The notes below the pieces were generated by a model, which saw nothing but the letters and a program-made list of their open reading frames with translations, was not told the origin of the DNA and did no database searches. 64,000 nucleotides of DNA from Ideonella alba (GTDB lineage: Bacteria > Pseudomonadota > Gammaproteobacteria > Burkholderiales > Burkholderiaceae_C): positions 62,001-126,000 of the forward strand of contig NZ_JAGQDF010000006.1 in assembly GCF_018069875.1 (NCBI RefSeq). Reading direction: 5' to 3'. Made by a program: the position numbers and the translations under genes. Below are positions 1 to 64,000 of this stretch, one piece after another; within the stretch, counting starts at the first letter, position 1; the number at the start of each line of letters is the position of its first letter.

Positions 1-117
1 TGGGTGCGGCGCCAGCAGGCGCGACAGCTGGCCATGGGCGCGTCGCGACTGGGTGGCCCAGGCGATGCGGGCACCGGCCGACGGTGCGGCCGAGGTGGGA
101 AGGTTGTCAGCGGGCAT
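1..117 (-). CDS. Partial ORF overlapping the end of a toxin-like gene (partner or immunity candidate)
   Basis: The ATG is at 117 on the minus strand and the frame is open to the window edge, so only 39 codons are visible, beginning MPADNLPTSAAP. The start lies inside the last codons of the upstream gene (TGA at 107-109), an 11-base overlap, and an AAGGTG Shine-Dalgarno-like sequence sits just before it. Tight overlap downstream of a secreted, toxin-like protein is the usual arrangement for an immunity gene, but that is inference from position only. The visible residues match no family I recognise. The rest of the gene is outside the window. Confidence 0.5.
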   Translation of the reverse strand, partial: MPADNLPTSAAPSAGARIAWATQSRRAHGQLSRLLAPHP

Positions 118-634
118 GGTTCACCTTGGCCTTGTCGTTGGTCACAGGCGTGCGGCCCAGCGGGTCGGTGCGCTGGAGCTGCTTGGCACGGCCGGCCTCC
201 CAGTGTGGGCCATGGCCGGGCACGCGGTCGGTGGTCTGGTGGGTCACCACCATCGGCTTCTTGGCACCGCCAGGCTTAGGCAGCTCGTAGTGCAACTGGC
301 GGCCGGCGGGCGTGTGGAGCTGCTTGACCGGCTGCTGGCTGGTGGGAATGCCTGCCTGGCGCATGGCTTCGCGGCGGGCATGGCGCGAGGTGTCCACCTG
401 GTTGATGACCGGCGCACGGGCCTTGGCCTGCTGGGCAGGCTGAGGGGCCCGCGGCGGTGGCGTGGCCGGGCGCGGCGCCGGCTTGGCCGGTTGCGTGGCA
501 GGCGGCCTGGCCAATGGCCCGCGTGCCGCCAGCGCCGCCGTAGGCACGTTGCTGGCCAGCAGTAGCGCAGCCAGCCAGCCGGCCAGGATCGGTCGGGCAC
601 GGTGGCGCGCAGGCCCGTTGGATGGATAGGTCAT
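107..634 (-). CDS. Small secreted protein with toxin-like C-terminal module
   Basis: The product is 175 aa. The start at 634 is chosen because AGGAG lies 7 bases upstream and because it opens a signal peptide: a basic N-terminus, a hydrophobic stretch (LAGWLAALLLA) and an Ala-rich cleavage region. A Pro/Ala-rich linker follows (about residues 40-75). The C-terminal 60 residues are different in composition, with the motif VPGHGPHWEAG followed by DPLGRTPVTND and KAKVNHAR. This His/Gly pattern resembles short C-terminal modules of Rhs/CDI-type polymorphic toxins, but I cannot name a Pfam family and the activity is unknown. The next gene overlaps its stop, as toxin-immunity pairs often do. A non-toxic secreted protein is the alternative. 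Confidence 0.6.
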   Translation of the reverse strand: MTYPSNGPARHRARPILAGWLAALLLASNVPTAALAARGPLARPPATQPAKPAPRPATPPPRAPQPAQQAKARAPVINQVDTSRHARREAMRQAGIPTSQQPVKQLHTPAGRQLHYELPKPGGAKKPMVVTHQTTDRVPGHGPHWEAGRAKQLQRTDPLGRTPVTNDKAKVNHAR

Positions 635-698
635 CGGCAGCTCCTGGGGTGAGGTGGAGGGAGGTGCTGCGGATGCTGACGGTCCTGGTGCCGGTACC

Positions 699-750
699 GC
701 CGACAAAACCCGGCAGCACCCGCTCGGTGCTGTTGCCGGCTTTTGTCGGC
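699..750. repeat. Long stem-loop in a divergent intergenic region
   Basis: GCCGACAAAA (699-708) is exactly complementary to TTTTGTCGGC (741-750). Inside it CAGCACC (714-720) pairs with GGTGCTG (726-732) around a five-base loop, and a CCGG pair lies between the two. The A-run and T-run at the base make it look like a bidirectional terminator, yet it lies between the divergent starts at 634 and 809, where no transcript should end. It could be an operator, an RNA leader structure, or a leftover terminator moved with the island. Confidence 0.6.
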
Positions 751-808
751 CCCGTGACGCGCACCCGGGCTTCAATCGCTTCCATCTTTCTTCAACAAGG
801 AGCGTGCG

Positions 809-958
809 ATGGGCTTCCTCTTCAAGTGGGTCTTCCGGGGCCTGGTGGTCTGGGCCACCGTGGTGATGGCGCAGAGCTGCGGCAACACCCAGGTGTTCTC
901 CGACGACGTGCCGGTGACACCGCTGCCAGGCGTGTCCGGCCAGCGGGGTGGTGCATGA
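809..958 (+). CDS. 49-aa membrane-associated small protein coupled to the next gene
   Basis: An AAGGAG ribosome-binding site lies 8 bases before ATG 809. The 49 residues start MGFLFKWVFRGLVVWATVVM, a short basic-hydrophobic segment long enough for one membrane span or an uncleaved signal, then a Cys (residue 24) and a polar tail. The stop TGA overlaps the ATG of the following lipoprotein gene in an ATGA arrangement, which argues that it is translated and coupled. I recognise no family. It could act as a small membrane partner of the lipoprotein or simply as a leader that couples its translation. Confidence 0.6.
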   Translation: MGFLFKWVFRGLVVWATVVMAQSCGNTQVFSDDVPVTPLPGVSGQRGGA

Positions 959-2193
959 ACGCGACCCTTCTCACAGGGCGCGATGCCCACAGCCTGGCGC
1001 GCTCCGTGGCCCGTGCCGTGGCCTGGACCTCGGCGCGGGCTTGCGCCGGGGCCGTGCTGCTGCTGGCCGCCTGCAGCCCGGTCGGGCCGGGCACTACCGA
1101 TGCAGCCACCCCGCCCGTTACGGACGCAGCCGCAGCGGGTATCCAGCCGACGGCAGTCACAGCAGCGCCGGCAGCGCCGGATGGGCGATTCGAGGCGCCG
1201 GAGATCGAGGCGGCGGTGCAGCGCCTGGAACAGCAGATCCACCCAGCCGCCGCCTGTCACAAGGCCTTGGATGCGCTGGAGCGCGGCCAAGCCGACCCGG
1301 ACGCGGCGCTGGAAGACCTATGCCGCAGCGCGCTGGCCGAAGCCACCGACCCGGATGCGGCCGCGCTGGCTGCGCGCTACCGCAGCCAGGTGCGCAGCGA
1401 ACTGGCGTCTGAACTGTGGGCGGCCGCGGCCCTGGCCGGCGACGCCAGTGCCTGGCTGGGCCTGGCCCGCCAGCTTGATGCCGATGCCGGCGCACCCGAT
1501 GCCGACACTACGACGCTGGACCTGGACATCTTGGCGAGCGCCCAGGCTGCGGCGCAGCGGGCGGTGGACCTGGGCGTTCCCGACGCGCCTGCGTTGCTGG
1601 CCCGGCTGCAGGACCGCGAGTTTCCGCTGGCCGGCGCCCGGCTGGAGCCGCTGTGGCGGGCCATCTACTTCGGCGACTTCGACCGCATCCCTGACACAAT
1701 CGACAACCGGCGCCACGTGGCCGGCTTCACGCTGGGCGTGATCGACATCTGTTCACGCTGGGAGGTGGGCGTTCGGACCGTCAGCTTCGACGCGGCGTTG
1801 GAAACCTACCTCGCGCCGGTGCGCAGTCAGGTGCTGGAAAGGTCGCTGCAGGCGGTGCCCAAGGTAGGCCGCACGCTGGCTGAATCTGCCGGACAGGCAC
1901 GCGACGGCGCGGCCGAGCGCAATCTGTCGGGCTGGATCGAGCAGGGGTTGCGCGCCTTCCAGGCCACCAAGCGCGAGGTGCGCAATGCGGTGGCCATCGG
2001 CTCCAGCGACGGCCGCCACGCCGGCCAGCAGCTCTTCAATACGGTGCAAAGCTGCCGCAACCCCCGCGGCATGAAGATGCTGGACGCCCTCGGCGCCTAC
2101 TTCCGCCATATGCACGACAAGTCGCCGCTGCGGCCAATGGTTCATGCGGCCACTCAATCCCGGCCGAACGCCGTTACCCGCCAACAGGACTGA
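955..2193 (+). CDS. Putative lipoprotein of unknown function
   Basis: The product is 412 aa. The start at 955 overlaps the stop of the 49-aa ORF (ATGA). A longer in-frame reading from 622 exists but lacks a ribosome-binding site and would cross that ORF. Residues 30-40 form a lipobox ending LLLAAC, so Cys40 is the expected lipidated residue. The mature part is Ala/Asp-rich and mostly helical in character, with a Cys pair in CHKAL and DLC and a more conserved-looking C-terminal half (YFGDFDRIPD, HVAGFTLGVIDIC). I do not recognise a family. It is followed after 4 bases by another exported protein, so the three plus-strand genes look like one operon inside the island. Confidence 0.65.
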   Translation: MNATLLTGRDAHSLARSVARAVAWTSARACAGAVLLLAACSPVGPGTTDAATPPVTDAAAAGIQPTAVTAAPAAPDGRFEAPEIEAAVQRLEQQIHPAAACHKALDALERGQADPDAALEDLCRSALAEATDPDAAALAARYRSQVRSELASELWAAAALAGDASAWLGLARQLDADAGAPDADTTTLDLDILASAQAAAQRAVDLGVPDAPALLARLQDREFPLAGARLEPLWRAIYFGDFDRIPDTIDNRRHVAGFTLGVIDICSRWEVGVRTVSFDAALETYLAPVRSQVLERSLQAVPKVGRTLAESAGQARDGAAERNLSGWIEQGLRAFQATKREVRNAVAIGSSDGRHAGQQLFNTVQSCRNPRGMKMLDALGAYFRHMHDKSPLRPMVHAATQSRPNAVTRQQD

Positions 2194-2197
2194 TGTC

Positions 2198-2821
2198 ATG
2201 CAGCTCGCCCTTACCTTCCCCACCCGGCCAACCGTACTGGCCGCTGCCCTGGCTGCGTTGCTGATTTCCTCTGCAACGCTGTCCACCGCCGCAGACGCGC
2301 CAACCGGGCAGACGCCAACTCTGGCCGCCGGCGCCGCCGCCATACTGGCCGATCTGCACGCCGGCCGGCTGCAGGCAGCAGAGATTGCGCTGCGAGGCTG
2401 GGCTATCGCCACCCCCGCCGATGCGGAGCGTCGCCAGCGCCTGCAGGGCCTGGTGCAGCAGCAACGCCAGCGCGCTGCAATGTTGCTGGACCGGGCGGCA
2501 GTCGACCTCCGGCATCGCCGGCTACCTGCCGCGGTGGAACGCACTGAGGCAGCACTGACGCTGGACAGCGGCCTGGCCCAACATCCTGGGGCCGCCGTGC
2601 TGCTGGCCGCTCGCAGCCGCCTTTGGCAGGCGCGCGACGCGGTCCGGGATTGTGTGCGGGCGCGCGACGCAGTCTGCATGGACCGCGCAATGCGCGATGC
2701 CCGCGCCCTAGCTCCGCAAGATTCGGCGGTGGCCTTGCTGGCGCTGCAGGCGACAGGCTGGTGGGTGGCAGGCCAGCCGCACGCGGCAATGCCAGTGGAA
2801 GGAACGACGAGTAGCCGTTAG
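2198..2821 (+). CDS. Secreted helical-repeat protein, unknown function
   Basis: The product is 207 aa. ATG 2198 is preferred over the earlier in-frame start at 2144 because it gives a clean signal peptide (TVLAAALAALLISSATLSTAADA) and sits 4 bases after the lipoprotein stop with AGGA upstream. The mature protein is rich in Ala, Leu and Arg, with repeated short helix-like segments (AAAILADLHAGRL, AAIEL-like turns) reminiscent of TPR or Sel1-type helical repeats, though no consensus repeat is clear. It is the third gene of the island's plus-strand operon. The function is unknown, and a periplasmic partner of the upstream lipoprotein is a reasonable guess from context. Confidence 0.55.
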   Translation: MQLALTFPTRPTVLAAALAALLISSATLSTAADAPTGQTPTLAAGAAAILADLHAGRLQAAEIALRGWAIATPADAERRQRLQGLVQQQRQRAAMLLDRAAVDLRHRRLPAAVERTEAALTLDSGLAQHPGAAVLLAARSRLWQARDAVRDCVRARDAVCMDRAMRDARALAPQDSAVALLALQATGWWVAGQPHAAMPVEGTTSSR

Positions 2822-3540
2822 AGAAGCTCGCGCCGATACCCGACAGCGGGGCCGCCTGCCTTACATGCCGCCGTAAGCTCTTTGAATCCAGCAGCCGCTC
2901 CAGGAAGACTCCGAAGCCCTTGGATTGCTCATTGCCATCGCGCGCACGGCGGAAGCCTTTGGCGTGATCGTCGTCGGGATCGCTCAGCATGTCGAGCAGT
3001 GTCGCCCCGACCAGGCCGCTGCCCGGCTGCACCATCAATAGCCGGTGGACCCAGAGGTTGGCCACGCCCCCTTCAACCTGCGCATCCACCTCAAGCCCCC
3101 GGGCAGGCGCTGTGGGCGTGGAAGGCTCCGTGCGTCAGCACCACGGCCGCATCCAGGGAGTCGAGACTCTTCAGCAAACCGTGCCTCGGCCCGCACCAGC
3201 TCGCGCAGCATGCCAGCCAGGCCGGGGCACACCCGCACGTGGTTGCGCGCCTCATCGAGTTGGCGACTGCTAGATCGGTCGCTCCAGTGGCTATCGGGTA
3301 CCAGGCTGACTTGGGATGTAACCAGGGGGGTCCGGCGCGACGCCCAGGTACCGCTTCACGAACGCCTGCACGCAGCCGTGCAGCCGCAGCACAACGGGTT
3401 GCTGCACACCAGCTTCGATGCGCATCCGTCGCACCACCTTTCCAGTTGGGCGCCAAGCGGCCAGGCGGGCCAGGCGAATGCGCGACTCGTGCGCTGGTCA
3501 GCACGAACTCTGTGTTGCCCAGGCGCTGGCGCCCGCTGGG
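2822..3540 (-). pseudogene. Gene debris, protein-like fragments in changing frames
   Basis: No intact gene fits here. On the minus strand two protein-like pieces can be read. One runs from about 3500 to 3308, after a frame change near 3475, and contains GNTEFVLTSARVA, then RLARLAAWRPTGKVVRRM and LGVAPDPPGYIPSQPGTR, and ends at a TAG. The other begins near 3089 and contains EVDAQVEGGVANLWVHR, GSGLVGATLLDMLSDPDD and GFGVFLERLLDSKSL before losing coherence at about 2820. Their compositions look like real protein, but stops and shifts separate them. I cannot assign a family. This is the decayed 3' end of the minus-strand operon that starts at 8487. Confidence 0.45.
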
Positions 3541-3953
3541 TTACAGCACCACCACGCCAGCGGCGGCTACCAGCTCCCAGCACTGACCCTTATAGCGATG
3601 GCTGGCGCTGAAGCTGGAACGGTCCGTGAAACGTAGCCTCGGGACCATCCGCTACAGAACGGCATGGCGGTTGCTGATCGCCGGGTCGCCGCCCAGCGCC
3701 CGCGGGCTGATCATCAAGGCATCCTGCTCCACGACCAGTTTCATGCCTGAGCCGACGAGCGCTCACGCCAGCTGGCCCTGGCGGCAACGCGGACAGCGCG
3801 TGAGCAAGATGTCGGCGAACGCAGCCTGGCCGCGTTGCTGGCTGTCGAACAGCGTGCCATCGACCGCGACCTGACCCAGCAAGCCGGCGAGAGCACGCGC
3901 GGTAGGCCGCACGGCGTGGTCGCCGTGCCAGGCCTGGCCCGAGCACCTGCTAC
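3541..3953 (-). pseudogene. Broken gene with a CxxC zinc-ribbon-like motif
   Basis: The minus-strand frame ending at a TAA (3541-3543) reads as plausible protein: AWHGDHAVRPTARALAGLL, GTLFDSQQRGQAAFADILL, CPRCRQG, then GSGMKLVVEQDALMISPRAL, GGDPAISNRHAV, FTDRSSFSASHRYKGQC and VAAAGVVVL. It is interrupted by an in-frame TGA at 3765-3763 and a TAG at 3654-3652, and its start cannot be found. ATG 3744 could start a short remnant. The paired cysteines suggest a metal-binding knuckle. I do not recognise the family. The interruptions indicate a pseudogene rather than a functional gene. Confidence 0.45.
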
Positions 3954-4094
3954 CTCGCGCGAAAGCGACACAGCCCAGTAACCGACCTCCGCTGCCGCGC
4001 AGGCGGCTTCAGCTGCCGCGGCTGGAAGGCAGAGGTACCGCCGCTGCACGGCTGCGCTCCCGGGACGTGCACCTTGCCTTGGCGCCAGCGGGTG

Positions 4095-4622
4095 CTAGAT
4101 GGCAACACTCGCATGCTGCGGTACCGGCCCGCCTTCGCGGTCGCCTTCAATTAGGGCCAGGCGCAACGTCTGCGCGTAGTCGGCACGCACGGTGTAGACC
4201 TCGTAGACCAGCTGCTCACAGCGGTCGCCCAGTTGGTCGCGCACATCCATCGCGAACGGCGTCCGATCCACGTCTCGCCAGTTTGCGCTGGGCGTCTTGC
4301 AACGCAGCAGGTTGTGCGTCGCCAGCGACCGGGCGATCTTGCGTGCGCCACGTGTCTCAGGCAAGCGCGGAAGAAGCAGGTAGTCCATCTCGTCGCCCCA
4401 GCTGTGGTGGTACGGCAGCAGCGCCTCCGCCCACTCCGTCTCTCGTGCGCGAAAGCTTGGATCCGGGGCCAAGGTCACTGCACCGAACTGGCTGCTTTCC
4501 GGCGCGTCGAACACCATGGCGCCGGCGGCCACAGCCGCGCCGGCCGGCTTGGCCGCCACGCCCATTGCCATCGGCTGGGCATAGAACAGGTTGCTCAGAA
4601 TCGCCGCGCCGGCGCGCACCAA
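4095..4622 (-). pseudogene. In-frame continuation of the upstream membrane-protein gene after a TAG stop
   Basis: This is an open frame of 175 codons beginning at a TTG only 3 bases beyond the TAG (4628-4626) of the preceding gene and in the same frame. No ribosome-binding site precedes the TTG, so the simplest reading is that it was the C-terminal part of that gene. Protein-like stretches include FRARETEWAEALLPYHHSW, GDEMDYLLLPRLPETRGA and RDQLGDRCEQLVYEVYTVRA. Near 4120 the coding signal moves to another frame (RYRSMRVLPSSTRWRQGKVH), and the original frame ends at a further TAG (4095-4097). The family is unknown. Confidence 0.5.
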
Positions 4623-4625
4623 CCG

Positions 4626-5969
4626 CTACAGCCGGTTGGGCTGCGGCTGCCGCTGGCGCTGGGCCTGCAGCCAGGCAGGCAGGCTGAGCGTGAACGGCGC
4701 CTTGCCTGCGTCGCGCCGTAGCATGGCGGTAAAGAGCACGCTGAACTCGGCCAGCAGGGCCAGGAAGAAGCCCGAAGTCTCGCGCGTGAACGCGCCCTGC
4801 TTCAGGGCCTCCGCCATCAACGGGTCATCCTTGAACTGGCCCTTCCAGCCACCGGTCATCATCGAGGCCATCAGGTTCAGCCCGCGGACGATTCCACGGG
4901 TGGTGACTTCCTTGGGCTGACTCAAGTCGATCACAGGGGCCAGGCGAGGCAGCGGCGCGGTCTGGTCGAGCTGCGCCAGCTGCCGGCTGGCGACATCGAT
5001 CAGGTCCAGGCGCGCTCTGTCCCCGCAACTGATCGCCGCGCCGCCCGGGTAGAGTATCTGACTGCTCTTGCGGTCGCCTAACGAGGTGACCGCCGGCCCA
5101 GCCCAACCACCTCTGGTGAGTGGCACCGTGGCCTCGATCGCACGGTTGAGCACTGCATAGGCCAGCTTGACCTGGGCGAAGTCGTCGGCCTCGGGCATCG
5201 ACAGCACCGCGTTGGTGGCTTCGCGGGCTGCCTGCGTGTGCTGCTGCAGCTGACCGGCTAGGGTGCGCGCCACCTGTGCGTCGTCGGCGCGCCAGGTGCT
5301 GATCGGCCCGGGCTTTGCATTCGACTCACGTCCAGGGCAAGTGTTGCCGCCGGACGCCTCGGCCTCGCTCTTGGCCTGGGCGTTCTGGGCCCAGTCCACC
5401 ATCGCCTTCTGTGCCGACTCGCCTGTGGTCACCACGCGCTGCAGTTCGGCCTGTGTGCGCTCACGCTTGGCCGCGAAGTCGCGCCGGGCCGATTCGGTCG
5501 CAGCGGTGGTGGCGTAGATCGTCGAATAGGTGAGGCTGCTGGTGATGCAGGCCAGCGCAACGGCCGAAGCGCCGGCCAGCAAGCGTGCGTGCCACTTGCC
5601 CGGGCGCAGCGCGATGTGCACCAACTGGCTAAAGCTGAAGGTCAGTACCACACCCAGGGGCACCGCCACCCACCAGCCGAAGAAGGGCTCCAGTGCACGG
5701 GCGATGGCACCCAGCAGCACCGCCAACGCAACGCCCTCGACAACACGCGCAAGCGTGAAACTGGCCGGCGCCGGCTCACCACTCGGGGCGGCGGTGGCAG
5801 CCGTAGCGTCGTGCGGCACCGAGCACTGACCGAGCTGCCCGGACGGGGTGGCCTGCCCGGCCTGCGCAGACTGTGCTTGCGGGTCCAACGGTCCGGCAGG
5901 CGACTGCGCGCCGTTGGCGGTGTGGCCAGCAGACTGACTGGCTTGGCGATCGGGTTCTTGCGTCGACAT
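4626..5969 (-). CDS. Multi-span membrane protein of unknown function (possibly truncated)
   Basis: The product is 447 aa. The ATG at 5969 has AAAGGACG upstream and lies 13 bases after the transpeptidase stop. A Gln/Ala/Pro-rich cytoplasmic N-terminus (1-70) is followed by three hydrophobic spans: VVEGVALAVLLGAIARAL, WVAVPLGVVLTFSFSQLV and LLAGASAVALACITSSLTY. Then comes a long soluble part with a helical stretch around DFAAKRERTQAELQRVV, and a last hydrophobic segment (GFFLALLAEFSVLFTAML). A Cys pair (NTCPG, ISCGD) may form a disulfide. The stop is TAG and the same frame stays open for 175 more codons, so the original protein was probably longer. No family is recognised. Its position after a peptidoglycan polymerase-like gene suggests an envelope role, by inference. 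Confidence 0.65.
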   Translation of the reverse strand: MSTQEPDRQASQSAGHTANGAQSPAGPLDPQAQSAQAGQATPSGQLGQCSVPHDATAATAAPSGEPAPASFTLARVVEGVALAVLLGAIARALEPFFGWWVAVPLGVVLTFSFSQLVHIALRPGKWHARLLAGASAVALACITSSLTYSTIYATTAATESARRDFAAKRERTQAELQRVVTTGESAQKAMVDWAQNAQAKSEAEASGGNTCPGRESNAKPGPISTWRADDAQVARTLAGQLQQHTQAAREATNAVLSMPEADDFAQVKLAYAVLNRAIEATVPLTRGGWAGPAVTSLGDRKSSQILYPGGAAISCGDRARLDLIDVASRQLAQLDQTAPLPRLAPVIDLSQPKEVTTRGIVRGLNLMASMMTGGWKGQFKDDPLMAEALKQGAFTRETSGFFLALLAEFSVLFTAMLRRDAGKAPFTLSLPAWLQAQRQRQPQPNRL

Positions 5970-5982
5970 GGCAAACGTCCTT

Positions 5983-7194
5983 TCAGGGGTTGGGAGAGGA
6001 GCCGGAAGGTGGCAGGTGGCCGCGAGGCGGGAGACCAGCGAGCACGGTCTCGCGGATCGGCTGGATCAGCTGGGCAGGCAGCCCGGGTTGGCCCAGGGGC
6101 TGAGGCTCGCTGCCGGCCACGACGACCAGGGCCACACTGCGATCAGCCGGTTGGTAGGTCAGGCTCAGGCGGGCCTGCTGGTAGGGCCGCGTCTGGCCGG
6201 GGCCAGTGACCGGGCTGCTGACCGTACCGGTCTTGCCTGCTGCCACGCCCGTGCCCGACAGCGCCGCGAGGGTGCCGCTCGGGTGGGCCACCGGGGCCTC
6301 CAGTAGTTCGCGCAGCATCCGTTGTTGCCCAGGCTGCGGCAGCATCGCCGCCACGGCCTGCCAGGCGCCGGCGGGCTGCGGAGGCTGCACCTGCAGTAAC
6401 TGCGGCGCCGCAGCGCTGGCCCGCACGCCATAGGCCACGGCAAACAGCGCCTGTCCCATGCGCAATAGGTCGGCCGGCGTGGCCACCGCCGTGCCGAACG
6501 ACAAGCGGAAGGCCAGGCTGCCGCCGTCGGTCTGCAGGTCCAGCGGCAGTTCCAGGGCTTGCGCCGCCTGCGCCAGGGCGGGTTCGCCCAGGCGCCTCGC
6601 CAGGTCGAAGAACGCGAGGTTGTCACTGGTCGCCGTGGCTTCGGCCAGGGTGATGTGCTGGGCCGGCGTGCAGGCCCTGAAGCCCAGGTGCGGTCGGGTT
6701 TCGCGGCGCAGCTTGCGGCCGTCGGCCTGGGCGGCACGCGGGCAGACCAGGGTGTCAGGACCCAGGCTTCGGCGCGCCGCGGCCAGTAGCACCACCATCT
6801 TGGCCAGGCTGCCGATCTGGCGCGGCTGGCGGTAGGCCTGCAGCGTGCTCTGATGCAGCTGCACGACACCGCCGTCGTCCACCCGGGTACGCACCAGCAC
6901 CAGTTCGGCCTGGGCGCTGCCGTCCGGCAAGCCCATGCAGTGGCGCGGTGCGGCGCCTGGCAGCAGGGTCACGCACAGCAGCTCGCCCAGGCGAGGGTCG
7001 GCGTCGAGCCGGCCCAGCACGGCCCGCAGCCGGGTGCGAAAGTCCAGTTGGTCCGACGCGACCAAGCTCAGCATCAGAGGGCTTCCGCCGGCCAAGTTGG
7101 CGTCATCGGCCAGAGCGGCGACATGCTGCAGCAACGGACCACCGAGCAACTCGCGACCGCGCTCCGACACATTGACCAGGCGACGTGCTGGCAC
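5983..7194 (-). CDS. Penicillin-binding transpeptidase half of an amber-split class A PBP
   Basis: This is a D,D-transpeptidase-type acyl-serine domain, which cross-links peptidoglycan stem peptides in the periplasm. All three family motifs are present: SLAK with nucleophile Ser129 and Lys132, SDN at 190-192, and KTGT at 321-324. The nominal start is a GTG at 7194, but it has no convincing ribosome-binding site. The frame is continuous upstream through 12 codons to a TAG (7233-7231) that ends the GT51 half, so both belong to one 835-codon reading frame. No signal or membrane anchor occurs in this part, so alone it would stay in the cytoplasm and be useless. It is likely non-functional unless the TAG is read through or is a sequencing error. 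Confidence 0.75.
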   Translation of the reverse strand: MPARRLVNVSERGRELLGGPLLQHVAALADDANLAGGSPLMLSLVASDQLDFRTRLRAVLGRLDADPRLGELLCVTLLPGAAPRHCMGLPDGSAQAELVLVRTRVDDGGVVQLHQSTLQAYRQPRQIGSLAKMVVLLAAARRSLGPDTLVCPRAAQADGRKLRRETRPHLGFRACTPAQHITLAEATATSDNLAFFDLARRLGEPALAQAAQALELPLDLQTDGGSLAFRLSFGTAVATPADLLRMGQALFAVAYGVRASAAAPQLLQVQPPQPAGAWQAVAAMLPQPGQQRMLRELLEAPVAHPSGTLAALSGTGVAAGKTGTVSSPVTGPGQTRPYQQARLSLTYQPADRSVALVVVAGSEPQPLGQPGLPAQLIQPIRETVLAGLPPRGHLPPSGSSPNP

Positions 7195-7230
7195 CGGATC
7201 GAAGCTGTCCTGGGGCCGCAGGCCGGTGCG

Positions 7231-8487
7231 CTACCAGCTGGCGATCTGGTCCAGCGCCGCATCCAGCTCCGCCCCGGCCGGCAATTGGGCACGAAGCGCC
7301 ACACGGGCGCGTGCCAGCGTGTGACACTGGGTCTTGGCCAGTTTCTCGGTGGGCGGCAGCGCCTGGGCGTCGGCGCCTTTTGTGGCGCGCAGCGCCTCGC
7401 AGCCACGGCTGAAGGCAACCTCAGGCACTACCGATAGAGGCCTCTGCACGAGTGAAGCCAGCACCGCCAGCATCGCAGGCGTAGCCTGCTGCAGCGGCAC
7501 GCCGAACAGTACCTGCGCGCCGCTGACCGGGCCGCGGGTGGTGCCGCGCACCTGGGCGACCGGCGCGGTGTCAACAAAGGCCCGCAGCACGCCCTTCGGT
7601 CCGCCGAGCGCGCGGTGCAGGGCACAGCCCGTGCCCCATTCGCGCGCCTTTTGCACCAAGGCCTCGGGACCGAAGTCGCTGCGGCGCACGTCAGGCTCCA
7701 GCAACTGCTTAGCCAACTGGTGGGCGAAGGTGCTGCCGCCGCCGGTGCCAGTGAGCATGCGCTGGCCCAGGGACAACAAGTCCGTGCCGCACCAGTTGCG
7801 CCACGCCTCGAAGTGGCTCTTGTGCTCCAGTTCCAGAAGCAGGCGGACGTACAACGCAGGCAGCGGGGCGTGCGCCGGTACATGGCCATAGCTGGAGTGG
7901 TCCACCTCGCCGCCACCGGGCAGCGCCACGCTGTCGAACGTGGCGCCCAGCAGGCGACCTTCGGCGTCGAAGACGCCATGGCCTGCGCGCTCGGCCAGCC
8001 GCTGCAGCACCCAGACTGGGGGATGCTCCGCATAGCCGGAACTGGCAAGCACCGACGCCATCGCCAGGCCGCTGGCGGTGGCCAGTGCGCCCAACTGCCA
8101 ACCGCGCCGCCACGGGGCACGACGCAGGGCGCCGAGCGCGCCGCCGACGACAGTGCGGGCCGCCTGGCGGGCAGACGCCAGCCACCCTGCGAGCAGCGAG
8201 GCGGTCAACACCCAGAAGGCCAGCAGCGCATGGGCAAGCGCCGTAACCCGCGCCCTCAGCAGCGACGCATCGCCTTGAACTCGGCTGGCGCACGCGGCCG
8301 CGCCGCCAAATGCCTGCTTCGCCGGCGTGCCAACTTTCCACAGGCTCGCATCGCGCCACGTTTGCCAGCGGCCGTGCCGGAAGCCCTGGCCCCGGCAGTT
8401 TTCCAGGCGGCGCTCGAACTTCAGGCGCTCTGGCGAGGGCTGACGCGGCCGGCGGTGGTCGTCGGGATCACGGTCAGGATCTGCCAC
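7231..8487 (-). CDS. Divergent GT51 peptidoglycan glycosyltransferase half of an amber-split class A PBP
   Basis: The GTG start at 8487 is supported by GGAGGACC 8 bases upstream. The product is 418 aa. A polar N-terminus is followed by hydrophobic segments at about 83-105 and 132-150, the second being the expected membrane anchor. The GT51 fold is recognisable from LELEHKSHF (about 218-226, in place of the usual ED..F catalytic block), GGSTFAHQLAK (250-260, the GGST..QQLAK donor-site motif), the Lys of QKAREW and a GAQVLFG block that replaces the usual Y-F-G segment. Several catalytic positions deviate, so activity is uncertain. It ends at TAG 7233-7231 with the transpeptidase domain continuing in frame beyond. 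Class A PBPs normally carry both domains on one chain. Confidence 0.75.
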   Translation of the reverse strand: MADPDRDPDDHRRPRQPSPERLKFERRLENCRGQGFRHGRWQTWRDASLWKVGTPAKQAFGGAAACASRVQGDASLLRARVTALAHALLAFWVLTASLLAGWLASARQAARTVVGGALGALRRAPWRRGWQLGALATASGLAMASVLASSGYAEHPPVWVLQRLAERAGHGVFDAEGRLLGATFDSVALPGGGEVDHSSYGHVPAHAPLPALYVRLLLELEHKSHFEAWRNWCGTDLLSLGQRMLTGTGGGSTFAHQLAKQLLEPDVRRSDFGPEALVQKAREWGTGCALHRALGGPKGVLRAFVDTAPVAQVRGTTRGPVSGAQVLFGVPLQQATPAMLAVLASLVQRPLSVVPEVAFSRGCEALRATKGADAQALPPTEKLAKTQCHTLARARVALRAQLPAGAELDAALDQIASW

Positions 8488-8996
8488 GGTCCGGTCCTCC
8501 GGACGCCCGGTGTGCCGCTGCCGACTGGCAGCCGCCGCACCCGGGCGCCATGGGCAGATTTCACGAAGACCGGTCCGCTCGAGTCGGACATTTCTCGGCA
8601 GTCGCGACCGTACGCGCCAGGGGAGGACTGGCGCTGTCGCGGTGACCAGTTACCCGCACCTATGGAACAGCTTGGCTTCGCTGATGCCAGCTTCCCGTGC
8701 TTCAGAGGTTCGGCTGAACCAGTGTCTAGGCGACGAAGGACATGCAGACTGCTGCCGAGTCTGCCGGCCAATGTAGAGCGCGGGACGAAGCAGTCCAGCA
8801 ACGCCACGAAGTTTGTCGCAGCCGACCGGGCATCGGGCGCCGCCGCGCGACTGCAGCGAGTTAAGCACCCTTCGAAAGGATCTCCGCAACTGCAAGCCGA
8901 AACGGCGATTCACCGGGCGTTCTCAAACAACTGTCTCCAGCATGTTGCGGAGACGAAAGTGCCCTAACCTATTGATCTAGTTGATTTCTACTGAGA
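8488..8996. other. Intergenic stretch at the island end, no gene seen
   Basis: About 500 bases lie between the PBP start and the tRNA fragment. Only the ribosome-binding site of the PBP gene (about 8495-8502) is recognisable. Short open frames on both strands lack ribosome-binding sites and coherent composition. The last 120 bases are less GC-rich than the rest of the window (for example TTGATCTAGTTGATTTCTAC around 8980), which is common at integration-site boundaries. Confidence 0.5.
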
Positions 8997-9052
8997 ACTT
9001 GAAAACTGGCGAGGGCGCAAGCCCTCCGTGGGTTCGAATCCCACGCCTTCCA
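8997..9052 (+). other. 3' fragment of tRNA-Ser(UGA), putative att site at the island boundary
   Basis: The sequence runs from a serine anticodon loop (CTTGAAA, anticodon TGA at 9000-9002) through a long variable-arm hairpin (GAGGGC GCAA GCCCTC), a complete T-arm (GTGGG TTCGAAT CCCAC) and an acceptor 3' strand (GCCTTCCA). The 5' half is absent: there is no matching anticodon stem, D-arm or acceptor strand upstream. Such fragments, cut in the anticodon loop and extending to the 3' end, are the duplicated attR left by tyrosine-type integrases at tRNA genes. The intact tRNA-Ser(UGA) is predicted to lie to the left of this window, with the island between. Confidence 0.75.
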
Positions 9053-9133
9053 TAGCGCATGCCCGGCACGGCCCGTCCGCCGACAGCTTCAAGCCTGCGG
9101 CACGCCCGACGCCACCGACGAAGGGGCTGCGGA

Positions 9134-11050
9134 TCAGGCCAGCTTGAACTGCTGCACGCGCTGCGCCATGCGGCGCGCCTGGTCGGCCAGAGAGGCCGCC
9201 GCGGCCGCGGTCTGTTCCACCAATGCGGCGTTCTGCTGCGTGGCCGAGTCCATCTCCTGGACCGCCGTGGTGCTTTGCCGCACGCCGCCCGCCTGCTCAC
9301 TGGCGCCGCGCGCGATCTGGCCAAGCAGTTCGTTGATGCGGCGCGACTCCTGCATGATCTGCTCGATCGCCCGGCCGGACTGCGTGACCTTCTCCGAGCC
9401 CTTGCTGACCTGTTCCGTGCTGTCGATGACGAGCAGCTTGACCTCGCGCGCCGCCTCGGCCGAGCGCTGAGCCAGCCGGCGCACCTCGGCGGCCACCACC
9501 GCGAAGCCGCGTCCGGCCTCGCCGGCGCGGTTGGCCTCGACAGCGGCATTGAGCGCCAGGATGCTGGTCTGGAAGGCGATGCCGTCGATCGAGCCGATGA
9601 TGTCGCTGATGCGGGCCGAGGACTGCTGGATCTGGTCCATGGTGTCGATCATCGAGCCCACCACCTGGTAGCCCTGCTGGGCCGACTGCGCGTTGCGCTC
9701 GGCCAGGGCCGAGGCCTCGCGGGCGGTCAGCGCGGTGTGCTGCACGGTGGCGGCGATCTGCTCCATCGCCGATGCCGATTCCTGCAGGCTGGCCGCCGAG
9801 CGTTCGGTGCGTGCCGACAGGTCCTGGGAGCCGGAGGAAATCTCGGCACTGGCCTCGACGATGCTGTCGGTGGCCGAGCGCACCTGCGAAACGATCTCGC
9901 GCAGGCTGGACTGCATCTGCAGCAGCGTTTTCATCAGCTGCGCGGCCTCGTCGGCGCCCCAGGGGTTGGGCTGGGTGGTCAGGTCGCCGTCACGCATCGC
10001 GTTGATGTGGAAGGCCACCTCGCGCAGGCCGCCGTCGAGCACCTTGCGAAAAGCGGTGAACAGATACACCACCATCAGCAGCGACACGCCCATCAGCGCC
10101 GCGGTGGCGTTGCGGGCCCGCTCGCTGGCGAGCACCCGCACCTCCAGCAGGCGGCCGAGTTCGTCCATCGCATGCTGGCGCAGTTCGCGGCTGGCGCGCA
10201 AGGCGGACCCCGCAGCGACCCGGAAGTCACCGGTGCCAGAGGCCGACGCCTGCGGCCCGATCTGGCCATCGACAATGCGGGCGATCTGCTCGACGCTGGC
10301 CAGCAGCCCGGCACCGTCGTCGCCCAGGCTCAGTTGGCTGTTGTAGGCCCGGGCCTTGGCCAGGTCGGCCCGCACGCCCACCGCCTGGCTGCGCAGTTCC
10401 GCCAGGCGCTCAATCAGCAGGCGCTGCTCGGCCGCACTGCGCCCGTCGGGCGGCATCGGCTGGGCCAGCACCGCCATCAGCTGGACGATGCTGTCGCTCA
10501 TCGGCGCGGCGCGGAACATCGACACGTTCATCAGGTAGTAGGTGTCGATGTCCGGGTCCAGCGTCAGGTTCGAGCCGTCGGCGGCCTGGCCGATCAACGC
10601 CACCGCGGCCGACACCGCCGCTTCGGTGGCGGCTGGATCGCCGGCCGGCGCCTGGCGTACCGCGCCAGCCAGGCTGTCGAACGCGGCCTGGGTGCCCAGC
10701 GACGCCGCGTGGGTCCGCTGCTGCACCTCCAGCGCCGAGAACGTGCGGTCGATGTCGCCAGAGGCCTCGCCCGCGCCAGTCTGCCGCTGCTGCAGCGCGT
10801 CGATCAGCGCCAGGGCGCTGCGGGCGTAGTCCAGACCGACCTGCTCCTTCGCCGAGAACGCAATGCTCTGCGCCTTGTCGCCGAAGTAGTTGAAGGCCAG
10901 CACGACGATCGGCACGATGAACGCGCTGGAGATCACCAGGGCCTTGGCGCGGAAGCCAAGGCGCCGAAACAGGCGTACCCCGGGTGCCCAGACACCGTGG
11001 TATTTGAAGAAGTCGGCGATGCGCGCGTCGGAAGATGCTGACGGGTTCAT
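9134..11050 (-). CDS. Methyl-accepting chemotaxis protein
   Basis: The product is 638 aa. The ATG at 11050 (MNPSASSDARI) is chosen as the first Met before the first membrane span. A longer in-frame extension to 11287 is Pro-rich and unlikely. A TM segment (ALVISSAFIVPIVVLAF) is followed by a large helical periplasmic sensor (about 60-310), a second TM (NATAALMGVSLLMVVYLF), HAMP, and the cytoplasmic signalling coiled coil. The hairpin tip reads [20 protein letters not shown], with Ser and Asn replacing the usual Asn and Ala of QTNIL..EAA. There is no C-terminal CheR-binding pentapeptide. It relays ligand state to CheW/CheA. It is divergent from a second receptor at 11374 and is the first gene right of the island boundary. 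Confidence 0.92.
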   Translation of the reverse strand: MNPSASSDARIADFFKYHGVWAPGVRLFRRLGFRAKALVISSAFIVPIVVLAFNYFGDKAQSIAFSAKEQVGLDYARSALALIDALQQRQTGAGEASGDIDRTFSALEVQQRTHAASLGTQAAFDSLAGAVRQAPAGDPAATEAAVSAAVALIGQAADGSNLTLDPDIDTYYLMNVSMFRAAPMSDSIVQLMAVLAQPMPPDGRSAAEQRLLIERLAELRSQAVGVRADLAKARAYNSQLSLGDDGAGLLASVEQIARIVDGQIGPQASASGTGDFRVAAGSALRASRELRQHAMDELGRLLEVRVLASERARNATAALMGVSLLMVVYLFTAFRKVLDGGLREVAFHINAMRDGDLTTQPNPWGADEAAQLMKTLLQMQSSLREIVSQVRSATDSIVEASAEISSGSQDLSARTERSAASLQESASAMEQIAATVQHTALTAREASALAERNAQSAQQGYQVVGSMIDTMDQIQQSSARISDIIGSIDGIAFQTSILALNAAVEANRAGEAGRGFAVVAAEVRRLAQRSAEAAREVKLLVIDSTEQVSKGSEKVTQSGRAIEQIMQESRRINELLGQIARGASEQAGGVRQSTTAVQEMDSATQQNAALVEQTAAAAASLADQARRMAQRVQQFKLA

Positions 11051-11373
11051 GGGGCGGACGGGTGAAGGCGGGCGGCCGACAGGCCGACGCCCGGTGGGTG
11101 GGTGGGTAGGTGGTTCGACTCTAGGGAAGGTTCGGGTCGCATCTTCCCGGGCTTGCGGCCCTGTCTGTCGATCAAGTGACGGGGGAAAAGAGTGGCATTT
11201 CCGGGGCATTCCCGGTAACGCCGGCGAGGGGCTGGGCGTCTGTGCGCCGTGGCGGGGCCCGGGCTGGCGCCTTAACAAGGCAGCCATTCCCCACCATCTC
11301 CGACCATGGCCACGGCCGCGATGGCAGGAAGATCGGGCGATACACCCACCCCCATGCCTGCCCGAGGCCCACC
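11051..11373. other. Divergent intergenic region between two chemoreceptor genes
   Basis: It must contain the promoters of both receptor genes. I looked for flagellar sigma-28 boxes; a TCAAGTG around 11172 resembles a -35 element, but no fitting -10 follows. No other gene or repeat was recognised. Confidence 0.4.
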
Positions 11374-12933
11374 ATGCGTTTCTCGACCTTTCGCTCCCGC
11401 TTGCTGGCCAATCTGCTGGTTGTCAACGCCTGCGTGATCCTGCTGGGCGCCTGCGCCTTCTTCTTCCTGGGTGACCTGGGCGGCCGGCTGGAGCAGTTCA
11501 CCCAGGGCATCTACCACCGCCTGGAGGTGGCCAACCGGCTGCAGGAGTCGGCACTGGCGCGGGCGATTGCCGTGCGCAACCTGGCCCTGCTGTCCGACGC
11601 CAGCCAGCGACAGCAGCAGGTCGACGAGTTCCAGCGCCGGCAGAAGGACACGACCGACGCGCTGGCCGAGCTGCAACGGGCCATCCAGTTGCCGGGCGTG
11701 TCGCCCGAGGCGCGCGAGAAGGTCGCCGCGATCGCCAGCGTCGAGGCGCGCTACGCGCCGGTGGCCGCCGAGATCGTCAAGATGCTGCAGGACGGCCAGC
11801 GCGACGCCGCGATCGCCCGCATCGATGCGGTCTGCACCCCCACGCTGACCCAGCTGGGCGGCGCGATCCACGACTACATGACCCTGACCGCCACCCGCAC
11901 CCGCAGCTTCGTGGCAGACACCGAGCAGACCACCGAGGTCGAGCGTGTGATCATGCTGGCCCTGGCCCTGGGAGCCGCCGCCCTGGCCGCGCTGATGGGC
12001 TACTTGCTGCGCCAGAACGTGCGCCGCACGCTGGGCGCCGAACCCGAGGAACTGCGCGAGTGCCTGACCCGGATGGCCGGCGGCGACCTGTCCACGGCCC
12101 ACGACCGCGGCGCCCACGCCGAGCACAGCGTGCTGGCCGCGATGGCCCGCATGCAGCAGCAGATGGGCCAGGTGGTGCGCGAGGTGCGCGTGGCCAGCGA
12201 TTCCATCGCCACCGGCTCCACCGAGATCGCCAGCGGCAACGCCGACCTGTCGCGCCGCACCGAGCAGCAGGCCTCGAACCTGCAGCAGACGGCCTCGGCG
12301 ATGGAGCAGATGACCCGCGCGGTACAGCAGAACGCCGAAGCGGCCCACACCGCCACCGGCCTGGCTGGTTCGGTCAGCGATGCGGCCAGCAGCGGCAGCG
12401 AGGTGATGGGCCGGGTCATCGAGACCATGTCCGAGATCTCGCGCAGCTCGGCCAAGATCGGCGAGATCATCGGCGTGATCGACGGCATTGCCTTCCAGAC
12501 CAACATCCTGGCACTGAACGCGGCGGTGGAAGCCGCGCGCGCCGGCGAGCAGGGCCGCGGCTTCGCGGTGGTGGCCGCCGAAGTGCGCTCACTGGCGCAG
12601 CGCTCGGCCGACGCGGCCAAGGAGATCAAGGCACTGATCTCGGCCAGCACCGAGCGGGTCGACGCCGGCGCCGAGCTGGTGACCGAAGCCGGTCAGCGAG
12701 TGGGCAACATCGTCGCCGAGGTGCGCCGCGTGGCCGACCTGATCCAGGAGATGGGCCATTCGGCCCAGGAACAGTCCAGCGGCATTGCCCAGGTCTCGGC
12801 CTCGGTCACCTCGCTGGATCAGACCACCCAGCAGAACGCCGCGCTGGCCGAGGAGTCGGCAGCCGCCGCCGAGAGCCTGAAGGCACAGTCGGGCCGACTG
12901 GCGTCGGCGGTGCAGTTCTTCAACGTGGGCTGA
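11374..12933 (+). CDS. Methyl-accepting chemotaxis protein (Tar/Tsr-like layout)
   Basis: The product is 519 aa. The start at 11374 gives [10 protein letters not shown] followed directly by TM1 ([20 protein letters not shown]). A four-helix-bundle sensor of about 150 residues follows (residues 32-185), then TM2 ([21 protein letters not shown]), HAMP, methylation helices and a canonical hairpin tip ([20 protein letters not shown]). The C-terminus ends VQFFNVG without a NWETF-type CheR tether. The ligand cannot be inferred. Together with the divergent receptor at 9134-11050 it suggests a locally duplicated chemoreceptor pair with very different sensor sizes. Confidence 0.92.
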
Positions 12934-12940
12934 GCCGCGC

Positions 12941-13678
12941 TCAGCGCCCCGAGCCGGCGCCGTCCCCGCGCCAGCTGACCTGCATCAGGCGGAACTGCTC
13001 GGGCACCGGCTGACCGGTCAGCTCGTTCTCGAGCATGCGCAGCTGCAGCAGGCGCCGGCGTGTGCCGGGGTGGGTGGGTGAGTCGATCATCAGGCCCTGG
13101 CGCAGCAGCAGCCCCACCGCATCCTCGACTCCCAGCTCCAGCGGCCGCGCCAGGCGGTAGCCCCAGGCGTCGGCCTCGAACTCGTGGCGCCAGCTCAGCG
13201 CGCTGCCCTCCTGGCCCAGCACGCCAGCCACCGGGTCGGTCAGTTCGCGGCGCACCGCGGCCGGCACGTGCTGGTGGTACAGGCCCGCCAGCGCGTTCCA
13301 GTGGCCCAGCGCCTGGTGGCCCAGTTCGTGGGCCAGCATCAGCAGGCGCTCGCGCTCGGGCAGTTCGCCCACGGCCGGGCTGACCGCCACCGCACGGCGG
13401 CCGAACAGGCTCTCGGCGTACAGGTCGCCGCCCACCAGCACCAGCTCCACGTCAGCCAATTGGGGCGCCAGGGCCTTCAGGCGCTCGAAACTGGTGCGCA
13501 GGTTCTGCACCGACTCGGGGGATGGGTTCAGCGCCGGGCCCCGTTCGGCCAGGCGCTGGGCCTGGGAGCGCAGCAGCACCTGCTCGATCGTCTCCCCGGC
13601 CCGGGCCCCGGGCGCTGCCAGGCCGAGCAGCGCGGCCATCACGACGGACATCATGGCGGGCAGGAAAGGACGGGGCAT
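12941..13678 (-). CDS. Secreted M48-family zinc metalloprotease
   Basis: The product is 245 aa. The ATG at 13678 has AGGAGG 6 bases upstream and opens a signal peptide (MMSVVMAALLGLAAPGARA). The zinc motif is HELGH at 117-121 (LMLAHELGHQALGH), with the third ligand expected in HEFEAD at about 165-170, the M48 Glu helix. There are no membrane spans beyond the signal, so it is a soluble periplasmic enzyme, similar in layout to BepA/YfgC but without the TPR domain. It is convergent with the chemoreceptor gene (7-base gap). The role is probably envelope protein quality control, by family. Confidence 0.85.
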   Translation of the reverse strand: MPRPFLPAMMSVVMAALLGLAAPGARAGETIEQVLLRSQAQRLAERGPALNPSPESVQNLRTSFERLKALAPQLADVELVLVGGDLYAESLFGRRAVAVSPAVGELPERERLLMLAHELGHQALGHWNALAGLYHQHVPAAVRRELTDPVAGVLGQEGSALSWRHEFEADAWGYRLARPLELGVEDAVGLLLRQGLMIDSPTHPGTRRRLLQLRMLENELTGQPVPEQFRLMQVSWRGDGAGSGR

Positions 13679-13846
13679 GGGGACCTCCTGGGGTGCAGTC
13701 GGCAGCGGCTCACGCATCTTGACCGCTGGTCCATAACCCTGTTCGCATCAAGTGTGCCAGCCCCGGCGACCGGCACCGGCGGCCGGGGTGCCTCTTGGCC
13801 CTGCCCGTCCGTCGCCCGTCAGCACCGGCCCGGCTGGCGCGTGGTC

Positions 13847-15634
13847 TCAGGCGATGCAGGTGCGGTTCTTGCCGGTGCGCTTGGCCTCGTAGAGGGCCTC
13901 GTCGGCGCGCTCCAGCGCCGCTTCAAGCGCCTCGCCGGGGCGGTAGGCGGTGACGCCGGCGGAGAAGGTCACGAACACCTCCTGGCCGTCGTGCATGAAC
14001 AGGCTGGCGCTGAGTTCGCGCTGCAGGCGGGTCAGCACCCGGGCGGCCTCGTCCACCGCGGTGCCGGGCAGCAGCACGACGAACTCCTCGCCACCGAAGC
14101 GCGCCATGCCATCCACCGGTCGCAGCGAGGCGCGCACGTGCCGCGCCAGCGCCACCAGGGCCTGGTCGCCAGCGGCGTGGCCCAGGCTGTCGTTCAGGCG
14201 CTTGAAGTTGTCGATGTCCAGCAGCCCCACGGCCAGCTCGCCACCGTCGCGCTGCAGGCGCGACTGCTCCTGCTCGAACTGGGCCACCAGGCCGCGGCGG
14301 TTGGCCACCTGGGTGAGCTGGTCGGTGGCCACCTCGTCGGACAGGCGGCGCAGCTCCTGTTCCAGCTCACGCACCTTGGTTTCCAGCAGCGTGGCGCGCG
14401 CATGCTCGTCATGCAGCCGGCCGCGCGTGCTGCTGACCAGGGCGTGGACGCTGCGGCTTTCGTCAACCATCTCGCGCACCACGCCGGCCAGGCTTTCCAG
14501 CGAGTCGGCCCGCTCGATCGTCTGGGCGTAGCGCAGCATGCCGTCCTGGAAGCGGCCGGTGTGCTCGTCGAGCTCACCCAGCTCGGCCAGCATGCGCTGG
14601 ATCAGGTCCTTCAGCGCCTGGCGCGCCAGGTCGCGTTCGCCGCGCAGGCTGCGCTGGCGCTCGCGGGTGCGTGCCAGCAGGCCGCTGGCGGCCTGCACCG
14701 CACGCGCACTGGGGGCTTCGTCCAGCGTCAGTTGCAGACTCTGCAGCTGGCCCTGGACCCAGCTGTCGTCTTCGGCCAGTTCGGCCAGGCCGCCGGCCAG
14801 TTCGCGGCTCAGGCGGTGCACCTGGTCCAGCAGGTGGTGGCGGTGCGCCAGCAGACGGCGGGCGCGCTGGCAGGCTTCGCCGATCTCGGCGGCCAGCGCC
14901 GGGCTGGGGCCTTCGGCGGCAATGCGGTCGGCCAGACCGGCCAGTTCATCGGCCAGCGCGCGGGCGCGCGGTGAATCGTCGGGCAGGGCCACCAGCAGCG
15001 CGCCGTGCAGCGGCTCGACCAGACGCGGCCAGTGGTCGGGCTCGGTGCCCGGACGGGTGGCGTCGGCGGCAGCGGGCTCGCTGCTGTGCGCCACCGGGGG
15101 GAGCTCATCGGCCGACGGCGCATCGGCAGCGGTGTCGTCGCCGGCCTCGGCGGGCAGCGGCTCGTCGCTGTCCCAGGCGCTGACCAGCTGGCGCAGGCGG
15201 TGCAGCAGGCGCGCGCTGTCGCTGCTGGAGGACTCCAGCACGCGCTGCAGGCTGTCCTTCTTGCGCGCCAGCGTCCAGTGCTTGCCGCCGCGCTCCAGGC
15301 CGCGTGCCAGGCGCTCGACCAGCTGCGCCCAGGCGCGCGCCTGGGCCAGCGCGCTGTCGCCCTGGCGATCCAGCAGGCGCAGCGCCTCGTCCCATTGCGA
15401 GCGACCCAGCGCCCGGCCCAGTTCGGTGCGCGCGGCAGGGTCCTCGCAGGCGCGCGCGGCCAGGCGCTCCATCAGGCCGCGGGCCCGTGGCGGCAGCGTG
15501 CCGGCGGCCTCGCCGGACTCCTCGGCCCAGGCCTTGGCATAGTTTTCGGGGGTGGGTTCCAGCTTGGCCAGGGCCAGGCGGCGCAGCGCGGCCTTGGCGA
15601 TCTGGGCCGGGGTCAGGGGCTCGGCGGCGGCCAT
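13847..15634 (-). CDS. Diguanylate cyclase with long helical N-terminal region
   Basis: The product is 595 aa. The C-terminal 170 residues form a GGDEF domain with an intact GGEEF active site (RFGGEEFVVLLP) and an RxxD inhibitory site (RPVD) exactly five residues upstream, so it should make c-di-GMP from GTP and be product-inhibited. The N-terminal 400 residues have no membrane span. They start with an IAKAALRRLALAKLEPTPENY block, common in betaproteobacterial GGDEF proteins, and continue as Ala/Leu/Arg-rich helices and a coiled coil before the catalytic domain. It sits 32 bases downstream of the REC-PAS-GGDEF-EAL gene on the same strand and may be co-transcribed with it. Confidence 0.9.
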   Translation of the reverse strand: MAAAEPLTPAQIAKAALRRLALAKLEPTPENYAKAWAEESGEAAGTLPPRARGLMERLAARACEDPAARTELGRALGRSQWDEALRLLDRQGDSALAQARAWAQLVERLARGLERGGKHWTLARKKDSLQRVLESSSSDSARLLHRLRQLVSAWDSDEPLPAEAGDDTAADAPSADELPPVAHSSEPAAADATRPGTEPDHWPRLVEPLHGALLVALPDDSPRARALADELAGLADRIAAEGPSPALAAEIGEACQRARRLLAHRHHLLDQVHRLSRELAGGLAELAEDDSWVQGQLQSLQLTLDEAPSARAVQAASGLLARTRERQRSLRGERDLARQALKDLIQRMLAELGELDEHTGRFQDGMLRYAQTIERADSLESLAGVVREMVDESRSVHALVSSTRGRLHDEHARATLLETKVRELEQELRRLSDEVATDQLTQVANRRGLVAQFEQEQSRLQRDGGELAVGLLDIDNFKRLNDSLGHAAGDQALVALARHVRASLRPVDGMARFGGEEFVVLLPGTAVDEAARVLTRLQRELSASLFMHDGQEVFVTFSAGVTAYRPGEALEAALERADEALYEAKRTGKNRTCIA

Positions 15635-15666
15635 CGGCAGGGGGTCAGGAAGCGCAGTGCGCGGGA

Positions 15667-17889
15667 TCAGGCCGAGACGGTCTGGCCTTCGTCGTCCTCG
15701 GGCACCTCGGCCATCGGGGCGAGCTGGAAGTCGCGCAGCCAGGGGCCCAGCGAGGCCCCATCGACCGGCCGGCTGAACAGGTAGCCCTGCATCGTCGTGC
15801 AGCCCTGGCGGTGCAGGATGTGGGCCTGGGCCTGGGTCTCGACGCCTTCGGCGATGACGCTCAGCCCCAGCGCGCGCGCCAGCGCGACGATGGTGGTGAT
15901 GACCGCCTTGCCCTTGTGCGTGACACCCAGGTTCTGCACGAAGGAGCGGTCGATCTTGAGTTCGGAGATGGGCAGCGTGGTCAGGTAGGCCAGCGAGGAG
16001 TAGCCGGTGCCGAAGTCATCGACCGAGATCCGCACGCCCAGCTCGTTGAGCTCCCGCAGCGTCGGCAGGATGGCGTCGATGTTGGTCATCAGGGTGCCTT
16101 CCGTCAGCTCGAGGAGCAGGCGGTCGGGTCGCAGCCCGTGAACCCCGACCGAGCTGGTCACCAGCTCCAGCAGGTCGCTGCGGTGGAACATGCGGCTGGG
16201 CATGTTCACCGCGACGCCGCCCAGGTAGCCGTACTCGTCCTGCCAGGCGCGCACCTGGCGGGTGGCCTCGCGCAGCGCCCATTCGGTCATCGGCACGATC
16301 AGGCCGGTTTCCTCGGCCAGCGGGATGAAATCGGCCGGCGAGACCAGGCGATCCGGCCGCTGCCAGCGCATCAGCGCCTCGACCCCGACGACGCAGCCCT
16401 TGGCCACGTCGATCTTGGGCTGGTAGTACAGGCGCAGCTCGTCGCGCTCGATCGCCTTGTGCAGCGCAGTCTCCAGCTCCAGCATCTCGGGGCCGCGGCC
16501 GGCCAGGCTGGGACCGTAGGTGACGCAGTTGTTGCGGCCGGCGGTCTTGGCGGCGTACATCGCCACGTCGGCGTTGCGCATCAGGTCGGTGACGTTCTCG
16601 CCGTCGCGCGGGTAGAGTGCGATGCCGATGCTGGCGGTGGCGAAGCACTCCTGGCCCGAGACATACAGCGGCTCGCGCAGCGCATCGAGGATGCGGCGGC
16701 CGACCCGCTCGGCATCGGACACGTCATGGACCTCGGGCAGCAGCGCCACGAACTCGTCGCCGCCCAGCCGGGCCACGCCCTCGAGCTGGCGGTGCGAGCG
16801 GTTGCCCACGGTCTCGACCACCACCAGGTCATTGAACTGGTCGCAGTGGCGCACGCAGGCGCGCAGGCGGGCCGAGACCTCGATCAGCAACTCGTCGCCG
16901 GCAAAGTGGCCCAGGGTGTCGTTGATGTTCTTGAACCGGTCCAGGTCGATCATCAGCAGCGCCACCAGGTGGCCGCGGTCGCGGGCCACCTCGAGCGCAC
17001 GCTCGGCGCGGATCATCAGCTGGCGGCGGTTGGGCAGCGTGGTCAGCGCGTCGGTGCTGGCCAGGCGGCGGATGCTGTCCTCGGCATGCCGGCGGTCGGT
17101 CACGTCCTGGACGATGCCGCGGTAGCCGATGCACTGGCCCAGGTCGCCGAACTCGGGTTCGGCCTCGACGTGGATCACCCGGTCGCGCCCGTCCGGCAGG
17201 TGCATCGGGATGTCGTTGGCGATGACATTGACGTTGCGCAGCACCAGGCGCAGCTGGCGGAACAACGCCACCCGGTCGGCGGTGTCCAGCATGTGCAGGA
17301 TCTCGCGCAGCGACAGGTGTTCCTCGGGGCCGTAGCCGAACACCCGCAAGGCCTGCTCGGACAGCTCCAGGCCGCTGCCCAGCGGCAGGTCGGGGCTGTA
17401 CCACCAGTCGAAGCTGCCCATGCGCGCCAGGTACTGGGCGCGGGCGAGGTTGGACTTGCTGCGCTCCAACTCGCGGTTGGTGCGGGCGGTGCGCAGCATG
17501 TAGTGCAGCCGCTGGGTCAGCAGGCTCCACTGGTTGGACTTGACGAAGAAATCGGTGGCCCCCGCCTGGAACGCACGCTGCACCGAGGCGTCGTCCTCCA
17601 GGCCGGTCAGCATCAGCACCGGGACATGCTCGAAGCCGTAGTAGCTGCGCATCTCGCGGCAGGTGTCGAAGCCGTCCAGGCCCGGCATGATCGCGTCGAG
17701 CACGACCAGGTCGGGCACCCAGCCGCTGACCATGCGCAAAGCGTCATTGCCATTGGTGGCCTCGACGATGTCGAACTCGGCCGACAGCGCGGCGCGCGTC
17801 AGCATCAGGTTGACCTCGTCGTCGTCGACCAGCAGCACCCGCGGCCGGTCCGGCGGGTGGATGCCGGGGATCTGATGGCGCTGGCTCAC
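15667..17889 (-). CDS. Response regulator with PAS, GGDEF and EAL domains
   Basis: The product is 740 aa. The start is a GTG at 17889 that overlaps the TGA of the Hpt gene (GTGA), with GGAGG upstream. Domains in order: receiver (residues 16-135; acidic DDD, phospho-Asp in VVLDAIMPG), PAS (about 165-285), GGDEF (about 290-480; GGDEF intact) and EAL (about 490-730; EALMRW, ELTEG, DDFGTG, AEGVET all present). Both catalytic signatures look competent, and the EAL side has its metal ligands. About 20 extra residues (VVVETVGNRSHRQLEG) precede GGDEF, and the I-site position reads RQLE rather than RxxD. It probably sets c-di-GMP in response to phosphotransfer from the adjacent Hpt. Confidence 0.9.
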   Translation of the reverse strand: MSQRHQIPGIHPPDRPRVLLVDDDEVNLMLTRAALSAEFDIVEATNGNDALRMVSGWVPDLVVLDAIMPGLDGFDTCREMRSYYGFEHVPVLMLTGLEDDASVQRAFQAGATDFFVKSNQWSLLTQRLHYMLRTARTNRELERSKSNLARAQYLARMGSFDWWYSPDLPLGSGLELSEQALRVFGYGPEEHLSLREILHMLDTADRVALFRQLRLVLRNVNVIANDIPMHLPDGRDRVIHVEAEPEFGDLGQCIGYRGIVQDVTDRRHAEDSIRRLASTDALTTLPNRRQLMIRAERALEVARDRGHLVALLMIDLDRFKNINDTLGHFAGDELLIEVSARLRACVRHCDQFNDLVVVETVGNRSHRQLEGVARLGGDEFVALLPEVHDVSDAERVGRRILDALREPLYVSGQECFATASIGIALYPRDGENVTDLMRNADVAMYAAKTAGRNNCVTYGPSLAGRGPEMLELETALHKAIERDELRLYYQPKIDVAKGCVVGVEALMRWQRPDRLVSPADFIPLAEETGLIVPMTEWALREATRQVRAWQDEYGYLGGVAVNMPSRMFHRSDLLELVTSSVGVHGLRPDRLLLELTEGTLMTNIDAILPTLRELNELGVRISVDDFGTGYSSLAYLTTLPISELKIDRSFVQNLGVTHKGKAVITTIVALARALGLSVIAEGVETQAQAHILHRQGCTTMQGYLFSRPVDGASLGPWLRDFQLAPMAEVPEDDEGQTVSA

Positions 17890-18302
17890 CGCGCGGCCTC
17901 CGCAGCCAAGGTCCATTCGACGCGGCGACGAATCCCCTCGGCATCAGCGGCCAGCACGGCCAGCCTCTGGTCCATGCCGGGGCTGTCCAGGCCGTGGGCG
18001 ACCAGATCGCGCTCGATCTCGGCGCACAGCTGGCCGAAGGGCTCGGCACCGATCTGCAGCGAGGAGGACTTCAGCGAGTGGACCACCATGCGCAACGCCG
18101 CGGTGTCACCGCGACCGCGGGCGGCCTGGATCTCGGGCAGGTAGCGGTCGAGCGAGCCGAGGTAGGTCTTGAGCACGCGCAGCACGAACATCGAGCCGCC
18201 GGCCGGATCGAGCGACCGCAGCACCGCCAGCGCCTCGTGGCGCAACGGGGGCGCGCTTGCGGCATCCAGGGCTGCGGACAAAGGGGGCAAGGAGGTCGAC
18301 AT
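17886..18302 (-). CDS. Histidine phosphotransfer (Hpt) protein
   Basis: The product is 138 aa, with the Hpt signature VVHSLKSSSLQIGA (HxLKG-like) and His75 as the phosphorylated residue. There is no other domain. Its stop overlaps the GTG of the REC-PAS-GGDEF-EAL gene, so the two are translationally coupled and most likely exchange phosphate. A hybrid kinase to feed the Hpt is not part of this operon; the kinase at 18446, divergent from it, has no receiver domain. The phosphodonor may therefore be encoded elsewhere. Confidence 0.85.
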   Translation of the reverse strand: MSTSLPPLSAALDAASAPPLRHEALAVLRSLDPAGGSMFVLRVLKTYLGSLDRYLPEIQAARGRGDTAALRMVVHSLKSSSLQIGAEPFGQLCAEIERDLVAHGLDSPGMDQRLAVLAADAEGIRRRVEWTLAAEAAR

Positions 18303-18445
18303 CAGCGGGCAATATACATGGCAAGCATGCGTCCAGCCCGGGCCCGGGTCAACCTGGAAATGGGCGGCCTGACGGTCGTTTTACGCAGGACCGGACCGGG
18401 CAGCGGACTGTCAGCGCCTCACGCAGGCTCTTTACAATCGGTCGC

Positions 18446-20026
18446 ATGAGTCCGCCGCCGCGCCCCACCGCACTGCCCGGCAGGTCGCTGACCTGGGCGG
18501 CTGTCGCCCTGGTCCTGGCGGGCCTGCTGTGGCCCTGGGCGCCCTGGGGCGGCAGCGAGGCGCGGGTGGGTGACCCCAGCGGTCCCTGGGCCTGGCTGCC
18601 GATGCTGGCCTTTGGCGCTGCCTGCGGGCTGGCCGGCCTGCTGTGGGGCCGCCAGCACGCCGAGCGTCAGCTCAGCGAGCAGCGCCAGGCGCTGCAGCGC
18701 ACCGAACAGCTGATCGACGCCTGGTACTGGGAAACCGACCCCAGCCACCACCTGACACTGTGGCGGCCGCCGCCCGAAGCGCCCTCGGCCGACTGGGCCG
18801 AGACCCTGCCCGCCGGCCTGACCCTGGGCCAGCGCTTCCGGCTCGACCACCCGGGCGCCCTGGAGGCCCGGCTGGACAGCCATGCCGCGCTGCTGGATGT
18901 GCGGGTCATGCGCCAGGATGGCGAGCACCCCGAACCCTGGTCGCTGCGGGCCGTGCCGCGCTACGGTGCCGATGGCTGCTTTGCCGGCTACCTGGGCTGT
19001 GCCAGGCCGCTGTCGCAGCTGGAGCAGCGCGCCTTCGACCAGGCCGCGCTGGCCAGCCTGCTGCCCGGCCTGGGCGTGGCCGCGCTGGTGCTGCGCGAAG
19101 GCGCCCAGGGCTGGGCGGTCGAGGCGCTCAGCGACGAAGCCGCCAAGCTGCTGCAGCTGGAGCCGGCGGCGGCCCGCGGCCGCGACTGGCCCAGCGTGCG
19201 CCAGGCGCTGCCCGCACCGCTGGCCGACGCCGCCGCGCAGCTGGATCCCGGCGCGTCCTGCGCCGCCGGTGACTGGACGCTGGACGTGCACGGCTTCGAG
19301 CATGGCCAGGTGATGCTGCTGCGCGGCGCCGCGCGGGCCACCGAGGCCACGGTCAGCGCGGCCGAGCACGAGTCCTTCACCTATTCGGTCTCGCACGACC
19401 TGCGCGCGCCGATCCGCGTGGTCGATGGTTTTGCCCGCATCCTGAAGGAGGACTACGGCCGCTTCCTCGACCGCATCGGCAACGACCACCTTGACCGCGT
19501 GCTGGCCGCTGCGGCCCGCATGAACGCGATGATCGACGCCTTGCTGGCGCTGTCACGCCTGCAGTCGCAGCCGCTGCAGCGCCGCCCGGTCGACCTGTCG
19601 CAGCTGGTGACCTACATCCTGGACGACCTCAAGCGCGAGCATCCGGAGCGCGTCACCGAGCTGCAGATCGAGTCGGGCATCGTGGTCGATGGCGACCCCA
19701 CGCTGCTGCGCATCGCGATGGACAACCTCATCGGCAACGCCTGGAAGTACAGCAGCCAGGCGCCGACCACCCACATCGAGTTCCGCCGCGAATCGCGTGA
19801 CGGCCAGGCGGTGTACGTGGTCGCCGACCGCGGCGCCGGCTTCGACATGCGCTTCGCCGACCGCCTGTTCGGCGTGTTCCAGCGCCTGCACAGCCCCAAG
19901 GACTTCCAGGGCACCGGCGTGGGCCTGGCCTCGGTCAAGCGCATCCTGCGGCGCCATGGCGGTGACATCTGGGCCGAGTCGGAGGTGGGCCAGGGGGCCC
20001 GCTTCTACTTCACGATCGGCGGCTAG
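18446..20026 (+). CDS. Membrane sensor histidine kinase
   Basis: The product is 526 aa. The ATG at 18446 gives MSPPPRPTALPGRSL, then two TM segments (TWAAVALVLAGLLWPW and LPMLAFGAACGLAGLLWG). A PAS-like sensor region spans about 90-290. HisKA has phospho-His317 in SVSHDLRAPIRVVDGF, the phytochrome-like kinase type. HATPase_c follows with NLIGNAWKYS, DRGAGFDM and GTGVGLASVKRI boxes. It ends in ARFYFTIGG without a receiver domain. It is divergent from the Hpt/GGDEF-EAL pair and may phosphorylate the receiver of that protein directly. A longer in-frame start at 18257 is unlikely because it would overlap the Hpt gene start region. Confidence 0.88.
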   Translation: MSPPPRPTALPGRSLTWAAVALVLAGLLWPWAPWGGSEARVGDPSGPWAWLPMLAFGAACGLAGLLWGRQHAERQLSEQRQALQRTEQLIDAWYWETDPSHHLTLWRPPPEAPSADWAETLPAGLTLGQRFRLDHPGALEARLDSHAALLDVRVMRQDGEHPEPWSLRAVPRYGADGCFAGYLGCARPLSQLEQRAFDQAALASLLPGLGVAALVLREGAQGWAVEALSDEAAKLLQLEPAAARGRDWPSVRQALPAPLADAAAQLDPGASCAAGDWTLDVHGFEHGQVMLLRGAARATEATVSAAEHESFTYSVSHDLRAPIRVVDGFARILKEDYGRFLDRIGNDHLDRVLAAAARMNAMIDALLALSRLQSQPLQRRPVDLSQLVTYILDDLKREHPERVTELQIESGIVVDGDPTLLRIAMDNLIGNAWKYSSQAPTTHIEFRRESRDGQAVYVVADRGAGFDMRFADRLFGVFQRLHSPKDFQGTGVGLASVKRILRRHGGDIWAESEVGQGARFYFTIGG

Positions 20027-20147
20027 ATGTGAAGTGTCAACAGGTTCTTGCGTGAAGCGGGGAGCCTGGACATGGGAGGCAAGCAGCCGATGCCGTGATG
20101 ACGGCGGCGCCAGGCCCGCAGGCCGTGGCACGGACGCCTGCCCGCCC

Positions 20148-20810
20148 TCAGTCGGCGTGCCGGGCCAGCAGCTCGGCCGCGTCGACCAGCGCCGCGGCGT
20201 GCATGGCCAGCGACCGCCCGTCGGCGTCGGCCAGGCGCTGCAGGCGCTCCAGCGCCTGGTGGCGGGTGATCGAGTAGCGGTGCATCAGCACCCCCACCGC
20301 CAGCGGCAGCGGGTCGGACAGCAGATCACGCGGCGCGGCGGGGGCGGCCACGACCGGGACCACCGGCGTCGCCACCGGGGCTGCCGCCGGACCGGCCGGC
20401 ACCGGCCGCGGGGCGCCGCCGCGGCGCACATTCGACACCGCCGCCTCCACCGTGGGCACGATCTGCGCCACGTCCAGCGGCTTGACCAGGTAGGCCACCG
20501 CGCCGAGTTCGCGCACCCGCTGCACGGTGGCGCTGTCGGCAAAGGCCGACAGGAACATGAAGGGCGTGCCCAGCGACTCGCGCAGGTAGTCGGCCACATC
20601 GAAGCCGGTCTTGCCCTCCATGCGGATGTCAAGCAGGGCCAGGTCGGGGCGGTGTTCGCGGGCCAGCAGGATCGCGTCATCGCCGTTGTCGGCGTCGATC
20701 ACCTCGAAGCCGGCCTGCGACAGGCCGTGGGTGACGGTGGCCAGCACCAGGCGGTCGTCGTCGACCACCAGCACCTTGCCCTTGCTGCCCTGCATCACCT
20801 CAGCTGTCAT
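20148..20810 (-). CDS. ANTAR-domain response regulator (PdtaR/AmiR-NasT type)
   Basis: The product is 220 aa. The N-terminal receiver (residues 12-125) has DDD, phospho-Asp in LALLDIRMEG and Lys in YLVKPLD. A Pro/Ala linker follows, and a C-terminal ANTAR three-helix domain (about 165-215: VGVLMHRYSITRHQALERL). ANTAR proteins bind paired hairpins in nascent RNA and act as antiterminators. The kinase 40 bases upstream is of the HisKA_2 class that normally pairs with ANTAR regulators, as in PdtaS-PdtaR, so the cognate pair is clear. RNA targets are not evident nearby. Confidence 0.88.
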   Translation of the reverse strand: MTAEVMQGSKGKVLVVDDDRLVLATVTHGLSQAGFEVIDADNGDDAILLAREHRPDLALLDIRMEGKTGFDVADYLRESLGTPFMFLSAFADSATVQRVRELGAVAYLVKPLDVAQIVPTVEAAVSNVRRGGAPRPVPAGPAAAPVATPVVPVVAAPAAPRDLLSDPLPLAVGVLMHRYSITRHQALERLQRLADADGRSLAMHAAALVDAAELLARHAD

Positions 20811-20850
20811 CTGCGGATTCTCGCCCAAACCGCGCCGCCCGTGGGGCCGC

Positions 20851-23775
20851 TCAGAGCGGCGCCAGCAGCGACACCGCCGGCGGCTGCAGGCGCAGCGCGG
20901 CCACCACGCTGCCGCCCTGCTGCTCCAGCGCCAGGGCGGCGCCCTTGCGCGGCAGCAGCGCCCGCACCAGGCCCAGGCCCGAGATGCCGGTGGGCACCGC
21001 CGCGAGCTGGAAGCCCTCGGGCAGCCGGCCGTCGTTGACCACCGCGATCGACACCTCCTGCTCGCCGAAGTGCACCTGGCAGCCCAGCGCGCCGCCGGCG
21101 CCGCTGTGCTTGATGGCATTGGTCAGCAGCTCGTTGACGGTCAGCGCGATCGGGATGGAATCGGCCTCGCTGAGCGCGAAGCGGTGCGGCGCCGCGCCGT
21201 CGATGGTCACGCTGATCGGCCGACCGAACATGCGCTGCACCGAGCCGCAGATCGCCTCCACCACGTTGCGCACCCGCAAGGGGCCGCTGATGCCGACCTG
21301 CAGGCCGTGCACCTGGGCGATCGCGTGGACCTGGCTGACCGCCTCGGCGATGGCCGCAGCCGCCTCGGGGTGGCGCTGGGCGTTCTGCTGCAGCAGGCCG
21401 GCCACGCCCTGCAGGTTGTTCTTGATGCGGTGGTGGACTTCCTTGACCAGCATCTCGCGCTGGGCGATGGCGGCCTCCAGCCGCGCCTGGTCGGCGGCGC
21501 GCTGCTCGGTGACGTCGCCGGCCACCAGCAGCAGTTGCTCGGGCACCTCGCCGCGGGCGTCCAGCGCCACGATGCGCACATCCCAGACCCGCGGCGCCTG
21601 GCCCGGCGCCGCCGGCAGCAGCAGCTCGCGGTGCACGCTGGCGTGGGTGCGCGCGGCGCGGTCCAGGTCGGCCACCAGCGGCTCGGCCAGATCGGCCGGC
21701 AGCCAGCGCAGCGGCGGCTGGTCCTGCATCCGCGCCAGCGGCTGGCCGGCGAACTCGGACATCATCTGGTTGAGCTGCACCACCTTGTGGCTGTCGGCCT
21801 CGAACAGCGCAATGGCCAGCGGTGCGGTTTCAATGATGCGCTGCAGGCTGGCGCGGGCACGGGCGATCTGCACCTCGGCCTCGCGCCGGCTGTCGATGTC
21901 CATCAGCGCGAAGGTCAGCTGGCGCTGCTGCGACTCGCGGCCGGTCACCACCACATTGCCCACCACCCAGAACTCGCGGCCATCGCGTGCCTTCAGGCGG
22001 CAGTCGAAGGTCTCGGCCTGGCCTTCTTCCAGCGTGGTCAGCCAGTCGGTGCGGCGCAGCGGGTGGTCGGGCTCGGCGGTGGCCACGGTGCCGATCTGCT
22101 GGCCGACGAAATCGGCCAGCTCGCCGCCGAACATGCGCCGCGCCGAGCGGTTCATCCACTCGATGCCGCGGTCGTCGACGCTGACGATGCCCACCAGCAC
22201 CGAATCGAGGATGGCGCGCGTGCGGTCGGCCTGCAGCAGTACCTGCTCGCGGGCGCGCCGACGGTCGTCCACGCTGACAAAGGAGCAGATGCTGCCGGCG
22301 CGCGGGTTGGCGGTGTCGACCAGGCGCTGGCTGGACAGCACCCACAGGCTGCGGCCATCGCGCCGGCGCAGCTGCCGCTCGGCGCTGTGGCGGCCCGAGG
22401 TGGCCAGGTCGCGCCGCTCGCTGGCGCTGTGCGCCAGGTAGCTGGCCTCGTCGGCGAACAGCTCGGACAGCGGCATGCCCTGCAGGCTGGCCTGGTCGTG
22501 GCCGCTGAGCTCTTCCATCGCCTGGTTGGCGCGCTCGATGCGGCCGTCGCGCTGGTAGACGATGCCCACGTCGGACAGGCTGAACATCAGCTCGCGCTCG
22601 CGCGCCAGCGCCGCCATCTCGGCCTCGCGCTGGCGCAGCTCGGTGATGTCGGTCAGCACCGCCACGGTCTCGTCGGCGCCGCGGCCGATGTCGCCCGAGC
22701 GGCGCAGCGCCAGCGCGTACCAGCGCCCGCTGCCGCCGATCTCGCCAGGGCTGAACTCGGTGGCGCAGCGGTCGTCACGCACGAAGGCCGCCAGCGTGGC
22801 GTCGACCACCTCGGGCGCAACGCCGCCGCGCAGCAGCAGCTCGCCCAGCGTGGCGCCGCGGGCGCTGCCTTCGGGCAGGCCCAGCAGCAGCTCGAAGCGG
22901 CGGTTGCAGCGCACCAGGCCCGGGCCCAGGAAGTAGGCTATGCCGGCCGGGTTCTCGTCGAGGATGGCGGTCAGCTCGCGCAGCAACTGCTCGTTGCGCC
23001 GGCGCGCGCCCTCCTCCTGGCTGACGTCCAGCGTCATCACGCTGAAGGCGGCGCGCCCCGGTGACAGCTCGCCGGGCTCGACGCGCGACATCAACCAGCG
23101 CTGCCCGGTCTGCGGATGCTGCACCGCGTAGCGCACCTCCACCCGTTCGCGCTGGCGCAGCGCGCGCTGCAGGCGCTCGTACTCGGGCAGTGAATCCGGC
23201 TCGACCAGCTCCTTGCTGACCGAGGTGATCGCCGCCGAGGGCGCGCCTGCGGCGGCGCCAACCGCCCGGCGCGCCGAGGTGGCCGGCCGCGGCACCCAGC
23301 CGCGGGCGGCGTCCCAGGAGGCCAGGCCGACCTCGGCGTCGCCCATCAGCGCGGCGATCTCCAGCCTGGAGAGGTCGCGCTCGTCCTCGATGCTGCGGTC
23401 GTCAAACGACGCCAGCCAGCGCGCGCCCTGCTCCATCGGGGCCAGCGCGGTGATGCGGGCGCGCAGCCGGTGGCGCAGGCCGTCCTGGCCGTCGACGAAG
23501 CCGTCGAGCTCGCGCGGGGCACCGGGGCGTGGCAGGTCGCCAGGCCAGCCCAGCAGCTGTTGCAGGACCGGCGGCAGCTGGTCCACGCGCTCGGTGGCGT
23601 GCCCGGCGAGACGGCGCAGGGGTGGGTTGCTGCGCAGCACCTGGCCCCGCTCGTCGAACATCAGCAGCGCCTGCGGGCTGAGTTCCAGCAGGGCCTCGAC
23701 ATCGGTGTCGGCACAGGGCCGGGGGGCGCGCGCGGCGCCCAGGGGAATGGAGGAGGAGCGGAGGATGGAACTCAT
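20851..23775 (-). CDS. Soluble multi-PAS HisKA_2 sensor kinase (PdtaS-like)
   Basis: The product is 974 aa with no membrane span. Successive PAS/PAC repeats fill the first 770 residues (for example DERGQVLRSN, DENPAGIAYF, QRDGRIERAN, VDDRGIEWMN, and a last one at about 645-760). The kinase core starts at 770: VKEVHHRIKNNLQ with phospho-His781 or 782, the HisKA_2 signature, then HATPase_c with VNELLTNAIKHS and ISGLGLVRALL. It should respond to a cytoplasmic or redox/ligand signal through the PAS modules and phosphorylate the ANTAR regulator encoded 40 bases downstream. The size is unusual compared with the roughly 500 residues of mycobacterial PdtaS. No heme or flavin motif is obvious by eye. 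Confidence 0.85.
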   Translation of the reverse strand: MSSILRSSSIPLGAARAPRPCADTDVEALLELSPQALLMFDERGQVLRSNPPLRRLAGHATERVDQLPPVLQQLLGWPGDLPRPGAPRELDGFVDGQDGLRHRLRARITALAPMEQGARWLASFDDRSIEDERDLSRLEIAALMGDAEVGLASWDAARGWVPRPATSARRAVGAAAGAPSAAITSVSKELVEPDSLPEYERLQRALRQRERVEVRYAVQHPQTGQRWLMSRVEPGELSPGRAAFSVMTLDVSQEEGARRRNEQLLRELTAILDENPAGIAYFLGPGLVRCNRRFELLLGLPEGSARGATLGELLLRGGVAPEVVDATLAAFVRDDRCATEFSPGEIGGSGRWYALALRRSGDIGRGADETVAVLTDITELRQREAEMAALARERELMFSLSDVGIVYQRDGRIERANQAMEELSGHDQASLQGMPLSELFADEASYLAHSASERRDLATSGRHSAERQLRRRDGRSLWVLSSQRLVDTANPRAGSICSFVSVDDRRRAREQVLLQADRTRAILDSVLVGIVSVDDRGIEWMNRSARRMFGGELADFVGQQIGTVATAEPDHPLRRTDWLTTLEEGQAETFDCRLKARDGREFWVVGNVVVTGRESQQRQLTFALMDIDSRREAEVQIARARASLQRIIETAPLAIALFEADSHKVVQLNQMMSEFAGQPLARMQDQPPLRWLPADLAEPLVADLDRAARTHASVHRELLLPAAPGQAPRVWDVRIVALDARGEVPEQLLLVAGDVTEQRAADQARLEAAIAQREMLVKEVHHRIKNNLQGVAGLLQQNAQRHPEAAAAIAEAVSQVHAIAQVHGLQVGISGPLRVRNVVEAICGSVQRMFGRPISVTIDGAAPHRFALSEADSIPIALTVNELLTNAIKHSGAGGALGCQVHFGEQEVSIAVVNDGRLPEGFQLAAVPTGISGLGLVRALLPRKGAALALEQQGGSVVAALRLQPPAVSLLAPL

Positions 23776-23833
23776 GTCGCGCAGCAGGGCTGCGACGAGT
23801 GTACGCGTCGCCCGCCTGTGCGGGCAGCGCGCC

Positions 23834-25042
23834 TCAGCCCTGCAGCTGTCGCGCCGCGGCCAGCGACTTCAGCACCGCCTCGTTGTACTCGCCAGGCGTC
23901 AGCAGCAGCGACTCCATCGCCGCCTCGATGTCATAGGGCAGCCCGGCCTCCACCGCCTGGGCCAGTGCCAGACCCGGGGCATGGGCGCCCGCGCCATCCA
24001 GCAGTGCCAGGGCCACGCGCTCGGGCACCGGCAGCTTGGACAGCAGCTGGGTGAAGGGCTGGACCAGCATGCGGTCGAGCAGCGAGAACACGCCGCAGAT
24101 GAAGGCCTCGTTGCGCAGGGTCTCGTCGCCCTGCAGGCGCGCCAGCTCCTCCATCAGCAGGCCACGGCGCACGGCCAGATGCATCATCGGCTGCAGGTCG
24201 GGGCTGTCGACGGTGCTGGTCAGCAGCAGCGCCAGCCAGCGCTTGAGGCGCTGGTAGCCCAGCACCATGATGGCGTGCTGGAAGGAGGTGATCTCGACCG
24301 ACAGGCCGAAGCCCGGCGAATTGATGTAGCGGATCAGCCGGAAGGCCAGCGCCGGGTCGCGGCGCAGCACCTCGTCGAGGCGGCCCACCGGCTCCTCGCG
24401 GTCCAGGCGCTGCATCAGCTCGGCCACGGTGCTCACCGCGCCGGGGAAGTCGCGCCGCTGCGTGCCGCCGACCGGCGGGTCGCCCAGCGGCCAGCCCACC
24501 ACCGCGGTGGCGCCGCGCTTGAACGCGGCGGAGGCCTCGGCCGGTGTGTGCACGCCCGACTGGGCAAAGGGCAGCGACCGTGCAGGCACCGCTGGCGCGG
24601 CCTCACCCGGCACGCGGCGTTCCTCGTCGACATCGATCACCGCCAGCTTGAAGCTGCGCAGTTGCTCGGGCGCCAGCGGTGCCAGCGGCCGGCCCTTGAG
24701 CACCAGACCCTGGCCGTGCGAGGACAAGGTGGCCAGACGGTCGGTGGTGGCCGCATCGGCCAGCATGAAGGCTGGCAGCTCCACCAGCCAGTGCGCCTGC
24801 ACGCCGGCACGCTCCAGCCAGTCCAGAAGGGCACGCAGCCAGGTCTCGCTGGTCAGGTTCAGGGCGATCGGGCCGGCCTCGGCGGGCCAGGTCCCGGCCA
24901 GCAGCGCGGCCAGTGCCTCGGGGTCCGGCGCCGGGCCGCCAGGCAGCGGGTGCACGGTCAGGCGGGCGATGGACGGCTGGCGGCGCGCGTCGAACAGCGC
25001 GCTGCCCGCCAGGATCAGGTGGTCGAGCACAGGGGCAGACAT
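23834..25042 (-). CDS. HDOD-domain signalling protein with degenerate EAL-like N-terminus
   Basis: The product is 402 aa. The C-terminal 200 residues are an HDOD domain (RLDEVLRRDPALAFRLIRYIN, SFQHAIMVLGYQRLKRWL, FICGVFSLLDRML), the non-hydrolytic relative of HD phosphohydrolases. The N-terminal half has the layout of an EAL barrel (ALNLTSETWL, LVELPAFML, FKLAVIDVDEE) but without EAL, DDFG or other catalytic residues, as in the YuxH/CdgJ family. Such proteins act as signalling scaffolds and affect motility in Vibrio and Pseudomonas. It sits 60 bases downstream of flgL on the same strand, which fits a motility-related role. Confidence 0.82.
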   Translation of the reverse strand: MSAPVLDHLILAGSALFDARRQPSIARLTVHPLPGGPAPDPEALAALLAGTWPAEAGPIALNLTSETWLRALLDWLERAGVQAHWLVELPAFMLADAATTDRLATLSSHGQGLVLKGRPLAPLAPEQLRSFKLAVIDVDEERRVPGEAAPAVPARSLPFAQSGVHTPAEASAAFKRGATAVVGWPLGDPPVGGTQRRDFPGAVSTVAELMQRLDREEPVGRLDEVLRRDPALAFRLIRYINSPGFGLSVEITSFQHAIMVLGYQRLKRWLALLLTSTVDSPDLQPMMHLAVRRGLLMEELARLQGDETLRNEAFICGVFSLLDRMLVQPFTQLLSKLPVPERVALALLDGAGAHAPGLALAQAVEAGLPYDIEAAMESLLLTPGEYNEAVLKSLAAARQLQG

Positions 25043-25102
25043 GGCTGAACAGGGTTGGGTGGACGACGAACCGGCCCGCGCAGGTCAAGGCCGGTCGGCC
25101 GC

Positions 25103-26299
25103 TCAGCTGTTGATGTACTGGAACAGCGACATCTTCTGCAGAGTCGCGTAGGTTTGCAAGGCCACCTGGTAGCCGGTCTGCTGGTTGGCAAAGTCCGAGA
25201 TCGCCTGGGTCTCGTCCAGGTCTTCGGCGTCGGACTCGGTGGTCTTGGCGAACAGCTTCAGGTCGGTGACCCGGGCCTGCACGCCCTCGATGCGGTTGAG
25301 CGTCTCGCCGGCCAGGCTGCGTGACGATTGCAGCTGGCCCAGGCTCTGATCCACGTCGCGCAGGCCGGTCTGCACGGCCTGGGTGACCTGGGTGGGGGTC
25401 TGGTTCGGCGTCTTCAGCGCATTGACCACCCGGTCCAGCGCATCGAACACCGACAGGCCGACGGCCGAGGGCGTGATCTCGAAGGCATCGGCATCGGCCG
25501 GCGTGCCGTTGACGGCGAAGGACATGCCGTCGATCGTGATCGCCTGGCCCGAGGTGTAGGGCTGGCCACTGAGCGCCGTGGGATTGCCGTCCTGGAAGAC
25601 GCTGTAGGTGGTGACACCGCCGACCACGCTGAAGCTGACGCTGTAGGTGGAGCCGGTGATCTGGGCCGGATCGGTCACCCGGCCGGCGTCGATCCAGGCG
25701 CTGCTGCTGCCCAGGTTGCGGGTCTCGAAGACGCCGTTGCCGGTGCGTGCGCCCATCCAGACCTGGCGGCCGTCGAAGGTCAGTGGCAGTTGCTCATCCG
25801 AGGCCACTTCCACCTGGCCGCCGGTGCCGGTGTAGGCCACGCCGCCCGGGGCATCCAGGAACGGCGGCTGGCTGGTGCCCTGGCCCGAGAAGACGAAGCC
25901 GCCGGCGCCATTGCCGCGGTTGGCCACGCTCATCAGCTGCTTGCGGATCTCGGCCAGCTGCTTGGCCACGTCCTGGCGCTGGGCATCGCTGTAGCTGGCG
26001 TTGCCGGCGGCCACCACCAGCTCACGCGCCTGCTGCAACAGCTCGCCGGCATCGCCCAGTGCCGACTCGGTCAGCGTCATCGAATTCTTGCTGGCGTCCA
26101 CCGCGCGCTGGTTGGCCTCGGAGCGCTGCTGCAGCGCGCGCGCCCGCTCGGCCCGCGCCGCGGCGACCGGGTCGTCGCTGGCGTGCAGCACCCGCTTGCC
26201 GCTGGTGAGCTGCTGCTGCGCCTCGACCAGGTCCTGCTGGCGCTTCTGCAGCGTGTTGATCACCTTGTCGTAGGCATTCAGGGTGGCGACGCGGAACAT
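25103..26299 (-). CDS. flgL: Flagellar hook-filament junction protein FlgL (HAP3)
   Basis: The product is 398 aa. The N-terminal D0/D1 helices (MFRVATLNAYDKVINTLQKR, TSGKRVLHASDDPVAAARAE) and the C-terminal helix ending MSLFQYINS are typical of FlgL and flagellin relatives. FlgL forms the second junction ring between hook and filament, outside the cell. An AGGAG ribosome-binding site precedes ATG 26299. It is the last gene of the operon flgG-(lipoprotein)-flgH-flgI-flgJ-flgK-flgL and follows flgK by 26 bases. The variable middle domain (about 140-290) is of ordinary size. Confidence 0.95.
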   Translation of the reverse strand: MFRVATLNAYDKVINTLQKRQQDLVEAQQQLTSGKRVLHASDDPVAAARAERARALQQRSEANQRAVDASKNSMTLTESALGDAGELLQQARELVVAAGNASYSDAQRQDVAKQLAEIRKQLMSVANRGNGAGGFVFSGQGTSQPPFLDAPGGVAYTGTGGQVEVASDEQLPLTFDGRQVWMGARTGNGVFETRNLGSSSAWIDAGRVTDPAQITGSTYSVSFSVVGGVTTYSVFQDGNPTALSGQPYTSGQAITIDGMSFAVNGTPADADAFEITPSAVGLSVFDALDRVVNALKTPNQTPTQVTQAVQTGLRDVDQSLGQLQSSRSLAGETLNRIEGVQARVTDLKLFAKTTESDAEDLDETQAISDFANQQTGYQVALQTYATLQKMSLFQYINS

Positions 26300-26325
26300 G
26301 GATGGACTCCTGGAAGGTCACTCGG

Positions 26326-28290
26326 TCACTGGCCGAGCTGCAGCATGGTGTCGAACACCTGCTGCGCCACCTGCAGCACCTTGGCGGCTGCCTGGTAGCT
26401 TTGCTGGAACTGCAGCAGCATCGCGGCCTCTTCGTCCAGGTTGACGCCGACCTTGGAGGTCACGGCATCGGTCGCCTGGGTGTAGGCCGATTCGGAGATC
26501 TGCGCGGCGGTCTTGGCGCTCTGCACCCGCACGCCGATGTCCGACATGGTGTTGGCGTAGGCGTCGGTGAGGGTGGCGCCTTCGGCGATGCTGCCGTCCT
26601 GGCGCATCGTGCGGCCGACGAAGCGCTCGTCGCGCAGCGCCGCCACCTGCAGCGCGTTGCCGTTGTTGGTGGCGGGGAACTGGGTCTTGGCGATGCTGAT
26701 CGTGTCCCCGGTCTTGGGCACGCCGTTCAGGCGCAGCTCAAAGCCGTTGAAGGCGATCGGCTGGCCGGCCACCCAGGCGCCGCTGCCGCTGTCGACCACC
26801 GTGCCACTGGCGTCGGTGATGCTGTAGTCGTAGTTCCCGGTGTCGTCATTGAAGCTGATCGCCACGCTCAGGTTGGGGTCGATGCCGGTGCTGACCACCT
26901 TCAGCGAGGCGACGGTGGCGGTGCCGGTGTTGGCGTCGCCCATGGTGGCGGTCACCGGCGCTGCCGCGGCAATGCCGTCCGGGTCGTCCAGCACACGGGC
27001 CATGCCGGTGGCGGCATGGCCGACCGGCTGCAGCAGGAAGCGGTCGCCGGCCTGCAGACCGGGCGGCGGCACGCTGACGGTGAAGCCGTCCACCGTGTCG
27101 CCGTCGACAATGCTGCGGGTCAGGCCGTCGGTCAGCCGCTTCAGCAGGAACTGGCCCGGGTTGTCGGGGTCGTTGGTCAGCTCGTAATCGCTGGCCTGCA
27201 GCAGCGTGGCGTCGGCGATGTCGACGTTGACGGTGGCGATCAGGTCGCCATTGCCGTCGCGCGCGTTGTTGCGGTTGGGCACCACGGTCGGTGCGGTGAT
27301 GCCGAACAGCGCCGCGCCGGCCCCGGGCGGGTCGCCCAGGTCCAGGCCCATGGCCTGCTGGTCGTTCATCTTGGCGGCGAACACCGTGGCCATCTGGCCC
27401 AGCTGGTTGCGCATGTCCACCAGGTCGTGGTTCTGGTAGCGCAGCAGGCCGGCGATCGAGCCGCCGGTGACCATCTGGTCGTCGATCGGCAGCGTTTCGC
27501 CGGCAGACACCAGGGACAGGGCCGCGCGGCTGGGATCAGCGGGGTCCGGGCCGACGCTGAGCTTTGAGGCCTCGGTGCCCAGCACCAGGCGCTGACCGCC
27601 GGCAATGAACACGCCCAGCGTGCCGTCGTCGGCTTCGATGGTGCTGACCTGCAGGTACTGGCTGAGCTGGTGCACCAGCTCGTCGCGCTGGTCGAGCAGG
27701 TCGTTGGGGCGTTGGCCCAGCGACCAGACCGAGGCGATGCGGTCGTTCAGCGTGGCAATGTCCTGGGCCAGGCCATTGACGGTCTCGGCGGAGCTGGCCA
27801 GGTCGGAGCGCACGCCGTCCTGCAGCACCTCGATGCGGCCGGCCGCGCTGGAGAAGCGCGCCGCCACGTCGGCGGCACGGGCCAGGTAGACCTGGCGCGC
27901 GGAACCGTCGGCCGGCACGCTGGCCAGGTCGGCGGCGGCGTTCAGGAACTCACCCATCGCATAGCCGATGCCGGCGGTACCGGGCGGGAACACATCTTCC
28001 AGCTGCTGCAGCTGGACCGAGCGCATGCCGTCCATGCTCGACAGCGATGCCGCGGCATGCGCCTGGGCGGTGAGGAACTGGTCGTGGGCGCGGCGCACGT
28101 CCACCACGTTCGAGCCCTTGCCGAAGAAGCCCGCACCGGTGAACTGGCCGGTGTTGGTGGCCAGGATCGCCGACTGGCGCGAATAGCCCTGGACACCGGC
28201 GTTGGCGATGTTGTGGCCGGTGACCTGCAAGGCGGCGCTGTTGGCCAGCATGGCGCGCAGGCCGATGGCCATCAATCCGGAGGTCGACAT
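26326..28290 (-). CDS. flgK: Flagellar hook-associated protein FlgK (HAP1)
   Basis: The product is 654 aa. The N-terminus has the axial-protein signature (GLRAMLANSAALQVTGHNIANAG), followed by the FlgK block YSRQSAILATN, and the C-terminus carries the matching D0/D1 helix (VNLDEEAAMLLQFQQSYQAAAKVL). The middle (about 330-560) is an enlarged variable domain with beta-rich repeats. It builds the first hook-filament junction zone. GGAG lies upstream of ATG 28290, 13 bases after flgJ. Its length is somewhat above the roughly 550 residues of the enterobacterial protein, as is common in Burkholderiales. Confidence 0.95.
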   Translation of the reverse strand: MSTSGLMAIGLRAMLANSAALQVTGHNIANAGVQGYSRQSAILATNTGQFTGAGFFGKGSNVVDVRRAHDQFLTAQAHAAASLSSMDGMRSVQLQQLEDVFPPGTAGIGYAMGEFLNAAADLASVPADGSARQVYLARAADVAARFSSAAGRIEVLQDGVRSDLASSAETVNGLAQDIATLNDRIASVWSLGQRPNDLLDQRDELVHQLSQYLQVSTIEADDGTLGVFIAGGQRLVLGTEASKLSVGPDPADPSRAALSLVSAGETLPIDDQMVTGGSIAGLLRYQNHDLVDMRNQLGQMATVFAAKMNDQQAMGLDLGDPPGAGAALFGITAPTVVPNRNNARDGNGDLIATVNVDIADATLLQASDYELTNDPDNPGQFLLKRLTDGLTRSIVDGDTVDGFTVSVPPPGLQAGDRFLLQPVGHAATGMARVLDDPDGIAAAAPVTATMGDANTGTATVASLKVVSTGIDPNLSVAISFNDDTGNYDYSITDASGTVVDSGSGAWVAGQPIAFNGFELRLNGVPKTGDTISIAKTQFPATNNGNALQVAALRDERFVGRTMRQDGSIAEGATLTDAYANTMSDIGVRVQSAKTAAQISESAYTQATDAVTSKVGVNLDEEAAMLLQFQQSYQAAAKVLQVAQQVFDTMLQLGQ

Positions 28291-28303
28291 GCCAGGTTCT
28301 CCT

Positions 28304-29182
28304 TCAGGCGCTCAGGCTGCGCTGCAGGCGCAGCGTGGTGTTGATCACCTTGCCCAGCTTGCTGGCGTAGGCGGGGTCGGTGGCGTAGCCGGCGTTCTGC
28401 AGGCCCTGGGCGAAGCCCTTGGCATCGGCACCGGCGGCCACGACCTTGGCATAGCGCGGGCTGTTCTTCATCAGGCTGGCGTAGTCGGCGAAGGACTCGG
28501 CGTAGCTTCTGTAGGCGCGGAACTTCTGCACCACCTTGCGCGGCGTGCCGTTGATGTACTCGGTGGTCACCACGTCGGCGGTGGCGCCCTTCCAGTTCGG
28601 GCTGGCCTTGATGCCGAAAAGGTTGAAGGTGTTGCTGCCATCGGCGGCCTTCATCTCTTTCTTGCCCCAGCCGCTCTCATGGGCGGCCTGCGCCACCATG
28701 AAGGTGGCCGGGATGCCGGTGCTGGCCTCGGCGGCCTGGGCCGAGGCGGTGTGGCGGGCGACGAAGTCGGCCGCCGATTGCGTGGGGATGCCGCTGGGCT
28801 GGGCCGCGCCGATGGGCGTGGAGGTGGTGTCGGGCTTGGGAATCGGACCGGGCTGCAGGCCCATGTTGCGCTCAAGCTGGCGGGCGATCACATCGCTCAG
28901 GCCGCCCGGGCGGCCGGCCACCTTGGCCGCCCACTGCGCATCCAGCATCTCGCGGCCGAGCTTGCTGCCTTCGTTGTCGAAGCTGCCGTCCTGGCCGGGC
29001 TCGGAGGCCTGGCGCATGGTCTTCAGCAGTTCCTGCATGAACAGCGATTCGAACTGCTTGGCGGCCTCGCGCACCGCGGTCTTCGGGTCAGCTGCGGCCT
29101 GCCGGCGCAGCGATTCAACGCCCCGGGCATCACCGAATCCGGTGCGCGCGGCGTTCTGGAAGGTGGTGGGGATGGCGGCCAT
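28304..29182 (-). CDS. flgJ: FlgJ, rod-cap protein with muramidase domain
   Basis: The product is 292 aa. The N-terminal part is the rod-binding domain (AKQFESLFMQELLKTMRQAS, residues about 38-115), which caps the growing rod. The C-terminal part is a GH73-type glucosaminidase (about 140-290) with the catalytic Glu in AQAAHESGWGK and the NLFGIKA and FRAYRSYAESFADY motifs. It clears peptidoglycan locally so that the rod can cross the wall. The two-domain form is the usual one in beta- and gammaproteobacteria. It lies 10 bases after flgI. Confidence 0.95.
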   Translation of the reverse strand: MAAIPTTFQNAARTGFGDARGVESLRRQAAADPKTAVREAAKQFESLFMQELLKTMRQASEPGQDGSFDNEGSKLGREMLDAQWAAKVAGRPGGLSDVIARQLERNMGLQPGPIPKPDTTSTPIGAAQPSGIPTQSAADFVARHTASAQAAEASTGIPATFMVAQAAHESGWGKKEMKAADGSNTFNLFGIKASPNWKGATADVVTTEYINGTPRKVVQKFRAYRSYAESFADYASLMKNSPRYAKVVAAGADAKGFAQGLQNAGYATDPAYASKLGKVINTTLRLQRSLSA

Positions 29183-29192
29183 GGCGCTTGCC

Positions 29193-30347
29193 TCAGATGA
29201 CCTCGAGCTCGGCCTGCAGCGCGCCGGCCGACTTCATCGCCTGCAGGATGGCCAGCAGGTCCTGGGGCGTGGCACCCAGCGCGTTGAGCGCCTTGACCAC
29301 GTCGGCCAGCTGCGCGCTGGCGGGCACGTTGATGACCTGGCCGCCCTGCTGGGTGACCTGGATGTCGTTCTTCTCGGTGACCACGGTCTGACCGCCCGAC
29401 AGCGCGCCCGGCTGGCTGACCTGCGGGGTCGAGCTGATCGTCACCGCCAGGCTGCCGTGCGCCACGGCGCAGGGCGCCAGCGTGACGCTCTGGTTCATCA
29501 CGATCGAGCCGGTGCGCGGGTTGAGCACCACCTTGGCGGCGGGCTTCTCCAGCGTCAGCGGCAGGTTCTCGACCTCGGCCAGGAAGGCCACGCGCTGGGC
29601 GCTGTCCTGCGGTGCGCGCACGCGCACGACGCGGCCGTCGATGGCCTGGGCCGTGCCCTCGCCCTTGGCGCCGTTGATCGCCTTGGCCACGGCATTGGCG
29701 GTGGCGAAGTCGCCCGAGCTGAGGTCCAGCTGCACGAACTCGCCCACCAGCAGCGGCGTGGGCACGGCGCGCTCCACCGTGGCGCCCTGCGGGATGCGAC
29801 CGCCGCCCAGGTGGTTGATCTGCACCTTGGCGCCGCCGGCCGACGCGCCCGCGCCACCCACGATCAGGCCGCCCTGGGCCATCGCATAGATCTGCCCGTC
29901 GGCACCCTTGAGCGCGGTGGCGACCAGGCTGCCGCCGCGCAGGCTCTTGGCATTGCCGATCGACGACACACTCACATCGATCTGCTGGCCCGGCTGGGCG
30001 AAGGGCGGCAGCGTGGCCGTGACCAGCACCGCCGCCACGTTCTTCAACTGCATCTGGGCGCCGGCCGGCACGGTCACGCCCATCTGCTGCAGCATCGAGT
30101 TGACGCTTTGCGCGGTGAACGGCGTCTGGGTGGTCTGGTCGCCGGTGCCGTCCAGGCCGATCACCAGGCCGTAGCCCATCAGCTGGTTGGGTCGCACGCC
30201 CTGCACCGAGGCGACTTCCTTGATGCGCTGGCTGGCCTGTGCGGGCCAGGGCCACCACAGGGCGGCACTGGCCATCACGGCCGCCAGCATGGCGGCCAGG
30301 CGCAGCAGTCGTTCGGTACGGTCGGGCGCGTTCATCACGAGGCTCAT
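29193..30347 (-). CDS. flgI: Flagellar P-ring protein FlgI
   Basis: The product is 384 aa. The ATG at 30347 overlaps the flgH stop by one base (TGATG). The signal peptide (LLRLAAMLAAVMASAALWWPWPAQA) directs export to the periplasm. P-ring signatures are present: IKEVASVQGVRPNQLMGYGL, VIGLDGTGDQT, PFTAQSVNSMLQQMGV and the C-terminal ADVVKALNALGATPQDLLAIL. FlgI forms the ring in the peptidoglycan layer around the rod. Both visible cysteines (APCAVAHG) need checking against the disulfide pair of the Salmonella protein. Confidence 0.96.
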   Translation of the reverse strand: MSLVMNAPDRTERLLRLAAMLAAVMASAALWWPWPAQASQRIKEVASVQGVRPNQLMGYGLVIGLDGTGDQTTQTPFTAQSVNSMLQQMGVTVPAGAQMQLKNVAAVLVTATLPPFAQPGQQIDVSVSSIGNAKSLRGGSLVATALKGADGQIYAMAQGGLIVGGAGASAGGAKVQINHLGGGRIPQGATVERAVPTPLLVGEFVQLDLSSGDFATANAVAKAINGAKGEGTAQAIDGRVVRVRAPQDSAQRVAFLAEVENLPLTLEKPAAKVVLNPRTGSIVMNQSVTLAPCAVAHGSLAVTISSTPQVSQPGALSGGQTVVTEKNDIQVTQQGGQVINVPASAQLADVVKALNALGATPQDLLAILQAMKSAGALQAELEVI

Positions 30348-31072
30348 CAGATCGGCAGCAGGTTCAGGAAAAAGCGGCCCAGCCAGTTCATGCCCTGGGC
30401 ATCCTCGATCGCACCGCGACCGCGGTTCTCGATGCGGACATTGGCGATCTGCGCGCTCTGCACGGTGTTGCCCGGCGCGATGGCACGCGGATCGACCTGG
30501 CCGGTGAAGCGCAGCACATCGACGCGCTGGTTGACACCCACCTGCTTCTCGCCGGCCACCAGCAGGTGACCATTGGGCAGCACGCCCACCACGGTGGCGG
30601 TGATCGTGCCGCTGAACTGGTTGGTGGTGGCGGTGGTGCCTTTGCCTTCGAAGTTGTTGGCGCTGCTGCCCGAGATGCCCAGACGCGACAGCCCCAGCGC
30701 CGACAGACCGCTCAGCGACGAGGCGCTGGACTCGACCTTGCCGGTCTTGCCCACGGTGCTGTTGGCGGTCTGGGTGGCGCTGACGTTCTCGACGATGTTG
30801 ATCGTCAGCGTGTCGCCCACCATGCGCGCGCGGTAGTCCTCGAACAGCGGACGGTAGGCCGCGGCCTGGTAGATCGCGCCATTGCCGCCCATCGCGACCG
30901 GGGCGGTGTACGGCAGCGGCTGCAGCTCGGGGAACGCGCTCGGGCCGCTGGCCGGTGCCGCGGGGGCGGTGGCGTGGGCGAAGTCGACCTGGGGGGTCGG
31001 GTAGATGGTGGTGCAACCGGCCAGGGCCGCCAGCGTCAGCGCGGGCAGGAGGCGGGTGAGGGTGATCGACAT
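30347..31072 (-). CDS. flgH: Flagellar L-ring lipoprotein FlgH
   Basis: The product is 241 aa. The ATG at 31072 gives a lipoprotein signal with LAALAGC, so Cys20 is lipidated. L-ring motifs follow: GAIYQAAAYRPLFEDYRARM, VGDTLTINIVENVSATQTA, FSGTITATVVGVLPNGHLLV and the terminal MNWLGRFFLNLLPI. The protein forms the outer-membrane ring. It starts 20 bases after a FlgE-like lipoprotein gene, an uncommon neighbour at this position, and its stop overlaps the flgI start. Confidence 0.96.
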   Translation of the reverse strand: MSITLTRLLPALTLAALAGCTTIYPTPQVDFAHATAPAAPASGPSAFPELQPLPYTAPVAMGGNGAIYQAAAYRPLFEDYRARMVGDTLTINIVENVSATQTANSTVGKTGKVESSASSLSGLSALGLSRLGISGSSANNFEGKGTTATTNQFSGTITATVVGVLPNGHLLVAGEKQVGVNQRVDVLRFTGQVDPRAIAPGNTVQSAQIANVRIENRGRGAIEDAQGMNWLGRFFLNLLPI

Positions 31073-31092
31073 GGTCGTGTGTCCTGCAGGAA

Positions 31093-32151
31093 TCAATGGC
31101 CGGTGTGGCTGCGCAGCTGGGCGTCGGTCTCGAGCGCGCCGGTGCGCAAGGTGCCGTTCAGGCCCAGGCCCGGCGCCGTGATGACCGGCGCAGCGCCCGA
31201 CACCTGCTGCCAGCCCTGGGGGGTGGGCATGAAGCGCTCGGTGCCGGCGAAGCGGGCCAGCATGATCCGACCCCGGTCGGCGCGCTGGCCGTTCGAATAC
31301 TCGGCCGTCAGGCCGCCGCCGCTTTCGACGAGCAGGCTGACCAGGCGACCCGCGGCGTAGCCGTCCTGACGCACGTCGGTCACCGAGAAGAACGAGCCAT
31401 ATTGGGTCGCACGCGACAGATCCAGGGCAAGCCCTGCGATGGGCTGCGTGGTCATTCCCTGGGCATTGACCGAAGACGGGACGTTCAGCGTGGTCGAGCT
31501 GGGCGACGGCGTGCTGCCGTCGGGCAGGAAGCTCAAGGTGACAACGGGCTGCGGGTCGTCTGCGGTGCCAGCGACCGTCGCGCCATTGGCGTTGACATAG
31601 ACGTTCCACTGGTCGTCGGCACGCTTCTGGAAATAGACGACCAGTGCCACCGACACACCGTTGCCGTCGAAAACCTCGGCCGAGGTGGCGTGGTTGTAGG
31701 TTCCGGCGTTGGCGAAGTCGATGCGCGGCGTGAATCCGAGGTCGGTGACGCTCAGGCGCGAGTCGAGGTTGAACTCAAGGGACAGCCCCGTGGTGGCATG
31801 CGAGGACATCAGCTCCGGCACCGTCAGCGGCACCAGCGCGGCGGCATCGCTGCTGCCGGGCGCCAGGCCCATCAGGCGCGCGCCGCTGCGGTTGACCAGG
31901 CCGTCGGCACCCAGGCCCAGGCTGGCCTCGCGGCTGTAGACGGTCTGGCCGCTGCCGGTGCGCCAGACGAACTGGCCATCGCCCTCGATCGCCAGGTCCA
32001 GCGCGCGGCCGGTCTCGACCGCGGTCGCGGCCACGGGCATCTGCTGGGCCTGGATGCGGCCCACCGGCTGGTCGACATCGCCGCCGCCACAAGCGGCCAG
32101 CGCCAGCATGACGATGGTGGCGATCGACGCGGCAGCCAGGCGACGCATCAT
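31093..32151 (-). CDS. FlgE-like lipoprotein lacking the axial D0 helices
   Basis: The product is 352 aa. The start (ATG ATG at 32151) lies 8 bases after flgG with GAGG upstream. It opens a lipoprotein signal ending LALAAC, so Cys21 is the expected lipid anchor. The rest aligns with hook-protein domains: LDLAIEGDGQFVW, the FlgE central block YNHATSAEVFDGNGVSVAL with NVYVNANGATVAG, and the C-terminal block YGSFFSVTDVRQDGYAAGRL, EYSNGQRADRGRIMLARF. Both terminal D0 helices that build hook and rod are missing: there is no SNNIAN-type start and no closing coiled coil. It is therefore not the hook subunit. An outer-membrane or periplasmic accessory of the rod or ring assembly is the best guess. 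Confidence 0.8.
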   Translation of the reverse strand: MMRRLAAASIATIVMLALAACGGGDVDQPVGRIQAQQMPVAATAVETGRALDLAIEGDGQFVWRTGSGQTVYSREASLGLGADGLVNRSGARLMGLAPGSSDAAALVPLTVPELMSSHATTGLSLEFNLDSRLSVTDLGFTPRIDFANAGTYNHATSAEVFDGNGVSVALVVYFQKRADDQWNVYVNANGATVAGTADDPQPVVTLSFLPDGSTPSPSSTTLNVPSSVNAQGMTTQPIAGLALDLSRATQYGSFFSVTDVRQDGYAAGRLVSLLVESGGGLTAEYSNGQRADRGRIMLARFAGTERFMPTPQGWQQVSGAAPVITAPGLGLNGTLRTGALETDAQLRSHTGH

Positions 32152-32159
32152 GGCAGGCC

Positions 32160-32942
32160 TCAGAGTTGCGCCAGACGCTGGAGCATCTGGTCGGAGGTGG
32201 AGATGGCCTTGGAGTTCAGCTCGTAGCTGCGCTGGGTCTGGATCATCGTCACCAGCTCCTCGACCATGTTGACGTTGCTGGTCTCGAGGTAGCCCTGCTG
32301 CAGCGTGCCCAGGCCGTTGGTGCCGGGCACCGCGGCATTGGGCGTGCCCGACGCGGCGGTCTCGGTGAAGAGGTTCTGGCCGCGCGGCTCCAGGCCGCCC
32401 GGGTTGGCGAACGAGGCCATCGAGAACTGGCCCAGCACCTGCGGTGTGGCCTGGCCCGGCAGCGTCACGCTGACCTGGCCGCTGGGGCTGATCGACACGC
32501 TCTGCGCGTTCGCCGGGATGGTGATGCCGGGCTGGACGACGTAGCCCGAGTTGTTGACGATCTGGCCCTGGGCATCCATCTTCAGCGCACCGTCGCGCGT
32601 GTAGCCGGTGCCACCGTCGGGCAGCGTGACCAGCAGGAAGCCGTTGCCGTTGATGGCCACGTCCAGGTTGTTGGAGCTCTGCTGCAGGTTGCCCTGCGAG
32701 AAGTCCCGCGCCGAGGCTACCGCCCGCGTGCCCAGGCCGACCTGCAGGCCGGTGGGCAACTGGGTCTGCTCGGAACTGGCGGCGCCGCTCTGGCGCAGGT
32801 TCTGGTACATCAGGTCCTCGAACACCGCATGCGAACGCTTGTAGCCATTCGTCGCGGCATTGGCGAGGTTGTTGGAGATGTGGTCCAGCTGCGTCTGCTG
32901 GGCTTCCATCCCGGTCTTCGAAATCCAGAGTGATCGGATCAT
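32160..32942 (-). CDS. flgG: Flagellar distal rod protein FlgG
   Basis: The product is 260 aa, the standard length. The N-terminus [20 protein letters not shown] with [15 protein letters not shown] and the FlgG-specific segment [12 protein letters not shown] distinguish it from FlgF. The middle has [13 protein letters not shown], and the C-terminus ([20 protein letters not shown]) is the conserved axial helix. It forms the distal rod that passes through the P and L rings. It is the first gene of this operon: flgBCDEF, which usually precede it, are absent and the upstream neighbour is a long inverted repeat, so the fla cluster is split. Confidence 0.96.
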
Positions 32943-33052
32943 GGTGTACTGCTCCCATTCAGGGGGATGACACGATGATCCCGGGAACTTGAGGCCTGCT
33001 TAGCCGCGAAAAGCCGGGGTTTGGGGGGGCATCTGCGGGCTTGGGCGGCGGT

Positions 33053-33310
33053 TTGCTGCCCACAGCGGCCGTTGGCCGCTGTGGGCCAAGGCCCCGAACG
33101 TTGGGCTCCCCCCAGCCCCCCTCCAAGAGGGTGGCTCCAGTCAGAACCACAAAAGGTGGTGCGCCAAGCGTGCCAGCGCCACGCCGGCCGGCAGGCCGGC
33201 CCGAAGCTCATGCTGGAGCCCCCTTCTTGGAGGGGGGCTGGGGGGAGCTCAACGGAATAGGGCTCTGCCCACAGCGGCCTACGGCCGCTGTGGGCAGAAG
33301 CCAGCCACTG
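33053..33310. repeat. Long imperfect inverted repeat with nested hairpins (REPIN/MITE-like)
   Basis: The left arm (about 33053-33140) and right arm (about 33215-33305) are inverted copies roughly 88 bases long, about 80 percent identical by eye, separated by about 75 bases. Each arm holds its own palindrome (CCCACAGCGGCC / GGCCGCTGTGGG) at the outer end and the C-rich string CTCCCCCCAGCCCCCCTCC at the inner side. Two small hairpins in opposite orientation around a spacer is the layout of REPIN elements. It lies between the flgG start and the bufferin operon, both of which point away from it. Confidence 0.75.
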
Positions 33311-33352
33311 AGGACGCAGCCAGCGTGAGGGACAACTCAAGGGAAAACCCTT

Positions 33353-33378
33353 GTAATCAAGTGCATTCCCGTGCGACT
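33353..33378 (+). promoter_or_regulatory. Candidate ECF-sigma-type promoter for the bufferin operon
   Basis: GTAATC (33353-33358) and CGACT (33374-33378) are separated by 15 bases, the shape of a promoter read by an extracytoplasmic-function sigma factor. They lie about 55 bases before bufA. Bufferin operons in Caulobacter are controlled by such a factor (SigF). No sigma factor gene is in this window, and the match is by eye only. Confidence 0.35.
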
Positions 33379-33431
33379 GAAGAGGTGTCAGGCGATGTCT
33401 GGCATCCCTTCACTTCCTTCAGGAGATTCGC

Positions 33432-33698
33432 ATGCAAGTCACCAAGACCACGTCGGCCGTTGCGCTGGCCGCCACCTGTGCCGCGTTGTTCGCCATGGGC
33501 GCCCCCGCCACGGCCCAGGCCGCCAGCGACAAGGGCGTGCAGTGTGCCGGCGCCAACAGCTGCAAGGGCCACTCCGAGTGCAAAACCGCCACGAACGAGT
33601 GCAAGGGCATGAACGGCTGCAAGGGCCAGGGCTGGACCCAGGCCAAGTCGGCCGAGGCATGCACCAAGGCCGGCGGCAAGCCGATGGCGGCCAAGTAA
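33432..33698 (+). CDS. bufA: Bufferin-type precursor peptide (BufA family)
   Basis: The product is 88 aa. The signal peptide covers residues 1-30 ([21 protein letters not shown]). The mature part is small and Cys-rich: Cys38, 44, 50, 57, 63 and 77 in repeats such as NSCKGHSEC and [13 protein letters not shown], ending [11 protein letters not shown]. Precursors of this kind are modified at cysteines by MNIO enzymes and bind copper in the periplasm. The CKG repeats fit the BufA2-like group better than the EGKEKC group (BufA1). AGGAG precedes the ATG. The next gene, 10 bases on, encodes the MNIO enzyme. Confidence 0.85.
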
Positions 33699-33708
33699 GC
33701 CGTTGACC

Positions 33709-34545
33709 ATGGGCAGCGGTTTCGGCCTCGGCCTGCGCACCGAGCACTATGCTGACTTCCGTGCCCGTCCGCCCCGCGAGTGGGGGCTGGACTGGCTGGA
33801 GATCATCTCGGAGAACTACCTGGTGCCGGGAGGCCGCCCGCTGGCCCACCTGGATGCGATCCGGCGCGACATCCCGATCGCGATGCACGGCGTCTCGCTG
33901 GCGATTGGCAGCGCCGATCCGCTGGACCGTGGCTACCTGCGCGAGTTGCGCGCCCTGATCGACCGTGTCCAGCCCTGCCGCGTGTCCGACCACCTCTGCT
34001 GGGGCCGCGTCGACCACCGCTACCTGCATGATCTGCTGCCACTGCCCTACACCGAGGCCATGCTGCGCCATGTGGTGGACCGGATCGCGCAGGCCCAGGA
34101 CCTGCTGGGACGGCGCCTGCTGCTGGAGAACGTGTCCAGCTACGTGGGCTGGCAGGCCGACGAGATGGACGAGGCGAGCTTTCTGGCCGAGGTGGCCCGT
34201 CGCGCCGACTGCGAGATCCTCCTTGACGTCAACAACGTCTGGGTCAGCGCCCAGCACCATGGCTTTGACCCCCGGGCCTTCATCGACGCCATGCCCGCCG
34301 CGCGCGTCACCCAGTTGCACCTGGCCGGCCATCAGATGACCGAGGACGGCCCGATCGACACCCACGACCACCCGGTCAGCGAGCCCGTCTGGGCGCTCTA
34401 CGCCCACACCGTGCGCCAGCTGGGAGAGGTGCCGGTGATGATCGAGCGTGATGACCACATCCCGCCGCTGCCTGCGCTGCTGTCCGAGCTGGACACCGCC
34501 CGCCGCGTGGCCCGCGACGCCCTGTTGGAACCGGTCACCCCATGA
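33709..34545 (+). CDS. bufB: MNIO-family (DUF692) bufferin-modifying enzyme BufB
   Basis: The product is 278 aa, normal for DUF692 TIM-barrel enzymes that use a multinuclear non-heme iron cluster to oxidise cysteines of a precursor peptide. Conserved segments are present: [62 protein letters not shown] and DTHDHPV, which hold the iron ligands (His, Glu, Asn, Asp). ATG 33709 is preferred to the TTG at 33703. Its stop overlaps the bufC start (ATGA). The substrate is presumably the BufA peptide just upstream. Confidence 0.92.
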
Positions 34546-35312
34546 GTGGATCACTCGAGCCCATGCTTCGGGCCTTCACCCGCGGCCTGACGGGCGACGA
34601 TCCCGCGCCCGCGCTGGCGCTGCTGCGCCCGCTGCGTGGCCGCGCGCCGCTGCTGGGCGTCTACCGTCATGCCTACCGCGCCCGGATGAGCGCTGCGCTG
34701 CGCGACAACCACCCGGTGCTGCACCGGGTGCTGGGCGATGAGGCTTTCGACGCGCTGGCGGCCGACTACCTGGCGGCCCATCCCAGTCAGCGCGCCTCGA
34801 TCCGCTGGTTCGGCGACGGCCTGGCCGAGGCCATCGCCATGGGCGGGATGCCACACGCGGCCGCCCTGGCCGACCTGGCCCGCTTCGAGTGGACGCTGGG
34901 CCAGGTGCTGGACGACCCGGACGCGCCAGCGCTGGATGCCCAGACGCTGCAGTCGCAGCCGCCCGAGGCCTGGGCCACGCTGCCGCTGCGCCTGCACCCG
35001 GCCGCCCGGCTGCTGGCGCTGGACTGGGACATCACGCCGCTGTGGCAGGCGCTGCAGGCCGATGAGCAGGCGCAGACCGCGCAGCCGGCGGCGCGCCCTC
35101 ACCAGGTGCTGGTCTGGCGCCAGGGCCTGGCGCGCCACTGGCGCATCGTCGACGAGGACGAGGCCCAGCTGCTGCACACCCTGGCCGAGGGCACCAGCAT
35201 CGGCGCACTGTGCACGGTGGCCGCCGCCCACAGCCCGGACGCCGCCGACGCGGCGCCGGCACGGGTGGCCGCCAGCCTGCACCGCTGGCTGGCCGACGGC
35301 GTGCTGACTTGA
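34542..35312 (+). CDS. bufC: BufC, DUF2063-family partner of the MNIO enzyme
   Basis: The product is 256 aa. The N-terminal half has the DUF2063 pattern ([53 protein letters not shown]), and the C-terminal half is a less conserved helical region ([23 protein letters not shown]). BufC/HvfC proteins bind the precursor and bring it to the MNIO enzyme. The gene starts inside the bufB stop codon. A DoxX-like membrane protein often seen in these operons is not present; the operon ends here. Confidence 0.9.
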
Positions 35313-35377
35313 CCAGCAGCAAGCCACGCGCGGGCAGGCCTCTGGTTAACCCTTAACCGGAGTATGCTGGCCAGATC

Positions 35378-38104
35378 GTGTCTCCCAGGGCCCTTCAACG
35401 CCCTGCCGCCGACGTGGACCAGCATTTCCTCACGCCGCTCTTCTCGCCCCGCTCGATCATCGTCTTCGCCGGCAACCCGGAGGATCTTGACAGCCAGGCG
35501 CCCATGGCGCGCGCCCTGCTGGCCGAGCTGACGACCAATGGCTTCAGCGGCCAGATCAGCTTCCTCGACACCGAGATGACCGGCACGCTGTCCGACCTGG
35601 CGCACACCCGGGCCGATCTGGCGGTGATCGCGCTGCCGCACGAGCAGATCGAGGCCGCGCTGGAGATCGCCGGCCGCATCCGCTGTCGCGCGGCGCTGGT
35701 GCTGTCGGCCAACCTGCCGGCACCGGCCTGCGCCAACCTGCACGCGGTGGCCAAGCGCCATGGCGTGCACCTGCTGGGCCCCAATTCGCTGGGCTTCCAG
35801 CGGCCGCTGCTCAAGCTCAATGCCAGTGCCGCCGGGCCGCTGGCGGCACCGGGGCCGCTGGCGCTGGTGTCGCAGTCGGGGGCGCTGACCTCGTCGATCC
35901 TGGACTGGGCGCGGCGCAATGGCGTGGGCTTCTCCACCGTGGTCTCGCTGGGCGCCAACACCGCGGTCGACCTGGCCCAGGTGCTGGACTTCCTGGCCAC
36001 CGATGGCAGCACGCACAGCATCCTGGTCTACATGGAGGGCATCACCCACGCGCGGCGCTTCATGAGCGCGCTGCGCGCTGCGGCCTCGGTCAAGCCGGTG
36101 GTGGTGATGAAGGCCGGACGCATGCCGGCGGGCACCACCGCGGCGCTGACCCACTCGGCCGCGATCGTGGGTGCCGATGATGTGTTCGAGGCCGCGCTGC
36201 GCCGCGCCGGCGTGGTGCGGGTGCGGGCCTTCACGCAGCTGTTCTCGGCGGCGCGCTGCCTGGCCTCGCGCTACCGGCCGGTGGGCAAGCGCCTGGCCAT
36301 CGTCACCAACGGCGGCGGCCCGGGTGTGCTGGCCGCCGACTGGGCCAACGACATCGGTCTGGAAGTGGCGCGGCTCGATCCGCAGAGCCGCAACACGCTG
36401 GCGCCGCTGCTCTCACCCAACGCCACGCTGAACCAGGTGCTGGACCTGGGCGAGGACGCCACCGAGGCCCACTACAGGGCCGCGGTCGAGGCCTGCGGCA
36501 AGGACAGCCACGTCGACGGCGTGCTGGTCATCTACGCCCCCAAACCCGCCTGCTACCCGGGCGCCGACCCGGTGGTGATCGCCCAGGCGGTGATCGACGG
36601 TTCGGCCCGGCTGGGCAAGCCGGTGGTGGCCTGTTGGATGGGCGACGACAGCGTGCGTCCGGCGCGCGAACTGCTCAATGCCAAGCCGCTGCCGAGCTTC
36701 CGCACCCCCGAGGCGGCGGTGGACGCCTTCGGCAACATCGCCAGCTTTTACCAGAACCAGCAGCTGCTGACGCAGACGCCGCCGCCGTTGTCCACACTGG
36801 CCACGCCCGACACCGAAGGCGCACGCCTGCTGATCGAGGGCGTGCTGGCCGAGCGCCGCCGGGTGCTGACCGAGATGGAATCGAAGGCCCTGCTGGCCGC
36901 CTTCCACATCCCGGTCACCCGCACCATGCTGGCCCGCACCGCCAACGAGGCGATGCTGATCGCCAGCCAGCTGGGCTACCCGGTGGCGCTGAAGATCGAC
37001 TCGCCCGACATCAGCCACAAGTCCGACGTGCAGGGCGTGGCGCTGGGCGTGATGACCGCCACCCAGGTGCGCGACACCTTCAACGACATGCTGGCCCGCG
37101 TGGCCAAGGCCAAGCCCGGCGCACGCATCAATGGCGTGACGATCCAGCCGATGAGCGGCAAGCCGCGCGGCCGCGAGCTCTACATCGGCCTGACCACCGA
37201 CGACCCCTTCGGCCCGGTGATCACCTTCGGCGCCGGTGGCACGATGATCGAGCTGATCAACGACCAGGCGATGGAGCTGCCGCCGCTGAACCAGTTCCTG
37301 GCCCGGCGGCTGATCGAGCGCGCCCGCGTGGCCGAGACCCTGGGCCACTGGCGCGGCGCGCCGCCGGTGAACATGGAGTCGCTCGAGCAGGTGCTGCTGC
37401 GCCTGTCCGAGATGGTCTGCGCCCTGCCCCAGCTGCAGGAGATGGACATCAACCCGATCATCGTCGACGAGGACGGTGCGGTGGCGGTGGACGCGCGCGT
37501 GGTGATCGAGCACGCCGGCCCGCAGAACCAGGCCTTCCACCACCTGGCCATCCTGCCCTACCCGGCCGGCCTGGAGCGCGAGTGGCCGATGAAGGGCGGC
37601 GGCCTCTACACCATCCGCCCGATCCAGCCGGATGACGCCGAGATGCTGCAGGCCCTGGTCAAGGGCCTGTCGCCCGAGAGCCGCTATTTCCGCTTCGTCA
37701 GCTCGATGCAGGAGCTGCCGGCCAAGATGCTGGCGCGCTACACCCTGATCGACTACGACCGCGAGATGGCCCTGGTCGCCGTGCACACCGACCGCGTGCT
37801 GCAGGACGACGGCAGCTTCGTGGAAACCGAGCAGATCATCGGCGTGTCGCGCTACATCACCAACCCCGACCAGACCAGCTGCGAGTTCTCGCTGGTGGTG
37901 TCGGACGCCTATGCCGGCCAGGGCCTGGGCTCGCGGCTGATGCTCAGCATCATGGACGTGGCCCGCACCAAGGGCCTGGCCGAGATCGAGGGCCTGGTGC
38001 TGGCCAACAACGACGGCATGCTGCGCCTGATGCGCAGCCTGGGCTTCCAGATCAAACCCTTCGCCGACGACGCCGACTTCAAGCTGTGCACCAAGACGCT
38101 GTAA
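35378..38104 (+). CDS. Pat-like protein acetyltransferase: acyl-CoA synthetase (ADP-forming) fused to GNAT
   Basis: The product is 908 aa from a GTG start (35378). Domains in order: CoA-binding/succinyl-CoA-ligase-like part (about 20-480; LVSQSGALTSSILDW, SAAIVGADDVFEAALRRAG), ATP-grasp domain (about 490-715; ALLAAFHIPVTRT, VALKIDSPDISHKSDV, EMDINPI), and a C-terminal GNAT acetyltransferase (about 743-905; YTIRPIQPDDAEMLQALVKG, AYAGQGLGSRLMLSIM). The arrangement matches PatZ/YfiQ-type lysine acetyltransferases that modify acetyl-CoA synthetase and other enzymes. In those proteins the ligase part is usually a regulatory acetyl-CoA sensor. It is monocistronic by spacing. Confidence 0.9.
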   Translation: MSPRALQRPAADVDQHFLTPLFSPRSIIVFAGNPEDLDSQAPMARALLAELTTNGFSGQISFLDTEMTGTLSDLAHTRADLAVIALPHEQIEAALEIAGRIRCRAALVLSANLPAPACANLHAVAKRHGVHLLGPNSLGFQRPLLKLNASAAGPLAAPGPLALVSQSGALTSSILDWARRNGVGFSTVVSLGANTAVDLAQVLDFLATDGSTHSILVYMEGITHARRFMSALRAAASVKPVVVMKAGRMPAGTTAALTHSAAIVGADDVFEAALRRAGVVRVRAFTQLFSAARCLASRYRPVGKRLAIVTNGGGPGVLAADWANDIGLEVARLDPQSRNTLAPLLSPNATLNQVLDLGEDATEAHYRAAVEACGKDSHVDGVLVIYAPKPACYPGADPVVIAQAVIDGSARLGKPVVACWMGDDSVRPARELLNAKPLPSFRTPEAAVDAFGNIASFYQNQQLLTQTPPPLSTLATPDTEGARLLIEGVLAERRRVLTEMESKALLAAFHIPVTRTMLARTANEAMLIASQLGYPVALKIDSPDISHKSDVQGVALGVMTATQVRDTFNDMLARVAKAKPGARINGVTIQPMSGKPRGRELYIGLTTDDPFGPVITFGAGGTMIELINDQAMELPPLNQFLARRLIERARVAETLGHWRGAPPVNMESLEQVLLRLSEMVCALPQLQEMDINPIIVDEDGAVAVDARVVIEHAGPQNQAFHHLAILPYPAGLEREWPMKGGGLYTIRPIQPDDAEMLQALVKGLSPESRYFRFVSSMQELPAKMLARYTLIDYDREMALVAVHTDRVLQDDGSFVETEQIIGVSRYITNPDQTSCEFSLVVSDAYAGQGLGSRLMLSIMDVARTKGLAEIEGLVLANNDGMLRLMRSLGFQIKPFADDADFKLCTKTL

Positions 38105-38170
38105 GCGAGGTGGCGCCCGGCCCGCCTAGAATCCGGGGCTGACCCGAACGAAGAACCCCGGAGGATTTCC

Positions 38171-38671
38171 ATGCTCGACGACATCGACGACGGCGCCCGT
38201 GTTGGCGTCTGGACCACCATCGGCATCATTGCGCTGCTGCTGTTCGGGCTGATCGGCGGCCTGGGCATCCGCCAGCTGCACAAGTCCGCCGCCGCCCAGG
38301 CCCCGGCGCCCGCGGTGGCCGCTGACGAAGCGCTGATCGACGGCCCGCTGACCGGCGAGCTGGCCGGCACGCTGTTCTTCGCCGTCGGCTCGGCCGAGCT
38401 GCCCGCCGAGGCCGCCGCCGAGATCACCAAGGCCCAGGCGGCCGCCACCGCGGCCGCGGGCAAGAAGCTGGTGCTGTCGGGCTTCCACGACGCCAGCGGT
38501 GACCCCGCCAAGAATGCCGAGCTGGCCAAGAACCGCGCCAAGGCCGTGCGTGCCGCGCTGGTGGCCGCCGGCGTCGATGCCGCCCGCATCGGCCTGCGCA
38601 AGCCCGAGTCCACCACCGGTGACGGCACTGCCGACCAGGCCCGCCGCGTCGAGATCCGACTGGTCGACTGA
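38171..38671 (+). CDS. Membrane-anchored OmpA-like domain protein
   Basis: The product is 166 aa with a GGAGG ribosome-binding site before ATG 38171. A single TM (VWTTIGIIALLLFGLIGGLGI, residues 13-33) is followed by an Ala-rich linker and an OmpA-type domain (about 60-166: GTLFFAVGSAELPAE, VLSGFHDASGDPAKNAELAKNRAKAV, RRVEIRLVD). The inner-membrane anchor makes it MotB-like in layout but far smaller and without a MotB plug, so it is more probably a general peptidoglycan-binding anchor. A terminator follows at 38719. Confidence 0.8.
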   Translation: MLDDIDDGARVGVWTTIGIIALLLFGLIGGLGIRQLHKSAAAQAPAPAVAADEALIDGPLTGELAGTLFFAVGSAELPAEAAAEITKAQAAATAAAGKKLVLSGFHDASGDPAKNAELAKNRAKAVRAALVAAGVDAARIGLRKPESTTGDGTADQARRVEIRLVD

Positions 38672-38718
38672 CAAAGCACCCCGCGCACCGCGGGTCGAGC
38701 CAACCCGCTACCATCGCC

Positions 38719-38744
38719 AAGCCGCCCGCCGAGGCGGCTTTTTC
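38719..38744 (+). terminator. Rho-independent terminator after the OmpA-domain gene
   Basis: GCCGCC and GGCGGC pair around a six-base loop (CGCCGA), followed by TTTTT. It lies 48 bases after the stop at 38671 and just before the gene at 38761. Confidence 0.75.
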
Positions 38745-38760
38745 GTCTGCATCCTCGCCC

Positions 38761-39216
38761 ATGGCCGGCATCCACATCACCGACATCGAGCGCGCCATCA
38801 ACTGGTGGCGCGCCCGCCAGCCCTCGCCCGACGGCCTGCAGGCCTGCGCCGAGGTGCGTGCGCTGGCCGAGGTGTATGCGCTGATGGTCTACTACCGCGA
38901 GTCCGAGGCCGACGAGGCCACGCTGCCCGCCGCCGCGCGCGAGGCCTGGCTGGCCTGGTACCGCAGCACCCCGGATGCGCCCTGCATCGCGATCTGCTCC
39001 ACCGCCCAGGGCGATGCGCTGTGCAAGGGCTGCGGCCGCACCGAACACGAGGTGCAGCACTGGCCGCAGATGTCGCCGGGCGAGAAGCGCGCGGTCTGGC
39101 GGCGCATCAGCCTGGAGGCCACCGCCTGGCGCTTCAACCGCTATGCCGAGCGCGCCCGCCTGGCCACGGGCAGTGACCATCCGGACCCGCACAGCCTGGA
39201 CGGCACCGCCCGATGA
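38761..39216 (+). CDS. DUF3717-DUF1289 fusion protein
   Basis: The product is 151 aa. The N-terminal 45 residues match DUF3717 (ITDIERAINWWRARQPSPDG, ALAEVYALMVYYRES), a small helical domain known from Burkholderiales. Residues about 70-120 match DUF1289: PCIAICSTAQGDALCKGCGR with four cysteines, then HWPQMSPGEKRAVWRRI, a probable metal-binding module. The two families are usually separate short proteins. The stop overlaps the start of the MATE transporter gene (ATGA), so they are translated together. The function is unknown. Confidence 0.85.
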   Translation: MAGIHITDIERAINWWRARQPSPDGLQACAEVRALAEVYALMVYYRESEADEATLPAAAREAWLAWYRSTPDAPCIAICSTAQGDALCKGCGRTEHEVQHWPQMSPGEKRAVWRRISLEATAWRFNRYAERARLATGSDHPDPHSLDGTAR

Positions 39217-40574
39217 TCCGCTTCAGCGACAGCGTCCGCCGCCTGGTGCCGCTGGCCTGGCCGGTGCTGGTGGGCCAGCTCGCGGTGCTGGCCTTCAGCA
39301 CCATCGACACCTTGCTGGTGGCGCGCCACTCGCCCGCGGACCTGGGGGCCTTTGCCGTGGGCGCCGCGGCCTACATCACGGTCTTCGTCGGCCTGATGGG
39401 CGCGGTGCTGGCGGTGTCGCCGGTGGTGGGCCAGCTCTTCGGCGCCGGCCGGCTGGAGGCCGCCGGGGACGAACTGCACCAGGGCATCTGGCTGGCCCTG
39501 GGCCTGTCGCTGCTGGGCTGCACGCTGCTGCTGTTCCCTCAGCCCTTCCTGGCGCTCTCGCGTGCCACGCCCGAGATGGAAGCCAAGGTGCGCGGCTACC
39601 TGCTGGCGCTGGCGCTGGCGCTGCCGGCCTCGCTGCTGTTCACCGTCTACCGCGCCTTCAACACCGCGGTGTCGCGGCCCAAGGCGGTGATGGTGCTGCA
39701 ACTGGCCGGGCTGGGACTGAAGCTGCCGCTGTCCACCGCGCTGGTCTTTGGCTGGCCGGCACTGGGCCTGCCCGCGCTGGGGGTCACCGGCGCCGGCCTG
39801 GCCACGGCGGCGGCGATGTGGTTGCAGCTGGCCGCCGCGGCCTGGATGCTGCACCGCGACCGCTTCTACGACCGCTTCGCGTTGTGGGGCCGCGGCCTGC
39901 ACCCGCCCAGCCGCGCCGCCATCCTGGGCCTGCTGCGCCTGGGCGTGCCGATGGGCATGGCGGTGCTGGTGGAGGTCAGCGCCTTCTCGTTCATGGCCTT
40001 CTTCATCGCCCGGCTGGGCACGGTGCCGGTGGCGGGGCACCAGATCGCCATCAACCTGGTCTCGCTGATGTTCATGCTGCCGCTGTCGCTGGCCAATGCC
40101 GGCAGCACGCTGGTGGCCCAGCGCGTGGGGGCGGGTGATCTGGCGGACGCCCGCCGCCTGGGCTGGCATGCGATGGCGCTGGCCCTGATCACCTCCGGCG
40201 TGCTGGCCGCGGCGGTCTACCTGGGCCGGGTGCAGGTGGTGGGTCTGTACACCGGCGACGCCGCGGTGGCGGCGGTGGCGCTGTCGCTGCTGTCCTGGCT
40301 GGTGGTGTTCCATGTCTGCGATGCCGCGCAGACCATGGCCGCCTTCGTGCTGCGCGCCTGGCGCGTGGCCACGGTGCCGATGGTGATCTACGCCGGCACG
40401 CTGTGGGGCATCGGGCTGGGCCTGGGCTCGCAGCTGGCCTTCGACGATGGCACCCGGGTGCCTGACACGCTGCGCGGTGCGCCGGGATTCTGGGCCGCGT
40501 CAACGCTGGCGCTGGTGCTGTGCAGCGTCTTCCTGGTGGTGTTCAAGGCCTGGGTGCTGCGCCGGCGCGGCTGA
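39213..40574 (+). CDS. MATE-family multidrug/cation exporter (NorM-like)
   Basis: The product is 453 aa with 12 hydrophobic segments. Family motifs include LAWPVLVGQLAVLAFSTIDT, the N-lobe GLMGAVLAVSPVVGQLFGAG and the C-lobe PMGMAVLVEVSAFSFMAFFI with VAGHQIAINLVSLMFMLPLS. It exports organic cations in exchange for Na+ or H+. The ATG overlaps the preceding gene's stop. It is convergent with the sensor kinase gene at 40575 (no gap), so the two transcripts meet at this point. Confidence 0.92.
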   Translation: MIRFSDSVRRLVPLAWPVLVGQLAVLAFSTIDTLLVARHSPADLGAFAVGAAAYITVFVGLMGAVLAVSPVVGQLFGAGRLEAAGDELHQGIWLALGLSLLGCTLLLFPQPFLALSRATPEMEAKVRGYLLALALALPASLLFTVYRAFNTAVSRPKAVMVLQLAGLGLKLPLSTALVFGWPALGLPALGVTGAGLATAAAMWLQLAAAAWMLHRDRFYDRFALWGRGLHPPSRAAILGLLRLGVPMGMAVLVEVSAFSFMAFFIARLGTVPVAGHQIAINLVSLMFMLPLSLANAGSTLVAQRVGAGDLADARRLGWHAMALALITSGVLAAAVYLGRVQVVGLYTGDAAVAAVALSLLSWLVVFHVCDAAQTMAAFVLRAWRVATVPMVIYAGTLWGIGLGLGSQLAFDDGTRVPDTLRGAPGFWAASTLALVLCSVFLVVFKAWVLRRRG

Positions 40575-42137
40575 TCACAGCCGGCGCGCCGCCGGCAGCG
40601 TCAGCACGAAGCAGCTGCCGCCGCCCTCACGCGGCTCGCAGCGCACGCTGCCCTGGTGGGCCTGCGCGATCTGCCGCACCAGCGCCAGGCCCAGGCCGAC
40701 ACCGCCCTCGCGCTCGGCATGACCGGGCAGGCGGTAGAAGGGCTCGAAGATGCGTTCGCGCAGGTCCTCAGGCACGCCCGGGCCGCGGTCGCAGACGCGC
40801 ACGCGCGGGCCCTCGGGCGACTCGGCCAGCAGCAGCGTGACCTCGTCGCCGCCATAGCGGCGGGCGTTTTCCAGCAGGTTGCGCAGCCCCCGGCGCAGCA
40901 GGCGCTCGCTGCCGCGCACGCGCAGCGCGGCGCCTTGCACCTCGGCCTGCACCCGCGCCGCCTCTTCCGCGGCCAGCGCCGCCAGGTCGATGCTGTCGTC
41001 CAGCTCCTGCGGCGCGCCAGCCTCCAGGCGGCTGGACAACAGGACCTCTTCGACCAGCGCGTCGAGCTCGGCGATGTTGGTGTGGATCTCGCGGCCGAGC
41101 TTCTCGCGCATCGCCGGCGGCGCATCGTCCAGCATCGACACCGCCATCTTCAGCCGCGCCAGCGGCGAGCGCAGTTCATGGCTGGCATTGGCCAGCAGGC
41201 TCTGGTTGGACTGCAGCAGCGCCTGGATGCGGTCGGCCGCCTGGTTGAAGCTGGCCGCCACCGCCGCCACCTCATCGCGGCCCTGCACCGGCACGCGCTG
41301 GTCCAGCGCACCGCCGCCGAAGGCCTCGACGCCCTGGCGCAGGCGCTCCAGGCGGCGGGTGAGACCGCGCACCACCGGCCAGGCGCCGGCCGCCACGGCC
41401 ACGAACAGCGCGGCCAGCAGCCCCGCCAGCGCGGCACCGGCCGGCCAGTCGCGCGGCAGCATCAGGCGCCACCACGCCGGATGGCGGTCGCCCCGGGGGC
41501 CGCGCGGGCCATCGGCCAGGTCGCCCTCTCCGGGCAGGCCGGGCGGACCGAAACGTCCCTCCGGGGGCTCCAGGCGAAGGGGCGGGTCGCCGCCCGGGTC
41601 ACCCACCGGGCCACCACCCGGGCCGCCGCCGGGGCCACGTGGGGGTCCGCTGCCCGGATCGGCCAGGTCCGGCGGCGCATCGCCGCCGCCCAGCTCCGGC
41701 GGCCTGGGGCCGCGGCCGCCCGAGGCTTCGCGCAGCAGGCGGTCCAGGTTGGGGCGGATCAGCCACAGCGTGCGGCCATCGTCCAGCCGGGTGCTGATCG
41801 CGTTGCGCGGCACCTCGCCGCGGTTGGCCGCCTGGCGACGCTCGAAGCTCTCGGACGCGGCGATGCGCCGTCCATCGGCGGCGTCCAGCGCCAGCGGCAG
41901 GCGCAGGCGCTGCGACCACTCGGCCAGCATCGCCGCCTGGACCGAATCGGGGGCGCCGGGCTCGGGCAAGGCGTTCTCGATCAGTTCGGCCCAGCTGGCC
42001 ATGCGCTCGCGGATGCGCTGCTCGAACTGCGCCCGCTCCTGCTCCAGGTGGCGCTGCACCATCCAGCCGCCGGCCAGCGCGAACAGCGCCAGCGCGGCCA
42101 CCACCGTGAGCCAGATGCGCAGGTACAGCGTCTTCAC
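40575..42137 (-). CDS. Sensor histidine kinase with Gly/Pro/Asp-rich periplasmic region
   Basis: The product is 520 aa. TM1 is at 8-27 (LTVVAALALFALAGGWMVQ) and TM2 at about 235-260 (AALAGLLAALFVAVAAGAWPVV). HAMP follows, then HisKA with phospho-His near 320 (NASHELRSPLARLKMA) and HATPase_c (NLLENARRYG, DRGPGVPED, GGVGLGLALV). The periplasmic domain is unusual: residues about 136-219 are very rich in Gly, Pro and acidic residues (GGGPGGGPVGDPGGDPP and similar), between more ordinary flanks. The architecture is otherwise that of the CpxA/RstB class. It is co-transcribed with the OmpR-type regulator 10 bases upstream. Confidence 0.9.
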   Translation of the reverse strand: MKTLYLRIWLTVVAALALFALAGGWMVQRHLEQERAQFEQRIRERMASWAELIENALPEPGAPDSVQAAMLAEWSQRLRLPLALDAADGRRIAASESFERRQAANRGEVPRNAISTRLDDGRTLWLIRPNLDRLLREASGGRGPRPPELGGGDAPPDLADPGSGPPRGPGGGPGGGPVGDPGGDPPLRLEPPEGRFGPPGLPGEGDLADGPRGPRGDRHPAWWRLMLPRDWPAGAALAGLLAALFVAVAAGAWPVVRGLTRRLERLRQGVEAFGGGALDQRVPVQGRDEVAAVAASFNQAADRIQALLQSNQSLLANASHELRSPLARLKMAVSMLDDAPPAMREKLGREIHTNIAELDALVEEVLLSSRLEAGAPQELDDSIDLAALAAEEAARVQAEVQGAALRVRGSERLLRRGLRNLLENARRYGGDEVTLLLAESPEGPRVRVCDRGPGVPEDLRERIFEPFYRLPGHAEREGGVGLGLALVRQIAQAHQGSVRCEPREGGGSCFVLTLPAARRL

Positions 42138-42147
42138 GCGCGCGGGG

Positions 42148-42918
42148 CTATTCGCCGTCCTGCTTGCGGGCGAAGACGTAGCCGGTGCCGCGCACCGTCA
42201 GCACCCGCTTGGGATTCTTCGGGTCTTCCTCGATCACCGCGCGGATGCGCGAGACGTGCACGTCGATCGAGCGATCGAAGGCCTCCAGCGGGTGGCCCTT
42301 CAGCGCATCCATGATCTGGTCGCGCGAGAGCACCCGGCCGGCGCTCTGCGCCAGCACCACCAGCAGGTCAAACTGGTGGCCGGTGAGGTCGCAGCGCTGG
42401 CCGTCCAGCCGCGCTTCGCGCGCACCCAGGTCGATCTCCAGCCGTCCGAAGGACAGCACCTCGTCGGGTTGGGCCTCGGGCGCGACGCGCCGCAGCAGCG
42501 CCTTGATGCGGGCCAGCAGCTCGCGCGGCTCGAAGGGCTTGGGCAGGTAGTCGTCGGCACCGATCTCCAGGCCCAGGATGCGGTCCATCGGCTCGCCGCG
42601 CGCGGTCAGCATCAGCAGCGGCAGACGGCGGGTGCGGGCATCGGCGCGCAGCTCGCGGGTCATGTCCAGGCCGTCGCCGTCGGGCAGCATCAGGTCCAGC
42701 ACCAGGGCGTCGTAGGCGACGCGGCGCAGGCGCTCGCGGCCCTCGGCCAGCGAGGCAGCGGTGTCGACCTCGTAGCCGTGGCCGCGCAGGTAGTCGCCGA
42801 CCATCGCGGTCAGGCGGCTGTCGTCGTCGATCAGGAGCAGGCGGGCAGGCAGCATCTCGTCGGCCCGCAGCGGGGCGCGCACACGGGCGGGGTAGGCGTG
42901 GGCCGAAGCATAGGTCAT
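42148..42918 (-). CDS. OmpR-family response regulator
   Basis: The product is 256 aa, with GGAG 7 bases before ATG 42918. The receiver domain (residues about 24-140) has IDDDSRL, phospho-Asp in LVLDLMLPDGDG and Lys in YLPKPFEP. The winged-helix DNA-binding domain (about 155-250) has LTGHQFDLLVVLAQSAGRVLS and VRGTGYVFA. The first 22 residues before the receiver are longer than usual, so a start nearer the receiver (MLPARLLL) is possible. It pairs with the kinase downstream. Confidence 0.92.
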   Translation of the reverse strand: MTYASAHAYPARVRAPLRADEMLPARLLLIDDDSRLTAMVGDYLRGHGYEVDTAASLAEGRERLRRVAYDALVLDLMLPDGDGLDMTRELRADARTRRLPLLMLTARGEPMDRILGLEIGADDYLPKPFEPRELLARIKALLRRVAPEAQPDEVLSFGRLEIDLGAREARLDGQRCDLTGHQFDLLVVLAQSAGRVLSRDQIMDALKGHPLEAFDRSIDVHVSRIRAVIEEDPKNPKRVLTVRGTGYVFARKQDGE

Positions 42919-43024
42919 CGCGGTCTCCAGGCAGGCAATGCCCCGATGCTGGGGCCCGGCCGTTGGGCCCGCTTGGCCCGTGCGTGAAGAACTGTGAAGC
43001 GCTGGCCCAGCGGCGGTGCACCGC

Positions 43025-44107
43025 TCAGCGCGGGAAGGTCACCACATGCTCGACCCGCGGCCGGATGCCGATCCACTCGCCCGGCGCATGGTCGTGGTGC
43101 GAGGGCACATGGGCCAGCACCTCCAGGCCATCGGCCAGCGCCAGCGTGTAGAGGAACTCGGCGCCGCGGAAGTCGCGCCGCAGGATGCGCGCGCGCACCG
43201 GGGCGGCGTCGTCGTGCTCGATGTCGTCGGCGCGCAGCAGCACCAGGCACTCGCCGCCGGGGTAGGCATCGGGCAGCGGGCACTCGTCGGCGTCGGCCAG
43301 CAGGCCCAGGGGGGTGTCGACGCGGGGCCCCTGCGGCGTGCTGACAATGCGGGCCGGCGCCAGCACGCCGTGGCCGATGAAGTCGGCCACGAAGCGCGTG
43401 GCCGGGCGGTGGTACAGGTCGTAGGGGCGGTCCCACTGCTCCAGCCGGCCGGCCTGCATCACGCCCAGGCGGTCGGCCAGCGCAAAGGCCTCCATCTGGT
43501 CGTGCGTCACCACCAGCGCGGCGGTGCCGCTGGCCTTGAGGATGGCGCGCACCTCGTGGGCCAGGCGCTCGCGCAGTTCCACGTCCAGCGCCGAGAAGGC
43601 CTCGTCCAGCAGCAACAGGCGCGGCGCCGGGGCCAGCGCCCGCGCCAGCGCCACGCGCTGCTGCTGGCCGCCGGAGAGCTGGTGCGGCATCTTGCCGGCC
43701 ACCTCGGGCAGGCCCACCAGCGACAGCATCTCCTGCACCCGCCGCGCGCGCTCGGCCCGGCCCAGCGCGTGCAGGCCGAAGGCCACATTGGCCGCCACGT
43801 CCAGGTGCGGAAACAGCGCGTAGTCCTGGAACACCATGCCGACGCGGCGCTGCTCGGCCGGGCGGTGCAGGCCGGCGGCCGGGTCGGAGACGATATCCCC
43901 CGCCAGGCGGATGCGCCCTCCGGCCAGCGGCTCCAGCCCCGCCACGGCACGCAGCAGCGAGGTCTTGCCGCAGCCCGAGGGGCCGACCAGCACGCCGATC
44001 TCGCCGGCGGCCAGGCCCATCGAGACCTCGCGCACGGCGTCGAGGTCGCCGCCGGCGGCCGCAGAGCCGCGGTAGCGCACCACGATGTGTTCAAGCAGCA
44101 GTGCCAT
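43025..44107 (-). CDS. fbpC: Ferric iron ABC transporter ATP-binding protein FbpC
   Basis: The product is 360 aa. The ATG at 44107 ([10 protein letters not shown]) is chosen, as an upstream extension would run into the Fur box. Walker A is GPSGCGKTS, signature [15 protein letters not shown], Walker [13 protein letters not shown], and the switch His is in VTHDQ. The C-terminal 120 residues are an OB-type regulatory domain as in CysA/PotA/FbpC. It powers uptake through FbpB, divergently encoded 15 bases from the shared operator. Confidence 0.9.
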
Positions 44108-44121
44108 GCGATGATCGTACC

Positions 44122-44138
44122 AGAATGACAATCATTCT
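44122..44138. promoter_or_regulatory. Fur box in the divergent fbpC/fbpB promoter region
   Basis: AGAATGA and TCATTCT form perfect 7-base inverted arms around CAA, a good match to the Fur 7-1-7 consensus. A further AGAATGA half-site lies at 44144-44150. The box is 14 bases from the fbpC start and less than 10 from the fbpB start, so Fur-Fe2+ bound here would block both promoters. Confidence 0.8.
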
Positions 44139-44155
44139 TACTTAGAATGACTGGC

Positions 44156-45766
44156 ATGCGCCTGCTCCTTGCCCTGGTCTGCGTTCTGCTGCTGCTGCCC
44201 CTGGCCGCGCTGGTGTCGCGCTGGGCGGCGCTGGACGCCGACGGACTGGCGCTGTGGCAGCACCTGGCCAGCACAGTGCTGCCGGGCTACCTGGGTCAGT
44301 CGCTGCTGCTGTCGGCGGCGGTGGCGCTGGGGGTGGCGCTGGTGGGCGGCAGCACGGCGGCGGTGGTCACGCTGTTCGAGTTCCCGGGACGGCGCTGGCT
44401 GTCGTGGGCGCTGCTCCTGCCGATGGCCATGCCGGCCTATGTGCTGGCCTACGCCTGGACCGACACCCTGCAGTACAGCGGCCCGCTGCAGACCGCGCTG
44501 CGCGCCGCCTTTGGCTGGCAGGGCGCGCTGTGGCCGGACATCCGCAGCCTGGGCGGCGCGGTGCCACTGTTCGTGCTGTGCCTGTATCCGTACGCCTACC
44601 TGCTGGTGCGCGCCGCGCTGGCCGAGCGCTGCGTGCCGCTGATGGAGGCCGCGCGCCTGCTGGGCGCCGGCTGGTGGCGCCGCGTCACGCAGGTGGCGCT
44701 GCCGATGGCCCGGCCGGCGCTGGCCGCCGGCGTGGCGCTGGCGCTGATGGAAACCCTGGCCGACTATGGCGTGGGCGCGTACTTCGGCCTGTCCACCTTC
44801 ACCACCGGCATCTTCCGCGCCTGGCTGTCGATGGGCGACCGCGATGCCGCGGCCCAGCTGGCCACGGTCCTGCTGGTGCTGGTGGCGCTGCTGGTGTGGA
44901 TGGAGCAGCGCGCCCAGGCGCGGCTGCGCTTCGCCGCCGCGCGCCAGGGCGCGCTGCATGGCGGCGACGCCCGGCCGCTGGCGCTGGGCTGGCGCGGCTG
45001 CGCGGCCGCCTGGGCGGTGTGCCTGCTGCCGGTGCTGCTGGGCTTCGTGCTGCCGGTGCTGGCGCTGCTGCGCCTGGCCAGCACCGAGGGTGATGCCGAC
45101 GCCCCGGGCCTCGACCTCTCACGCTTCGCCGGCTGGGCCGTCAACAGCTTTGTGCTGGCGGCCGCAGCGGCCTGCCTGGCCGTGCTGCTGGCCATGGCCC
45201 TGGCGGCCGCGCGGCGGCGTCAGCCCGGCCGCTGGCTGGACGCGCTGGCGCGCGGTGTGGGCCTGGGCTATGCGGTGCCGGGCGCGGTGATCGTGATCGG
45301 TCTGCTGTGGCCGCTGGGGGCCTGGCAGGCGCGATGGCCCGAGTGGCCACTGGCCGGCTGGCTGACGGCCGGCGTGGCGGGCCTGCTGTACGCCTACCTG
45401 GTGCGCTTCTCTGCCGTGGCGATGCAGTCGGTGGATGCCGGCTACGCCCGGCTGCCGACCAGCTTCGACGAAAGCGCCCGCCTGCTGGGCCACGGCCCCT
45501 GGGCCACCTGGCGCCGGGTGCACTGGCCGCTGCTGCGCGGCGCCGCCGGCACGGCCTGGCTGCTGGTCTTCGTCGATGTCATGAAAGAACTGCCCGCCAC
45601 GCTGGTGCTGCGCCCCTTCAACCACGACACGCTGGCCGTGGTGGCCAACCAGCTGGCGCGCGACGAGCGCCTGGGCGAGGCGGCCTGGCCCTCGCTGGCC
45701 ATCGTGGCGGTGGGCCTGCTGCCGGTGCTGCTGCTGGGCCGTGGCCGCGGCGCCACCGGCTGCTGA
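44156..45766 (+). CDS. fbpB: Ferric iron ABC transporter permease FbpB (fused two-unit type)
   Basis: The product is 536 aa with about 12 TM segments in two homologous halves, each with an EAA-like loop (EAARLLGAGWWRRVTQVALPMARPA and ESARLLGHGPWATWRRVHWPL), as in FbpB/SfuB. The start could be ATG 44147 or 44156; neither has a ribosome-binding site and the Fur box ends at 44138, so the transcript may be nearly leaderless. It forms the inner-membrane channel for FbpA-delivered Fe3+. fbpA follows after about 100 bases with its own Fur-like site. Confidence 0.9.
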   Translation: MRLLLALVCVLLLLPLAALVSRWAALDADGLALWQHLASTVLPGYLGQSLLLSAAVALGVALVGGSTAAVVTLFEFPGRRWLSWALLLPMAMPAYVLAYAWTDTLQYSGPLQTALRAAFGWQGALWPDIRSLGGAVPLFVLCLYPYAYLLVRAALAERCVPLMEAARLLGAGWWRRVTQVALPMARPALAAGVALALMETLADYGVGAYFGLSTFTTGIFRAWLSMGDRDAAAQLATVLLVLVALLVWMEQRAQARLRFAAARQGALHGGDARPLALGWRGCAAAWAVCLLPVLLGFVLPVLALLRLASTEGDADAPGLDLSRFAGWAVNSFVLAAAAACLAVLLAMALAAARRRQPGRWLDALARGVGLGYAVPGAVIVIGLLWPLGAWQARWPEWPLAGWLTAGVAGLLYAYLVRFSAVAMQSVDAGYARLPTSFDESARLLGHGPWATWRRVHWPLLRGAAGTAWLLVFVDVMKELPATLVLRPFNHDTLAVVANQLARDERLGEAAWPSLAIVAVGLLPVLLLGRGRGATGC

Positions 45767-45803
45767 GCGCCGGACCGGACGCTGCTGGAGCCGCATCAAT
45801 ATG

Positions 45804-45829
45804 TGATTGCGAATTGTTCGCGTTTGCTA
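45804..45829. promoter_or_regulatory. Possible second Fur box upstream of fbpA
   Basis: The segment ATTGCGAATTGTTCGCGTTT resembles betaproteobacterial Fur boxes with TTGCGAAT and TTCGC half-sites. It lies about 45-65 bases before ATG 45870 in an AT-richer patch (GTTTGCTATTACACTCC). It would allow fbpA to be expressed more strongly than fbpB, as is common for binding proteins. The match is weaker than that of the box at 44122. Confidence 0.5.
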
Positions 45830-45869
45830 TTACACTCCAGTGCATCGTTGACCTTCCCGTGAGCCGACC

Positions 45870-46907
45870 ATGCGTCCGACCCGCCTGCTGCCCGCCCTGC
45901 TCGCCGCCTGCCTGCTGCCCCTGGGCGCCGCCGCACAGGACAAAGTGCTGAACCTGTACTCCGCCCGCCACTACCAGACCGACGAGGCGCTCTACAAGGA
46001 CTTCACCGCCGCCACCGGCATCACGATCAACCGCGTCGATGCCGACGACGCCGGCATCCTTGAGCGCCTGCGCACCGAGGGCGCGGCCAGCCCGGCCGAC
46101 GTGATCCTGCTGGTGGATGCCGCCCGGCTGTGGCGCGCCGAAGAAGCCGGCCTTTTCCGTCCGCTGAAGTCAGCGGTGCTGGACAAGGCCATCCCGGCCC
46201 GGCTGCGCGGCGCCGACAAGGGCGACGGCCCGTCCTGGTTCGGCTTCTCCACTCGCGCCCGGGTCATCGTCTACAACAAGGCCAGCGTCCAGCGCGCCGA
46301 TGCGGACACCTATGCCGAGCTGGCCGACCCGAAGAACAAGGGCAAGGTCTGCACCCGCTCGGGTGCCCACCCCTACAACCTGAGCCTGTTCGGCGCGGTG
46401 CTCGAGCACATCGGCCCGCAGGCCACCGAGACCTGGCTCAAGGGCGTGGTCGACAACATGGCCCGCCCGCCCAAGGGCGGGGACACCGACCAGATCAAGG
46501 CGGTGGCCTCGGGCGAATGCCAGATCGCGCTGTCGAACAGCTACTACGTGGCGCGCATGATGCGCTCGACCAACCCGGCCGATCGCGACGTGATGGACAA
46601 GGTCGGCGTGGTCTTCCCCGACCAGGACGGCAAGGGCACCCACGTGAACATCGCCGGTGGCGCGGTCGCCCGCAACGCCCCGCACCCCGAGGCCGCGCGC
46701 AAGTTCCTGGAGTACCTGGCCAGCCCCTCGGCGCAGGCCTACTTCGCCAACGGCAACAACGAATACGCCGTGGTGGACGGCGTGGGCGCCGACAACCCGG
46801 CGCTCAAGGCCCTGGGCCCGTTCAAGGCCGAGGTGATCCCCGTGGCCACGATCGGCACCAACTCGGCCAAGGTCCAGCAGATGCTGGACCGTGTGGGCTA
46901 CAAGTGA
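45870..46907 (+). CDS. fbpA: Periplasmic Fe3+-binding protein FbpA
   Basis: The product is 345 aa with a signal peptide (LLPALLAACLLPLGAAAQ). The family signature is LNLYSARHYQTDEALYKDF, and the paired iron-ligand tyrosines are in ALSNSYYVARMM, with GECQIAL preceding them and NIAGGAVARNAPHPEAARKF following, all typical of class II transferrin-like binding proteins. It carries ferric iron to FbpB-FbpC. The gene is convergent with the 46908-47417 gene, with no gap. Confidence 0.93.
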   Translation: MRPTRLLPALLAACLLPLGAAAQDKVLNLYSARHYQTDEALYKDFTAATGITINRVDADDAGILERLRTEGAASPADVILLVDAARLWRAEEAGLFRPLKSAVLDKAIPARLRGADKGDGPSWFGFSTRARVIVYNKASVQRADADTYAELADPKNKGKVCTRSGAHPYNLSLFGAVLEHIGPQATETWLKGVVDNMARPPKGGDTDQIKAVASGECQIALSNSYYVARMMRSTNPADRDVMDKVGVVFPDQDGKGTHVNIAGGAVARNAPHPEAARKFLEYLASPSAQAYFANGNNEYAVVDGVGADNPALKALGPFKAEVIPVATIGTNSAKVQQMLDRVGYK

Positions 46908-47417
46908 TCAGCGCGGCGCGAGCAGCTCGAAGCGGGCCTCGCCGCAAGCCAGTTCGGCGCTGCTCCACGGCTGGCCCAGGCGCGGCCCGTCGCGCCCCTG
47001 CTGCACCTGCACGTCGCCCAGCGTGATCGCCGGCTGCAGCAGATAGCTGCCGGCGCGCCGCAGGTCGAAGGCCGGCGACAGCGGCAGCGCCGCGCGCAAC
47101 GCCTGGCCCGGCGCCAGGTGCAGGTAGGCTGAAGCGTCCGGGGCCGCCCGCTTGACCATCGCGCCCTGGTAGTCGAGTGGCTGGCCGTCGCGGCTCAGCG
47201 TGGCAAAGGGCGCCATCCAGCGCCCCTCCCAGGGCGTGTTCCAGCGCAGCACCCACAGCGGCTCGGCGCCGGTGTTGGTCAGCGTGAACTGCAGCAGCAC
47301 GGCATGGCCCAGGGCCTGGCGCGGCGGCACCTGCAGGCTGCAGGCCAGCGTGGCCGCCTGCGCGCCCGCCGCCCAGGCCATGCCTGCCACCAGCAGCGCC
47401 AGCGTCCGCCGCCTCAT
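46908..47417 (-). CDS. Secreted stand-alone copy of the M35 protease prodomain
   Basis: The product is 169 aa with a signal peptide (LALLVAGMAWAAGAQA). The mature sequence aligns with the N-terminal domain of the M35 protease encoded just upstream: LTNTGAEPLWVLRWNTPWEG against RNTSAQPQKLLRWQLPEG, DYQGAMVKRAAPD against YHGPLVKRAAPR, and LHLAPGQALRAALPLS against VLAPGEQRSYRVDLS. Its ATG overlaps the protease stop (TGATG), so they are coupled. A beta-sandwich fold is likely. By analogy with other protease-prodomain pairs it may act as a separate inhibitor or chaperone, which is inference. Confidence 0.75.
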   Translation of the reverse strand: MRRRTLALLVAGMAWAAGAQAATLACSLQVPPRQALGHAVLLQFTLTNTGAEPLWVLRWNTPWEGRWMAPFATLSRDGQPLDYQGAMVKRAAPDASAYLHLAPGQALRAALPLSPAFDLRRAGSYLLQPAITLGDVQVQQGRDGPRLGQPWSSAELACGEARFELLAPR

Positions 47418-48463
47418 CAGGGCTGCGCCGGGGTGTTCTCGGCGAAGTACTCGTGGCTGTCGGCGTTGTCGACCGCACGATCGGGGTTGCTGATCGCCAG
47501 GGCCTTGGCCGCCGTCTGGCCGTAGGCCCAGTCATTGGTGCCCGCCACCACGGTGAAGTGGGACATCTCGTGGATCAGCGTGCCGGCCTTGGAGTCGGTG
47601 CCGGTCATCGGTGCCGCCCAGAAGGCGCCGCACAGGTAGATCTTGTACGGATCGTTCGGGTAGACATAGGCGTAGACGCCGTTGTCGGTGCACGAGCAGT
47701 CCAGCGTCAGCGGCTTCTTCTTGAACGCCTGCGTGATCTTGTTGTAGTGGGTGCGCACGGTGTCGTAGCGCGTGGCGGTGTAGGCGCCGAACCAGGTGGT
47801 GTACCGCGTGGTCGGCGTGGTCATCACCTTCAGGTACTTCTTCGACTCGCTGGCGTAGCCGGTGGCCTTGCCCACCGCGGTGGTCAGGTCGTTCTGCTCG
47901 CTGACGGTGCAGTTGCCGGTGAAGGTGATCGGGCCGCTGGTGGCCGCTTCCGGCACCACGCGCTGCACCGCTTCGCTGCGGCCGGAGAGCCACAGCGACA
48001 GCGATTCCGTGGACGCCAGGTCGGCCCGGCCCGGCGCGCGGGCGCGTCCGAGGTAGGCCACCGAGTAGCGGCCATCCGGCAGCGCGTAGTGGCGCGACAG
48101 ATCGACCCGGTAGCTGCGCTGCTCGCCCGGCGCCAGCACCACCTGGTCTTCAGGCCGGGGCGCGGCCCGCTTGACCAGCGGACCGTGGTAGGCGGCCTCG
48201 GCGCCATCGGCGCCGCGCACGCGGAACAGCGGGCCGTGCAGCGTGCCCTCGGGCAGTTGCCAGCGCAGCAGCTTCTGTGGCTGGGCGCTGGTGTTGCGCA
48301 CCACCACCTCCACCGTCACCTCGGCATCGCCCTGCATCACCTGGGCGGGCGCCCGCAGCTCGACCTGCAGGCCCTGGGCGGCCAGCGCGCTGGAGCTGGC
48401 CAGCGCACAGGCGGCCAGCGTGGTGACGGACAGCAGGGAGGTGGGGGCGGCAAGGCGACGCAT
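47417..48463 (-). CDS. Secreted M35 (deuterolysin/peptidyl-Lys) metalloendopeptidase
   Basis: The product is 348 aa. The ATG at 48463 has GGAG 8 bases upstream; an earlier in-frame Met at 48484 is less likely. A signal peptide (1-29) and an N-terminal prodomain (about 30-165) precede the catalytic domain. The aspzincin signature is complete: HEMSH at 298-302 and GTNDWAYG at 308-315 supplying the Asp ligand. Cysteines (Cys185, 257, 259, 278) suggest disulfides. Family members such as AsaP1 and fungal Lys-N are exported toxins or nutritional proteases. It is followed by a coupled gene for a prodomain homologue. Confidence 0.88.
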   Translation of the reverse strand: MRRLAAPTSLLSVTTLAACALASSSALAAQGLQVELRAPAQVMQGDAEVTVEVVVRNTSAQPQKLLRWQLPEGTLHGPLFRVRGADGAEAAYHGPLVKRAAPRPEDQVVLAPGEQRSYRVDLSRHYALPDGRYSVAYLGRARAPGRADLASTESLSLWLSGRSEAVQRVVPEAATSGPITFTGNCTVSEQNDLTTAVGKATGYASESKKYLKVMTTPTTRYTTWFGAYTATRYDTVRTHYNKITQAFKKKPLTLDCSCTDNGVYAYVYPNDPYKIYLCGAFWAAPMTGTDSKAGTLIHEMSHFTVVAGTNDWAYGQTAAKALAISNPDRAVDNADSHEYFAENTPAQP

Positions 48464-48574
48464 CGGCGGACTCCGGTCAGACAACAGAGCGGCGACTATC
48501 GCGCCTGTCCGGCGGGCTGTCGATCCCCAGTTGCGCGGGCGCGGAACGGGCGCGGGTGAACGCCGCCGGCCTGC

Positions 48575-50293
48575 TCAGCCGATCCGGATCACCTTGGCCA
48601 TCGACGGCACGCCCGCCGCATCCAGCGCGAACAGCATGTAGAAGCCCGGCGGCGCCACCGCGGCCGAGGCCGGCAGCTGGTAGCTCAGCCGCTTGCCGCG
48701 CTGCGCGAAGCTGAGTTCCTGGAAGCGCTGGTCGCTGTGGAAGGCGTGGGTCACCGCGCCGAAGCGCACCAGGGTCAGCCGGGCCACCGGCCTCGGATCG
48801 GCCATCTCGAGCTGCTGCGCCTGCCCCCAGGTGCCTGCCTGAGGCGCCGACGCGATCACTGGGCGCCGCGCCGGGCGGCCGCTGCCGTCGGGGTGGTACA
48901 GGTAGGGCGGGTAGTAGATCTCGCCATTGAGGTTGTTCACCGGACCGGGCGCCCCGCCGCCGTTGGTCAGCACCGTGGCGTCGGGCAGCAGCATCGCGGT
49001 GGAGTGGTACAGCCGGGGCTTGGCCGCGCTGGCCGTGGTGGTCCAGGTGCCGGTGGCCGGATCCCAGGTTTCGGAGTGATAGGCCGCACCGGCCAGGCTG
49101 TTGCCGGTGGACGAACCGCCGTTGACGAACACCTGCCCATTGGGCAGCACCGTGGCATTGCCGTACTGGCGCTCGAGAGACAGATTGGCCGTGGCGCTGA
49201 CCACCGGCGGAGTCACGTTCAGATCCACCAGCTTCGCCACACCACCCACGCGCAGGCTCAGCACCTTGCCGGGCTGGTACATCACCGCCGGCAGGATGTG
49301 CCGACCGGCCCCCAGGCCGCTGGCCAGTGTGCGCTCCAGCGTGCCGCCCGCTTCGGTGTCCAGCGCGTAGATCTCGCCCTTGGGCGTGAGGATGGCAATC
49401 CGGCCGTCCGGTGCCAGCCAGGCGCGCGGGTAGCTCCACGACGAGCTGATGCTGCCGTAGGCCAGCTCGCTGGTGGCCGCAAACAGCGTGCGCCAGCCGC
49501 CGCCACTGAGGTAGACCTCGGGCGTGGAGGCATGGCTGGCCACGGTGGAGGTGCCGTCGTCGAAGTTGTAGGCGCGGTCGATCAGGCCGCCCAGCGCCAC
49601 CTGCTCGCCCTTGGTGTTCGTCAGCAGCGTCGCGTACCAGCGCTGCCAGACCATCGGCGACTCCTTGGTCAGGCTGTTGTTCAGCGGGCTGAAGCGGTTG
49701 ACGTCGTTGTTGCCGTAGTTGCGCACGCCCTTGACGGTGCGGTCGCCGCCCACCAGCAGCACGTCGCCGCTGCCCGGCAACAGGGTCTGGCCGGCGCAGA
49801 AGATGTCGGTGCCGGTGCTGTTGGGCAGCAGTTGCATCGAGGTCTCCCCCGTGCCCTGGGCCGGATCCCAGACCGCATAGTTCATCAACGCGCCCTGCAG
49901 GCCATCCGGGCCGGTGCCGAAGGACAGCACCCGCCCATCGGCCAGCAGCACGCTGTGCAGCGGAATCAGCGACCACGCGAACGCCGGGCCGAACACCCCC
50001 TTGAGGTGCGCGTCCGGCGGCCCGATGGGCACGGCAAACGGCCGCAGCACCGGCGTCTGCATCCCCAACGCCTTGGGCCACCCCGGGCCCGGGCCCCAGT
50101 CCACCGGGCCATCCAGGCGCGGCGGCATCCACTCCGGCGTCTGCGACAGATCCCGCAGCGGCCCCGCCTGCGCGACGCACAGGCCCAGCAGGGCGCCAGC
50201 GAGCGCCAGTGCAGGCCCGGGCCGAGCCCCGAGCCCTGGCCGGCGACGGGCCGGCCTGGTCAAACGGTGCGCCGTCGTGGCGGCATGGTGCAT
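48575..50293 (-). CDS. Secreted copper radical oxidase (galactose/glyoxal oxidase family)
   Basis: The product is 572 aa. The ATG at 50293 has GAGGGAG upstream and opens a signal peptide (ALALAGALLGLCVAQA). A seven-bladed Kelch-type propeller (about 100-475) is followed by a C-terminal DUF1929 domain. The active-site residues of galactose oxidase can all be placed: Cys166 (DIFCAGQ) for the thioether link, Tyr220 (WQRWYATL), Tyr429 and His430 (RLYHSTAMLLPD), and His516 (VTHAFHSDQR). It should oxidise an alcohol or aldehyde with O2, producing H2O2. The substrate is unknown. Bacterial relatives (GlxA) act on surface glycans. Confidence 0.87.
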   Translation of the reverse strand: MHHAATTAHRLTRPARRRPGLGARPGPALALAGALLGLCVAQAGPLRDLSQTPEWMPPRLDGPVDWGPGPGWPKALGMQTPVLRPFAVPIGPPDAHLKGVFGPAFAWSLIPLHSVLLADGRVLSFGTGPDGLQGALMNYAVWDPAQGTGETSMQLLPNSTGTDIFCAGQTLLPGSGDVLLVGGDRTVKGVRNYGNNDVNRFSPLNNSLTKESPMVWQRWYATLLTNTKGEQVALGGLIDRAYNFDDGTSTVASHASTPEVYLSGGGWRTLFAATSELAYGSISSSWSYPRAWLAPDGRIAILTPKGEIYALDTEAGGTLERTLASGLGAGRHILPAVMYQPGKVLSLRVGGVAKLVDLNVTPPVVSATANLSLERQYGNATVLPNGQVFVNGGSSTGNSLAGAAYHSETWDPATGTWTTTASAAKPRLYHSTAMLLPDATVLTNGGGAPGPVNNLNGEIYYPPYLYHPDGSGRPARRPVIASAPQAGTWGQAQQLEMADPRPVARLTLVRFGAVTHAFHSDQRFQELSFAQRGKRLSYQLPASAAVAPPGFYMLFALDAAGVPSMAKVIRIG

Positions 50294-50392
50294 GGTGCAG
50301 CTCCCTCTTTCGCGGGGATTCTGAGCCAGTAACGGCACCGCCGGGGGGCCTCCCCACTAGATCGTGGGGGACGCGCCGGCAGCCCGGAAATG

Positions 50393-50420
50393 AAAAGGGC
50401 CTTCGCGTGGCGAAGGCCCT
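50393..50420 (-). terminator. Rho-independent terminator after tRNA-Ser
   Basis: Read on the minus strand, AGGGCCTTCG pairs with CGAAGGCCCT around a short loop and is followed by TTTTC. It begins 5 bases after the tRNA 3' end. Confidence 0.8.
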
Positions 50421-50424
50421 GATC

Positions 50425-50515
50425 TGGCGGAGAAGGAGGGATTCGAACCCTCGATACGGTATAACCGTATACCGGATTTCGAGTCCGGCGCATTCGACCA
50501 CTCTGCCACCTCTCC
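50425..50515 (-). tRNA. tRNA-Ser (anticodon CGA)
   Basis: The minus strand reads GGAGAGG at the 5' acceptor and CTTCTCC plus discriminator G and an encoded CCA at the 3' end. The anticodon loop CTCGAAA carries CGA and is closed by GGA/TCC. A long variable arm (TATACGG TTA..CCGTAT) marks a serine tRNA, and the T-arm is GAGGG TTCGAAT CCCTC. The gene is complete at 91 bases including CCA. It has no fragment or repeat next to it, and it is not the target of the island at 1-9052, which has anticodon TGA. Confidence 0.96.
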
Positions 50516-50591
50516 TGGTAAGCGATGCACCCGTGGTCTGTCTGGGTGAAGCCTCGCATTCTAGCGCAACTTTTCGCCCACCCCGCCCGAG

Positions 50592-50999
50592 ATGCCTGAC
50601 ACCCTCCCCACCGCGTGCCCCTGCGGCAGCGGCCGACCGCTGGCCGACTGCTGTGGCCGCTGGCATGCTGGCCCGCTGTACCTGCAGGCCCCCGATGCCG
50701 AGTCGCTGATGCGTTCACGCTACAGCGCCTATGTGCTGGACCGGCTGGACTACCTGAGGGACACCTGGCATCCGCGCACGCGGCCCGGTGACCTGTCGCC
50801 AAACCCGGCCGGGCTGCGCTGGCTGGGCCTGGAGGTGCGCCGGCACCGTGTCACGGCGCCGGACCATGCCGAGGTGGAGTTCGTCGCGCGCAGCAAGCTG
50901 GGCGGGCGGGCGCACCGCCTGCATGAGACCAGCCGCTTCGAGCGCGCGGCCCTGGAGGGCGCGCCGCGCTGGTACTACGTGGACGGCGACCTGCGCTGA
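50592..50999 (+). CDS. YchJ-like (UPF0225) SEC-C protein
   Basis: The product is 135 aa. The SEC-C zinc motif at the N-terminus is CPCGSGRPLADCCG. The UPF0225 core follows (LMRSRYSAYVLDRLDYLRDTW, GLEVRRH, VEFVARSKLGGRAHRLHETS). It is shorter than E. coli YchJ because it lacks the C-terminal second SEC-C motif, which is the usual form in Burkholderiales. The biochemical function is unknown; SEC-C motifs bind zinc and contact SecB in SecA. Confidence 0.88.
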   Translation: MPDTLPTACPCGSGRPLADCCGRWHAGPLYLQAPDAESLMRSRYSAYVLDRLDYLRDTWHPRTRPGDLSPNPAGLRWLGLEVRRHRVTAPDHAEVEFVARSKLGGRAHRLHETSRFERAALEGAPRWYYVDGDLR

Positions 51000-51006
51000 G
51001 CGGGAC

Positions 51007-51387
51007 TCAGGCGACGAACTGCTCGCGCACCGCGTCGGCCGCCAGCCGGCGCGCCAGCCAGGCCAGCGCAGCGGCCACCGGCAGCGCGGCCAGCAGGGCC
51101 CACAGCGCCTGGCCGGCCAACAGCCAGACCAGGGCGGCGCTGCCCGCGCCCGCGGCCAGCAGGCAGGCCATGCTGGCCCGGCGCGCCCACTCCAGACGCC
51201 ACCACAGGCCGGCACCGGTGACCGAGAACAGCGCGGCTGTCACGCCGGCGGCCGCGATCCACCACGCGGACGCGGTGCTGCCCCACCACCCCACCCAGGC
51301 GGCCAGCACGGTGGCCAGCGCCCAGAGCAGGCAGGCGGTCCAGGTCACGAGCGGCGTGCGGCCGCCGAGATAATAGGTCTGAGGCAT
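51007..51387 (-). CDS. Small membrane protein, four predicted spans
   Basis: The product is 126 aa with GGAGGGACC before ATG 51387. Four hydrophobic segments: LVTWTACLLWALATVLAAWV, AWWIAAAGVTAALFSVTGAGL, ASMACLLAAGAGSAALVWLL and ALWALLAALPVAAALAWLA. The N-terminus MPQTYYLGGRTP is polar. No family is recognised. It is convergent with the ychJ-like gene and divergent from truC, so it stands alone. Confidence 0.7.
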   Translation of the reverse strand: MPQTYYLGGRTPLVTWTACLLWALATVLAAWVGWWGSTASAWWIAAAGVTAALFSVTGAGLWWRLEWARRASMACLLAAGAGSAALVWLLAGQALWALLAALPVAAALAWLARRLAADAVREQFVA

Positions 51388-51452
51388 GGTCGGTCCCTCC
51401 TTGCGCGGTCATGGTGCCGCGGTTCGATGACAGGCATTTTTCAAAAAGACCC

Positions 51453-52241
51453 GTGATCAGCGCCCTCCCCAGTTCATCGGGGCATCCCCAGCCTGTGGGA
51501 CAGGCTGGCGCTGCACTGTCGCCCGTGCGCCACGACCTGGTGGTGCTGTGCGCGACCGAGGCGCTGCTGGTCGTCGACAAGCCCCCCGGTCTGCTGGTGC
51601 ACCGCAGCGGCCTGGACGCCCACGAGACCGACACCGTGCTCGACCGCCTGCGCCCCGCGTGGGGCCCGCTGTCGCCGGTGCACCGGCTGGACAAGGGCAC
51701 CTCGGGCGTGCTGGTGCTGGCCCGCCAGGCCGATGCCGCCCGGGCGCTGGGCCAGGCCTTCGAGACCGGCCAGTGCCGCAAGCGCTACCTGGCGCTGGTG
51801 CGCGGCTGGCCGGCGGATGAATGGTCCGTCGACCACCCGCTGGCGCGCGACCCCGAACGCCCCAGCCTTGGCCAGCCGATGCTGGATGCCTGCACGCGGG
51901 GCCGCACGCTGGCGCGGGCCGAGTGGCCGCTGTCCACCCGGCCGGGCTTCGACGGCACCCGCGTCGCGCTGGTCGAGGCCTGGCCGGAAACCGGACGGCG
52001 CCACCAGATCCGCCGCCACCTGAAGCACCTGGGCCATCCGCTGATCGGCGACAGCACGCATGGCAAAGGGCCGCTGAACCGCGCGCTGGCCGACTGGCTG
52101 GGGGTGCAGCGGCTGTGGCTGCATGCGCTGTCGCTGGCCGTCCCGGCCCTGGACGACTGGCCGGCGCAGCAGTGGCTGGCCGCGGCCGGTCCGGAGTGGA
52201 AGTCCCTGCCCGACCTGGGCGCGGCCGTACCGCCACAATAG
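51453..52241 (+). CDS. truC: tRNA pseudouridine synthase C (TruC, RluA family)
   Basis: The product is 262 aa from a GTG at 51453; the start is uncertain (GTG 51411 and 51525 are also in frame). The catalytic motif VHRLDKGTSGVLVLAR holds the active Asp, and the TruC-type block GRRHQIRRHLKHLGHPLIGD with THGKGPLNR separates it from RluA-D. It makes pseudouridine 65 in tRNAs. LVVDKPPGLLVHRSG is the substrate-side signature. Its end lies 37 bases before rarD, on the same strand. Confidence 0.87.
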   Translation: MISALPSSSGHPQPVGQAGAALSPVRHDLVVLCATEALLVVDKPPGLLVHRSGLDAHETDTVLDRLRPAWGPLSPVHRLDKGTSGVLVLARQADAARALGQAFETGQCRKRYLALVRGWPADEWSVDHPLARDPERPSLGQPMLDACTRGRTLARAEWPLSTRPGFDGTRVALVEAWPETGRRHQIRRHLKHLGHPLIGDSTHGKGPLNRALADWLGVQRLWLHALSLAVPALDDWPAQQWLAAAGPEWKSLPDLGAAVPPQ

Positions 52242-52278
52242 GGGCCCGTTGTTCTGCCGCCGACCTTGCGGCCTGCCC

Positions 52279-53121
52279 ATGCCGCCCGGTCTGCTGAGTG
52301 CCGCCACCGCCTACATCATCTGGGGCCTCTTTCCGCTGTACTTCCACCGCCTGGCCTCGGTGCCGCCACTGGAGATGGTGGGCCACCGCTCGGTCTGGTC
52401 GCTGGTGATGGTGCTGGGCCTGCTGGTCTGGCAGCGGCGCTGGGCCTGGCTGCGCCAGCTGACGCCCAGGGCCATGGGGGCCTTTGCCGCCAGCACCGCG
52501 CTGCTGGCCGCCAACTGGCTGCTCTATGTGTGGGCGGTGCAGCAGGGCCGCGTGCTCGAAGCCAGCCTGGGCTACTTCATCAACCCGCTGTTCAACGTGC
52601 TGCTGGGCATGGTGGTGCTGGGCGAGCGCCCCAAGCCGATGCAGTGGGTGGCCGTGGCCATGGCCGGCCTGGGCGTGCTGTGGCTGGGCTGGACGGCCGG
52701 CGCGCCGCCCTGGATCGCGCTGGGGCTAGCGGCCAGCTTTGGCCTGTACGGCCTGCTGCGCAAGACGGCGCCGCTGGGTGCGGTGGAAGGCCTGGCGCTG
52801 GAAACCATGCTGCTGGCGCCGCTGGCCGTGCCGGCGTTGGCCTGGCTGGTGGCCAGCGGCGGCGCACCCCACGCGCCCGCCGACTGGTTCTGGCTGGTGC
52901 TGGCCGGCCCGCTGACCGCCGTGCCGCTGCTGCTGTTCGCCCACGGCGCGCGGCAGATCACGCTGGCCACTCTGGGCCTGCTGCAGTACCTGGGCCCGTC
53001 GATCCAGTTCATGCTGGGCCTGTGGGTCTTCCACGAGCCGCTGCAGCCGGCGCGGCTGCTGGGGTTCGGCCTGATCTGGGCGGCGCTGGCGGTCTACACC
53101 GCGGCGGCCTGGCGGCGCTGA
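52279..53121 (+). CDS. rarD: RarD/EamA-family transporter
   Basis: The product is 280 aa with about ten TM segments and two EamA repeats. The start at 52279 (MPPGLLSAATAYIIWGLFPLYF) matches the RarD N-terminus. Typical blocks are EMVGHRSVWSLV, NWLLYVWAVQQGRVLEASLGY and FINPLFNVLLGMVVLGERP. RarD proteins are inner-membrane permeases linked to chloramphenicol sensitivity. The natural substrate is unknown. Confidence 0.9.
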   Translation: MPPGLLSAATAYIIWGLFPLYFHRLASVPPLEMVGHRSVWSLVMVLGLLVWQRRWAWLRQLTPRAMGAFAASTALLAANWLLYVWAVQQGRVLEASLGYFINPLFNVLLGMVVLGERPKPMQWVAVAMAGLGVLWLGWTAGAPPWIALGLAASFGLYGLLRKTAPLGAVEGLALETMLLAPLAVPALAWLVASGGAPHAPADWFWLVLAGPLTAVPLLLFAHGARQITLATLGLLQYLGPSIQFMLGLWVFHEPLQPARLLGFGLIWAALAVYTAAAWRR

Positions 53122-53152
53122 TCGTCACGCAGCGCCGGTCTGGCGGCGCTGA

Positions 53153-53872
53153 TCAGCGTGCGGCCGCCGCCGGCTCGCGGTAGGCCGCGAACACATCGCG
53201 CAGCGCCGCCGCGGCCGGCGCCTGGGCCAGCGAGCGGGCCAGCTCCTGCAGGTGGCGGCGCATCTCGGACGCCGCGCGCGCCGGCGGCCCGCTGGCCAGC
53301 GCCTCGACCAGGTCCTCGTGCCGGTGCGCCACGCAGCCCGGGTGGCCGTGGCGCTGGTAAAGCATGATCAGCAGCGAGGTGATCGGCAGCAACTCGTCGA
53401 TCCAGCGCAGGAAGACCGGGTTGCCGCCCAGCGCCGCCAGTTCACGGTGGAACTGGCCCGACAGCCGCACCGCGGTGGCGTGGTCGCCGCGCTGCAGCGC
53501 CTGGGCCTCGGCCGCCACCAAGGCGCGCAGGGCCGCCAGTTGCGCGGGTGTGAGCCGGCCCGCCAGCTGGCGCGCGATCTCGCATTCCACCACCTGACGC
53601 GCCGCGAACACCGATGCCGCCTGCGCCAGGTCGGGCTGCGGCACCTGGGCGCCACGGTTGTGCTGCAGCTCGATCACCTGGTCGGCCGCCAGGCGCTGCA
53701 AGGCCTGGCGCACCACGGTGCGTGAGACGCCAAAGCTCTCGGCCAGTTCTTCTTCGCGCAGGCGCAGGCCGGGCGCCAGGCGGTGCTCGACGATCGCCTG
53801 GTAGATGCCCTGGTAGACCCGGTCGGTGGCGGTGTCGGCCGACCGCTCCCGCCTCAGCCGCGTCGCCGCCAC
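53153..53872 (-). CDS. GntR-family (FadR/FCD subfamily) transcriptional regulator
   Basis: The product is 239 aa from a GTG at 53872, overlapping the end of the permease gene by 19 bases. The N-terminal winged helix spans about 12-75 (VYQGIYQAIVEHRLAPGLRL, LAESFGVSRTVVRQALQRLA). The C-terminal FCD effector domain spans about 85-220, with metal-ligand histidines likely in SGQFHRELA and VAHRHEDLVEAL. It is the last gene of the ABC transporter operon and probably controls it, and the divergent racemase gene, through the TGTATGCAA motifs near 58021 and 58169. Confidence 0.88.
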   Translation of the reverse strand: MAATRLRRERSADTATDRVYQGIYQAIVEHRLAPGLRLREEELAESFGVSRTVVRQALQRLAADQVIELQHNRGAQVPQPDLAQAASVFAARQVVECEIARQLAGRLTPAQLAALRALVAAEAQALQRGDHATAVRLSGQFHRELAALGGNPVFLRWIDELLPITSLLIMLYQRHGHPGCVAHRHEDLVEALASGPPARAASEMRRHLQELARSLAQAPAAAALRDVFAAYREPAAAAR

Positions 53873-54732
53873 AGCGCCACCAGGGCCAGGCTCAGGCCCA
53901 TCACGGCGAAGGAGATGGCCGTGGTCACCGTGCCCAGCGCATAGATGACCGGCGTGGTCACCGTGGTCGTCAGGCCCTGCAGCTCCAGCGGCAGGGTGTT
54001 GAGGTCGCCCATGGCCTGCGAGCTGCGCGCGATCTCGTCCCAGCTGAGCGTGAAGCCGAACATGCCGATGCCCACCAGGCTGGGCGCGATCAGCGGCAGC
54101 ACCACATGGCGCTGGGTCTGCCAGGCACTGGCGCCCAGGTCGCGCGCCGCCTCTTCGTAGGCCGGGTTGAAGCGGTTGAAGATCGCGAACATGATCAGCA
54201 GGCCGAAGGGCAGAGTCCAGGTCAGCTGCGCGCCCAGGCCCGAGCTGAACATGCCCAGCGTGGTGGTGAAGCCCTCCAGCGCCTCGGGCGCCCAGGCTTC
54301 CAGCGCCCACTTCACGCCGCCATCCAGCAGCCGGAACATCAGCCCGATGCCCAACGACACGATGATGCTGGGCATGATCAGGCTGGCCACCACCACGTAG
54401 AACAGCGGCGTGCCGCCGGGCAGGCGCTTGCGGTAGGCCAGGCCGGCCAGCAGCGACAGCAGCACCGTCAGCGCCATCACCACCGTGCCCAGCAGCAGTG
54501 AGCGTCGCAGCGCGGCGCCGATGTCGATCACGCCGATGCCCTCCCACAGCTGGCGGAACCAGTGCAGCGACCAGCCGCGCATCGGGAAGGTCAGGCCGCC
54601 CTCGGGGCCCTGGAAGCTCAGCACCACGATGGCCAGCATCGGCCCGTAGAGGAACAGCACGAAGGCGACGAACACCACGGCCAGAGGCCAGAAGCCGGGG
54701 GCGCGCGGTTCGCGGCGAGCGGCGCTGGCCAT
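53854..54732 (-). CDS. ABC transporter permease, PotC/PotI type
   Basis: The product is 292 aa with six TM segments. The EAA loop is YEEAARDLGASAWQTQRHVVLPLI. TM1 (FWPLAVVFVAFVLFLYGPML) and the long first periplasmic loop fit the second permease of polyamine-type importers. It starts 2 bases after the partner permease's stop, implying coupled translation. The substrate is discussed under the binding protein. Confidence 0.9.
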   Translation of the reverse strand: MASAARREPRAPGFWPLAVVFVAFVLFLYGPMLAIVVLSFQGPEGGLTFPMRGWSLHWFRQLWEGIGVIDIGAALRRSLLLGTVVMALTVLLSLLAGLAYRKRLPGGTPLFYVVVASLIMPSIIVSLGIGLMFRLLDGGVKWALEAWAPEALEGFTTTLGMFSSGLGAQLTWTLPFGLLIMFAIFNRFNPAYEEAARDLGASAWQTQRHVVLPLIAPSLVGIGMFGFTLSWDEIARSSQAMGDLNTLPLELQGLTTTVTTPVIYALGTVTTAISFAVMGLSLALVALWRRRG

Positions 54733-54734
54733 GC

Positions 54735-55631
54735 TCAGAGCTCCCGCCGCAGGTCGACCAGGCGCAGCAGCGCCACGATCATCATCAGCACCACCGCCAG
54801 CAGGATCACCGCATTCGCGGCCGCCAGCGGAAACTGCAGGTAGCTGGTCTGCACCTGGATGATCTTGCCCACCGAGGCGATCTGCTGTCCGCCCATCACG
54901 CCCACGGTGACGAAGTCACCCATCACCAGCGCCAGCACGAAGATCGAGCCGATGATCAGCCCGGTGCGCGACAGCGGCAGCACCACATGCCAGACGGTCT
55001 GCCAGGTGCTGGCGCCGTTGTCGCGCGCGGCCTCGATCAGGCTGCGGTCGATGCGCATCATCGAGTTGAAGACTGGCACGATCATGAACATCGTGTACAG
55101 GTGCACGAAGGCCAGCACCACCGAGAACTCCGAGAACAGCAGCCACTCCAGCGGCGCGTCCACCAGACCCGCGGCCTGCAGGCCCTGGTTGACCAGGCCG
55201 TGGCGGCCCAGCAGCGGCACCCACGAGATCATGCGGATCACATTGCTGGTCCAGAAGGGCACGGTGCAGACGATGAACAGCAGCGTCTGCATCCACTGGC
55301 TGCGCACATGAAAGGCCAGGAAGTAGGCGATCGCAAAGCCCAGCACCGCGGTGATGGCCCAGGTCAGCAGACTGAAGCGCAGCGTCGAGCCATAGGTCTT
55401 GAGGGTGACGCACAGGTCCTCGCCCGACGTGACCAGGCTGCTGCCGCAGCCGCGGAACACGTCCAGGTAGTTCTGCGCGCTGAAGGCCGGGATCAGTTCG
55501 TAGTCGGTGGCCTGCCAGAAGCTGACCGCGACGATCAGCCCCAGCGGCACGACGAAGAAGACCACGAACACCGCCGCCAGCGGGGCCGCCTGCAGCCACG
55601 CCAGCACGGAGGAGTTCGGGGCCTTCGACAT
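54735..55631 (-). CDS. ABC transporter permease, PotB/PotH type
   Basis: The product is 298 aa. The ATG at 55631 (MSKAPNSSVLAWL) follows the binding-protein stop by 13 bases. Six TM segments, the first being LAAVFVVFFVVPLGLIVAV, and an EAA loop IEAARDNGASTWQTVWHVVLPLS. The family motif WTSNVIRMISWVPLLG is typical of PotB/PotH. It pairs with the PotC-like permease downstream. Confidence 0.9.
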   Translation of the reverse strand: MSKAPNSSVLAWLQAAPLAAVFVVFFVVPLGLIVAVSFWQATDYELIPAFSAQNYLDVFRGCGSSLVTSGEDLCVTLKTYGSTLRFSLLTWAITAVLGFAIAYFLAFHVRSQWMQTLLFIVCTVPFWTSNVIRMISWVPLLGRHGLVNQGLQAAGLVDAPLEWLLFSEFSVVLAFVHLYTMFMIVPVFNSMMRIDRSLIEAARDNGASTWQTVWHVVLPLSRTGLIIGSIFVLALVMGDFVTVGVMGGQQIASVGKIIQVQTSYLQFPLAAANAVILLAVVLMMIVALLRLVDLRREL

Positions 55632-55644
55632 CACGGCGCGGTGC

Positions 55645-56943
55645 TCAGGCAGCGACGAACTCGTTCCACTTCTGCACCATGTACGCGTTCTCGTCCATGA
55701 TGGCGTTCCAGCAGGCGATGCCGCCCATGCGCTGCTCGTAGCTGCCGCCGTCGCGCACCGCGCCCACCTTGGCCAGCACGTCGCCGTTGGGCGACAGGAT
55801 GTCCTTGGTGGCGGCCTTGCCCTCCATCCAGTAGGCCCACTCGTAGGCCTCCATCTTGGCCTTGGCAGTCTCCAGCACCGCACTGTAGTAGCCCTGGCGG
55901 TTCAGGTAGGCGCCGGCCCAGCCGTCAAGGAACCAGTTGATGAACTCGTAGACGCCATCGGCCTTGCGGCCGGTCACGGTCTTGGGCACGCCGAAGCCGG
56001 CGGCCCAGGCGCGGTAGCCCTCCTTCAGCGGCTGGAACACGCAGGGGATGCCCTTGGTGCGCACCGCGGTGACGGCCGGGCTCCACATCGACTGGATCAC
56101 CACCTCGCCCGAGGCCATCAGGTTGACCGACTCGTTGAAGTCCTTCCAGAGGCTGCGGAACTGGCCGGCCTTCTTGGCCTCGATCAGGGTCTTGATCGTC
56201 AGGTCGATCTCGGCCTTGGTCATGTTGCCCTTGTCGGGGTACTTGTACAGGCCCATGGCCTCGACCACCATCGCCGCGTCCATGATGCCGATCGAGGGGA
56301 TGTTCAGGATCGCCGCCTTGCCCTTGAACTCGGGGTTGAGCAGTTCCTTCCAGCTCTCGATCGGGCGCTTGATCAGGTCGGGCCGGATGCCCAGCGTGTC
56401 GGCGTTGTAGACCGTGGGAATCAGGGTCATGAACTGGGTGGGCTCCTTGGCGAAGTCCTTGGCCGTGGGGTTGGCCACGTACATCACCTTCTTCGGGGCC
56501 GTGCCCTGGTCACCCACCTTCTTGCCGGCCACCTCGCCCTTGGTGAACAGGGTGGTGATCTTGTCGGCGTTCTTGATGCGCCGGGTGTCGATGCCCAGCA
56601 GGTTGCCAGTGGGCAGGATCTTCTTGAGCGAGAAGTACTCGGTGTCGATCAGGTCGAAGCTGTTGGGCGCGGTGACCGCGCGCTTGGTGACGTCGTCGGT
56701 CGTGACCGGGATGTACTGGATCTTGATGCCGGTGTCGGCCTCGAACTTCTCGGCGATCTTCTTGTCCTGGTTCACCGCGGTGCCCAGGTAGCGCAGCGTG
56801 ATCTTCTCCTGCGCATGGACGAAGGGGAAACCGGTGATGCCGGTGGCCGCCACGCCAACACTGGCGGCCTGGCGCAGAAAGCCGCGGCGGTCGCCGGCGG
56901 CAGGGGCTTCGGGCTTCTCGGGGGTGGGATCGATCGCGCTCAT
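55645..56943 (-). CDS. Tat-exported solute-binding protein of a polyamine-type ABC importer
   Basis: The product is 432 aa. The N-terminus carries a twin-arginine signal: RRGFLRQAA at 19-27, then ASVGVAATGITGFPFVHA. The mature protein has the PotD/family-1 fold (ITLRYLGTAVNQDKKIAEKFE, DLIDTEYFSLKKIL, GIRPDLIKRPIESWKELLN, VVIQSMWSPAVTAVRTKGI). Tat export suggests that it folds before secretion. The ligand could be a polyamine or another nitrogen compound. The racemase gene beside the operon hints at hydantoin- or amino-acid-derived substrates. Confidence 0.87.
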   Translation of the reverse strand: MSAIDPTPEKPEAPAAGDRRGFLRQAASVGVAATGITGFPFVHAQEKITLRYLGTAVNQDKKIAEKFEADTGIKIQYIPVTTDDVTKRAVTAPNSFDLIDTEYFSLKKILPTGNLLGIDTRRIKNADKITTLFTKGEVAGKKVGDQGTAPKKVMYVANPTAKDFAKEPTQFMTLIPTVYNADTLGIRPDLIKRPIESWKELLNPEFKGKAAILNIPSIGIMDAAMVVEAMGLYKYPDKGNMTKAEIDLTIKTLIEAKKAGQFRSLWKDFNESVNLMASGEVVIQSMWSPAVTAVRTKGIPCVFQPLKEGYRAWAAGFGVPKTVTGRKADGVYEFINWFLDGWAGAYLNRQGYYSAVLETAKAKMEAYEWAYWMEGKAATKDILSPNGDVLAKVGAVRDGGSYEQRMGGIACWNAIMDENAYMVQKWNEFVAA

Positions 56944-56988
56944 GGCAGGCTCCTCGTGGCGTGGTGGTGGACGGGATGGGTAGAGTGC

Positions 56989-58011
56989 TCAGCCCACCAG
57001 CAGGTGGGCGTCGGCCTCATGCCAGCGCAGGCTCAGGCGCTGGCCGGGTTCCAGGGGTTGGCGGTGGTACAGGTCGTCGGGCAGGCTGGCCACCCAGGCC
57101 GGCGGCGTGGCCTCGTCGTCGGCCTCGTCCGTGGCGGGCTGGTCGCCCGGGGGGACCAGGTGGACCAGCACCTGCTGGCCCTGGTACTCCACGGCCCGCA
57201 CCTGCACGGCCAGTCCGTTCTCTTCAGGTGCGGCCAGCGTGCAGCGGTCGCTGCGCACCGCGATGCGCCCCCCGGGCGTGGCGAACACGTTGTGGGCGCC
57301 GATGAAGCGGGCAACGAACTCGGTGCGCGGGCGCTCGAAGACCTCGCGCGGCGGCCCGGCCTGCTCGATGCGGCCGTGGTTCATCACCACCACCAGGTCG
57401 GCCAGCGCCATCGCCTCTTCCTGCGAGTGGGTCACATGGACGAAGGTCATGCCCAGTTCGCGGTGCCAGCGCTGCAGCTCGGCCCGCATGCGGATGCGCA
57501 GGAAGGGGTCGAGCGCCGACAGCGGCTCGTCCAGCAGCAGCACGCGCGGGCGGGTCATCAGCGCGCGCGCCAGCGCCACGCGCTGCTGCTGACCGCCGGA
57601 GAGCGCCGCGGGCAGGCGCTGCGCGTAGGGCTGCATCGCCACCAGGTCCAGCAGCGCACGCGCCTGGGCCAGCCGCTCCTCGCGCGCCACGCCCTTCATG
57701 CGGGCGCTGAAGGCCACGTTGTCCAGCACGCTCAGGTGCGGGAACAGCGCATAGCTCTGGAACATCATCGCCGTGCCGCGCTCGGCCGGCGACAAGGGCG
57801 TGATGTCGCGACCGCCCAGCAGCACCTGACCGGCGGTGGGCTGCTCATGGCCGGCGATCATGCGCAGCGTCGAGGTCTTGCCGCAGCCCGACGGCCCCAG
57901 CAGGCAGCAATAGGCGCCGGCGGGCATCGCCAGGTCGATGCCGGCCACCGCCACGGCCTCGCCGTAGTGCTTGCTCAGGCCGGTCAGGGCCAGGTCGGTG
58001 GGCTCACTCAT
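56989..58011 (-). CDS. ABC transporter ATP-binding protein, PotA type
   Basis: The product is 340 aa. Walker [10 protein letters not shown], signature [15 protein letters not shown], Walker B VLLLDEPLSALD, and the switch His in VTHSQEE. The C-terminal TOBE-type domain (about 240-340) is regulatory. It is the first gene of the operon (ATPase, binding protein, two permeases, GntR), 45 bases before the binding-protein gene. The promoter region is shared with the divergent racemase gene. Confidence 0.92.
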   Translation of the reverse strand: MSEPTDLALTGLSKHYGEAVAVAGIDLAMPAGAYCCLLGPSGCGKTSTLRMIAGHEQPTAGQVLLGGRDITPLSPAERGTAMMFQSYALFPHLSVLDNVAFSARMKGVAREERLAQARALLDLVAMQPYAQRLPAALSGGQQQRVALARALMTRPRVLLLDEPLSALDPFLRIRMRAELQRWHRELGMTFVHVTHSQEEAMALADLVVVMNHGRIEQAGPPREVFERPRTEFVARFIGAHNVFATPGGRIAVRSDRCTLAAPEENGLAVQVRAVEYQGQQVLVHLVPPGDQPATDEADDEATPPAWVASLPDDLYHRQPLEPGQRLSLRWHEADAHLLVG

Positions 58012-58020
58012 GCCGCGGCG

Positions 58021-58177
58021 TGTATGCAATGCATGTGCCAAGTCCCACCACACCGCCGCCACCTGCGGCCCGTCTCTTGCAGCAGTGCTGCCAGACATGG
58101 CGCGGGGCGGATCGATGCACCAGCATCTGGCGCCGCGCACCAAAGTCCGCCGGATCACCCCGCCGTTTTGTATGCAA
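58021..58177. promoter_or_regulatory. Divergent promoter region with two TGTATGCAA repeats (candidate GntR operators)
   Basis: TGTATGCAA occurs at 58021-58029, 10 bases from the ATPase start, and again at 58169-58177, 12 bases from the racemase start. The first is extended to ATGCAATGCAT, a short palindrome. FCD-type GntR regulators bind short TNGTATNCNA-like palindromes, and a gene for one ends this operon. Each copy sits where a bound repressor would cover a ribosome-binding site or promoter. Confidence 0.55.
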
Positions 58178-58188
58178 AGCGCACCAAC

Positions 58189-58920
58189 ATGAACCTGCTG
58201 CTGATCAACCCCAACACCACCGCCAGCATGACCCGCTCGATGGCCGAGGCCGCCCGCCGCGTGGCCCGGCCCGACACCCGCATCACCGCGGTCCAGCCCA
58301 GCTTCGGGCCGGTGTCGATCGAGGGCCACCATGACGAGGTGATCGCCGCGGCCGGCGTGCTGGAACAGGTGCGGCAGGCCGGCACGGGGGCAGACGCGGT
58401 GGTCCTGGCCTGCTTTGGCGACCCCGGCCTGGACGCCGCCCGCGAGGCCACCGAGGCGCCGGTGCTGGGCATCGCCGAGGCGGCCTTCCATGCGGCGTCC
58501 TTCGTCAGCACCGGCTTCTCCGTCGTGACCACGCTGGTGCGCACCTGCGTGATCGCCGAGCACCTGGTGCTGAAGTACGGCTACGAGCGCCGCTGCCGCG
58601 GCGTGCACGGCACCGACATCCCGGTGCTGGCGCTGGAGGAGGACGACGGCCTGGCCTGCGTGCCGGCCCTGGAGGACGCCTGCCGCGCCGCCCTGGCGCG
58701 CGACCGCAGCGGCGCGATCGTGCTGGGCTGCGGCGGCATGGCGTCCGTCAGCGCCGAATTGCAGCGCCGCCTGGGGGTGCCGGTGATCGATGGCGTGGCG
58801 GCGGCCGTGGTGCTGGCCGAGGCGCTGGTGCAGTTGGGCTTGCGAACCAGCAAGCAGGGCGACTACGCGACCCCGCTGCCCAAGCGCTACCTCGGCTGGG
58901 CCGGCGCGCTGGGCTGGTGA
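58189..58920 (+). CDS. Hydantoin/aspartate-glutamate racemase family protein
   Basis: The product is 243 aa, a full-length member. The N-terminus LLLINPNTTASMTRSM is the hydantoin racemase signature, and the two catalytic cysteines lie in LACFGDPGLD and LGCGGMAS. Cofactor-independent racemisation would convert D- and L-5-monosubstituted hydantoins or acidic amino acids. It is divergent from a GntR-controlled ABC importer, which suggests uptake and racemisation of one substrate class. No hydantoinase or carbamoylase gene is in the window. Confidence 0.87.
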   Translation: MNLLLINPNTTASMTRSMAEAARRVARPDTRITAVQPSFGPVSIEGHHDEVIAAAGVLEQVRQAGTGADAVVLACFGDPGLDAAREATEAPVLGIAEAAFHAASFVSTGFSVVTTLVRTCVIAEHLVLKYGYERRCRGVHGTDIPVLALEEDDGLACVPALEDACRAALARDRSGAIVLGCGGMASVSAELQRRLGVPVIDGVAAAVVLAEALVQLGLRTSKQGDYATPLPKRYLGWAGALGW

Positions 58921-58930
58921 GGACCAGCGC

Positions 58931-59155
58931 TCAGCGCTGGCTGTGGCAGACCGCGGGCACCGCGTATTCGCGGCCGACCACGGCGCGGGCGTAGAGGTAG
59001 TTCTCGCGGGCGCGCTCGCTCAGCGCGTCCAGGTCCACATGGCCCTCGGCGTCGCAGGGAAAAGCCATGGCGCGGCCCTGGTGGAACAGCGACTGGAAGC
59101 GCAGCTCGAAGCCCGCGTCGGCGGGCAGCGTCTGGCTCTGGTAGGCGTGGTGCAC
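58931..59155 (-). CDS. Small conserved-looking hypothetical protein
   Basis: The product is 74 aa from a GTG at 59155 with AGGAGA 6 bases upstream. The sequence is balanced and soluble: FQSLFHQGRAMAFPCDAEGH, VDLDALSERARENYLYARAV, and a C-terminal Cys (AVCHSQR). Short proteins of this style, with a DALSERARxNYLYAR helix, occur widely next to unrelated genes in Burkholderiales. No function is known to me. Confidence 0.7.
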   Translation of the reverse strand: MHHAYQSQTLPADAGFELRFQSLFHQGRAMAFPCDAEGHVDLDALSERARENYLYARAVVGREYAVPAVCHSQR

Positions 59156-59288
59156 GGCGATCTCCTGGAATGCACGGTCACCATGCTGCGCCGATGGGCC
59201 CGACGGCGCAGCCGGAGAACACCGGCTTGCACTGTCGGCGCCTGGCGCCGTGCCTTGTCAGAAAACGCCTGACGGGCTCGCTCGGTTG

Positions 59289-60191
59289 TCAGCGGCGCAG
59301 GCGCCGCGCGCCTTCCACCACCGCCAGCACCGCCGCGCCAGCCACCACGCCGAACAGGCCGTCCAGCACCCAGGTGGCGTGGTCGCCCAGCGGCCAGGCG
59401 TGCAGCAAGGCGTGGTGCAGGCTCTCCCAGCCGTGCAGCGCGATGCCGCCGCCGACCAGGAACATCGCCACCGTGCCGACCACCGCCAGGGCCTTCATCA
59501 GCCAGGGGGCGAAAGCCAGCAGGCCGCCGCCCAGCCCGCGCAGCAGGCGCGAGAGCGCCCCGTCGCCGGTGCGCCGCTGCCAGTGCAGGCCCAGGTCGTC
59601 GAGCTTGACGATGCCCGCCACCAGGCCGTAGACGCCCACCGTCATCAGCACCGCGATGCCCGAGAGCACCAGCACCCGGGTCAGCATGGGCTCGCCGGCC
59701 ACCGTGCCCAGCGCGATGACGATGATCTCGGCCGAGAGGATGAAATCGGTGCGGATCGCCCCCTTCACCCGCTCCTGCTCGAGCGTGGCCAGGTCCACCG
59801 CGGTGTCGGCCACGTGGGCGCGGAGTTCGGCGTCATGGGCCTCGGCCTCGTCGTGGTGCAGCCAGCGGTGGGCCAGCTTCTCCACCCCCTCGAAGCACAG
59901 GTACAGGCCGCCGATCATCAGCAGCGGCGTGATCGCCCAGGGCAGGAAGGCGCTGATCGCCAGCGCCAGCGGCACCAGGATGGCCTTGTTGATCAGCGAC
60001 CCCCGCGCCACCGCCAGCACCACCGGGATCTCGCGCTCGGCGGCGAAGCCGGTGACCTGCTGGGCGTTGAGCGCCAGGTCGTCACCCAGCACCCCGGCGG
60101 TCTTCTTGGCGGCGACCCGGCTGAGCAGGGCCACGTCGTCCAGGACGGTGGCGATGTCGTCGATCAGGGCAAACAAGCTGGCGGCAGGCAT
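59289..60191 (-). CDS. DUF808 (YedI-like) membrane protein
   Basis: The product is 300 aa. The start at 60191 (MPAASLFALIDDIATVLDDVALL) matches the family start. Conserved blocks are KTAGVLGDDLALNAQQVTG, EREIPVVLAVARGSLINKAI and LLMIGGLYLCFEGVEKL, followed by five to seven TM segments (LVLSGIAVLMTVGVYGLVAG, ALAVVGTVAMFLVGGGIAL). Inner-membrane location. The function is unknown in all members. Confidence 0.88.
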   Translation of the reverse strand: MPAASLFALIDDIATVLDDVALLSRVAAKKTAGVLGDDLALNAQQVTGFAAEREIPVVLAVARGSLINKAILVPLALAISAFLPWAITPLLMIGGLYLCFEGVEKLAHRWLHHDEAEAHDAELRAHVADTAVDLATLEQERVKGAIRTDFILSAEIIVIALGTVAGEPMLTRVLVLSGIAVLMTVGVYGLVAGIVKLDDLGLHWQRRTGDGALSRLLRGLGGGLLAFAPWLMKALAVVGTVAMFLVGGGIALHGWESLHHALLHAWPLGDHATWVLDGLFGVVAGAAVLAVVEGARRLRR

Positions 60192-60269
60192 GGCCTGACG
60201 ATAGCCTATCGCTGCGGTCCACAAGACCCCACCCGCCACCCGGGTCCACCCACTCTGGAGAATGCCACC

Positions 60270-61523
60270 ATGACCTGCCTGTCCCGCGCCCCCTGGCGCC
60301 TCTCCACCGCCGCCAGCCTGCTGGCCCTGAGCGCCACGGCCAGCCTGGCCGGCGAGCGGCTGTGGATCTCGCTGGGCGACGATGCCTACCGCCTGCTGCG
60401 CGCCGCCCAACCCCAGGCCGTCAGCGTCACCGAGGTGAGCGTGCCCGTGCGCGTCGGGCGCCTGGGGGCCACCGCCCAGGACCGGGTGCACGTGGTGCAG
60501 GTCGATGAGGACTGGCTGCCCGCGCTGTCCGACGCCGTGCACCGCGACCTGCACCGCTGCGGCGGTTTCATCGTCCACGACTCGCTGAGCAGCGCGCGCG
60601 CGGCGGTGCAGCAGGTGCGCACGCGTGCGCTGCAGCCCGAAGCCGTGGCCGGCGGCACCTACCTGATCAACCAGCAGGCGCTGGTGCAGCCGATGGTGGC
60701 GGCGGTGCAGGACAGCCTGATCCTGCAGACCATCGACAGCCTGTCGGCGATCCAGAACCGCTACTACACCACCAGCCACGGCGTGAACGCCTCCAACACG
60801 ATTGCCGCGCAGTGGGCGGCGCTGGCTGCCGGGCGCAGCGACGTGTCGGTCAGCCAGTTCAGCCACCCGAGCTGGCCGCAGAAGTCGGTGATCCTGACGA
60901 TCCAGGGCACCACCAAGCCCAAGCAGCACGTCATTCTGGGCGGCCACCTGGACTCCATCCTCTCGGGCGGCACCACCGAGACCAGCCGGGCCCCCGGCGC
61001 CGACGACGACGCCTCCGGCATCGCCAGCCTGACCGAGGCGCTGCGCGTGCTGCTGGCCAGCGGACACCGTCCCCAGCGCACGATCCAGTTCATGGCCTAT
61101 GCCGCCGAAGAGGTGGGGCTGCGCGGCTCGTCGGCGATCGCCGCCGACTACCTGGCCAAGGGCCGCAAGGTGACCGGCGTGCTGCAGCTGGACATGACCA
61201 ACTACAAGGGTGGTACGCGCGACATCTACCTCTACACCGACTACACCAGCGCGGCGCAGAACGACTTCGTGGCCCGGCTGGCCGCCACCTACCTGCCCGA
61301 CCTGACGGTGTCCACCGACCGCTGCGGCTACGCCTGCTCCGACCACGCGTCCTGGTTCAACCGCGGCTACCCGGCCTCGTTCCCGTTCGAGTCCGATTTC
61401 AACCACCACAGCCCCTTCATCCACACCACCAACGACACCCTGGCCAACAGCGGCAACCAGGCGGCGCACGCCGCCAAGTTCGCCCGGCTGGCCGTGGCCT
61501 TCGCGGTGGAACTGGCCAACTGA
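60270..61523 (+). CDS. Secreted M28-family zinc aminopeptidase
   Basis: The product is 417 aa with GGAG before ATG 60270 and a signal peptide (AASLLALSATASLA). A propeptide-like region (about 30-140) precedes the catalytic domain. The zinc ligands are visible: His in ILGGHLDSI, Asp in GADDDASGIA, catalytic Glu pair in YAAEEVGLRG, Asp in VLQLDMTN and His in HTTNDTL. CGYACSDHASW supplies the disulfide of the Vibrio leucyl aminopeptidase type. It releases N-terminal residues outside the cytoplasm. The peroxiredoxin gene follows after 2 bases. Confidence 0.9.
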   Translation: MTCLSRAPWRLSTAASLLALSATASLAGERLWISLGDDAYRLLRAAQPQAVSVTEVSVPVRVGRLGATAQDRVHVVQVDEDWLPALSDAVHRDLHRCGGFIVHDSLSSARAAVQQVRTRALQPEAVAGGTYLINQQALVQPMVAAVQDSLILQTIDSLSAIQNRYYTTSHGVNASNTIAAQWAALAAGRSDVSVSQFSHPSWPQKSVILTIQGTTKPKQHVILGGHLDSILSGGTTETSRAPGADDDASGIASLTEALRVLLASGHRPQRTIQFMAYAAEEVGLRGSSAIAADYLAKGRKVTGVLQLDMTNYKGGTRDIYLYTDYTSAAQNDFVARLAATYLPDLTVSTDRCGYACSDHASWFNRGYPASFPFESDFNHHSPFIHTTNDTLANSGNQAAHAAKFARLAVAFAVELAN

Positions 61524-61525
61524 GC

Positions 61526-62098
61526 ATGCACCACACCCCTGCCCTGTCGTCCTTCCGTCGCGTCGCCCTGGCGGCGCTGGCGGCCTGTGCACTGGCAACT
61601 GGCCCGGCCCAGGCCGCGCTGGCCGTGGGCGCCGCCACGCCCGACTTCACGCTGGACGCGGCGGTGGGCGGCAAGGCCTTCCGCTTCACGCTGTCCGAAG
61701 CGCTGCGCCAGGGCCCGGTGGTGCTGTACTTCTACCCCAAGTCCTTCACCAGCGGCTGCACCGTCGAGGCCCACCAGTTCTCCGAGGCCACGGCGAAGTT
61801 CAAGGCCCTGGGCGCCACCGTGGTGGGCGTGTCCAACGACAGCCTGGCCACCCAGCAGCGCTTCTCGGTCGAGGCCTGCCGCGGCCAGTTCGCGGTGGCG
61901 GCCGACGAGGGCGGCAAGGTGATCAAGCAGTTCGACGCCGGCTTCACGCTGGCGCCCGCCGTGGCCGACCGCATCTCCTACGTGATCGAGCCGCCGGGCC
62001 GGGTGCTGGCGGTGCACGCCAGCATGGACCCGGACGGCCATGTGGGCGCGGCGATGGCCGCCGTCCAGGCCTGGCAGGCCCGCCAGGGCAAGCGCTGA
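61526..62098 (+). CDS. Exported peroxiredoxin (BCP/AhpC-TSA family)
   Basis: The product is 190 aa. A signal peptide (residues 1-30: VALAALAACALATGPAQAA) precedes a thioredoxin-fold peroxiredoxin (PDFTLDAAVGGKAFRFTLSE, VVLYFYPKSFTSGCTVEAHQF). The peroxidatic Cys is in SGCT, and a second Cys (VEACRGQF) may resolve it. It reduces peroxides in the periplasm. Its start lies 2 bases after the aminopeptidase stop, so the two are probably one operon. Confidence 0.87.
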   Translation: MHHTPALSSFRRVALAALAACALATGPAQAALAVGAATPDFTLDAAVGGKAFRFTLSEALRQGPVVLYFYPKSFTSGCTVEAHQFSEATAKFKALGATVVGVSNDSLATQQRFSVEACRGQFAVAADEGGKVIKQFDAGFTLAPAVADRISYVIEPPGRVLAVHASMDPDGHVGAAMAAVQAWQARQGKR

Positions 62099-62124
62099 GC
62101 CCGGCCTCGCGCACAATCGGGGCG

Positions 62125-62346
62125 ATGGACGAGATCGACTTTCAGCTGCGCGGTGACCACATTCCGCTCGATGCCCTGCTCAAGGCCACCGGCCTGGCCG
62201 ACAGCGGCGGGCAGGCGCGTGCCTTGATCGTCGACGGCCAGGTGCGCGTGGACGGCCAGACCGAGCTGCGCAAGACCCGCAAGCTGCGCGCCGGCCAGCA
62301 GGTCAGCCTGGGCGATGTGCGGGTCAGCGTGCGCGGAGAGGCCTGA
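62125..62346 (+). CDS. S4-domain RNA-binding protein (YbcJ-like)
   Basis: The product is 73 aa, nearly all S4 domain: IPLDALLKATGLADSGGQAR, ALIVDGQVRVDGQTELRKTR, KLRAGQQVSL. It is the YbcJ/RNA-binding S4 type, a cytoplasmic protein thought to bind structured RNA. Its stop overlaps the next start by one base (TGATG). Confidence 0.88.
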   Translation: MDEIDFQLRGDHIPLDALLKATGLADSGGQARALIVDGQVRVDGQTELRKTRKLRAGQQVSLGDVRVSVRGEA

Positions 62347-62981
62347 TGCCGATGTCCCAGGGCGTGCATTGCCTGCTGGTCGATGACCATGCGCTGTTTG
62401 CCGATGCCCTCGGTCTGCTGATCGCCCACCGCCACCCGACGGCGCAGCTCAGCACGGCCAACCGCCTGTCCGGTGCGCTGGAGCAGCTGCGTCAGGCGCC
62501 GGACATCGGCCTGGTGCTGCTGGACCTGAACCTGCCCGACAGCCGCGGCCTGGACACCCTGGCCCAGTTGCGCGAGGCGGCGCCGATGGCACGCGTGATC
62601 GTGCTGTCGGCCGACGACCGCGCAGAGACCGTGATGGCTGCCCTGGACGGCGGCGCCAGCGGCTTCATTCCCAAGAGCGCCGATGCCTCCGCGCTGGACC
62701 AGGCGCTGCGTACGGTGCTGGGCGGCGGTGTCCATGTGCCGCCGGCGTTGACGCGCAGCGCCGAGAGCGCCAGCGGCAGTGAATTGCCGCCGCTCACCGC
62801 GCGCCAGATGGATGTCTTCCGCTGCCTGGTCGGCGGCCTGTCGAACAAGCTGATCGCGCGTGAGCTGGCGCTGTCCGACTCCACCGTCAAGACGCATGTG
62901 CAGGCCATCTTCGACAAGCTGGGCGTGACCTCGCGCGCCCAGGTGGTGCTGCACGCCGCCCGCATGGGCTGGCTGCCCTGA
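62346..62981 (+). CDS. NarL/FixJ-family response regulator
   Basis: The product is 211 aa. The receiver domain (8-125) has VDDHALF, phospho-Asp in LVLLDLNLPDSRG and Lys in FIPKSAD. The LuxR-type HTH (about 145-208) reads LTARQMDVFRCLVGGLSNKLIARELALSDSTVKTHVQ. The start overlaps the S4-gene stop. It is convergent with a hybrid kinase gene 12 bases away, its probable partner. Confidence 0.92.
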   Translation: MPMSQGVHCLLVDDHALFADALGLLIAHRHPTAQLSTANRLSGALEQLRQAPDIGLVLLDLNLPDSRGLDTLAQLREAAPMARVIVLSADDRAETVMAALDGGASGFIPKSADASALDQALRTVLGGGVHVPPALTRSAESASGSELPPLTARQMDVFRCLVGGLSNKLIARELALSDSTVKTHVQAIFDKLGVTSRAQVVLHAARMGWLP

Positions 62982-62993
62982 GCCGGGGCGGCC

Positions 62994-64000
62994 TCAGCGC
63001 CGCAGCGCCGCCACCACGGCCGAGAACAGGGCGTCGGTGCCGAAGGGCTTGTGCAGCACCGGCCAGCCCAGGGCCTCCAGCACGGCCAGATCGGCGGGTG
63101 CGGTGTCCCCCGTGATCACCAGCACCGGCACATCGGCGTGGCGCGTCGCCAGGCAGTCGACCACCGCGCGGCTGTCACCGTCGGGCAGGCGCTGGTCGGT
63201 CAGCAGCAGCGCCGGCGCCTCGTTCAGCGCGCCCCGACCCAGCGCCGCCCGCAGCGCGCCCAGGTCGCGGTAGGCCTGCACCAGCGCCCCCCAGCGCTCC
63301 AGGCGCAGGCGCAGGGTTTCGCGCAGTGTGTCGTCGTCGTCCACCACCACCATCCGGCGGCCGCCCAGGCTGCGCACCGACAGGCGCTGCGGCACGGGCG
63401 GCGCCGGTGGCGCACCGACCAGCGGCAGCAGCAACCCGAAGCAACTGCCGCGACCCGGCGCCGAGCGCAGGTCCACCGACGTGCCCATCAGCGCCGCCGC
63501 GCGCCGCACCAGCGCCAGCCCGAGGCCCAGGCCGCCGGCATGGCCCTGGCCCGGTTCAAGCTGGACGAACTCCTCGAAGACCTGGGCCTGGCGCTCGGGC
63601 GCAATGCCCACGCCGGTGTCCCAGACCTGCAGCAGCACCGCCGAGCCGCGCCGCCGCGCCGACACCAGCACCCCCCCCTGCGCGGTGTGGCGCACCGCAT
63701 TGCCCACCAGGTTGCGCAGGATCTGCTCCAGCAGCACCGGATCGGCCTGCACCGTCCAGCCACCGGCGCGCGCGCGCAGGCGCAGGCCGCGGGACTGCGC
63801 GGCCGCGGCCTCGTCGGCCAGCACCGACTCGACCAGGGCCTGCAGCGGCACGGCACGGGGCCGCGACTCGACCTGCCCGGCGTCGAAGCGCGACAGATCC
63901 AGCAGGCCCTTGAGCAGCCGCTCCAGCGCCTGGGCCGAGGCGGCCAGGCGGTCCAGCAGGCTGCGCTGCCCGGCATCGATGTCCTCGCGCTCGCGCATCA
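62994..64000 (-). CDS. Hybrid sensor histidine kinase, 5' end beyond the window
   Basis: The visible 335 codons hold the second HisKA helix (LLKGLLDLSRFDAGQV), HATPase_c (about 70-190: RNLVGNAVRHTAQGG, DTGVGIAPERQ, GGLGLGLALVRR) and a C-terminal receiver (about 213-330: VVDDDDTL, phospho-Asp in LLLTDQRLPDGDS, Lys in VLHKPFG). The phospho-His helix and any sensor domain lie upstream of 64000, so the Met at 63998 is not the real start. The order kinase-receiver with a neighbouring NarL-type regulator is a common pairing. Confidence 0.88.
   Translation of the reverse strand, partial: MREREDIDAGQRSLLDRLAASAQALERLLKGLLDLSRFDAGQVESRPRAVPLQALVESVLADEAAAAQSRGLRLRARAGGWTVQADPVLLEQILRNLVGNAVRHTAQGGVLVSARRRGSAVLLQVWDTGVGIAPERQAQVFEEFVQLEPGQGHAGGLGLGLALVRRAAALMGTSVDLRSAPGRGSCFGLLLPLVGAPPAPPVPQRLSVRSLGGRRMVVVDDDDTLRETLRLRLERWGALVQAYRDLGALRAALGRGALNEAPALLLTDQRLPDGDSRAVVDCLATRHADVPVLVITGDTAPADLAVLEALGWPVLHKPFGTDALFSAVVAALRR

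Follow-up and report, generated by a model that had tools for sequence, protein, structure and literature searches.

The flagellar operon of Ideonella alba holds, between flgG and flgH, a gene for a FlgE-derived predicted lipoprotein, which we call X. This minus-strand gene occupies positions 31093–32151 of the window (the whole 64,000-nucleotide stretch analyzed here), confirming the coordinates of an earlier sequence-only reading. Its translation is 352 amino acids long, starts MMRRLAAASIATIVMLALAAC-GGG and ends GALETDAQLRSHTGH-stop. X is a new FlgE-derived variant within the broad FlgE/F/G subfamily and is not FlgE; we do not class it as FlgE because, when tested, it lacked the D0 features and fell short of the FlgE model cut-offs. 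We give roughly even odds (about 0.5) to the reading that X is a neofunctionalised flgE duplicate, exported through Sec and Lol as an outer-membrane lipoprotein, whose D1 domain would bind a partner at the L/P ring, the distal rod or the hook base.

Position and domain make-up of X

The genes around X were named with NCBIfam and Pfam models, all on the minus strand in the order flgG-X-flgH-flgI-flgJ-flgK-flgL, and the placement between flgG and flgH, directly before the gene for the L-ring lipoprotein, is as the sequence-only reading had it. The spacers flanking X are 8 and 20 bases: flgG (distal rod protein, 32160–32942; NCBIfam TIGR02488, 361 bits) stops 8 bases before the start of X, and flgH (L-ring lipoprotein, 30347–31072; Pfam FlgH, 5e-56) starts 20 bases after its stop. 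Downstream are flgI (P-ring protein, 29193–30347), flgJ (28304–29182), flgK (26326–28290) and flgL (25103–26299). The intact flgE of the same genome is on another contig.

The hook genes of the window genome are split, with flgC-F on another contig and flgG-L at 25103–32942. In the close relative Ideonella aquatica, one contig carries both flgE and flgG, separated by about 48 kb, and in another genome of the genus (G004) flgE is near flgG. Upstream of flgG, on the plus strand at 33432–35312, is a bufferin-type copper metallophore cluster, in which a BufA2 precursor and a BufB maturase scored above cut-off and a DUF2063 partner matched the HvfC model below cut-off. At this site I. aquatica and the metagenome-assembled genome (MAG) UWPOB_VITRI1 have instead what we take to be a gene resembling glutamine synthetase. 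An inverted repeat (33047–33306) between flgG and the bufferin genes consists of two 94-base arms, 83% complementary and 72 bases apart, and also contains an inner 16-base perfect inverted repeat.

X begins with a signal peptide (residues 1–20; 32092–32151, minus strand, as are all the parts that follow) ending in the LAA of the lipobox. The lipobox LAAC, at residues 18–21, was read by inspection of the translation and is present, followed by GGG, both in X and in its orthologue from UWPOB_VITRI1. Cys21 (32089–32091) is the predicted lipidated residue, with Gly at +2 in both copies. Next is a linker (residues 22–45; 32017–32088) with 12–17% identity to the FlgE linker of the same genome in the two X proteins. 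Residues 46–342 are the D1–D2 portion of the hook protein FlgE, with both D0 segments missing. They comprise the N-terminal half of D1 (residues 46–122; 31786–32016), assigned from Pfam, identity by domain and structure match; D2 (residues 123–265; 31357–31785), with 65% identity to the FlgE of its own genome; and the C-terminal half of D1 (residues 266–342; 31126–31356), the most constrained part, with 92% identity between the two X copies. The protein closes with a short tail (residues 343–352; 31096–31125; pLDDT below 50), where FlgE has its closing D0 helix in the alignment.

Model searches agree with these assignments. The Pfam FlgE_D2 model (PF07559) matched residues 128–265 at 5e-23 with 82.5 bits, passing its cut-off of 22.7. 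The Pfam model for FlgE/F/G D1 gave 1.4e-5 and 25.6 bits, just under its cut-off of 27, and 27.8 bits, above it, for the orthologue; we counted D1 as present from these scores together with the structure match of the X model to the D1 domains of FlgE and FlgG. X passed the cut-off of TIGR03506, the FlgE/F/G axial protein subfamily (123.8 bits against 70.25). The best NCBIfam FlgE model scored 173 bits against a cut-off of 400 and covered only model positions 71–374 of 414, whereas the FlgE of the same genome passed with 497.8 bits. That FlgE also matched Flg_bb_rod (N-terminal D0) and Flg_bbr_C (C-terminal D0), neither of which matched X at E 1 or the orthologue at E 0.01 in Pfam. All 26 FlgE proteins from the genus and family searches have the D0 stretch at the start and the closing helix at the end; the two X proteins have neither. 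The claims of the sequence-only reading that the gene encodes D1/D2-like hook domains, that a lipoprotein signal with Cys21 has replaced the N-terminal D0 helix, and that the closing helix is lost, here in favor of a 10-residue tail, are thus all borne out.

The sequence of X matches the chain of PDB 1wlg, the Salmonella FlgE31 structure, over residues 51–342. The AlphaFold2 model of X had a mean pLDDT of 72 and a pTM of 0.55 (ten-residue blocks from 51 to 340 averaged about 80, and the five models averaged 51–72). It superposed on FlgE31 with residues 50–339 on FlgE 71–359 (277 residues, Z 22.8, rmsd 4.0) and, over D1, on a FlgG fragment (130 residues, Z 16.6, rmsd 2.0); since the input alignment held five proteins, three of them FlgE, the likeness to FlgE is partly built in. 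Arg95 and Glu361 of Salmonella FlgE, named together with Lys32 in the excerpted text of PMC5660449, correspond to Arg74 and Glu341 of X in the alignment with 1wlg, and the Lys32 region is gone. We read Arg74 and Glu341 as retained D1 residues.

Occurrence and selection

X is present in two of the 16 genomes of the genus, namely the window's own (G000) and UWPOB_VITRI1 (G013). Of the other genomes, thirteen matched only through FlgE or part of an axial protein, and one had no match. The orthologue in UWPOB_VITRI1 is 76% identical to X and occupies the same site between flgG and flgH, so a homologue with the same lipobox in that gap, as the sequence-only reading envisaged, exists in one other genome. 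Since this second genome has the same gene in the same place, X is neither a chance product nor a misassembly. The opposing idea that it is a truncated hook gene or an assembly artifact is contradicted by the same-site orthologue, by purifying selection, and by the separate intact flgE on another contig. I. aquatica 4Y11 (G001) has no X, and its flgG is directly followed by flgH, though its FlgG is 99% identical. Given its presence in 2 of 16 genus genomes and its absence from I. aquatica, X is not a core flagellar part.

At the limits set, flgG was found in 229 of 299 family genomes and flgH likewise in 229 of 299. Among the matches listed, 122 family genomes had both genes on one contig, and the estimated spacer between them did not exceed 128 bases in any but the window genome, where it was 1084 bases. 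The C-terminal 83 residues of X matched one of 399 genomes of the order, the window's own; UWPOB_VITRI1 evidently lies outside that sample. A family search with X at E 1e-60, a threshold that would miss weaker second copies, matched 11 of 299 genomes, and every match but the window's X was FlgE. Scanning the named genomes with the two-copy alignment returned four loci: one X, two FlgE of close relatives, and one Pseudomonas FlgE. X-like genes may occur beyond this family or outside the flgG-flgH gap. Three genus genomes (G003, G008 and G002) carry a second, different FlgE with both D0 segments (L018, L019 and L020, respectively), perhaps belonging to a second flagellar system.

Between the two X copies, dN/dS was 0.36 overall at a dS of about 0.46 (dN/dS and dS throughout are pairwise counts that ignore codon bias). 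By domain, it was 0.46 for the N-terminal half of D1, 0.34 for D2 and 0.12 (0.02–0.28) for the C-terminal half of D1, for which a second estimate gave 0.09; the signal peptide and linker, with few codons, were near 1. In the same two species dN/dS was 0.089 for FlgE, 0.039 for FlgG and 0.218 for FlgH. X is retained by purifying selection, more loosely than FlgE, FlgG and FlgH except at the C-terminal half of D1. Of 105 residues that are fixed in the two X proteins but occur in none of the five FlgE compared, 10 fall in D2 by hand count. Conservation is reversed in X: D2 (residues 123–265) is the most FlgE-like region, yet it is the most variable between the two copies when set against residues 46–122 and 266–342.

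That X is a functionless, decaying duplicate is very improbable. Decay would fit the lack of X in I. aquatica, the 24% amino-acid difference between the copies (4% for FlgE of the same two genomes) and the near-neutral signal peptide and linker. However, the reading frame, the lipobox and both junctions have been kept in two genomes across a dS of about 0.46, and the selection pattern, at 0.36 overall and 0.09–0.12 in the C-terminal half of D1, already contradicts it. Another reading is that X works outside the flagellum, as a lipoprotein, general or exposed at the surface, that has a different ligand; the operon would then be a mere insertion site. Its patchy presence, the fast change of the N-terminal half of D1 and the greater variation of D2 than D1 between copies are compatible with this, but X has been kept within the flagellar operon at tight spacing in two genomes, and we consider a role outside the flagellum unlikely.

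How X came to be missing from I. aquatica depends on the order of the three species. The flgC-F tree places I. aquatica with the window genome (95/98; 65 sites versus 27 and 18). The flgG-L tree leaves the three-species fork open, the top pairwise identity being that of the window genome and I. aquatica (91.7% versus 89.4% and 88.7%). If the flgC-F tree is right, X would have been present before the three-species split and lost in I. aquatica, and would therefore be dispensable there. The absence of X from that species implies an auxiliary role. The start of flgH in I. aquatica shares a 13-base word with the start of the X orthologue. We do not claim this as a scar of X; the signal peptide aligns equally well with flgH of the other species.

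Descent from flgE

A 20-protein tree recovered the two X proteins as one group (100/100, stem of 1.46 changes per column) nested with the FlgE of the same three species (93/100), on a long branch and with one X of odd letter make-up. A tree of D2 only grouped X with the local FlgE (100/98) on an X stem of 0.12 changes per column. A tree of D1 only set X apart, outside the FlgE rows by midpoint rooting, on a stem of about 10 changes per column; the D1 data do not reject a grouping of X with the local FlgE (p-AU 0.69). Identity between X and the FlgE of its own genome was 65–71% in D2, 27–38% in D1 and 12–17% in the linker for the two copies. In comparisons of the window genome's FlgE with that of eight other species, D2 was less conserved than either D1 half in seven of the eight, the exception being G003.

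Against the FlgE of its own genome, the N-terminal half of D1 had a dN/dS of 2.49 (bootstrap 1.49–4.36) in the window and 1.65 (1.04–2.51) in the orthologue. The corresponding values were 0.50 and 0.33 for D2 and 0.94 and 0.84 for the C-terminal half of D1, neither of the latter above 1. Over the whole of D1, the orthologue gave 1.17, with 1 inside the bootstrap range (0.82–1.75).

Because the D1 and D2 trees differed so sharply, we considered a mosaic origin, in which an older D1 had been joined to the D2 of the local flgE. Synonymous divergence from FlgE at 31126–31356, the C-terminal half of D1, exceeds that of the N-terminal half of D1 and of D2. In this half dS against the FlgE of the same genome was 0.78 and 0.87 (0.84 and 0.66 between FlgE lineages of the genus), and 11 of 21 and 10 of 20 comparable four-fold sites differed; both measures point toward a mosaic. 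For the N-terminal half of D1 and for D2, dS was 0.34 and 0.52 in the window and 0.60 and 0.66 in the orthologue, and the FlgE lineages of the genus, at 0.88–0.89 and 1.05–1.10 for these two parts, lie above the values for X. The low dS of these parts, together with the p-AU of 0.69, disfavors the mosaic, and we therefore favor a plain duplication, by which X would have arisen from this clade's own flgE. The C-terminal half of D1 may have a separate history, being older or foreign, or its dS may be saturated.

Possible roles and known systems

The position of the gene, its fold and its predicted route suggest that X is an accessory of the rod, the ring or the hook base. X would leave the cytoplasm via Sec and Lol, not through the flagellar export gate, and would be anchored as a monomer in the outer membrane, on its inner leaflet. 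By a sorting rule derived from enterobacteria, Gly at +2 is compatible with an outer-membrane destination. The conserved D1 face would then be the binding surface for a partner located at the L/P ring, the distal rod or the hook base, for which gene position makes FlgH, FlgI, FlgG or FlgE the candidates; our first choice is a collar or bushing, with the hook-like D2 resting on the axial structure. X would tune flagellar assembly or stability rather than enable it, because a close relative does without X.

Lacking D0 and the N-terminal stretch, X should be no substrate for flagellar export and should not join the hook lattice. The sequence-only reading had gone further and held that such a protein cannot polymerise as FlgE does. 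The absence of D0 is supported; the failure to polymerise is what we infer from it. If X does stay out of the lattice, it might regulate hook assembly or act as a decoy in it, as a periplasmic, non-polymerising hook mimic whose D2 would bind FlgE, FlgD or the growing tip and so limit stray or early polymerisation. That D2 is still FlgE-like and D1 is not agrees with such a role. So does the finding, in the excerpted text of PMC5660449, that changes in the stretch next to D0 of Salmonella FlgE leave it exported mainly un-polymerised, this stretch being needed for hook assembly. However, the most constrained part of X is the C-terminal half of D1 and not D2. In addition, the normal path of hook subunits runs inside the axial channel, out of reach of a periplasmic lipoprotein, and overall we regard a decoy as rather unlikely.

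Alternatively, X might plug or gate the L/P ring: tethered to the outer membrane, its axial fold would occupy the ring lumen whenever the rod is missing, as when the flagellum has been shed. According to the excerpted text of PMC6424402, an unidentified plug occupies the distal-rod position in relic L/P rings of several gamma-proteobacteria, and the authors believe that the flagellar secretion system does not export this plug. X combines a distal-rod and hook fold with a lipoprotein signal, and its gene lies between those for the distal rod and the L-ring. However, the species in which the relic-ring plug was observed belong to another class, and since X was found only in this clade, it is not the general plug and could at most be a clade-specific version; we find this role quite unlikely. 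Equally doubtful is the corresponding history, in which a polymerising subunit exported by the type III route would, after one duplication, have become a membrane-anchored hook mimic that is exported by Sec and caps or plugs the L/P ring. If true, it would represent a natural, clade-specific way to hold or close the outer-membrane pore without an axial structure.

We return to the accessory reading, under which X would bind the L/P ring or hook base. Were that so, axial proteins could be recruited as membrane-held accessories. Species with X and a close relative without it make clean comparisons possible.

Among the best-ranked literature matches on FlgE paralogues, lipoproteins and truncated hook proteins, we found nothing like X. 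FlgO, FlgP and FlgT are accessory proteins around the L/P ring in some bacteria, and are named as accessory ring proteins in the excerpted text of PMC6424402. X, in contrast, derives from an axial protein, and Pfam and NCBIfam searches at E 1 gave it no match to any such family. Its neighbor FlgH, encoded by the adjacent gene, shares with X a lipoprotein signal and an expected outer-membrane site; FlgH matches Pfam FlgH, whereas X does not. With FlgE, X has in common the D1 and D2 domains, the fold and descent. FlgE, however, has both D0 segments and an N-terminus for export and assembly, which X lacks, and X has a lipoprotein signal and a far-changed D1. The closest counterpart in extent is FlgE31, the crystallized D1–D2 fragment of Salmonella FlgE, which reportedly does not polymerise and covers nearly the same stretch as X. 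FlgE31 is a fragment made for crystallography, whereas X is a natural gene product: a D1–D2 hook fragment on a predicted lipid anchor, with one half of D1 changing fast and the other nearly fixed.
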